This document shows positions 1 through 32,177 of a DNA stretch of 32,177 nt, one piece after another. The DNA comes from Clostridia bacterium (GTDB lineage Bacteria; Bacillota; Clostridia; Oscillospirales; Acutalibacteraceae): NCBI GenBank assembly GCA_017454485.1, contig JAFTCX010000042.1:1-32177 (forward strand), written 5' to 3'. Position numbers and translations under genes: made by a program. Within the stretch, counting starts at the first letter, position 1. The number at the start of each line of letters is the position of its first letter. Under the pieces are notes generated by a model, which made no database searches, had not been told where the DNA came from, and saw only the letters and a program-made list of their open reading frames with translations.

Positions 1-30
1 GCAAAAATAACAGCCGCTCGTGAGCGGCTG
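1..30 (-). terminator. Rho-independent terminator of the lone acyl-CoA synthetase
   Basis: A perfect 9-bp stem (CAGCCGCTC/GAGCGGCTG, positions 11-30) is followed on the minus strand by TTATTTTTGC (positions 10-1). It lies about 30 bases past the stop codon of the minus-strand ligase gene, as expected for an intrinsic terminator. It is the last of four consecutive hairpins between 135 and 11. Confidence 0.75.
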
Positions 31-57
31 CTGGAAATGTAATGCGATGCTAAACCT

Positions 58-1836
58 TCAAAGCCCCTTCCAGGGGCCAAGCCAGCAATAGCCCCTTATA
101 GGGGCAGAACAAACCACCGGTTTCACCGGTGGTTTTGATTCCTCAGCATCTTCACGTTTGGTACGCCGCACTTTTTGCATGCTTGTTTTATCGAGGGCGC
201 TCTTTCGGATAAATACACGTCGAATCGCCTTATAGGCCGGCAGGCGACGGTTAATGCGGCGAACGGAATCGTTGACCGCCTGCTGAATATCCTCGTTCGT
301 CAGCTTGTCTTTGTGAAGCTGCTCTTTGATTGCAGCCTCATCGGGTACAACGGTTGCGGCAACGCTTTCCTGCGAAGCGTCGTTGTCTCCGAAGATCAGT
401 GATTCCAGCACAAGCGGATCGCGGTTCAGATAGTATTCGATCTCCTCGGGATAAATATTCTTCCCGCCCCTGGTCACGATTACGTTTTTGCTGCGTCCGC
501 TGATATGATAGTTTCCGTTCTCATCGCAGTAACCGAGATCGCCCGTGCGCAGCCAGCCGTTTTGCAGCACCTGCTGGGTGGCCTTTTTATTTTTATAGTA
601 GCCAAGCATGACCATCGGCCCCTTGACACAGATCTCCCCCGCTCCGGATTCATCGGAATTTTCAATGATCACCTGCACGGTATCCAGCGGTTTGCCGACG
701 CCGTCCGGCTGCGCGTGTTCTGGGTCGTTGCACATAATGATCGGCGAACACTCAGTCAGACCGTAGCCGATGATGACGGGATAGCCGAAGGAGGCGAAAT
801 CCTTCGCAACGTCCGGATTCAGCGGCGCCGCACCGACCATGATCATCCGCAGCCGCCCGCCAAAGACTTCATGCACAGCGGAATAGGCGTATTTTCGCAG
901 ATCTTTCCATTCAAAACGCTGAATCAAAAACGACATTTTGCCGGAGGTCAGCGAGCGCTTCAGACCGGTTTGCGTTGAAAGCTGAGCCAATATTTTTTTA
1001 TGGATTTTTTCAAGCATCAGCGGCACCATCGTGATCACGGTCGGCTGATAAAACGGCAGATCCTTCGCCATGGCACGCAAGCTTTCGCAAAAGCTGACAG
1101 AACCGCCGACATACAAAATGATCAACATGGAAATCGCCTGATAGGTGTGATGCAAAGGCAGCAGGCAAAGTGTGCTGTCGCTTTGCGTCAGACGCATTCG
1201 TCCTGCAACGCTCATGATATCCGCACAGAGATTGCGGTGTGAGAGCATGACGCCTTTTGCGTTGCCTGTTGTGCCGGAGGTAAAAAGTAAAAACGCCATC
1301 TCGTTCGGATCGATTAAACGGTTTATATAAGCGTCATATCCGGCATTCAGCAGAGCTTCGCCCTCGCGCATCAGATCAAAGCAGGTTTCTTCGCCCTCCT
1401 GAGTTGTTTCCTCAAGGGAAAAGATCATCATTTTTTTCGGCAGCTTTTTTCGAAGCGCAAACAGCTTTTGCAGTGTCGCCTTGTCCGCAAAGACCGCGCG
1501 AATGCCGGCGTAGTGCAGAATATTAACAAGGCTGTCCTCCTGCATTTCGCGTTCAATCGGCACAACAACGCCCACGCCGCAGCTCACCGCAAGATACGAA
1601 ATTGCCCATGTCACGCTGTTTTTTCCCATGATCGCAATGTGGCGTCCCTCAAGCCCGCGCTCCAGAAGCGCGGAACCGAGCCGCTGCACGCAAAGCAGCA
1701 GCTTATGATAGGTATAATAGCCGAGCGTGCCGTCCTTTGTTCGATAAAGGAAGGCGCGTTTTTGCGGAATTTGCTGCGCCTGGTTGAGCAGAAGCTGCAT
1801 GAGTGTTTGCACATACAGCGCACCCTTGTCGTCCAT
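58..1836 (-). CDS. AMP-forming long-chain acyl-CoA/ACP synthetase
   Basis: 592-residue member of the ANL adenylating superfamily. It probably activates a fatty or other carboxylic acid to the acyl-AMP and passes it to CoA or an acyl carrier protein in the cytoplasm. Visible core motifs are the P-loop-like TSGTTGNAKG (about residues 183-195), GYGLTECSP, GWLRTGDLGY with SGRSKNVIV, and the C-terminal catalytic-lysine segment TSMQKVRR. The start is chosen because AAAGGAGG precedes ATG by about 8 bases, and a good promoter lies upstream. It stands alone, with no carrier protein beside it. It resembles the ligase at 24929-26677 motif by motif, so the two look like paralogues. Residues 568-592 (KPPVKPVV...) are encoded by a hairpin repeat and lie beyond the usual family end, so they are probably a non-functional tail. 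Substrate is unknown; FadD-like or FAAL-like are both possible. Confidence 0.85.
   Translation of the reverse strand: MDDKGALYVQTLMQLLLNQAQQIPQKRAFLYRTKDGTLGYYTYHKLLLCVQRLGSALLERGLEGRHIAIMGKNSVTWAISYLAVSCGVGVVVPIEREMQEDSLVNILHYAGIRAVFADKATLQKLFALRKKLPKKMMIFSLEETTQEGEETCFDLMREGEALLNAGYDAYINRLIDPNEMAFLLFTSGTTGNAKGVMLSHRNLCADIMSVAGRMRLTQSDSTLCLLPLHHTYQAISMLIILYVGGSVSFCESLRAMAKDLPFYQPTVITMVPLMLEKIHKKILAQLSTQTGLKRSLTSGKMSFLIQRFEWKDLRKYAYSAVHEVFGGRLRMIMVGAAPLNPDVAKDFASFGYPVIIGYGLTECSPIIMCNDPEHAQPDGVGKPLDTVQVIIENSDESGAGEICVKGPMVMLGYYKNKKATQQVLQNGWLRTGDLGYCDENGNYHISGRSKNVIVTRGGKNIYPEEIEYYLNRDPLVLESLIFGDNDASQESVAATVVPDEAAIKEQLHKDKLTNEDIQQAVNDSVRRINRRLPAYKAIRRVFIRKSALDKTSMQKVRRTKREDAEESKPPVKPVVCSAPIRGYCWLGPWKGL
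63..135 (-). repeat. Multi-hairpin palindromic element overlapping the 3' end of a CDS
   Basis: Three perfect inverted repeats lie in a row: 111-135 (10-bp stem, AAACCACCGG/CCGGTGGTTT, 5-base loop), 91-105 (GCCCC-TTATA-GGGGC) and 63-77 (GCCCC-TTCCA-GGGGC, the same stem with a different loop). A fourth hairpin with a T-tract follows at 11-30. The reading frame of the ligase runs through the first three. This modular palindrome structure looks like an interspersed repeat of the REP/MITE kind. That it occurs elsewhere in the genome is an inference, because no second copy is present in this window. Confidence 0.55.
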
Positions 1837-1866
1837 TGCCGCGCCTCCTTTCGTTTTGATGCTTTC

Positions 1867-1895
1867 ATTTTATATGATAATTCATTCTTTGGCAA
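1867..1895 (-). promoter_or_regulatory. SigA-type promoter for the lone acyl-CoA synthetase
   Basis: On the minus strand, TTGCCA (1890-1895), a 17-bp spacer and TAAAAT (1867-1872). It sits about 30 bases upstream of the ligase start and back-to-back with the plus-strand promoter at 1904-1932. Confidence 0.6.
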
Positions 1896-1903
1896 GGTTT
1901 TTA

Positions 1904-1932
1904 TTGATTTTTTTTGAAAGTTGTGTTAGAAT
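1904..1932 (+). promoter_or_regulatory. SigA-type promoter for the ywiB-like/argS operon
   Basis: TTGATT (1904-1909), a 17-bp spacer and TAGAAT (1927-1932), with a TG one base before the -10 box (extended -10). The expected transcript start near 1939 leaves a short leader before the first gene. Confidence 0.65.
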
Positions 1933-1957
1933 AATCTGAAATTATATAAATCAAAGG

Positions 1958-2404
1958 ATGATCTCTTTGGAGGAAGCATACCTGATCGGCATCCATATCA
2001 TTCAGAGCGCCGAGGGGCAGAAGGAAGAACTGGATATGACGACCGGCGCCGCACTGTTCGGCACGCCGGAGGATTACACGATCATCTATACTGATTCGAC
2101 CGGCGATCTTGCCGGAACGGTCACAAAGGTCCATGTCAAAGACCGACGGCGTATCACGATCAAGCGTGAGGGCGATTATCAGACCAGCCTTGTGCTTGAA
2201 CCGAATGTTCGCCATCAGACCTTATATCAAACACCCTATGGGGAATTCATGATCGGTGTGTGCGCACTGCGTGTGGAATCACAGATCACACAAAGCGGCG
2301 GCACATTGCTGTTTCGCTATTGCACCGACGCCGACATGGTTCCGCTCGGAGAGGTCGAATTCAAAATGACATTAAAACCGCGTTTCAACGGAGGCACACA
2401 ATGA
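1958..2404 (+). CDS. YwiB-like DUF1934 beta-barrel protein
   Basis: Small (up to 148 residues) protein of the DUF1934/YwiB type, recognised from the opening beta strand (LIGIHIIQS), the central KRxGxYQTSLVLEPN block, the TPYGEFMIGV strand and its position directly before argS, as in Bacillus (ywiB-argS). Biochemical function is not established for the family. The argS ATG overlaps its stop codon by four bases (ATGA), so the two genes are translationally coupled. The start is uncertain: ATG 1958 has AAAGG directly abutting it with no spacing, whereas GGAGG at 1969-1973 is ideally placed 8 bases before an in-frame CTG at 1982. Initiation at that CTG would remove eight residues and still keep the whole domain. 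Promoter at 1904-1932. Confidence 0.8.
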   Translation: MISLEEAYLIGIHIIQSAEGQKEELDMTTGAALFGTPEDYTIIYTDSTGDLAGTVTKVHVKDRRRITIKREGDYQTSLVLEPNVRHQTLYQTPYGEFMIGVCALRVESQITQSGGTLLFRYCTDADMVPLGEVEFKMTLKPRFNGGTQ

Positions 2405-4146
2405 CGCTTACGATTCAAAAAGCAAAAGAACAGATCCGCGCTTTCATCTCTTCTGCCGCGCAAAAAGCGCAGGCCGAGGGAAGCCTTCCCGCAGGCGAGC
2501 TCAGCGCGTTCAACATTGAAGTTCCGGCAGACAAAGCCAACGGCGATTATTCCACAAACGCCGCCATGGTCAACGCGCGCACGCTGCATCTTCCGCCGCG
2601 CAAGATCACGGAAGCGCTCACGGCGCACATGGACCTTTCGGATTCTTATTTTTCCCGTGTGGAAGTCGCAGGTCCCGGCTTTATCAATTTTTATTTCAGT
2701 CCTGCCTATTATGCCGATGTGCTGCTTGACGTGTGCGCAGCCGGAAAGAATTACGGGCGCAGCGATTACGGCAAAGGACAGCGCGTCAACATTGAATTTG
2801 TTTCGGCAAATCCCACCGGTCCCATGCACATGGGCAACGCACGCGGCGGCGCGCTCGGCGATTGCCTTGCGGGTGTGATGGATTATGCCGGTTTTAATGT
2901 ACACCGTGAGTTCTATATCAACGACGCGGGCAACCAGATCGAAAAATTCGCGCTCTCCCTTGATGTGCGCTATCGCCAGCTTTTCCTCGGTGAAGACGCG
3001 GTGGAACTGCCGGAGGACAGCTATCACGGAGAAGATATCACCGAACGCGCTAAGGAATTCGCGGCGCTTTACGGCGATCGGTATATGAATGCGAGCGAAG
3101 AAGAACGCCGCAAGGCGCTTGTGGATTTTGCGTTGCCGAAAAACATTCAGAACATGAAGAACGCGATGAACACCTATCGCATTCAGTATGACACCTGGTT
3201 CCACGAATCCGTTTTGCATAACGACGGCGAACTGAAGGACACGATTGACCTTTTGTCAAAGAACGGTTACACCTATGAAAAAGACGGTGCGCTGTGGTAT
3301 AAAAACAAGGATATTCAGACAGAAATGCTGCTTGCACAAGGCAAAACGCAAGAGGAGATCGATCGACTGGAGCTCAAGGACGATGTGCTTGTGCGCACCA
3401 ACGGCAACCCGACCTATTTTGCCGCGGACATCGCCTATCACAGAAACAAGCTTGAAAAACGCGGTTTTGACAAAGCCATCGACGTTTGGGGTGCGGATCA
3501 TCACGGACACGTTGCACGTATGAAGGGCGCCATGAAGGCGATCGGCCTTGATCCGCAGCGGCTCGACATTTTGCTGATGCAGTTTGTGCGTCTGATGCGC
3601 GACGGTGAAGTCGTGCGTATGTCAAAACGCACAGGCAAGGCTATCACCCTTGTGGATCTGCTTGAAGAAGTGCCCATCGATGCGGTGCGGTTTTTGTTCA
3701 ACATGCGCGAACCGGGCTCACTGATGGATTTTGACCTCGACCTTGCCGTGCAGCAAAGTGCGCAGAATCCGGTGTATTACTGCCAGTATGCGCACGCACG
3801 CATCCACAGCATTCTTGCAAAGCTTGAAAGCGAAGGAAAATCCGCACGCGAATGCAAACGGGAAGAGCTTATGCTGCTCACCGCACCGGAAGAGACCGCG
3901 CTCATCACCTATCTTTCCACTTTGCCGGATGTGATTATTCATGCCGCCAAAAACTACGATCCCGCAAAGGTCACGCATTACTGCACCGACCTTGCAACAC
4001 TTTTCCACAAGTTTTACAACGCCTGCCGCGTCAATGTGGAAGATGAATCTCTCATGCAGGCCCGGCTTTGCCTTTGCAACTGCGTAAAGGATACGCTGTT
4101 CAGCATTTTGACCATGCTGCGTGTGGATGCGCCGGAGAAGATGTAA
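2401..4146 (+). CDS. argS: Arginyl-tRNA synthetase
   Basis: 581 residues, class I aminoacyl-tRNA synthetase that charges tRNA-Arg with arginine in the cytoplasm. Visible features in order are an N-terminal Arg_S domain (residues 1-90, ending VAGPGFINFYF), the HIGH-type motif PMHMGNARGG (HMGN at 143-146) preceded by FVSANPTGP, the catalytic core, the KMSKS-type loop RMSKRTGK (around 407-412) and a C-terminal DALR anticodon-binding domain beginning near VYYCQYAHARIHSIL. The first Lys of KMSKS is missing, as in many ArgRS. The start is ATG 2401, because the preceding frame has GGAGG (2390-2394) before it and overlap with the YwiB-like stop is typical. The frame stays open upstream to 2260, but that stretch overlaps ywiB in another frame and lacks ArgS character. 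Confidence 0.97.
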   Translation: MTLTIQKAKEQIRAFISSAAQKAQAEGSLPAGELSAFNIEVPADKANGDYSTNAAMVNARTLHLPPRKITEALTAHMDLSDSYFSRVEVAGPGFINFYFSPAYYADVLLDVCAAGKNYGRSDYGKGQRVNIEFVSANPTGPMHMGNARGGALGDCLAGVMDYAGFNVHREFYINDAGNQIEKFALSLDVRYRQLFLGEDAVELPEDSYHGEDITERAKEFAALYGDRYMNASEEERRKALVDFALPKNIQNMKNAMNTYRIQYDTWFHESVLHNDGELKDTIDLLSKNGYTYEKDGALWYKNKDIQTEMLLAQGKTQEEIDRLELKDDVLVRTNGNPTYFAADIAYHRNKLEKRGFDKAIDVWGADHHGHVARMKGAMKAIGLDPQRLDILLMQFVRLMRDGEVVRMSKRTGKAITLVDLLEEVPIDAVRFLFNMREPGSLMDFDLDLAVQQSAQNPVYYCQYAHARIHSILAKLESEGKSARECKREELMLLTAPEETALITYLSTLPDVIIHAAKNYDPAKVTHYCTDLATLFHKFYNACRVNVEDESLMQARLCLCNCVKDTLFSILTMLRVDAPEKM

Positions 4147-4152
4147 AAACCT

Positions 4153-4181
4153 TGTTTACCCTGACATTTTCTGCATATAAT
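4153..4181 (+). promoter_or_regulatory. Candidate promoter for the two-component operon
   Basis: Perfect -10 TATAAT (4176-4181) with a weak -35 TTGTTT (4153-4158) at 17-bp spacing. It lies 64 bases upstream of the response regulator start and just after the argS stop. A weak -35 with a strong -10 would fit activator control, but that is inference. Confidence 0.5.
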
Positions 4182-4245
4182 AAAGTCAATTTAAAGTATC
4201 TTTGCTATTTATATAAGTATCAAACACTAACGAAGGAGAACGATT

Positions 4246-4935
4246 ATGGCTGCGGAAAAAATACTTGTTGTTGACGACGACCTTAATATTTGCGAACTGC
4301 TGCGTCTTTATTTGGAAAAAGAAGGCTACACCGTTGTGATTGCGAACGACGGACAGGCCGCATTGGAAATGTTCCGCGAGGAATCCCCCGCCCTTGTTCT
4401 GCTCGATATCATGCTGCCGAAGCTTGACGGCTGGCAGGTTTGCCGCGAGATCCGCAAATTTTCAGACGCGCGTATCATCATGCTCACGGCGAAGGGCGAA
4501 GTGTTCGACCGTGTGCTCGGCCTGGAGCTCGGCGCCGACGACTACGTTGTGAAGCCCTTCGACGCAAAAGAAGTGATTGCAAGAATCAAAGCCGTACTGC
4601 GCCGTTCGGCATCCGGCAGCTCGGAAGAGACCAAGGAAGTTCACTATGAGAACCTTTCCATCAACCTGACGAACTATGAGATGAAGGTTTGCGGCGTTCA
4701 CATCAACACCCCGCCGAAGGAGCTCGAGCTGATTTATCATCTTGCAAAAAATCCCAACCGTGTTTTCACCCGCGACCAGCTTTTGGATGAAGTCTGGGGC
4801 TTCGATTATTACGGAGATTCCCGTACCGTGGACGTACACATCAAACGCCTGCGCGAAAAGCTTGCCGGCGCATCCGACAAATGGGAGCTGCGCACCGTCT
4901 GGGGCGTTGGTTATCGGTTTGAAACCAAAGACTGA
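4246..4935 (+). CDS. OmpR/PhoB-family response regulator
   Basis: 229-residue two-component regulator. The receiver domain (residues 3-118) has the acidic pocket DDD at 10-12, phospho-acceptor D54 (LLDIMLP), switch T81 and conserved K103 (VVKPFD). A winged-helix DNA-binding domain fills residues 130-226, with the PPKELELIYHLAKNP, FTRDQLLDEVWG and SRTVDVHIKRLREKL elements of the Trans_reg_C family. AAGGAG before ATG 4246 supports the start. The partner kinase begins 61 bases downstream, after a hairpin (4946-4968). Gene order regulator-kinase-HtrA recalls the CssRS-HtrA secretion-stress system of Bacillus, although the regulator could equally belong to the WalR/ResD/PhoP types, which cannot be separated by eye. 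Confidence 0.93.
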   Translation: MAAEKILVVDDDLNICELLRLYLEKEGYTVVIANDGQAALEMFREESPALVLLDIMLPKLDGWQVCREIRKFSDARIIMLTAKGEVFDRVLGLELGADDYVVKPFDAKEVIARIKAVLRRSASGSSEETKEVHYENLSINLTNYEMKVCGVHINTPPKELELIYHLAKNPNRVFTRDQLLDEVWGFDYYGDSRTVDVHIKRLREKLAGASDKWELRTVWGVGYRFETKD

Positions 4936-4945
4936 TAGAAACTGT

Positions 4946-4968
4946 ACAGGCACTGCAAATGTGCCTGT
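4946..4968 (+). terminator. Intercistronic hairpin between regulator and kinase (attenuator-like)
   Basis: A perfect 8-bp stem ACAGGCAC/GTGCCTGT with a 7-base loop is followed by CTTCTTTGTGTG. It starts 10 bases after the response regulator stop and ends 14 bases before the kinase ribosome binding site GGAGG. The tail is only moderately T-rich, so partial termination or mRNA processing that lowers kinase relative to regulator is more likely than full termination. Confidence 0.55.
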
Positions 4969-4996
4969 CTTCTTTGTGTGAGCGGAGGAATTTACA

Positions 4997-6454
4997 TTGA
5001 AAAAAACACGAAAAAAGCTGAATAACGCCGTTTTTCGCCGCTATTTCGGCATCACATCGCTCATTGTGGTTGTCGCTTTGATCGTGCTCGGTCTCATGAT
5101 GATTGTTTTTACGGCGAGCCAATGGTGGAACGAAAAAACACAGGCGCTTTCCGGCAATGCAACCATGATCGTGGAAACAGTGCAGACCCTTTATGCGGAA
5201 GATGAGTTTGAAAAGGAAGAGAATTTCACCGACTTTGTTGAAACACTGCGCATGGTTTCCGCCGCTACGGACTCCGATTACTTTCTTGTCGGTGAAAACG
5301 GCCGTGTGATCGCCTGCAAGGATTGCGGCCGCATTCGCAAAAAGAGCGACTGTGAATATCATGCGGGGCTGCGCATCCCGGACGACTTTCTTGACAAAGC
5401 GATGAAGCACGGATTTACGGATTACGTCGGCAACGATATTTTCGGCATCGGCAAATTTGTGGTCGCTACTTCGGTGGACACCGATCCGAGCCACGGCGTC
5501 GTCTTCGGCGTGGAGGACGCGATCACCGGTTTGCTGCCCTATGTTTTGAGCATTCTCAAGACGTTTTTCTTCTCCTTGATCGCCGCTTTGGTACTGAGCT
5601 TTATCATCATCTTTTTCTTTTCACGCGGTATCACTACACCGCTCAATGAGATGGAGGAAGTCACCAAGCACTTTGCAAAGGGTGAATTTCAGCACCGCGC
5701 CAACGAAAACTATAAAAAAGGTTATCTGAGCGAATTTGCCAAGGGACTGAACCAGATGGCAGATGAGCTTGCCATTGAAGAAGAAGCACAGCGCAGCTTC
5801 ATCGCCAATGTTTCGCATGAGCTGAAAACGCCGATGACCACCATCAGCGGCTTCATCGACGGTATTCTTGACGGAACAATCCCGCCCGAACGCGAACGGG
5901 AGTATCTCACGATCGTTTCCAGAGAGGTCAAACGCCTCTCGCGCATCGTGGTTTCCATGCTAAACCTTTCCAAAATTGAAGCCGGAGAAGTCAACCTCAG
6001 CCCGATCCGCTATGATATCTCCGCGCAAATATTTGAAACACTGCTGCCCTTTGAACAGGTCATCGAGCAAAAGCACATTCATGTGGTCGGGTTTGAATCG
6101 ATGGGCACTGTAACCGTAAATGCCGACCGCGATCTGCTGCAGCAGGTCATTTACAATCTGCTTGACAACGCAGTGAAATTTACGCCGGACGGCGGAACGA
6201 TCTCCATCCGTGCCAAAAACACGATCAGCGAAACCTATGTCAGCATCCGCAACACCGGCTCGGTGAATCCGAATGAGCTTTCCCGCATTTTTGAACGCTT
6301 TTATAAAGTTGACAAATCGCGTTCCTTCGATATCAAAGGCGTCGGTCTCGGTCTTTATATTGTCAAAACTATTGTCAATATGCATGACGGTGAGATCAAA
6401 GCGACGGGAAAAGAGGGCGAATACGTTCAGTTTGCTTTTCGCATCCCACTTTAA
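4997..6454 (+). CDS. Membrane sensor histidine kinase
   Basis: 485-residue partner of the upstream regulator. Order of parts: TM1 (about 17-39), an extracytoplasmic sensor (about 42-178), TM2 (about 187-209), HAMP (210-262), HisKA with phospho-acceptor H274 (SHELKTP), and a HATPase domain with N-box YNLLDNAVKF and G-box GVGLGLYIVK. It senses an envelope signal and phosphorylates the regulator. The sensor holds C107, C110, C119 and H122 (CxxC-x8-CxxH spacing), a possible metal or thiol site that the rest of the domain does not explain. The start is TTG 4997, which follows GGAGG at 8-9 bases; no in-frame ATG lies near. An inverted repeat separates it from the regulator gene, so its level may be tuned separately. 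Confidence 0.93.
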   Translation: MKKTRKKLNNAVFRRYFGITSLIVVVALIVLGLMMIVFTASQWWNEKTQALSGNATMIVETVQTLYAEDEFEKEENFTDFVETLRMVSAATDSDYFLVGENGRVIACKDCGRIRKKSDCEYHAGLRIPDDFLDKAMKHGFTDYVGNDIFGIGKFVVATSVDTDPSHGVVFGVEDAITGLLPYVLSILKTFFFSLIAALVLSFIIIFFFSRGITTPLNEMEEVTKHFAKGEFQHRANENYKKGYLSEFAKGLNQMADELAIEEEAQRSFIANVSHELKTPMTTISGFIDGILDGTIPPEREREYLTIVSREVKRLSRIVVSMLNLSKIEAGEVNLSPIRYDISAQIFETLLPFEQVIEQKHIHVVGFESMGTVTVNADRDLLQQVIYNLLDNAVKFTPDGGTISIRAKNTISETYVSIRNTGSVNPNELSRIFERFYKVDKSRSFDIKGVGLGLYIVKTIVNMHDGEIKATGKEGEYVQFAFRIPL

Positions 6455-6461
6455 AGAAATA

Positions 6462-6490
6462 TTTAGTTAATATTTTAACTTGGTTTTAGC
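6462..6490 (+). promoter_or_regulatory. Candidate response-regulator box upstream of htrA
   Basis: Three TTTA(G/A)(T/C) motifs start at 6462, 6474 and 6485, that is, spaced about one helical turn apart (12 and 11 bp), which is the arrangement OmpR/PhoB-family regulators bind. The same stretch contains the perfect inverted repeat AGTTAA-TATT-TTAACT (6465-6480). It lies about 90-117 bases upstream of the htrA start. A clear SigA -35/-10 pair is not evident here, consistent with an activated promoter. Binding is inferred only. Confidence 0.4.
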
Positions 6491-6578
6491 GTAAAATGTT
6501 AAAAAATAATCAACAGATCAATAAACAGAGAGCTACGCAACAAGCGCTCCTCTCGTATGAAAGGTTTTGGTGATTCTT

Positions 6579-8234
6579 ATGACAGACAATTATGACAATG
6601 ATCTGGGCTACACGCCGGAGGATACGCCGGAAAACGGCTACAACAACACGCCGGAAACACCGTCTGCGCAGCCGTTCCAGGCGGAACCTGTGATGGGTTC
6701 GTTCAGTGCGCCGGAACAGCCGGAACAAAATGACACAGACGTTTCGTCAGCTGATGATGCGCAGCAGAACGGCTTTTCCAATAGCTATGATCCTGCACCG
6801 CAAAGTGATGAACCGCAGCAACCGTTTATGGGAAACCCCTATCAGGAGCCGCGTGCACCTTACACGCCGCCTTATCAGCCGCAAAACCACGCTCCCTACG
6901 GCGCGCCGCAGCAAAACAGCTATGTGCCCTACGGCTACAATCACCCGGGTCAGCCGCCGAGAAAGCAAAAAGGCGGCAAAGGCAAGAAGATTGCGATCAT
7001 CATTCTGATCGTCGCTGTGCTTGTCGGCCTTGCAGCCATCATCGGCTCGCACGTTCACATCAACTTCAACACGAACAGCGGCAAGCAGAATCCGACAGAC
7101 AGTGAGCTGACGCTTGATGAAAAAGCAAATGAATCCGCCGTTGTGATTGATTACGCAGAAGTGACCGATTCCAACGCCCTGTCCGCCGTTGAAATTGCCA
7201 AAAAATGCAGATCTTCCGTTGTCGGCGTGATGGTCTATGCCGACGGCAAGCTGGCCGGCGAAGGCTCCGGCGTTGTGATGGGCCTTGATAACGACAAAAA
7301 ATACACATATATCATCACGTGTGCGCACGTTGTCAGCGGCAGCAACTACACCTACGGCATTCTGACACTCGACGAAAAGCGCTATGAAGCGGAGCTTGTC
7401 GCCTATGACACACGCACGGACATCGGCGTTTTGAAAGTGGAAGCGACCGACATTCCCGTGGCGTCGTTCGGCGATTCCGGCACACTGCAGATCGGTGAAA
7501 CCGTGTATGCCATCGGCAACCCGGGCGGTTCTGAATTTTTCGGCTCCATCACCAACGGCATCATCTCTTCAATTGACCGCTCCATCTCTTCAACCTACAC
7601 CATGACCTGCATCCAGCACAGCGCTGCCATCAACCCCGGCAATTCCGGCGGTGCACTTGTCAACGCAAGAGGTCAGGTCATCGGCATCAACTCCTCCAAG
7701 ATTGCCGCTACAGATTATGAGGGCATGAGCTTTGCCGTACCGATGGCAACTGTAAAGCCGATCGTTGAAAGCCTGATCAAATACGGCTATGTGCGCAACC
7801 GTCCGAAGCTCGGCATCCAGTATGCATCTGTGAGCTCCTATCAGCTTTACAGCATGGTTGTTGCCATCAAAGGACTTCCTTCCGGTTCGCTGGTAATTGC
7901 AGGCATCAACGAGGACAGCGGTCTGATGAACACAAAAGCGCAGGTCGGTGACTTGATCATTGCCGTGAACGGAAAGGAAATGACCGATTCCAGTGTGCTG
8001 CTCGATCTCATTGACACCGGCGCTGTCGGCGATTCACTGACACTGACCCTCTGCCGCATTGAGAACCGCAGCTATCAAACCTCCACCTTCGACGTCACGA
8101 TCAAGCTCGTTGAAGACAAGGGTGATAAAACCGAAACGACTACCCGCAGCGAAGTCAACGGCTATAACTACGGCGGCGCGGAAAGCTTTGAGGATTTCTT
8201 CCGTCAGTATTTCGGCAGCAACTTCGGTTGGTAA
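6579..8234 (+). CDS. htrA: HtrA/DegP-family membrane-anchored serine protease
   Basis: 551 residues if started at ATG 6579. A long Pro/Gln/Asn-rich, probably disordered cytoplasmic segment (1-125) is followed by a basic patch and one membrane helix (about 137-156, IAIIILIVAVLVGLAAIIG), a trypsin-like protease domain with triad H250 (CAHVV), D281 (RTDIGVLK) and S356 (NPGNSGG), and a C-terminal PDZ domain (about 420-510). It would degrade or refold misfolded proteins outside the membrane. It follows the two-component genes by about 110 bases with a candidate regulator box between, which suggests control by that pair. Start alternatives: GTG 6570 has GAAAGG five bases upstream, so up to three extra residues are possible. 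A strong terminator follows at 8243-8287. Confidence 0.93.
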   Translation: MTDNYDNDLGYTPEDTPENGYNNTPETPSAQPFQAEPVMGSFSAPEQPEQNDTDVSSADDAQQNGFSNSYDPAPQSDEPQQPFMGNPYQEPRAPYTPPYQPQNHAPYGAPQQNSYVPYGYNHPGQPPRKQKGGKGKKIAIIILIVAVLVGLAAIIGSHVHINFNTNSGKQNPTDSELTLDEKANESAVVIDYAEVTDSNALSAVEIAKKCRSSVVGVMVYADGKLAGEGSGVVMGLDNDKKYTYIITCAHVVSGSNYTYGILTLDEKRYEAELVAYDTRTDIGVLKVEATDIPVASFGDSGTLQIGETVYAIGNPGGSEFFGSITNGIISSIDRSISSTYTMTCIQHSAAINPGNSGGALVNARGQVIGINSSKIAATDYEGMSFAVPMATVKPIVESLIKYGYVRNRPKLGIQYASVSSYQLYSMVVAIKGLPSGSLVIAGINEDSGLMNTKAQVGDLIIAVNGKEMTDSSVLLDLIDTGAVGDSLTLTLCRIENRSYQTSTFDVTIKLVEDKGDKTETTTRSEVNGYNYGGAESFEDFFRQYFGSNFGW

Positions 8235-8242
8235 AGAAACAC

Positions 8243-8287
8243 ATATCGGCTTTGCACTGAATCCATGGCGCAAAGCCGATATTTTTC
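8243..8287 (+). terminator. Rho-independent terminator of htrA
   Basis: A perfect 13-bp stem ATATCGGCTTTGC/GCAAAGCCGATAT (8243-8255 and 8270-8282) with a 14-base loop is followed by TTTTT, eight bases after the htrA stop codon. Confidence 0.9.
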
Positions 8288-8317
8288 AAACTTTTTAAAA
8301 AAATATCAAAAAAAGAC

Positions 8318-8346
8318 TTGATTTTTTTGCGCTTATCCGCTATAAT
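8318..8346 (+). promoter_or_regulatory. SigA-type promoter of the tRNA gene
   Basis: TTGATT (8318-8323), 17-bp spacer, perfect TATAAT (8341-8346). The tRNA 5' end is 13 bases downstream, as expected for a short-leader stable RNA transcript. Confidence 0.8.
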
Positions 8347-8359
8347 ATACAAGCTGCTT

Positions 8360-8436
8360 CGGGGTGTGGCGAAGTTTGGTATCGCGCTTGGTTCGGGACC
8401 AAGAGGCCATGGGTTCAAGTCCCGTCACTCCGACCA
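8360..8436 (+). tRNA. tRNA-Pro (anticodon CGG)
   Basis: 77-nt cloverleaf. The acceptor stem CGGGGTG pairs with CACTCCG (one G-T wobble), the anticodon stem CTTGG/CCAAG encloses the loop TTCGGGA with anticodon CGG (reads proline CCG), the T-arm carries GGTTCAAGTCC, and the 3' CCA is encoded at 8434-8436. It has its own promoter and terminator, so it is a monocistronic unit. Confidence 0.95.
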
Positions 8437-8441
8437 GAAAG

Positions 8442-8499
8442 AAAGCCTTATAATTCATGGTATCACATGGATTATGAGGCTTTTGTTTTGTCTTTTTTT
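8442..8499 (+). terminator. Terminator of the tRNA gene, possibly bidirectional
   Basis: An 18-bp stem with two G-T pairs (8442-8459 with 8466-8483, loop GTATCA) is followed on the plus strand by a long T-rich run (8481-8499). Read on the minus strand it sits 35 bases past the DUF3990 stop and is followed by CTTTCTTTC, so it may also end the converging rhamnosidase-DUF3990 transcript. Confidence 0.88.
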
Positions 8500-8517
8500 A
8501 GTGTTAAAGCTGCACAA

Positions 8518-9123
8518 TCAAACTAATTTTTCCAAAATCGCATCGCTTTCAGCGATCAAAGCTGCGAAAGCATCCTGAAAAACCGCTTCTTCCTCTCGCA
8601 CATTCTGCCGTGCTGTCGCAATCTCTTCTGCGGTCAAAATTTGTGCAGAAATAAATTGCAAAGAAGCCGCTGCTTTTTCTGTTTTAAGCACAACCTGTTC
8701 ATAAGCCGGACCTACAGAGAGCAACTGCAGCGCGAGTTCGGCAGAGATCAAGCCGCTTGTGAGAACGCCCCAGGTATCATAGATCGTATCATTGGCAATC
8801 GGGCCGATGATGACATCTATGTCTTGTAAAGCGTCTTGTTTTCCCATGCGATTTGAAAAAATATAATCAAACCAGGCTTTATCTCGCGTAAATCGCCGGA
8901 TTTTCAACCCTTCCGTCCGCAAACAATATTGATTCAGGATTGTTTGCTGCCCTTTTCGAAAACGTGCCCAGCGTCTGGAAAACGCCTCATTTGGCGAAAG
9001 GTAAAACCCCTGCCCGAAATCCGCGTTTTTTCTGCCGAAATGAACATCCGGCAATTGGATCTCAGAAAACCCCGTATGAAACAACGTCAGCGTTTGCGGC
9101 GTTGTTTTTTCATAATTGGTCAT
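8518..9123 (-). CDS. DUF3990 protein (ADP-ribosyltransferase-like fold)
   Basis: 201 residues. The N-terminal block LFHTGFSEIQLPD...GRKNADFGQGFYLSPNEAFSRRWA and the middle block VIIGPIAND...TSGLISAELALQLL...QVVLKTEKAAASL match the DUF3990 family pattern. These proteins are thought to share the ART/PARP-like fold, and some behave as toxin-like components, often next to a DUF3791 protein. No DUF3791 gene is present here. Function is unknown. GAGGAGG stands 5 bases before ATG 9123. It lies 25 bases downstream of the rhamnosidase gene, so the two are probably co-transcribed. The usual HGS-type motif reads HTG here, an ordinary variation whose effect on NAD binding cannot be judged. The gene faces the tRNA-Pro terminator. 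Confidence 0.8.
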   Translation of the reverse strand: MTNYEKTTPQTLTLFHTGFSEIQLPDVHFGRKNADFGQGFYLSPNEAFSRRWARFRKGQQTILNQYCLRTEGLKIRRFTRDKAWFDYIFSNRMGKQDALQDIDVIIGPIANDTIYDTWGVLTSGLISAELALQLLSVGPAYEQVVLKTEKAAASLQFISAQILTAEEIATARQNVREEEAVFQDAFAALIAESDAILEKLV

Positions 9124-9148
9124 AGCAGCCTCCTCTTTCAGACAGATG

Positions 9149-11608
9149 TTAAAGCGGCGTGATTTCGCATTTTTTCAGTTCACCGTGTTCAACACGAACG
9201 TTTATGCGCTGATTGTCGAGCACCGCACTCCCCTGCGCCCAAGCGAGTGACCGCGCCGGACAGGGCTGCACCTGTACATTGCTGAAACCGACTGAGCCCG
9301 GCGCCTGACGGATACCGAGAATATAGGAGAATAGGTATTCCACAACGGCGCCGAACATCGGGTGGCTCGAAGAGTTTTCGTTGAACCATTCCTCCCAAAG
9401 CGTTGTTGCACCGGATTGCATCATGTGATAAAACGAGACCTCTCCCCTGTTCGCAAGCAGCCGCACCGCATCGTCGGCAAAGCCGTTTTCAAAAAGAACT
9501 TTCACTACAAGCGGCGTGCCGAAAATGCCGGTGTCGAAGGTTTCTGTTTTTTGATAACGGGCCACAAGATTCCTCAGTGTGCGCTCATCGCCGAGACCGA
9601 GATCGACCGCAAAAGCATCCGCGCCGCACACGCCGCCGCAAAATGAGCTGGTTTTCGGATCAAAATATGCTTTGCAGATTGCGCACACAGCATCCGCTTC
9701 CCGCTGACGAAGAAGGGCAAGATCGGTGGTTTTCCCAATTTGTGCGGAAATCTCCATCACCTGCCGCAAAGAACGGATGTAAAAATAGGTGTTGACAAAA
9801 GGTTCGGGAATCAGGATGCCGAATTGACCGCTGTGCGGCGTACACCATTCGCCAAGGCACCAGCCTTTCGGCTCTTCGCGCACAACAAGATGCTCCTCAC
9901 AATGCGCTTCCATATAATCGAGATATTTCAGCATATGCGGATAGTACTCTTTCAAAACAGACGAATCGCCGTAAAACTTCCAGAACCGATACGGAATCTC
10001 CACAACGGCGCAGCCCCAGCCGCCCGGTCCGCCGCCGCCGCCATAAAACGGCGCAGTATGCTGCACGTGGCCGTTATAAATGTCCTGACAGTCGGCAATG
10101 TCGCGCATCCATTTTTTATAAAGCGCTTTTGCGTCGAATGTCGTCATCACAGCCGCTGCGGTCAGTTGCCCATCGCCGGTGTAACCCAAGCGCTCGCGGT
10201 GCGGACAATCGGACGGGACGAAAGTATGAATATTACTTTGCTGCGTGCGAATATATGCATCAAACAGCCAGTTGAGCACAGGATCGGAGCTTTGAAACGT
10301 TGCTGTGACCGGCACATCGGACGCAACCACGCAATAGCAGAGAAACTCTGCTGCACCGGTGACCTCAATATAACGGCCGGCATGCCAAAGAAAATGCGGC
10401 GCAAGCGTTTCGGCGCAGCTCAGCTTTTTATCGCCGCAACAGAAAACGTCCACACTCAGCCGTTCTGTTCCGCCGGTGGAATGAAAGTTCAGCGACCCGT
10501 CCTCGTTCAGGTTTTCAGCATATCGCACAATGACACGGTCGCCGTTCGATGCATTTGAAGAAAACCGCAGCGCAGCGAAGCCCGCGACATTTTCTCCGAT
10601 GTCATAGATCACGCGGTCACCGAACACGGAAAGCACCTTGACATCATGAATTCGGCGAAGAATACGGTCACCGGAAAATGTCTGACGCTGCATGAGCGTA
10701 TACGGACGCGAAATCTTTTTGACCGGCAGGAAAGCAGCACCGTTCAAATCGGAAGTGAAGAAATCACTCGTCAGCTTTCGAAAATCCTGTGTTTCGCCGA
10801 AATACATACTGGAACGCGTGATGTAACTCGAACGGAAACAGCCGCCATCAGCGGATGTGAAAACAAGCGTTTCACCGTTTTGGGTCTGCACAGTCAAACA
10901 AAAACAAAGCTTCTTTTCGCCATAAGGCCGAATGCCTTCGTTTCTGCTTTCCCATTGCCCGTACCAACCGTCGCCAATGTGAACGGCGAAGGCATTGGTT
11001 CCCTCTTTTGCCGCGCCGGTCAGATCATAACGCAGGTAAAAAGACCGATGGCAAAAGGTGTCGTTGATCGGATAACTCAACGTTGAGAAATCCTGCGCAT
11101 TATAATTCGTCCATGCCGGCACATAGAAATCGTCAGAAATCTTTGTTCCGTTCAGATACACTTCACTAAAGCCATGCGTCAGTATATCCAGCTTCACTGA
11201 CACATAATCATTCGGAAAGGTGAAATCATTTCGAAATAGAATGACCTCCGGCGCATCCTCGAACGTGACCCAGTCGATGCCGTCCAGCACAAGAGATTTT
11301 GCCATACGAATCGCATCGCCCTGCGGCGTGGTCTCCACAACAGAGCAGCGGCAAAACCCGCAAGCTTCATAGTCTTTTATCATCGAAAACGGCACAGAGC
11401 AAAAAAGCATTTCCAGCCCAATTGCCTTCGCCCGGTCTGTCAGTTGTTCCAGCATCGGGTCAAGAGACGTTGCAGCCATGACGCCGTTCCAGCAAATCTC
11501 CGCTGCTTTCAGATCTTGCAGCGGCTGCAGTGTAGCCGCCAATTCTTTTTTTCCGTCATTCACAGTGTAAAGCGCTTGTTCCTTTTCATTCCAAATGAAA
11601 TCCATCAT
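9149..11608 (-). CDS. GH78 alpha-L-rhamnosidase-like glycoside hydrolase
   Basis: 819 residues with no signal peptide, hence cytoplasmic. It would remove terminal alpha-L-rhamnose from imported oligosaccharides or glycosides. Family signs: the N-terminal beta-domain segment FSEVYLNGTKISD...PAWTNYNAQDF, the next beta-sandwich with GDGWYGQ and SSMYFGETQDFR, the catalytic (alpha/alpha)6 barrel starting near PSDCPHRERLGYTGDGQL (the GH78 acidic motif), and the late barrel motif SGATTLWEEW...SHPMFGAV with a candidate catalytic Glu. Residues 1-105 precede the usual first domain and look like a worn GNAT-type segment (RAKAIGLEML, YEACGF). A strong promoter lies at 11638-11666. AGGGA precedes ATG 11608 at about 9 bases. 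No transporter or regulator is adjacent. Another GH78-clan specificity cannot be excluded. Confidence 0.85.
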   Translation of the reverse strand: MMDFIWNEKEQALYTVNDGKKELAATLQPLQDLKAAEICWNGVMAATSLDPMLEQLTDRAKAIGLEMLFCSVPFSMIKDYEACGFCRCSVVETTPQGDAIRMAKSLVLDGIDWVTFEDAPEVILFRNDFTFPNDYVSVKLDILTHGFSEVYLNGTKISDDFYVPAWTNYNAQDFSTLSYPINDTFCHRSFYLRYDLTGAAKEGTNAFAVHIGDGWYGQWESRNEGIRPYGEKKLCFCLTVQTQNGETLVFTSADGGCFRSSYITRSSMYFGETQDFRKLTSDFFTSDLNGAAFLPVKKISRPYTLMQRQTFSGDRILRRIHDVKVLSVFGDRVIYDIGENVAGFAALRFSSNASNGDRVIVRYAENLNEDGSLNFHSTGGTERLSVDVFCCGDKKLSCAETLAPHFLWHAGRYIEVTGAAEFLCYCVVASDVPVTATFQSSDPVLNWLFDAYIRTQQSNIHTFVPSDCPHRERLGYTGDGQLTAAAVMTTFDAKALYKKWMRDIADCQDIYNGHVQHTAPFYGGGGGPGGWGCAVVEIPYRFWKFYGDSSVLKEYYPHMLKYLDYMEAHCEEHLVVREEPKGWCLGEWCTPHSGQFGILIPEPFVNTYFYIRSLRQVMEISAQIGKTTDLALLRQREADAVCAICKAYFDPKTSSFCGGVCGADAFAVDLGLGDERTLRNLVARYQKTETFDTGIFGTPLVVKVLFENGFADDAVRLLANRGEVSFYHMMQSGATTLWEEWFNENSSSHPMFGAVVEYLFSYILGIRQAPGSVGFSNVQVQPCPARSLAWAQGSAVLDNQRINVRVEHGELKKCEITPL

Positions 11609-11637
11609 CGAATCACATCCCTAACCGTTCTGATTTC

Positions 11638-11666
11638 ATTATATTTTTTTAAAGTCCGTAAGTCAA
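11638..11666 (-). promoter_or_regulatory. SigA-type promoter of the rhamnosidase-DUF3990 unit
   Basis: On the minus strand, TTGACT (11661-11666), 17-bp spacer, perfect TATAAT (11638-11643). It is 30 bases upstream of the rhamnosidase ATG. Confidence 0.82.
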
Positions 11667-11699
11667 GCTTTCAAAGCGGAAAAACAATGATAAACAAAG

Positions 11700-11732
11700 A
11701 AACCGGACGGCCCTCGTGGAGCCATCCGGTTT
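11700..11732 (-). terminator. Terminator of the giant subtilase gene
   Basis: Stem AACCGGA/TCCGGTT with one internal C-A mismatch, extended by GGC/GCC around an 9-base loop. It lies about 50 bases after the subtilase stop. On the minus strand it is followed by TCTTTGTTTATC and a TTTTT further on. Confidence 0.7.
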
Positions 11733-11784
11733 TGTTGGTTTGATTTGATCGCTTTTACAAGACGATCATGTTAGCAAACTGCAA

Positions 11785-14700
11785 TCAGATGTTTCTGAAC
11801 AGCCATCTCAAGAAGCGAACAATGAAGCTATCGGATGCGAAGATGCCGCTGCCACTATTGCCGGAGCCGGTGCCGCCCGTGCTGCTGCCGCTCGAACGTG
11901 TCAGGAGCTGAAGCACGCCTCTGAAGAAGCTGGAGATGTAATTCAACGCACCAAGCAGCAGGTTTACACCGCCTCTGCCGGTATCATTGATATACTCCTT
12001 ACATCTGTCGCAGATGTTGTTGTTGTCCTCGTCGATGTGACCGAGCTTCTTATAGACCTCTTCAACCTTCACGTCACCGCACATGGAGCAGACTCTCGTC
12101 GCGTTACCGTCAGTCGTGCAATCAGCATCAACGATGATCAGATCACCATAGTTATGACCGTTGCGTTCGCAGTACGTTGCGGGAGAAATGACCTCAACAT
12201 CAATGGTGAACTCAACAATATTATACTTCACTGTATCTGTCGGCGTATAAACAGCAGTCACAGCAAAGGTGCCAAGCTCTTTCAGTTCCGTATTCGGAAC
12301 CTTCCATTCGATCCGCGGGAACTCTTCGGGAATCACAATGTCTTTCAACATGCTGTTCTGCAGGACAGTAAACTTCGTCGGAGCACTGAAGCTCTCATTG
12401 GTCGGGTCAATATAACGAGTAAATGTTACTTTGTCGCCCAAATCAACGACGCCTTCCACTTTGGCTTCACCTGCATATGCGGTTGTGCCACTCAAGAGAG
12501 ATGCAACGAAAGCGTTTTTGTCGGAAGCAGAAGCATATTCCGCAGCAGCAAAGCTCGGCTGTTTTTCAGCAGCAATGCGGAGATTGTTCACCATCTGTTG
12601 AATTTCAAAGACCTGCTGCAGCTTATCGCTGTAATCAGTGCCGAAGAAGGTCTGTGCCATTGCGTTCAGGTACATGCAGTTCGATGCAATGACAGTCGAA
12701 TTGTCATCAAGCTCAATGGTCAGCGCAATCACATCGGCTTTATTTGCAAGCAGCCACGCAAGCTTTTCGCTATCCGAAGTGAGTGCTTTGTATGCATCAA
12801 GCTTTGCCTGAAGACGCGGCAGGATACCTTCCTTGCTGCCGGTGCCGTTGATGTTATCAATGGCCGTGCGGATTTCGTCAAGATAAATCTTCAAAAGCGC
12901 GTTGTCAGCATACTGAGCAAACTTCTGAATGATCTTATCCTTGTTGTTGTTCCACTTTGTAATGATGTTTGCATAGTCGGGAAGCAGTGCATCAAAAGCG
13001 GAAACTTCCTTCTTGGATGCAGCAGTCATACCGTCATCAAGTTGATAGATGAATGCAGCCGTATCTTCCGCAAGCTTCATCGAAACACTGTAGTTTGCCT
13101 GAAGCTTATGCGTACCAACCATAAAGTTGCCGATCTTCACGGAACCGTCAACGAGCGGTTCAATCGTATCATCAAAGCCGGCAGCTGTCGGAACGTAGGT
13201 GAAGTTGGTGCCATCAGGCAGATCCAGCGCCACAGCACTCACCGGATTGATTTCAACTTCATCCGTATCGGGCAGGTACTCGAAATCGAAGGAATTCACG
13301 TTGAACTCAGACGGAGCAACAACCTTCACATGGCTCGCATAAAGGTCAGAGGCAGATGCATCGTTGACAAATGCACTTGCGTCAACAACTCTGCCGCTCG
13401 TCATGCTGACATTCGTGGCAGCCGCAAACGGAGCAATCTGGCCTGCATATACGCCGGTGGTATATTCAACAACCGGAGAAGCAGTCACAAAGCTGCCCTT
13501 GGTATTGTCGATCGCATACAGACCGGTCAAAACGCAGTTCTTTGCAGTAACGCGGCCATCGCTGACCTTCACAGCGCTGCAGGACGCATATGCGCCGTTT
13601 TCTGTTCTTGTCACAGCGCCCTTGATCACGCAGTTTTCAAGCGTGAGCTTGGAGCCGTCGTTCACAAGAACGGTCGCGGTTTCATTTGAGGTGTTCAGGT
13701 AATCCGCCGGAGCAAAGATCGCGTTCTTAATGGTAACGGTCTTGCCGCCTTCCACAACGATGATTGCGAGGTCGTTCATGTTGGAAACAACCTTACCGCC
13801 AAAGTCGATGGTGCAGTTTCTGTCAACCGTCAGGCGAAGCGAAGCGTTGTTATCCTTCGGCCAGACGTACGTGTCGCCATTCTTTGTGAAATCGTCAAGC
13901 GACATGTAGCTGAGCTGCGCTTTCAAGGTCACATCGTGCGCCGGCATTTTGCCGAACTCATAGGCCTTGGAGGAATCCTCACCGTACCAATACTTGAAGG
14001 ACAAGCCGGTAGCAACGGAGAGTTTGTCAGTCGCCTTGGTCTGCTCGCCATAAGTATAGGTCACAGAGTCAACAACCGTATCGCCGAGCATGAAGGTCAT
14101 GACATAGGACTGAATGCTCCATTTTGCATAAACAGTGATGTCGCCTTCGGTGGAGTCGGTCGTACCGGTGATCTTAGTGCCTTCAGCGAAGTCGGGGCTG
14201 GTGTACCAGCCGTCGAACGCATAGCCTTCCTTGGTCGGAGCGGCGAAGGTCACGGGCAGCACACGCTGATAGCCGATCGGGTTGGCTTCGTCGTTCACGC
14301 CGCCGTTCAGTTCATAGGTGATGAAGCCGTCGTAGTTTGCTTCCGCTTCGTACTCTGCGGTTCTGCCGAGATCCAGCACACCGCCGGAAATCGCGTTCTC
14401 GTCAAAGTACAGGCTCATCAGGTCAGACGCTTCGGTCTGATAGCTGGCGAGCGTGCCGTAAAGCGCGGCATTCATCGCCTTCATAAGACCGTTCTTGGCG
14501 TTCTGAATGTAAGCAACAGACGCTCTGACCGCATTCACCTTTTCAATCATTTCGGCCTGTCTATCGTTGTATTTACCAAAATTATATGTGTCGGTGATAT
14601 TTTTGCCATCCAGCACGTTCAGCAAGCTGTCGTTCGATGTCGGATCACTGTAGGAAGAGAAGGAAACGCCTTCGGCATAGGTGCTGTTAATCACGGACAG

Positions 14701-17700
14701 CACAGATGCATACAGATCGATGAAGTTGTTCGCAAGGTAGCTCACAGCGTTCACGAGCTGCTCGCGCGGCGTTGCGCCGGTGGCTGCGTTCTGCAAAGCT
14801 TCAAGCTGAGCCTTATAGGTGGGAATGGAACCAACAAGGCCGAAGTTACCGACGCGGAGTTGCGGCTCAAGCATGTTCCAGGTTTTTTCAGGAACTGTAC
14901 TCTGAATATTCGCCATCAGATCAGCCATCTTCGAATCGCCAAGGATGGCAGCGAAAAGGTTCGCATAAGACTTGCGTGTTATGGTTCCATCATAAGCTTC
15001 ATCATCCCAACCGATGAATTTATTGAAGGTTTCATTATCCCAGTAGGAAAGCCAGGTGGTATAATTATTATTAGAGTTCTGCGGAATAATATCGGGATAC
15101 TCATCATAGAACGGATAGTTTGCAACGTATCTCGGACCGAGCGGACAGTCATAGTGACGTGCGTCGCGTTCAATGAAGCCCTGACGCATATCATACAGGA
15201 AGAAGTTCAGCAAATCTGCAACCGAGGCTTCCAGTTCATTCACGCCGAGCATTTCGTCAAGCATTTTCGGGAAGGCCTTGACAAGACCGGCCGCCGACGC
15301 TTCGGAGAGCGAGAAGAAGCTCGATTTGCTGTCCGCAGTCAGCGAAAGCGCAAAATTGACCTTGACCACATAGGCCTTGGACGGGTCAATGCCTTCAAAC
15401 GCCACGGAAACGTCACCGTTTTCGTCCGGTGTGATGGGCTTGGATTCCACGAAGGTATCGGTAAAGTTATTTTCGCTGTCCACAACTCTGGTATAAAGCG
15501 CCAGCTCGTTGGCCGTCCACTTGTACTTACCGTCGGATTCATCCGGGAAGGAGGTGGAAACATTCAACGTGGTGCCGTCAATGACCATCTGCGTGTTGAA
15601 GCTCTGCGGCGCCGCAACCTTCAGGTTGTTGGTATAGGCGTTGGCTGTACCGGTTGCAAAGGACATCGCATCGGCCTTGTTGGTAAACAGGGCAACGCCG
15701 TAGATATCCATGCTGCTGTCAGTCTTTCTGTAGGTACCGGCACCCGGCCAGAAGTACAGCGTCGGCGCGCTGCCAGTGAAGTACTCGCAGTTGCTCAGGG
15801 GCTTGATATAATTCCGAATTTTGCCGGAACCGTCTTGCGTCGGGGCATATTCTTCGCCGCTCAAATAACTATTGTTGGTCTGGGCGCTTGAACTGAACCC
15901 TGCATAGGTATAGGTCAAGTTGCTCGGCAAACCGTTGGTAAGAATTGCAGCAAATTTATAATCTTCACAATTCTCAATGTTGACATTTGGAATTTCAAGG
16001 TAGCTGTTCACTGCATTATCCGCACCATTAAAAGTGAAGACTGCGCAATTTCTTTCGGCGTCATAGGTCACTGTGGATCCGCCGGCCGGTGTTGCCGCAG
16101 CAAGCTGTTCAGCACTGATGTACAGACCGGTTTGCGGCAGATAATAACTCGTTGAACCGCCTTCAATGGTGCCGAGGTAGGACAGATCGTCGTCTGCCAG
16201 CGTGTTTGTAATGTCGATGAACTCAGAACCTTCGCTCTTTGTGAGCTTCTTCATGTCGGCGACGGCGCCGAGAACACCCTCAAAGTTGCCGGAAACAAAC
16301 GTTGCGGTATTTGCGGCTTCACTGTTGTTCAGCGCATACAGACCGAGCAGGTCGGAAGACTTCACGGTCAGGTTGCCGTCGTCCTTCAGCACAACTGCAG
16401 AACCGGCAATCACCTTTTCGCCGTCAACGTCGACGGCAGCGCCGGAAATCTTCAGGTTATCAAGCGTAACATTGCCACCCTCCACGAGGATTGCAGGCAC
16501 GTTGTCCTCAAGAATATCGATCAACGGAGCATTCTGAGAGTTGTCGCTGTAAACAGCGTCCACAGAACCGTTTTTGATTGTGACGTTGCCGCCGATCACA
16601 CGGATAGCCGGTGAACCGTCCACACCATGCAGCGTGTTGCCGCCGAGATCGATGGTGACGTCCTTATCAATCAGCAGCGAGGACGCGGCCACATCTTCGG
16701 AAACAGTCACTGTGTCGCCGGCATTGGCGGCAGCAACCTGAAGCTGGGTAGGATCTTCCACAACGCGGATGCGCATGGTATCGGAAGCTTTACCGTAGCG
16801 ACCGGTCGCAGTCACGTCGGCATAACCGGCGGAAACGGGAATGAGCTTGCCTTCGGAGGTGATTCTCAGAACTTCGGGGTTGGAGGAAAGATAGATGAAA
16901 TCTTCTTCCACACCGTAGTCGTTGTTGTTCGCGTCGCCTTCAGCATCGTACCACGGGGTATCCGGCGTGAGGAGCTTGCGGCCGTAGATGTAATCCACAT
17001 TCAACTGACCTTCGGCGCCAACCGGAAGAATATCAGTGATGCTGCTGACCTTCACCTTATCAAAGAAGCTGATCCAATATTCATCATCATAGCTCGAAGA
17101 GAAAACCGGATTTTCATTTACAGCATCCTTTTGGCAGAAGTCGGACAAAGTGATACGGACGGAACGCATCTGCTTCAAACCGCCGGTTCTTGCCCATTCG
17201 GAAAGGTTCAGCGTTTCGGTTGCAGCACCGCCTTTGGTTTCGGGCATAAACAGGGTATGCACATATGTTGTTTCTTCCACTTCGCCTTCCACGTAGCCGC
17301 AGATACCGTAGTTGATTTCACCGAGGAAATAATCGTCGGACGCCGCAATATCAAGCATGACGTCGCTGGTGTCTTCATCAAGGTAAAGCTTAAGACTGTC
17401 AATTTTAGGTGTGTCGCCGTCATAATACGCATTGAACGAGAAGGTGTTGCGCAGGTTGTTGTTGGTTTCCGGCGTTCCGTAATCCGGCAGAACCTCAACG
17501 GAATATGTCACCTGCGTGCCGGGTTCAATGTAATTCTGGGTGCCGTCAATCTTGCCGTCCCATTTAAAGAGGTCGCTGTCAAAGTAACCGGCGTTGACCA
17601 TGCCGACGGAATCGCTGTAATAAAACGATTTGCGGACATAATCACGGTTTGCGGTCGCATAGACCTCACCAGTCTGGGTATCGGTGACAGTGAACTTCAG

Positions 17701-20700
17701 GGACTTCGCGCTGCGCAGCAGGCCAAGCTCGGCGCCGAGCATGTTCGCGTGGAGGGACAACGTACCGCCGAAGACGTTGCGGACATCCTTCAAATAGGTT
17801 GCGCCCATTTCATAAACATCATACGGCGTTTTTACACCGTCGGAGTTCGGCAGGCCGAGCGGATACAGGAAATTGCCGACAATGGAGCCGTAATAGACGT
17901 TTGCACCGGTAGAAACAGACATCTGCGGGTGTACGGGGTTGCCAAGGAAGTCGTCTTCCCAGGTGCCTTCGTCAAGCATCGGCGCCTGTGTCCAGTCGCC
18001 ATAGAACGCAAGATACGGAACGTGCAGGTCGGGCTGACCTTCCGTTTTGCTGGTCAAGGTAACGAAGCCTTCCACATAGATGCCGTTGGCAAAGTTTTCA
18101 TCCATATAGGCCTTTGCTTCTGCACCGAGGGTGACGGTCACAGTCACAGTTGCACTTGCATTTGCCGGAACGGTCACGGTGTTCGCTGCGGGCGTCACAG
18201 TGGACATTGCAGTCAGATCATACGGTTCGCCGGACATGAATTTCACGTCTTCCAGCTCGTCAATTGCATATACACGATGGCCGTAAGAATTCTCGCGGAA
18301 CGGGAGTCCGGTTGCTTTGAACGCGTCGGCCTTTTCAGGGTCAACGCGGCGGGTCTGGTAGGAAACGTCCTGAATGTCAACCTTTTCGGTCTGAACATTC
18401 GCGGAAACGTCAAACACAAGATCCTGTGCGCCGGTGTTGACCACGCTGAAGGTCATCTCATACACGCCGGTTTTTGCCTTGTCGTCGCCAAGGTCAAGCT
18501 TCGGCGTCGGGGTGCCGTTCACGGACACATATGCGTTGGAAGCAAGCGCGGCGTCAATGTTGACGAGACCTGCGCCCTGCTTACGCGGAGAGTACGGAAT
18601 GCCGCTGTCGCCAAAGAGGACGGGCGTTGCGGTGCTCATCATGAGCGCCTTGGCAACGGTCTGCTTTGCAGAACCGGCAAGCGCAGCCGAAGCAGGCGCA
18701 TAGTTGGTGACCTGTTCTTTATCAGCGTCACTCAGAGCGTTATAAAGGATTCGGCCGTAAGTAGCCGCAGATGCAAAGTCATCGATTGATGCAGGCTGCG
18801 TAACATTGTTGGTATACGCATTCACGTTTTCAACCGTTGTTGCCTGCTGCAGCAATGCTGCATAAGCTTCTTCCGCAGCCGTCAGAGTTGCAAGATTCGT
18901 GACCTTTGCCTTGTAGGCCGTTGCGTTTGTGTCAGCCGTGTTGTTCAGATTGTCATAGTAGCGTCTTGCTTCGTCGATCTTGGCTTTGCAGGCAAGCGTC
19001 AGCTCCACATCGCCGATGGCGTTAATCAAAGAAACCGTCAATTGCGCTTCCGCGTTGAAGAGATATTTCAGATATGTGGCGGAAATCGTGCTGTAAACGT
19101 TGTTCAGCCAGCGATTATACCAGAATCTCGAAGCATCAACCAAGGCCTTATAATCATCAGTATACGCAACGGTTTTGAGAGCCTTTAAGATATACGAATT
19201 CAGCAGGGTGCGCTGTGCATTTCTAAGCTTATTCTTATAAGTAGCTGTAATCTTCGCTTGATCCGTAGCAGAAAGAGATTCAAGCGCGATTCTCGCTTCA
19301 TGCATGCGACCCATGTATCCAAGATAGCCGCCCGTAGCGTCAGCAACGGAGCCGATCGCGTTGAGCTTCGTCTGCGCGTTCGCAACCGTGAATTGATTGT
19401 AATAGCTCTTCACAATGCCGTTCGCATAGTTCACTCTGCCGTCACGGGCGGATTTTGAAGATTCGGGCAGCGCGTCAATAGCAGCTTCCAATGCATGAAT
19501 TTTTTCTTCACATTCCACAGAGCCGTCAAGGGTGCCGATCTCACTCGCCAAACGATTGACATAGGCCGCTTCAAAATTCAGGAAAGAAGTATCATTGACA
19601 GGATTCTGATTGTTCAAATCTTGCACAACCAGTGCGGACACACCGGCAAGATACGGAGACGACATGGAGGTACCGCTCATCAGACCGTATTTGTTGCCCT
19701 TCAGCGTGGAATACACACTGCCGCCGTAACCGGTAATTTCCGGCTTCAGCTTGAGGTCGGGTGTAACGCCCCAAGAGGAGAAATCGGACATTTCGCCTGC
19801 AGTCGGGTTGTTGATGAAGGTGGTGGCATCGGTAATTACAAGCTGATGGGAAGCCTCGGGGTTGGATTCCTGTGCAACAAGGAATTCACCGTCTGCCTTG
19901 GAGATGAAGATCGCAGGAATGGAAACGTCGTTGTTTTCCATCATGTTGACCAGCGAACCGTCGGAATGGTCACAGACGATCAGACCAATGGCGCCAGCGT
20001 CCTCTGCGCGGGCAACCGTTTCGGTAAAGGTTTCGCCTCTGAGAATCACAGCGTATTTGCCTTTGATTCCGCTGGACTTTGCATAGTTTTCAAAGTCGCC
20101 CGGCGTACCGGTCAAAAGCTTTCCTTCGCCGTCCTTCAAAAGCGCATACTCTTTTACGGTGCCGGAATGCTTTTCAATGCTGCGTTCTTCTTCCGTTGCA
20201 TTGTTCGTATAGGCAATTCCTCTGCCGTCAACAATCACGGATTTTGCATAGTAGTTTTTACTTGAAATTGACGCCACGGCAAGGTTGTCGTCATAGGAAG
20301 CGGGAGAGCCGACGATGCCGTTGTCCGGGTTGGACGCAAGCGATTCATCGGTACCGTAAAGGTTGCCCTTTGCGGCGTTGTATTCGTTACCGGCGGAAGC
20401 GCAGACCACCACGCCCGCGTCGGCAGCCGCCTGGAAAGCGGCGTCGTATTGAGGACGGTCACCGCCATAGGTGAAGCCCGCCCAGGAGCCAAGAGAAAGG
20501 TTGATGACGTCTGCGCCAAGCAGCACAGCGTCCTCCATAGCGGCAAGGATGTCGGCATAGTTACCGGCACGCTCGTAGCCGAAGACCTTCATCTCAAGGA
20601 GCTGTGCATCAGGCGCAACACCTTCAAACACAACCTTGCCTTCGGCGTCGGTTTCGTAACCGGCAGTGATACCGGAAACGTGAGTACCATGATCGCCCTG

Positions 20701-21687
20701 CTCGTCATCATTGAAATAGCTGAACGCCCAGCTCCAATAGCTCGGATCGTCTGGATAGCGGAAATATTCGTGTCCGACAAAGATATCATCCTCGGAATAC
20801 GCGAACGCATAAGGAACCTTTGAGTTGCGATAAAGGCTGCGCGCAAAGGCACCGAGAGAAGCAGAGTTCTTGGAACGCTGATAAGCATTTGTCAGTTCCC
20901 ATTTTGCAGCGATGTCCTCTTTCGCAAGCTTCGGATTGGAAACAGGATTTTGGAACGCCTTATGGAAGGTCGTCTTCACAGAATCCGTAGCAGAATCATA
21001 AGTATAGCTCGAATCCAAACCGGTGTCGATGACCGCAACAACCGTACCCGTTCCCTTGTTGGACGTGGTGTTGTCGCTGCCGGTAAAGTACTTTGCAGCC
21101 TTCTGCTCTTCCGTTGTCACGGAGGAAGCGTCTGTGGGAACCGGCGTATAGATCGGCGCGGTGTAGACAGATTCAACGCCGCGGATGGCCGCGATCTCGT
21201 TGATCTGCGAGGGCTTCGCATTGATGGCAAACGCATTGGTCAAAAGGGAATAAGAATACATGACGTCGAGATCCTGATTCTTCATCACCTTTTTTGCAAT
21301 GCGTCCCTGCACGCTTTTCTGTTCACTTTCCAGCTTCTTCTGTGCTTTCTGCACCTTTTCGCTGTCTGCCTCAGAGCTGTCGTTTCCGGCAAGAGCACCT
21401 TCGCCGGGAAGCTTAACAATGAGGGTCACGTCCTCTTCCGAATCGCCAACAGTTTCAGACAGTGTTGTTTCTCCGGAAGCAATCGCGTCGATCTGATCTT
21501 CTGTCAGATCGTAGCCGTATTTGTCGGAGATGTCCTTCAGCTCTTCGCGCGTGTAGGTCACTTCTTCTGCGGCTTGCTCGGCTGCGGCTTCGGCCACATC
21601 GGCAGCAAACACAGAAAAGGCCACAGTCACGGAAGACAGCAGCATCAGAACAGCCAACAAAACAGCCAGAACTTTTTTGCTTTTCAT
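11785..21687 (-). CDS. Giant secreted S8 (subtilisin-like, lactocepin-type) peptidase
   Basis: 3300 residues, exported and cell-envelope-associated. A signal peptide (1-29, ending SVFAA) precedes an I9-like propeptide (about 85-180) and the S8 domain with D221 (VIDTGLD), H333 (GDHGTHVSG), oxyanion N434 (SAGNE), a PA domain (about 510-620) and nucleophile S674 (SGTSMSSP). A ~315-residue helical insert (about 692-1008) splits the catalytic fold, which resumes at ALMMSTATP...GIPYSPRKQGAGLVNIDAA. Fn3-like strands follow (1055-1190), then a beta-helix region (about 1645-1850), an InlB/Flg_new-type repeat (about 2450-2520, YELNGG...GWYTS...VYAKW), a second beta-helix (about 2600-2780), a Cys/His-rich ribbon (about 3172-3229, CSMC, CDRC) and a Gly/Ser linker with a hydrophobic-basic tail. 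There is no LPXTG motif. GAAAGGA precedes ATG 21687. It probably digests host or dietary protein. Confidence 0.93.
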   Translation of the reverse strand: MKSKKVLAVLLAVLMLLSSVTVAFSVFAADVAEAAAEQAAEEVTYTREELKDISDKYGYDLTEDQIDAIASGETTLSETVGDSEEDVTLIVKLPGEGALAGNDSSEADSEKVQKAQKKLESEQKSVQGRIAKKVMKNQDLDVMYSYSLLTNAFAINAKPSQINEIAAIRGVESVYTAPIYTPVPTDASSVTTEEQKAAKYFTGSDNTTSNKGTGTVVAVIDTGLDSSYTYDSATDSVKTTFHKAFQNPVSNPKLAKEDIAAKWELTNAYQRSKNSASLGAFARSLYRNSKVPYAFAYSEDDIFVGHEYFRYPDDPSYWSWAFSYFNDDEQGDHGTHVSGITAGYETDAEGKVVFEGVAPDAQLLEMKVFGYERAGNYADILAAMEDAVLLGADVINLSLGSWAGFTYGGDRPQYDAAFQAAADAGVVVCASAGNEYNAAKGNLYGTDESLASNPDNGIVGSPASYDDNLAVASISSKNYYAKSVIVDGRGIAYTNNATEEERSIEKHSGTVKEYALLKDGEGKLLTGTPGDFENYAKSSGIKGKYAVILRGETFTETVARAEDAGAIGLIVCDHSDGSLVNMMENNDVSIPAIFISKADGEFLVAQESNPEASHQLVITDATTFINNPTAGEMSDFSSWGVTPDLKLKPEITGYGGSVYSTLKGNKYGLMSGTSMSSPYLAGVSALVVQDLNNQNPVNDTSFLNFEAAYVNRLASEIGTLDGSVECEEKIHALEAAIDALPESSKSARDGRVNYANGIVKSYYNQFTVANAQTKLNAIGSVADATGGYLGYMGRMHEARIALESLSATDQAKITATYKNKLRNAQRTLLNSYILKALKTVAYTDDYKALVDASRFWYNRWLNNVYSTISATYLKYLFNAEAQLTVSLINAIGDVELTLACKAKIDEARRYYDNLNNTADTNATAYKAKVTNLATLTAAEEAYAALLQQATTVENVNAYTNNVTQPASIDDFASAATYGRILYNALSDADKEQVTNYAPASAALAGSAKQTVAKALMMSTATPVLFGDSGIPYSPRKQGAGLVNIDAALASNAYVSVNGTPTPKLDLGDDKAKTGVYEMTFSVVNTGAQDLVFDVSANVQTEKVDIQDVSYQTRRVDPEKADAFKATGLPFRENSYGHRVYAIDELEDVKFMSGEPYDLTAMSTVTPAANTVTVPANASATVTVTVTLGAEAKAYMDENFANGIYVEGFVTLTSKTEGQPDLHVPYLAFYGDWTQAPMLDEGTWEDDFLGNPVHPQMSVSTGANVYYGSIVGNFLYPLGLPNSDGVKTPYDVYEMGATYLKDVRNVFGGTLSLHANMLGAELGLLRSAKSLKFTVTDTQTGEVYATANRDYVRKSFYYSDSVGMVNAGYFDSDLFKWDGKIDGTQNYIEPGTQVTYSVEVLPDYGTPETNNNLRNTFSFNAYYDGDTPKIDSLKLYLDEDTSDVMLDIAASDDYFLGEINYGICGYVEGEVEETTYVHTLFMPETKGGAATETLNLSEWARTGGLKQMRSVRITLSDFCQKDAVNENPVFSSSYDDEYWISFFDKVKVSSITDILPVGAEGQLNVDYIYGRKLLTPDTPWYDAEGDANNNDYGVEEDFIYLSSNPEVLRITSEGKLIPVSAGYADVTATGRYGKASDTMRIRVVEDPTQLQVAAANAGDTVTVSEDVAASSLLIDKDVTIDLGGNTLHGVDGSPAIRVIGGNVTIKNGSVDAVYSDNSQNAPLIDILEDNVPAILVEGGNVTLDNLKISGAAVDVDGEKVIAGSAVVLKDDGNLTVKSSDLLGLYALNNSEAANTATFVSGNFEGVLGAVADMKKLTKSEGSEFIDITNTLADDDLSYLGTIEGGSTSYYLPQTGLYISAEQLAAATPAGGSTVTYDAERNCAVFTFNGADNAVNSYLEIPNVNIENCEDYKFAAILTNGLPSNLTYTYAGFSSSAQTNNSYLSGEEYAPTQDGSGKIRNYIKPLSNCEYFTGSAPTLYFWPGAGTYRKTDSSMDIYGVALFTNKADAMSFATGTANAYTNNLKVAAPQSFNTQMVIDGTTLNVSTSFPDESDGKYKWTANELALYTRVVDSENNFTDTFVESKPITPDENGDVSVAFEGIDPSKAYVVKVNFALSLTADSKSSFFSLSEASAAGLVKAFPKMLDEMLGVNELEASVADLLNFFLYDMRQGFIERDARHYDCPLGPRYVANYPFYDEYPDIIPQNSNNNYTTWLSYWDNETFNKFIGWDDEAYDGTITRKSYANLFAAILGDSKMADLMANIQSTVPEKTWNMLEPQLRVGNFGLVGSIPTYKAQLEALQNAATGATPREQLVNAVSYLANNFIDLYASVLSVINSTYAEGVSFSSYSDPTSNDSLLNVLDGKNITDTYNFGKYNDRQAEMIEKVNAVRASVAYIQNAKNGLMKAMNAALYGTLASYQTEASDLMSLYFDENAISGGVLDLGRTAEYEAEANYDGFITYELNGGVNDEANPIGYQRVLPVTFAAPTKEGYAFDGWYTSPDFAEGTKITGTTDSTEGDITVYAKWSIQSYVMTFMLGDTVVDSVTYTYGEQTKATDKLSVATGLSFKYWYGEDSSKAYEFGKMPAHDVTLKAQLSYMSLDDFTKNGDTYVWPKDNNASLRLTVDRNCTIDFGGKVVSNMNDLAIIVVEGGKTVTIKNAIFAPADYLNTSNETATVLVNDGSKLTLENCVIKGAVTRTENGAYASCSAVKVSDGRVTAKNCVLTGLYAIDNTKGSFVTASPVVEYTTGVYAGQIAPFAAATNVSMTSGRVVDASAFVNDASASDLYASHVKVVAPSEFNVNSFDFEYLPDTDEVEINPVSAVALDLPDGTNFTYVPTAAGFDDTIEPLVDGSVKIGNFMVGTHKLQANYSVSMKLAEDTAAFIYQLDDGMTAASKKEVSAFDALLPDYANIITKWNNNKDKIIQKFAQYADNALLKIYLDEIRTAIDNINGTGSKEGILPRLQAKLDAYKALTSDSEKLAWLLANKADVIALTIELDDNSTVIASNCMYLNAMAQTFFGTDYSDKLQQVFEIQQMVNNLRIAAEKQPSFAAAEYASASDKNAFVASLLSGTTAYAGEAKVEGVVDLGDKVTFTRYIDPTNESFSAPTKFTVLQNSMLKDIVIPEEFPRIEWKVPNTELKELGTFAVTAVYTPTDTVKYNIVEFTIDVEVISPATYCERNGHNYGDLIIVDADCTTDGNATRVCSMCGDVKVEEVYKKLGHIDEDNNNICDRCKEYINDTGRGGVNLLLGALNYISSFFRGVLQLLTRSSGSSTGGTGSGNSGSGIFASDSFIVRFLRWLFRNI

Positions 21688-21807
21688 GGTGGTTTATCCT
21701 TTCTCCATAGAATATTTATTTAAAACACACCCCTTGCCCGGGCGCGCTTCAAACCGAAACGAAAGAGAAACGAGTGCTCACTTCTTGAAAAAAATATGAA
21801 ATAGACT

Positions 21808-21892
21808 TTGACAAAATCGTCAATTGTGTTGCAAACATAGTAACTCATACTATATCTTGAGTTATTATATCTGATAAATCTTTTCAATTCAA
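21808..21892 (-). promoter_or_regulatory. Promoter and structured leader of the subtilase gene
   Basis: On the minus strand, TTGAAT (21887-21892), 17-bp spacer, perfect TATAAT (21864-21869). The expected start near 21857 gives a leader of about 170 bases. Two inverted repeats lie there: TAACTCA/TGAGTTA (21841-21847 with 21858-21864), straddling the start site like an operator, and TTGAC/GTCAA (21808-21812 with 21819-21823). The remaining 21688-21807 holds the ribosome binding site and no gene. Confidence 0.75.
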
Positions 21893-21988
21893 TATCAATT
21901 TTGAAAAATGCAGGCTGAAAATGAAGAAAAAATAAACAAAATTCAATCGCCGTTTTTATCTATTTTTTTAAAACTTCTTAATGTAAGA

Positions 21989-22019
21989 AACAAAAATAGG
22001 GCTCTTGTCTATTTTTGTT
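21989..22019. other. AT-rich palindrome in the subtilase/MFS intergenic region
   Basis: A perfect 11-bp inverted repeat (AACAAAAATAG/CTATTTTTGTT) with a 9-base centre. It lies in an AT-rich stretch (21893-22032) that carries no supported gene, between the operon terminator and the subtilase promoter. It may be a back-up terminator or a protein site; nothing decides between them. Confidence 0.45.
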
Positions 22020-22032
22020 CATAAATTAACGC

Positions 22033-22060
22033 AAAAAAAAGGAACTGCCTGAGCAGCTCC
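22033..22060 (-). terminator. Terminator of the ligase-ACP-condensation-MFS operon
   Basis: An 8-bp stem GGAGCTGC/GCAGTTCC (one G-T pair) with a TCAG loop at 22041-22060 is followed on the minus strand by eight Ts (22040-22033). It begins about 22 bases after the MFS stop codon. Confidence 0.92.
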
Positions 22061-22082
22061 CTTATGATCGTTACAGTAATCC

Positions 22083-23321
22083 TTATGCGGCCTTTTTCTT
22101 CATCGGACCGACAGCCAGCGCAAGGAACAGCAAAACGGTTCCAACCACGCAGATTGCAGCAGCCGTAATATAGCCCTTGGAAAAGCTTCCCGTTGCAGTC
22201 ACAACACGGCCGATCACCTGCGTTGCAAGTGCGGCGCCGCCCCAAAACGCACCGCCCGAAAAGATCGGATTGATGGAGTTGAGGTCCTTGTTGCCGAAGA
22301 GGGTCGCCGTGATGACCGGGCAGATGTTAGAGGTCATTGCGCCCGTTACGCAAAGCACAGAGCAGATGACGGCAAGCCAAATAACCGCCATGTTCGGATA
22401 AACAAGCGCGTAAACCAACGCGCCGGCCACCAGCGGCACAGCGGTCAGAAGAATCAGACCCTTGATGCCGAGCTTGTTGGTGATTGCGCCGCCGAGGAAG
22501 ACGAACAGGATGCCGACGCCCTGCATGATGCCCTGCATTGCGGAAGCAGTGGACTGTGCCATGCCGTAGGTCGTAAGCAGCGACGGCATATAGGTGCTGA
22601 TGCCGAGATAAGAGATCGAGAGCATCAAAATGCCGACGAAAACAAGCCAGAAGGACGGCGTCTTGAGCGCCTGACCCTTGGTCAGACCCGGAACCTCAGC
22701 AGCCTGCGCCTGAGCAGCACCGGCAGCAGCGCCGGACTGCGCCTTTTCCTGCTTCGGGATAATAAAGAAGGCGACGAGGTTGCAAACAAGGACGATCACC
22801 ATGATGACAAGATATACCTGTCTCCATGCCATCACGCCAAGCAGTGCACCCGGCAGGAAGGAGAACGCGGTTGCGCCGACAGAGGCGGACGCGAGCACAA
22901 GGGCAATAATTGTGGAGACCTTTGCGCCGTAGTTGCCGAAATACGGGGTGATCGTTGCAACGCCCATCGCGTGCGTTCCGAAGGCAAGATTGATGCCGCC
23001 GAACAAACCGGCAACGATGATCATCCAGATTGCGGAAGCAAAGCTGCAGATCAGGCAATATACAACGGCAAGCACGCCGCAGATCACAAAGATCACACGC
23101 GGTTCAATCTTTTTCAGTAGTGTGCCGAAAAGGAACGTGGAGCAAATGAAGGTCATAATGCAGCCGAAGGTTGCGGAAAGCGCGATGGTTGCCATGTTTT
23201 CAGCGCCCCACTCCTCCATAAACGATGGAAGAAAAATGGAAAACGTGGAATTTATACCCATGTTCGCAAAAAGCGCGATCATAGCGCCGATGACGGCTCT
23301 GGTTGATTTTTTGGAATCCAT
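22083..23321 (-). CDS. MFS transporter (OFA-like), putative product exporter
   Basis: 412 residues with 12 predicted membrane helices in two halves joined by a central cytoplasmic loop (around 195-225, rich in Ala/Gln). The overall pattern (MALFANMGINSTFSIFLPSF start, TYGMAQSTASAMQGIMQGVGI in the second half, short basic tail KKKAA) fits the major facilitator superfamily, close to the oxalate/formate-antiporter-like group. It is the last gene of the operon, 18 bases after the condensation gene, and ends at a strong terminator, so export of the operon's product is the likely role; uptake of a precursor is the alternative. The start is ATG 23321, because AAAGGAG lies 8 bases upstream; the frame extends only to a TTG inside that ribosome binding site. 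Confidence 0.88.
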   Translation of the reverse strand: MDSKKSTRAVIGAMIALFANMGINSTFSIFLPSFMEEWGAENMATIALSATFGCIMTFICSTFLFGTLLKKIEPRVIFVICGVLAVVYCLICSFASAIWMIIVAGLFGGINLAFGTHAMGVATITPYFGNYGAKVSTIIALVLASASVGATAFSFLPGALLGVMAWRQVYLVIMVIVLVCNLVAFFIIPKQEKAQSGAAAGAAQAQAAEVPGLTKGQALKTPSFWLVFVGILMLSISYLGISTYMPSLLTTYGMAQSTASAMQGIMQGVGILFVFLGGAITNKLGIKGLILLTAVPLVAGALVYALVYPNMAVIWLAVICSVLCVTGAMTSNICPVITATLFGNKDLNSINPIFSGGAFWGGAALATQVIGRVVTATGSFSKGYITAAAICVVGTVLLFLALAVGPMKKKAA

Positions 23322-23339
23322 GGTTGTTTCTCCTTTCAA

Positions 23340-24698
23340 TCAAATGGTTTCTTCGGTGAGTTCACGAATGGTCTTGTCCGGCGTTTTGATGCCGGCGAGC
23401 AGGAATCTGAGCATAAACTCATGGAAATGCTTCAGGTTCTCTTCGTCAAGATAATCATAAGAGAACAGATAGTCCGCCCAAAGATCGCCGGAATCGTCAT
23501 GCGGCATGAGGTTCATATACAACGGATAGAACGCAAACCCGGTGTCCACATGGTTGGCGCTGAATTTCAGTCCGACAGCGTCCGCCGTGAAGTACGGCTG
23601 ATAAGTGAACACAACGGTCTTATAAGTGCAGTCTTCCGGAAGACCGAATTTTTCGTTGAGCGGCTTTACATAAAACGGCATTTCCACTCCGATGTGGCGA
23701 TACATATCCTTTTGCGAAATGTCAAGCTGTTTGAGCGCTTCGTTAAAGGAAAGATCTCTTGAGATAATGGAGCGCCAAGTCACCTGATGGGCGGTCGTCA
23801 TGCCGCATTCCTTTTCAACCAGCGTTGAACGGCGTGCACCTGTGGTGTCAAAGCAAACATCGTCACTGCCGCTCATGTTGGAAAGCCAGGTGCGAAGTGC
23901 AAGGGCGAAATAGACCTGCGGCGACATATTGTTCTTCATCGCTGCGTCGTTGATGATCTGCACAGTCGCAGCAGGAATACGAATGGGCATACTCTTTCCG
24001 GCAAGCTGATCAAACGTCTGCGCTTTACCGTAATTCTTGCCTTCAATATATTCCACACTGCCGCGCGGATTCATGGAGGAGAAATGCGGCTCTGTTGCGA
24101 ATTGGGCGTTCCACCAGTCAATATCCTTGAACCAACGCTTGGATTCGTAGTACTCCCATGATTTTTCAATGTGCTTTTCGGGACCGATGCCGGGTGCGGG
24201 CAGCTCTGTGCCGTTGACCAGCGCATTGTACACCTTGTCAAAGTAGATGATAACGGTGATCAGACCGACGGAATCCATGATCAAATGGTAGCCGTTGAAA
24301 TACAGGGTATGCTTGTTGCCGGGCGTGCGGATGAGCTTTGCTTCATAAAGCTGCACATCGTTGTAATCGTTCGGCAGCGGCGAGCCCGCTTTTCCAAGGA
24401 TGTATTCATCAACTTCTTCGGGTGTTTTGTCTGACATATCAACAAGCTCAATGCCGGTCGGCTCATCGTCGCAGTAATACTGCTCAAAGGAGCCGTCCTC
24501 AAGCTCATGCAGACGGATTTTGCAGAACGGCAGACGTGTTACAGTCAGCCGCAACGCTTCCAGTACTTTTTCTTCGTCAATGTCACTTTCCAGATCCACA
24601 CGCACAGGCATGTTCAAAAGCGCACGCGGTGCGCCCTGCACATGAATCAGCAGTGCGACCTGATCGCGGGAAAGGCGAAAATAATTCGGAGTATTCAT
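23340..24698 (-). CDS. Stand-alone condensation (C-domain) acyltransferase
   Basis: 452 residues, the size of one NRPS condensation domain of the chloramphenicol-acetyltransferase-like fold. The catalytic HHxxxDG motif appears as YHLIMDS, with the catalytic H138 and structural D142 kept and the flanking H and G replaced by Tyr and Ser. A latch-like region follows (DDVCFDTTGARRS, near 297-309). It should join an acyl group held on a carrier protein to an amine or alcohol acceptor. AGGAGA stands before ATG 24698, 13 bases after the carrier protein gene. With no NRPS module nearby, the carrier at 24712-24936 is the evident donor. PapA/WS-DGAT-like acyltransferase activity on a free acceptor is an alternative. 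The acceptor is unknown. Confidence 0.83.
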   Translation of the reverse strand: MNTPNYFRLSRDQVALLIHVQGAPRALLNMPVRVDLESDIDEEKVLEALRLTVTRLPFCKIRLHELEDGSFEQYYCDDEPTGIELVDMSDKTPEEVDEYILGKAGSPLPNDYNDVQLYEAKLIRTPGNKHTLYFNGYHLIMDSVGLITVIIYFDKVYNALVNGTELPAPGIGPEKHIEKSWEYYESKRWFKDIDWWNAQFATEPHFSSMNPRGSVEYIEGKNYGKAQTFDQLAGKSMPIRIPAATVQIINDAAMKNNMSPQVYFALALRTWLSNMSGSDDVCFDTTGARRSTLVEKECGMTTAHQVTWRSIISRDLSFNEALKQLDISQKDMYRHIGVEMPFYVKPLNEKFGLPEDCTYKTVVFTYQPYFTADAVGLKFSANHVDTGFAFYPLYMNLMPHDDSGDLWADYLFSYDYLDEENLKHFHEFMLRFLLAGIKTPDKTIRELTEETI

Positions 24699-24711
24699 CG
24701 TTTTTCTCCTG

Positions 24712-24936
24712 TCAGATTCTTTCGTTGATGTAATCGATCAGGTCCTGAATGGTGAAAATCGTATTCAGGTCTTCTGTTTCGATCGTGATATCATAGGCAT
24801 CTTCCAGCTCGCCGACCATCGTCATGATGTCCAGAGAGTTCATGTGGATGTCTGCCATGAATTTCGTGTTCGGGGTGATGCTGTCCTTCGGGACATTGAC
24901 ATACTCCAGAATCACTTCACGGATTTGCTCAAACAT
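24712..24936 (-). CDS. Stand-alone acyl carrier protein
   Basis: 74-residue acidic four-helix carrier. The phosphopantetheine site is S34 in HMNSLDIM, within the pattern ACP proteins show (xxSLDxxxxVxELEDxxxI), although the usual Asp before Ser is Asn33. It holds an acyl group as a thioester for the neighbouring condensation protein. The start is ATG 24936, preceded by AAGGAGG at 8 bases; the longer open frame begins inside the upstream ligase. The ligase stop codon overlaps its start by 8 bases, which indicates translational coupling and supports a ligase-carrier pair. No phosphopantetheinyl transferase is encoded in the window, so one must be supplied from elsewhere. Confidence 0.92.
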   Translation of the reverse strand: MFEQIREVILEYVNVPKDSITPNTKFMADIHMNSLDIMTMVGELEDAYDITIETEDLNTIFTIQDLIDYINERI

Positions 24937-26677
24937 TGGCTTTTTCCTCCTTCTTTTTGTTGATTGCGGCAATTTTAAACCGCTGAATTTTATGTGTCGT
25001 GTTCTTTGCGAACTCCGATTGCGTAATTTGATAGTCCATCAGGCGTTTAAAGCTGGGCACCGAAGCGTTAAAGCTGTTGATGTCTTCCTGCATGAACTTT
25101 TTGATCTGTTCGGGATCGGTGAGCTGATGGTCGCGGCAGAAATCGCCGTCGGGATAAATCAACGCACAGATGCCGCCGAGCGCATCATCGGCATAAACCA
25201 CGCATTCCTTGATATAGGGAATGTGCTTTTGCAGCGCTTCCTCCACCTCTTCCGGCGAAACATTTTTACCGTTCGGTAAAATGATCAGGTTTTTGAGTCT
25301 GCCGCAAATAAACAGAAACTTGTCTTTGTCAATGTGTCCGAGGTCGCCGGTGCGGAACCAGCCGTCTTTGGTAAAGACCTGCTTGGTATCCTCCGGCGCT
25401 TTATAATAGCCCTTCATGACATTGTCGCCGTAAAGCTGGATTTCGCCGTTGCCGTCTTCATTCGGGTCCGCAATGCGTGCCTGCATCGTCGGCAGCAGAT
25501 GTCCGACACTGAAACGACGCACCTTTTTGCTGGGGTTGACCGCAGCGACGGGGCTGCATTCGGTGATGCCGTAGCCGTTATAAACGGAGATGCCGATATT
25601 GTCAAGGAAGTCGGCAGTGTCCTGCGAAAGTGCGGCGCCGCCGCAGATGATCATGGAAAGATTGCCGCCTAACGGTTCGAGGATCTGCTTGAAAAGCTGA
25701 CGGCGGCGGTCGATGCCGACCTTGCGCAGCGCTTTGGAAAGCGTTACGGCGCGTTTGAACGTCTTTTCCTTGCCGGTATCTGCAATCTGCTTTTTCAGTT
25801 TGCGCACGATGAGATCGAGCATCATAGGCACCATGCAGCTCATTTCCGGCGAGAAACGGGCAAGATTTTTCAGCAGATGCTTCAAGTCATCGTTCAGGCA
25901 GACGGTTGTGCCGCAGTACATACAGCTCATGATGTGCGCGTGCAGCTCGTAGGAATGGTTAATCGGCAGCACGGAAATGCTCGAATCCGAAAAATGCAGC
26001 AGCCTTGCGCAGCCACGCAGCGTACCCATGATGTTGCGGTTGGACAGCATCACGCCCTTATTTGCGCCGGTGGTACCGGACGTATAAATAATTACGCTTG
26101 TTTCATCCGGTGCAATCGTCGCCGGGAGCGCAGCGCTGCCTTTTTCGGCCAGCAGTACCCTGCCCTCTTCAATCAGCGCGTTCATCGTATCAACGGTTTC
26201 GCACCCAGCAACTTCAGGCTTGTCATCCGAACGCATCACGAAAAGCGTTTTTGTGAACTGACAAAGCGGCAAAACTTTTTGCAGTTTACGCAAGCCCTTC
26301 GCTGAGCAGAACACCGCTTCGATATCGGCGAAGTCAAGCTGCTTGACCAGTGTTTCCTGCGCATTTTCCTTATCCAGCGGCACACAGACGCCGACGCCGC
26401 TCATCACGGCAAGATAGGCGGTGATCCATTCATAGGAGGTCTCGCCGAAAACGGCAATGTGCCTGCCGGAAAAGCCGCGTGCAACAAGTGCCGCTCGCAG
26501 GCAATCGACACGGTCTTTCATTTCGGCGAACGTGACAGACGATTCTTCCGATCGGCTTTCGATCTGCCGATACGCTGCCTTTTGTGGGTAATGTGTCGCC
26601 GCGTGAGCAAGAATCTGATACAGTACGGTAAAAGATTCCACATCCTCCGGCGGAATATACAGTTTTTCAGTATTCAT
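24929..26677 (-). CDS. AMP-forming acyl-ACP/CoA ligase, operon-leading
   Basis: 582-residue ANL-superfamily adenylating enzyme. Visible motifs are IIYTSGTTGANKGVMLS (about 194-210), GYGITECSPV, GWFRTGDLGHIDKD with CGRLKNLIILPNGKN, and the terminal lysine motif NTTHKIQR. The overall shape is that of fatty-acyl ligases and not of amino-acid A domains: GVGVCVPLD, MVPMMLDLI and a helical linker resemble long-chain acyl-CoA synthetases. It probably loads a fatty acid on the carrier protein whose gene overlaps its 3' end. It resembles the lone ligase at 58-1836. AAAAGGGA lies 7 bases before ATG 26677. The acyl substrate is not readable from sequence; a CoA product cannot be excluded. Confidence 0.88.
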   Translation of the reverse strand: MNTEKLYIPPEDVESFTVLYQILAHAATHYPQKAAYRQIESRSEESSVTFAEMKDRVDCLRAALVARGFSGRHIAVFGETSYEWITAYLAVMSGVGVCVPLDKENAQETLVKQLDFADIEAVFCSAKGLRKLQKVLPLCQFTKTLFVMRSDDKPEVAGCETVDTMNALIEEGRVLLAEKGSAALPATIAPDETSVIIYTSGTTGANKGVMLSNRNIMGTLRGCARLLHFSDSSISVLPINHSYELHAHIMSCMYCGTTVCLNDDLKHLLKNLARFSPEMSCMVPMMLDLIVRKLKKQIADTGKEKTFKRAVTLSKALRKVGIDRRRQLFKQILEPLGGNLSMIICGGAALSQDTADFLDNIGISVYNGYGITECSPVAAVNPSKKVRRFSVGHLLPTMQARIADPNEDGNGEIQLYGDNVMKGYYKAPEDTKQVFTKDGWFRTGDLGHIDKDKFLFICGRLKNLIILPNGKNVSPEEVEEALQKHIPYIKECVVYADDALGGICALIYPDGDFCRDHQLTDPEQIKKFMQEDINSFNASVPSFKRLMDYQITQSEFAKNTTHKIQRFKIAAINKKKEEKANV

Positions 26678-26907
26678 AGTCGTTCCCTTTTCTGCATTGT
26701 AAACAATACCAAATCATTATTAGCGGACAAAGCTTAAAAAATCTTTAAAAAAATAAAAACAAATAATAAATTATTAAGAATTCTTTTTGAAACAATCATA
26801 CACGATAACTGTTTTCAATGTGTTTACTACCTATGAATCTTTTGTGACTATTTTGCGACGTTTTTGTCAAAGCACGGGATCGTTTACATTTTTAACAGTT
26901 TTAAAAT
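26678..26907 (-). other. AT-rich leader/promoter region of the ligase operon
   Basis: About 230 bases with no supported gene. I see no SigA pair at proper spacing: a perfect TTGACA (minus strand, around 26866-26871) has no matching -10, and a TATGAT (around 26798) has no matching -35. An imperfect inverted repeat (TTGAAAC at 26787-26793 with GTTTTCAA at 26811-26818) lies in the middle. Promoter use here may need an activator or alternative sigma factor. Confidence 0.35.
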
Positions 26908-26909
26908 AA

Positions 26910-26939
26910 ATAAAAAAGTACAGCCGCAAAAGCTGTACT
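26910..26939 (-). terminator. Terminator of the lipoprotein-trxB unit
   Basis: A perfect 8-bp stem AGTACAGC/GCTGTACT (26917-26924 and 26932-26939) with a 7-base loop, followed on the minus strand by TTTTTTATTTATTTT. It lies 15 bases after the trxB-like stop codon. Confidence 0.92.
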
Positions 26940-26954
26940 CTGAATTTGATTAAA

Positions 26955-27857
26955 TCAACCGAGGTATCTGCAGGCCGCAACCGCTGCGGCAGCGCCGTCG
27001 CCGATCGCTGTTGCAATTTGACGCACTCGCTTTGTCCGGCAATCGCCGGCAACGAAGATGCCGTTGCCCAGCGTGCAGTTTTCGTCGCAGTTGACATAGC
27101 CCTGTGCATCGAGCGGCACAACCGAAGCAAACGCTTCGTTTTCCGGCTCCTGACCGACAGCAACAAAAATGCCGTCGACAGGAAGATCGGTATACTCCCC
27201 TGTTACCGTATTTTTGATGGTGATCTCATTGAGCGCATGCTCGCCGTGCAGCGCATCGACCACACTGTTCGTGATAAACTTCACATTTTTACGCTGCTGC
27301 AAAACATCCAACAGCCGCTGTTCACCTGTGAAGAAGGCGAGGTTTTGAACAAGCGTCACTTCACGGCAAAGCTCGGAAAGCATGACCGCTTCCTGCAGCG
27401 CGGAGTTGCCGCCGCCAATCACCGCAACGATCCGGTCTGCATAAAACGCGCCGTCACAAACCGCGCAATAAGACACGCCCGCGCCGGTCAGCTCATCTTC
27501 ACGGTCGATCCCGAGCTGGCGATGTTTTGCTCCGGCGGCAAGGATGACGGTTCTACCCTCATACGTTGCGTTTTCGCAAACAACCTTTTTGATTTCACCC
27601 GCGTCGATGATCTCTTTCGCTTCGTCCAGTTCGATCTCCGCTTCCAAATTCAACGCCTGTTCAATCAGCTTTTCGGCAAACTCGTTGCCGCTCATCTGCA
27701 CAAAGCCGGGATAGTTTTCCACCTTAGGCGCGTGCGTGATCTGGCCGCCGAAGGTTTCCTTTTCAAGCACAAGAACCGTTTTTTGCGCACGGCGCGCATA
27801 AATCGCCGCTGTCAAACCGGCAGGCCCTGCGCCGATGATGATAATGTCATACAACAT
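26955..27857 (-). CDS. Thioredoxin reductase-like flavoprotein
   Basis: 300 residues, low-molecular-weight TrxB fold. An FAD-binding GxGxxG (IIIGAGPAGLTAA, 5-17), the redox disulfide C131-A-V-C134 (CAVCDG), a second nucleotide motif GGGNSALQEA (148-157), and the C-terminal FAD motif VAGDCR are all present. It should reduce thioredoxin or a thioredoxin-like protein. The NADPH-binding HRRxxxR motif of ordinary TrxB is absent: the segment reads VTLVQNLAFFTGEQRLL. The electron donor may therefore be ferredoxin, NADH or another carrier, as known for some clostridial flavin-type reductases. AAAGGAG precedes ATG 27857. It follows the lipoprotein gene by 26 bases in the same transcript. Confidence 0.88.
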   Translation of the reverse strand: MLYDIIIIGAGPAGLTAAIYARRAQKTVLVLEKETFGGQITHAPKVENYPGFVQMSGNEFAEKLIEQALNLEAEIELDEAKEIIDAGEIKKVVCENATYEGRTVILAAGAKHRQLGIDREDELTGAGVSYCAVCDGAFYADRIVAVIGGGNSALQEAVMLSELCREVTLVQNLAFFTGEQRLLDVLQQRKNVKFITNSVVDALHGEHALNEITIKNTVTGEYTDLPVDGIFVAVGQEPENEAFASVVPLDAQGYVNCDENCTLGNGIFVAGDCRTKRVRQIATAIGDGAAAAVAACRYLG

Positions 27858-27883
27858 GGTGGTCTCCTTTTGCTATAGCGGCT

Positions 27884-28789
27884 TTACATCATCGTGTATG
27901 CGCCGGAAAATGCACTGTTATACTGTGCGCCGTTGGTCGTTTGCAAAAAAGCGGAAGGAATCGTGAACTGTACGCTGGAGCCCTCCGGCACAGAAAGCTC
28001 GCTCAGATCAATCGTGATATACTGGCACCCGTCCGCGTTTTTCGTGTTGGCTTTGACCGAAGCGGGCGCCGTTTTGCTTGCGCCGTCCACTTTGACGGTG
28101 ATGTTCTGGCTGTTGTTCTGGAACGAGCCGTCCCAGCCCTTCGGGTCAATCGATACAACCAGCTTTTTATCGGAGGTTGTTGCATAATCGTTGATGACAA
28201 CCGTTTTAGAGCTGCGCGTAACAGGCTTGGTCGTTGTCGGCGCGGTGGTCGTGCGTGTTGTGTTGGTCACAGTCAGACTCGGCAGTGTCATTCTGGTGGT
28301 CGTCTGCCCGGTTGGCCGTGCAGGCGTGACAGCAGTATAAGGCGAACCGGTCGTATTGAAGGTTGGCGTTGTACGCGTTGTGGGCACATAAGGCGGAACC
28401 GTTCCGCCGCCGGAAACGGTGCTGTAGGTATACGGCTGCGAAGAATAGTTCACGCTCGGCGCGCTCATTGTTGGCACGGTAAACGAACCCGGCTGTGTCG
28501 GCTGCGCAGGCACTGTAGTGACCGGGGTCGGAACAAACGCCGTTGTGGAGACAGTCGGCATCGTCTGTCCGCTTTGCGTCGTCAGCACCATCGTGGAATC
28601 GTCCTCCGTCACGGAGACACCCAGCGGGGCCGTGTCAGACTCGCTCTCACTGTCGTCGGTGGGAAACACATCCGGCATGCTCGCAGTGAGCGTGTTTTCA
28701 GTTGTTGTGGTGTCATTATCTCCTTTGCCGCAGGCAGCAAAACAAATTGCAAGCGACAAAACGAGCACCACAGCCAAAACTTTTTTCAA
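27884..28789 (-). CDS. Thr/Pro-rich lipoprotein of unknown function
   Basis: 301 residues, anchored outside the membrane by a lipidated Cys20 (signal MKKVLAVVLVLSLAICFAAC with lipobox FAAC). Residues 22-200 are a low-complexity Thr/Pro/Ser/Val-rich stalk, and the last ~95 residues (from about KLVVSIDPKGWDGSF) look like a small beta-sandwich domain with no recognised family. A role as a spaced surface-binding module is plausible. The start codon is TTG 28789, with GGAGG 8 bases before it; no ATG is near. It is the first gene under the perfect-consensus promoter and is followed closely by the trxB-like gene. The link to redox function is not evident. Confidence 0.8.
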   Translation of the reverse strand: MKKVLAVVLVLSLAICFAACGKGDNDTTTTENTLTASMPDVFPTDDSESESDTAPLGVSVTEDDSTMVLTTQSGQTMPTVSTTAFVPTPVTTVPAQPTQPGSFTVPTMSAPSVNYSSQPYTYSTVSGGGTVPPYVPTTRTTPTFNTTGSPYTAVTPARPTGQTTTRMTLPSLTVTNTTRTTTAPTTTKPVTRSSKTVVINDYATTSDKKLVVSIDPKGWDGSFQNNSQNITVKVDGASKTAPASVKANTKNADGCQYITIDLSELSVPEGSSVQFTIPSAFLQTTNGAQYNSAFSGAYTMM

Positions 28790-28845
28790 AAGGATCGCCT
28801 CCGTTGCGATTTGATGGATTCAGAATAATCAAAAACAGATGCATT

Positions 28846-28874
28846 ATTATATAATGAAAACTAAACTCTGTCAA
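28846..28874 (-). promoter_or_regulatory. Perfect-consensus SigA promoter for the lipoprotein-trxB unit
   Basis: On the minus strand, TTGACA (28869-28874), 17-bp spacer, TATAAT (28846-28851): both hexamers and the spacing match consensus exactly. The -35 box overlaps the stop codon of the upstream gene (28871-28873). The expected start is near 28839, giving a ~50-base leader. Confidence 0.93.
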
Positions 28875-29485
28875 TCATTTTTACAAAACATCTCGGGATA
28901 ATTCTGAATATAGTTTGCGCCCTGCAGTTTAATCTTAGTTAAAAGATCACCGGCGGAAAATGCTTCATCCGCCGCAGAAACGAAATTGCGGTCAATCGAG
29001 GTTGTCTCATCGTTTTCATCGAACATCACAGCGAGCTTTTCGATTGTTTCCTGAAACTCTGTCAGCCCGATCGCCTGAAACGCCGGTGCGATCCTCGCAA
29101 TCAAAAGCTGCCCGTTTTCCTTGAAAAATTTTTCTGCGGTTTTATCGGAAAGGAATACATCGAGGGTATAGACATACTGCTGCGCTTCATTGAGCGTCAA
29201 AAACGCCTGCTCCATATTCTCTTTTTTTTGCAGCTGCAACTGCAAGCCGAGCGCCGTGCCCTCCAGCAGCTCGGCTGGTTCGGCTTGTTCCAACACCGTT
29301 TTCGTCAGCGGAACATAGCGCTCTTTCAGCGCCTTCAACCGACGCATCTCGGCTTCCTGCGCGTGAAACTCCGTTTGATGCCTGCGATAAGCCACGGACG
29401 CCTTTTTGATCATGAACGCCGCAAAAATACACGCGGCAACAAGCGCCAGCGCATAAGGCCAATACTGACGGAACCAGTCGATCAT
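28871..29485 (-). CDS. Membrane-anchored DMP19/DUF4375-like protein
   Basis: 204 residues with one N-terminal membrane helix (about 10-28), a coiled-coil-prone charged stretch (30-70), and a cytoplasmic domain. The latter (AFLTLNEAQQYVYTLDVFLSD...FKENG...IAPAFQAIGLTEFQETIEKL...) resembles the DMP19/DUF4375 fold, whose members commonly show the pattern NGG..FF.NS...A.EAL..IGA. Function is unknown. Its ATG overlaps the rsmI stop codon (ATGA), and the gene lies at the end of the polC-trmN6-rsmI transcript, so it is co-expressed with these. The DMP19 call is a pattern judgement; the N-terminal anchor is not typical of that family. Confidence 0.6.
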   Translation of the reverse strand: MIDWFRQYWPYALALVAACIFAAFMIKKASVAYRRHQTEFHAQEAEMRRLKALKERYVPLTKTVLEQAEPAELLEGTALGLQLQLQKKENMEQAFLTLNEAQQYVYTLDVFLSDKTAEKFFKENGQLLIARIAPAFQAIGLTEFQETIEKLAVMFDENDETTSIDRNFVSAADEAFSAGDLLTKIKLQGANYIQNYPEMFCKND

Positions 29486-30321
29486 GCGTCATCCTCCTTT
29501 TCAAGCAAAGCCTGATATAACTCTCCCTTTTTAAAGCCGGTTTCCTTCGCGGCCTGTTTTGCAGCCGCAGAAGGCGCCATCCCGCCGCCTTGCAGCGCTT
29601 TTGCGCGTTCGATTGCATCTTCCAGCGAAACGGCTTGGGTTGCTGGTTCTTTGCCGCAGACAACGAGCACAAACTCGCCTTTCGGCAAATGTGCTTCATC
29701 ATAAAGCGTCATTGCTTCTTTTAATGAAGTACGGATCACTTCTTCGTGAATTTTAGTGATCTCACGCACAAGCGCGATCCTACGGTCGCCGAAGGCCTCA
29801 TAAAGATCGTGCAGCGTGCGAATCAATTTGTGCGGCGCTTCATAAAACACCATGGTGCGCGTCTCTTCTTTCAAAGACTGCAGATGGGCGCGCCGGCTCG
29901 GCTTGTTGACGCTGAGAAAGCCTTCAAATGTAAAGCGACCGACCGGAAGACCCGAAAGCGCCAGTGCCGTTGCAAACGCAGTCGGTCCGGGCACTGCGCA
30001 CACGGGAATACCGTAACAATGGCAAAGGTCCACAAGATCCTCCCCAGGGTCGGAGATCGCGGGCATACCTGCGTCGGTCACAAGCGCACAGCTCTCCCCT
30101 GCCAGCAGCCGCGCGGCGATCACTTCGCCCTTTTCACGGCGGTTATGTTCAAAATAACTGACGAGCGTTTTTTTGATATCAAAATGATTGAGCAGCTTCA
30201 GCGTCACGCGCGTATCTTCGGCAGCAATAAAATTCACTGTTTCCAGCGTCTCTCTTGCGCGCGGCGAAAGATCGCCGAGATTGCCGATCGGCGTACCAAC
30301 CACATAAAGGGTTCCGGGCAT
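29482..30321 (-). CDS. rsmI: 16S rRNA (cytidine1402-2'-O)-methyltransferase
   Basis: 279 residues, SAM-dependent methyltransferase of the tetrapyrrole-methylase (SpoU-unrelated) fold that modifies C1402 in the 16S rRNA decoding centre. Visible markers are GTPIGNLGDLSPRA at 9-22, AAEDTRVTLKLL, LVTDAGMPAISDPGE, the VPGPTAFATALALSGL loop and YEAPHKLIRTL. The length is normal for the family. It begins 6 bases after the trmN6-like gene and overlaps the downstream gene by four bases, so it belongs to the same operon. The C-terminal ~50 residues carry the usual AAKQAAKETGFKKGELYQALL helical extension of Firmicute RsmI. Confidence 0.95.
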   Translation of the reverse strand: MPGTLYVVGTPIGNLGDLSPRARETLETVNFIAAEDTRVTLKLLNHFDIKKTLVSYFEHNRREKGEVIAARLLAGESCALVTDAGMPAISDPGEDLVDLCHCYGIPVCAVPGPTAFATALALSGLPVGRFTFEGFLSVNKPSRRAHLQSLKEETRTMVFYEAPHKLIRTLHDLYEAFGDRRIALVREITKIHEEVIRTSLKEAMTLYDEAHLPKGEFVLVVCGKEPATQAVSLEDAIERAKALQGGGMAPSAAAKQAAKETGFKKGELYQALLEKEDDA

Positions 30322-30327
30322 AGGTTC

Positions 30328-31065
30328 TCACACTCTCCTGTAGTTTCCAAAAATAGCAGCCATTTCAGCACTGTCGCTGCCGTCGCTGTTTTGCAAAGCA
30401 AGCTGCGGTTCCACGCGCAAGCCCGGCTTTCCGCCGCGTTTTCCCTCGGCAAGCACAAGCCACGGCGCTCGACCCTCCTGCTGCACAACAAATCGCAAAC
30501 GCTTCACTTCGAGCTTTGCCTGCCGCAAGGCAACAATAACATCACACAACCGCTCCGGTTTTTGACAAAGGCAGAATCGCCCGCCGAACCGCAGCAGCCG
30601 TGCGGCAGCCTGCGCCGCATCTTCCAGCGTACAGGACGTTTCGTGCCTGGCAAGAAGATCGCTGCTTGCGCTGCTTTCAATGCCTGTGCCGATGGCCTGA
30701 TAGGGCGGATTCATCGTTACAAGGTCAAAACTGCCCGCCGGCAAAAGCGGATGCTTTTCTCGAAGATCGGCGCAAAGGGCAGTCACACGATGCTCCAGCG
30801 CGTTCAGCGCAAGGCTTTTTTCAAGCTGCGCATGTGCTTTTTCCTGAATATCCACCGCAGTGATCGCACCGGTTTCTTTTTTGCACCAAAGCAGCGGAAT
30901 GATGCCGCTGCCCGTGCCGAGATCACAGGCGACGTCACGTTTGCGGATATCGGCAAAGTGCGCGAGCAGGATGGAATCTGTGGAAAAAATATGCGCAGGC
31001 GAAACGACGATCTGCAAACCGCCGCCCATAGGCTCCAAATGTTCATCGGGTAACAGGGCTATCAT
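30328..31065 (-). CDS. tRNA1(Val) (adenine37-N6)-methyltransferase-like protein
   Basis: 245 residues, class I SAM-dependent methyltransferase of COG4123 (TrmN6/YabB type), which methylates N6 of an adenine in tRNA. The SAM-binding motif DLGTGSGIIPLLW (motif I), the VDIQEKAH motif II and the adenine-N6-specific catalytic motif MNPPY (motif IV) are present, and a C-terminal GKRGGKPGL-like segment is visible. AAAAGG stands 6 bases before ATG 31065. It sits 15 bases downstream of polC and 6 bases upstream of rsmI, a common arrangement of RNA-modification genes. Assignment to tRNA1(Val) specifically is by family only. Confidence 0.85.
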   Translation of the reverse strand: MIALLPDEHLEPMGGGLQIVVSPAHIFSTDSILLAHFADIRKRDVACDLGTGSGIIPLLWCKKETGAITAVDIQEKAHAQLEKSLALNALEHRVTALCADLREKHPLLPAGSFDLVTMNPPYQAIGTGIESSASSDLLARHETSCTLEDAAQAAARLLRFGGRFCLCQKPERLCDVIVALRQAKLEVKRLRFVVQQEGRAPWLVLAEGKRGGKPGLRVEPQLALQNSDGSDSAEMAAIFGNYRRV

Positions 31066-31080
31066 AGAATACCTTTTCTA

Positions 31081-32177
31081 TTAAAAATCGAACAGACTGA
31101 TCTGCCGTGTTTCCGGCAAATGCTTGAGCGCCCCGACCAGACGCAGCGCGTCGATTACGGACGAAGAAGCGCCGGTTTTTGCCGCATAATCATCCACAGA
31201 AACAAAGGTTTCACCCTTCTTTCGAGCATCAGCAAGTGCAATAGCGGCCGAATCGCCGACACCGGAAAGCGCACCGAACGGCATACGGATTTTTCCGTCC
31301 TCAATCTGATAGGTAGTCGCTTCGGATTTATAGATATCCACCGGCAAAAATTCAATGCCGCGCGCCATCATCTCATTGACAACCTGCAGGCCGGGATACA
31401 TATTCTGCTCCTTAGGCGGCGCTTCCTTGCCTTTGAGCTTGATCTCCTGCATAAGCCGCTTGACAGCGTCTCTGCCCTCCAGCACAGCCACAGCGTCAAG
31501 GTCGCCGCCGCGCACGGTCATATAGGCGGCATAATACTCCAACGGGTGATAAATCTTATACCAGCCCAGCCGCAGCGCAGCGCTGACATAGGCGGCCGCG
31601 TGGGCTTTCGGGAACATATATTTGATTTTCATGCAGGAATCAATGTACCACTGCTCAACGCCGTGATCCTTCATCGCCTGCTTGTGTTCGTCTGTGAGCA
31701 GCTTGGTCGCCTTGCCTTTACGGACGATTTCCATAATCTTAAACGCCATGCTCGGCTCCAGACCCTTATGCATCAAATAGACCATGATACTGTCGCGCGT
31801 ACCGATGACATTAGAGATCGTGCAGGTGCCGTTGCGAATGAGTTCCTGCGCGTTATCCAGCCAAACGTCCGTACCGTGGGAAAGGCCGGAGACCTGCAGT
31901 AAATCGGAAAAGTTCTTCGGTTTAGCGTCCAAAAGCATCTGAATGACGAACGGCGTGCCCATTTCGGGAATGGAAAGCGTGCCGGTTGGGCAATCGATGT
32001 CCTCCGCCGTGACGCCGAGCGGTTCGGGAGATTCAAGAAGTTTGTAAATCTGCGGGTCGCAGATATCGGTTTCCATTGCCGGAATACCGGTCAAATCTTC
32101 CAAATGCTTATAAAGCGTCGGCACATCGTGGCCGAGATTATCAAGCTTGAGAATCGTATCGTGCAGAGCGTGGAAAT
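31081..32177 (-). CDS. polC: DNA polymerase III PolC-type, 3' part (cut by window edge)
   Basis: The C-terminal ~365 residues of the Gram-positive replicative polymerase alpha subunit. The frame is open to the window edge, reading [19 protein letters not shown] before the segment that follows, so the gene starts beyond 32177 and the in-frame GTG at 32124 is internal. Recognisable blocks are [34 protein letters not shown] (the PolC-typical helix), [13 protein letters not shown] and a C-terminal QISLFDF end resembling the beta-clamp-binding motif. It copies the chromosome. PolC itself points to Firmicutes. It probably heads or belongs to the transcript that continues into the methyltransferase genes. 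Confidence 0.95.

Follow-up and report, generated by a model that had tools for sequence, protein, structure and literature searches.

The window, 32,177 nucleotides of contig JAFTCX010000042.1 from an uncultured, gut-type Clostridia bacterium of the family Acutalibacteraceae, carries on its minus strand a four-gene operon (22083–26677) encoding an acyl ligase, an acyl carrier protein (ACP), a stand-alone condensation protein (C protein) and a transporter of the major facilitator superfamily (MFS) (Table 1). The ligase and ACP genes overlap by 8 bases (24929–24936), and gaps of 13 and 18 bases, likewise read from the DNA, separate the ACP gene from the C gene and the C gene from the MFS gene; the tight packing described in the initial annotation was reproduced exact to the base. 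The terminator which that annotation had placed at the operon end was also recovered, in a stretch where terminator-like sites were barely above chance (10 found, 7.3 expected, sd 2.4), and promoter-like sites in the region were near shuffle frequency (7 found, 5.3 expected, sd 2.2). Rfam at gathering thresholds returned tRNA only. Thioesterase (TE) and reductase genes were absent from the operon, as previously noted, and neither a second carrier nor an amino-acid A domain was seen in it, the latter likewise in agreement with the earlier reading.

Table 1. Features of the operon and its flanks, in window coordinates
Feature	Position	Strand	Description
Intrinsic terminator	22038..22063	minus	3′ of MFS gene; -17.2 kcal/mol, z -3.66
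MFS gene	22083..23321	minus	412-aa major facilitator superfamily transporter, ATG start
C gene	23340..24698	minus	452-aa stand-alone condensation protein
ACP gene	24712..24936	minus	74-aa acyl carrier protein, FAS type
Ligase gene	24929..26677	minus	ANL-superfamily acyl ligase, 581-582 aa; fatty-acyl type by nearest families
Promoter-like site TTCAAA-17-TATTAT	26763..26791	minus	upstream of ligase gene
Terminator-like hairpin	26915..26941	minus	between trxB and operon, whose upstream limit it marks

The ligase matched Pfam AMP-binding (8.4e-66) and AMP-binding_C_3, and its best NCBIfam model was PRK06187, long-chain-fatty-acid--CoA ligase, with 255 bits, below the cut-off of 476. The full set of ligase motifs reported initially was borne out by a six-row alignment, in which the segments YTSGTTGANKG, NGYGITEC, FRTGD, GRLKNLIILPNGK and THKIQRFK, which we take to be the ANL motifs, were invariant. 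The ACP matched Pfam PP-binding (2.5e-12) and, over the cut-off of 66, NCBIfam PRK00982.1-4, acyl carrier protein (71.8 bits); among the best 60 of its 107 solved matches, every one bore the name of an acyl carrier protein or of a close relative. Its phosphopantetheine residue Ser34 (in MNSLD, 24837–24835), which had been pointed out before, was invariant in six ACP rows, and the host genome gave one AcpS-type PPTase match.

All four genes are under strong purifying selection, with dN/dS values of 0.036 (ligase), 0.055 (ACP), 0.044 (C) and 0.039 (MFS), and 0.040 for trxB, between the window and its close relative RUG13829, the one pair compared. Chance ORFs or decaying genes were ruled out by these values (0.04–0.06, one pair) together with the recurrence of the gene set in other genomes. 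The trio of ligase, ACP and C genes is kept as a unit in eight genomes, when L036 and G767, which are the same genome, are counted once; in G746 the ligase is cut by the contig end. The initial annotation had named a non-conserved neighbourhood as refuting its proposal, and the neighbourhood proved to be conserved. No window-type match was found outside the bacterial family of the host in the genomes sampled.

The C protein matched Pfam Condensation (5e-29), and its best solved relative was OaaC (PDB 12KH, according to the data statement of PMC13142362), with E-values of 1e-25 in the sequence search, where the next chain had 1e-7, and of 4e-35 in the profile search, where the next had 2e-8. 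OaaC belongs to the OaaA/OaaACP/OaaC system of Coprococcus eutactus, in which an A protein, an ACP and a stand-alone C protein act with a free amine as acceptor and without a TE (PMC13142362), and whose first description PMC13142362 attributes to Chang et al. 2021. The C domains of 121 open frames (more than 350 aa matched), with overlapping fetches of the same sequence dropped, gave a tree of 76 rows, sampled without a typed starter domain or VibH. In this unrooted tree all 54 stand-alone C proteins (8 window-type, 45 other, and OaaC) were split from all 22 domains of NRPS-like frames by a branch with 100/100 support, where NRPS-embedded means an open frame of at least 600 aa, L113 (606 aa) being excepted and EntF set apart. 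The window-type clade, from eight genomes, lies outside the OaaC subclade; its stem is long, at 1.89 changes per column, and support for its joining a group of 21 rows is weak (89/63). Identity of the window C protein was 21.5% to OaaC over 437 columns and 21.8% to the best NRPS-embedded domain, and that of window-type to other stand-alone C proteins was 18–25%. Since identity to OaaC is no higher than to the best embedded domain, it is the tree, the profile search and the loop that support the kinship. By sequence, the window type is a deep branch of its own among the stand-alone C proteins.

The catalytic residues are intact. The motif YHLIMDS contains His138 (24287–24285) and Asp142 (24275–24273), both recognised in the initial annotation, and the two are invariant in six C rows and likewise in 30 stand-alone C proteins. 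The window-type motif is (Y/F)HxxMDS, with the second His, the Asp and the final Ser in 8/8 rows and with Tyr (seven rows) or Phe (one row) as its first residue. In the 45 other stand-alone rows this first residue was D, H, S, C, I, N, T or A, never Tyr or Phe; all counts were taken from alignment columns, the automatic labels being wrong for L062 and L074 and missing for one L107 row. The motif given for C domains of fatty-acid-amide systems is (D/H)HxxxD(S/A), with the second His and Asp near-invariant (PMC13142362, section 9). With Tyr or Phe in place of D/H, acceptor and chemistry could differ. Between the two lobes lies a loop of 34 residues in all eight window-type rows. Its length is 39 residues in OaaC and 31–40 in the remaining 45 stand-alone rows, whereas 21 embedded domains have 17–21 residues there and EntF has 19. 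In OaaC, an insert covers the surface that in modular NRPSs contacts the A domain, and the ACP face is hidden in a homodimer that opens in the presence of holo- or acyl-ACP (PMC13142362). The window-type loop was matched to the OaaC insert only by position; residue 224 in our numbering is Arg, where PMC13142362 names His. A piece of a canonical NRPS was ruled out by the separate proteins, the motif YHxxxDS instead of HHxxxDG, the lack of TE and reductase in the operon, the tree and the loop.

In the window, as in the Oaa system, acyl ligase, ACP and C protein are encoded as separate proteins, with neither TE nor acceptor carrier, and the window C protein shares with OaaC the stand-alone side of the tree, an xHxxxDS motif with final Ser and the long inter-lobe loop. 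It differs from OaaC, the one enzyme of this comparison, in the first motif residue (Tyr/Phe versus Asp) and in lying outside the OaaC subclade. The window operon also has an MFS gene, and the words "transporter" and "MFS" do not occur in the main text of PMC13142362 on the Oaa system. The connection that the initial annotation drew with gut-clostridial clusters for fatty acid amides was upheld, in the three-protein logic (PMC13142362), the best solved relative and the shared side of the tree. Other stand-alone triads of the same family or order (L051, L052, L054, L103 and others) encode the same three proteins as the window, many of them in a different gene order, and two that were scanned adjoin an alpha/beta hydrolase. 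We fetched 28 long loci of non-window type, not counting L111, which belongs to a larger NRPS frame, and L138, a copy of L036; in 21 of them the ligase and ACP genes were no more than 3 kb from the C gene, and in none (0/28) did a window-type MFS gene lie at this distance. NRPS starter C domains and VibH-like amide synthases, which use an acyl or aryl donor (PMC13142362, section 9), have the fold (Pfam family) and the HxxxD residues in common with the window C protein. Starter domains differ in an acceptor that is normally carrier-bound, in their place within large proteins and in a short inter-lobe loop (17–21 in the embedded domains sampled). Among the papers that our literature searches listed, PMC13142362 alone dealt with these enzymes; PMC12479983, in the part of its text at hand, concerns other N-acyl amino acids.

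The window operon is probably a divergent branch of the recently described gut-bacterial kind of fatty-acid-amide pathway, and we assign a probability of roughly 0.65 to its being a transporter-linked, fatty-acid-amide-type three-enzyme system. By family resemblance and the OaaA/OaaACP precedent, the ligase would adenylate a carboxylic acid and load it onto holo-ACP; a fatty acid is the likeliest substrate. The C protein would then bind the acyl-ACP, and His138 would let a free small acceptor attack the thioester; by analogy with OaaC, for which amide formation has been demonstrated (PMC13142362), the acceptor is probably an amine and the product an amide. Release would be the condensation itself, so no TE would be needed. 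Finally, the MFS protein would carry the product out, import of a substrate being the less likely direction.

The MFS protein matched Pfam MFS_1 (2e-25), and no solved relative was found by sequence at E 0.001. Its eight NCBIfam matches were weak and all under cut-off; the best four were L-lactate, conjugated bile salt, D-galactonate and aromatic-acid transporters, and the remainder included sugar, nitrate and oxalate/formate carriers. It probably moves either product or substrate across the membrane. Its gene adjoins the trio in 6/8 genomes, in two gene orders, and is present but unlinked in the other two. Among 425 genomes searched, it occurred in 7/7 with a window-type C protein, and it was found in RUG13427 as well. 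A strict one-to-one bond was suggested by the family sample (trio in six of 398 genomes, MFS in the same six) and broken by the genus sample (trio in two and MFS in six of 34). The MFS gene stood without the trio in 4 of 418 trio-free genomes, that is, in 4 of 34 of the genus, so it is associated with the trio, not exclusive to it, and the earlier label "exporter" was not sustained. In G754 it lies at the same chromosomal site without ligase, ACP or C gene, and the genes around lone MFS genes, among them those for a GH43 protein, a lipase and a subtilase, did not point to a substrate. An amide-making trio whose transporter imports the substrate, a carboxylate or an amine, would fit the four best NCBIfam matches and the retention of the gene in trio-free genomes, as expected of a transporter with its own use. 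Against import, all trio genomes examined contain the MFS gene, which is found next to the trio in two gene orders, and the operon lacks catabolic enzymes; we hold import to be rather unlikely. Our fuller version of the amide reading is tentative, with the odds somewhat against it: a distinct transporter-coupled subfamily, met so far in a single bacterial family to which rumen genomes probably belong, whose C protein would use an aromatic-His-xxx-Met-Asp-Ser site to join fatty acids to an acceptor unlike those known for the Coprococcus-type enzymes, and whose MFS protein would serve solely to secrete the conjugate.

The altered first motif residue also raises the question of the bond formed. 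Some relatives of C domains make esters, and a C protein that transfers the acyl group from ACP to a hydroxyl of a sugar, polyol or hydroxy acid, with the MFS protein handling the ester, would be in keeping with the deep and long window branch and with an aromatic residue that departs from the (D/H) of PMC13142362 (section 9) and is met in 0/45 other stand-alone rows. However, the protein sits among stand-alone C proteins whose only characterised representative in the tree, OaaC, makes amides (PMC13142362, sections 8 and 10), and the operon has no gene for a special alcohol; O-acylation is improbable, and the O-acyl product allowed by the initial annotation found no support. The resemblance of the ligase to long-chain acyl-CoA ligases and the FAS-type ACP would suit a soluble acyl-ACP synthetase that scavenges exogenous fatty acids, with the C protein accessory or inactive, but this is very unlikely for a C protein constrained about as much as the ligase (0.044 versus 0.036), with invariant catalytic His and Asp, and kept with ACP and ligase as a unit. 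That the C protein serves an unseen module of a split NRPS making a lipopeptide, as the acyl donors of starter C domains (PMC13142362, section 9) and a genome 87% complete might allow, can hardly be maintained: the operon showed neither another carrier nor an A domain for amino acids, the C protein has the loop by which OaaC shields its A-domain packing face, and a PF00668 search of the host genome returned four C proteins only, all in open frames of 463–553 aa.

Lipids with activity on host receptors are products of stand-alone ligase/ACP/C systems in gut Clostridia (PMC13142362). The window branch lies far from the branch that has been characterised, its active site has an altered residue, and its linked transporter could explain how such lipids leave the cell. 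The host genome encodes three more stand-alone C proteins, and together with that of the window they make acceptor specificity in this group of enzymes directly testable. Beside the trio, Pfam identified metallophosphoesterases in G060 and G162, and putative look-alikes stand beside the MFS gene in G162 and G746; none of either adjoins the window operon, and both were taken as incidental. Two of the carrier genomes, RUG13829 and RUG13427, are probably of rumen bacteria by their prefix, which the text of PMC7820578 at hand gives as rumen-uncultured genome.

The four tightly packed minus-strand genes read in the initial annotation as a separate acyl ligase, acyl carrier protein (ACP), condensation (C) protein and MFS transporter were borne out, together with their spacing (an 8-base overlap between ligase and ACP, followed by gaps of 13 and 18 bases). 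Promoter-like sites in the region, including that at 26791-26763, occurred at about chance level. Against the closest relative, carrier genome RUG13829, dN/dS was 0.036 for the ligase, 0.055 for the ACP, 0.044 for the C protein and 0.039 for the MFS gene, similar to the 0.040 of the neighbouring trxB; the four genes are real and constrained. Across six aligned rows for each protein, window included, ACP Ser34, the ligase segments YTSGTTGANKG, NGYGITEC, FRTGD and THKIQRFK, and the C-protein residues His138 and Asp142 were invariant, and the latter two were kept in 30/30 aligned stand-alone C proteins, i.e. those encoded as free proteins.

Features of the window operon and its flanks, and GH3-family genes at other fetched loci (L-numbers)
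Feature	Location	Strand	Basis or position
Acyl ligase	24929-26677	minus	Pfam AMP-binding + AMP-binding_C_3
ACP	24712-24936	minus	Pfam PP-binding
Condensation protein	23340-24698	minus	Pfam Condensation
MFS transporter	22083-23321	minus	Pfam MFS_1
Terminator	22063-22038		3' of operon
Second terminator-like hairpin	26941-26915		between trxB and operon
GH3-family enzymes beside stand-alone C genes	L123:6210-7925, L047:1567-3240, L117:9707-11404		Pfam GH3, GH3_M, GH3_C
GH3-family enzymes beside stand-alone C genes	L116:6830-8530, L044:1395-3095 (own genome)		local profile only

Directly downstream of the operon lies a probably secreted subtilase of 3300 aa (11785-21687) that carries PA, Fn3-like and Listeria-Bacteroides repeat domains. 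Outside the operon, at the edge of the contig, is another AMP-binding ligase (592 aa, 58-1836); it had matches in 21/21 genus genomes searched, the best per other genome being 40-91% identical.

The best solved relative of the window C protein by sequence was PDB 12KH (1e-25; the next at 1e-7), which is OaaC of the Coprococcus eutactus fatty-acid-amide (FAA) system, a stand-alone C protein described as joining oleoyl-ACP and aminovaleric acid (PMC13142362). A tree was built of 76 domains: eight from the C-protein branch of the window operon (window type), 45 other stand-alone proteins from related genomes, OaaC, 21 domains embedded in longer NRPS-like open frames, and E. coli EntF. One branch with 100/100 support had 54/54 stand-alone rows on one side; as the drawing was midpoint-rooted, this is a split rather than a rooted clade, in a set without typed starter domains. 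The window type formed a single branch (100/100; stem length 1.89 changes per column) outside the OaaC group of 25 rows (100/100), and its join to a group of 21 rows was weakly supported (89/63). The stand-alone placement is not carried by identity, which was 21.5% to OaaC, 18.3-24.5% to other stand-alone rows and 14.2-21.8% to embedded domains. The inter-lobe loop was 34 residues long in the window type, 31-40 in other stand-alone proteins and 39 in OaaC; embedded domains had 17-21 residues there and EntF had 19, and the two sets of lengths did not overlap. At this site the OaaC insert is described as covering the A-domain packing face (PMC13142362); the window loop matches it by position, although residue 224 is Arg where that paper reports His. 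In the active-site motif, the second His, Asp and final Ser were present in 8/8 window-type proteins, with Tyr (7) or Phe (1) in first position, where the other 45 stand-alone rows had D, H, S, C, I, N, T or A, and Tyr/Phe in none.

The nearest curated families of the window ligase were fatty-acid and other acyl-CoA ligases, a long-chain one first, the best 25 of 100 matches all falling under the families' own cut-offs. A 32-row ligase tree placed the seven window-type ligases in one group (SH-aLRT 100) that joined five other long ligases of ligase/ACP/C triads (L103, L114, L046, L052, L054; support 94), in agreement with the weak join of the window type in the C tree; 16 rows, mostly shorter ligases, formed another group. 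The carrier was of FAS type, not PCP type, and one AcpS-type PPTase was recognisable in the window's own genome (87% complete).

With OaaA/OaaACP/OaaC as the model for the whole scheme, the ligase would, judging from family membership, convert an acid and ATP to an acyl adenylate and transfer the acyl group to holo-ACP. The C protein, from its tree position and intact residues, would bind the acyl-ACP, and a free acceptor would attack with assistance of His138, after which the released conjugate would be transported. That the acceptor may be an amine is drawn solely from the characterised relative; chemically this step is the least secure, given that the residue neighbouring the active site differs and the branch is deep.

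The MFS gene adjoined the trio of ligase, ACP and C genes in six of the eight carrier genomes, following the trio in the window and RUG13829 and preceding it in RUG13427, G060, G174 and G718; in G162 and G746 it was on a different contig, among other genes. Among the 425 genomes searched for both proteins (398 + 34 − 7 shared), the MFS was found in 7/7 with a window-type C protein, and without the trio in 4/418 of the remainder, all four within the window's genus. In genome G754, the window's chromosomal site (L142:8298-18998) held trxB, MFS, lipase and subtilase, the trio being absent. Loss or gain of the trio has thus taken place next to an MFS gene that can occur by itself. Genomes with the trio and those with the MFS alone were mixed in the MFS tree (2 label changes). 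Two groupings appeared in both this tree and the C tree: the pair of the window and RUG13829, and G718 with (G162, G746). Within 3 kb of other triads, 0/28 long loci had the window-type MFS, the profile detecting this subfamily only. Family resemblance was weak, mostly toward organic-anion carriers, and no solved relative was found by sequence. The association of MFS and trio is well supported; dedicated export is a putative role.

Window-type C proteins occurred in 6/398 family genomes (all 8.7e-263 or better; next match 1.8e-46) and 2/34 genus genomes. In the order sample, which omitted the five other carriers of the family sample, 14/394 genomes had any match at E 0.001, and in the class sample 22/371 matched at 1e-20, the own genome being the only window-type match in both. 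With the named carriers RUG13829 (same as G767) and RUG13427 also counted, there were eight distinct carriers; mostly up to four candidates were scored per genome, with even sampling, so absence is approximate. Stand-alone triads are generally common in the family: P0003 had matches in 56/300 family genomes at E 0.001, some solely via C domains of large NRPSs. The own genome encoded four stand-alone C proteins, i.e. C11 (window), C66 and C5, both with ligase and ACP alongside, and C53, with ACP only.

The general kind of system is already published. The window branch differs from the description in PMC13142362 in its first motif residue, (D/H)HxxxDS being given there, and in its linked transporter, of which the main text makes no mention; nor does it belong to the OaaC subclade. 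The 127 FAA C domains of that paper may include window-type sequences. No description of the branch was found in searches of an open-licence library, a scope outside which the founding paper (Chang et al. 2021) falls.

Alpha/beta hydrolases, absent beside the window operon, directly adjoined two other triads (L051:5626-6579, L055:11196-12182) and could be releasing or editing enzymes. Near the C66 triad, L043:727-2013 gave a sub-threshold alcohol acetyltransferase match (18.0 bits, cut-off 22). No AMP-binding ligase was found near the GH3 and C genes of L123, L047 (a short contig) and L116; in the own genome, the C and ACP genes of C53 have one ~6 kb away. The GH3-bearing loci may represent a variant with a GH3 enzyme in place of the ligase or acting after it.
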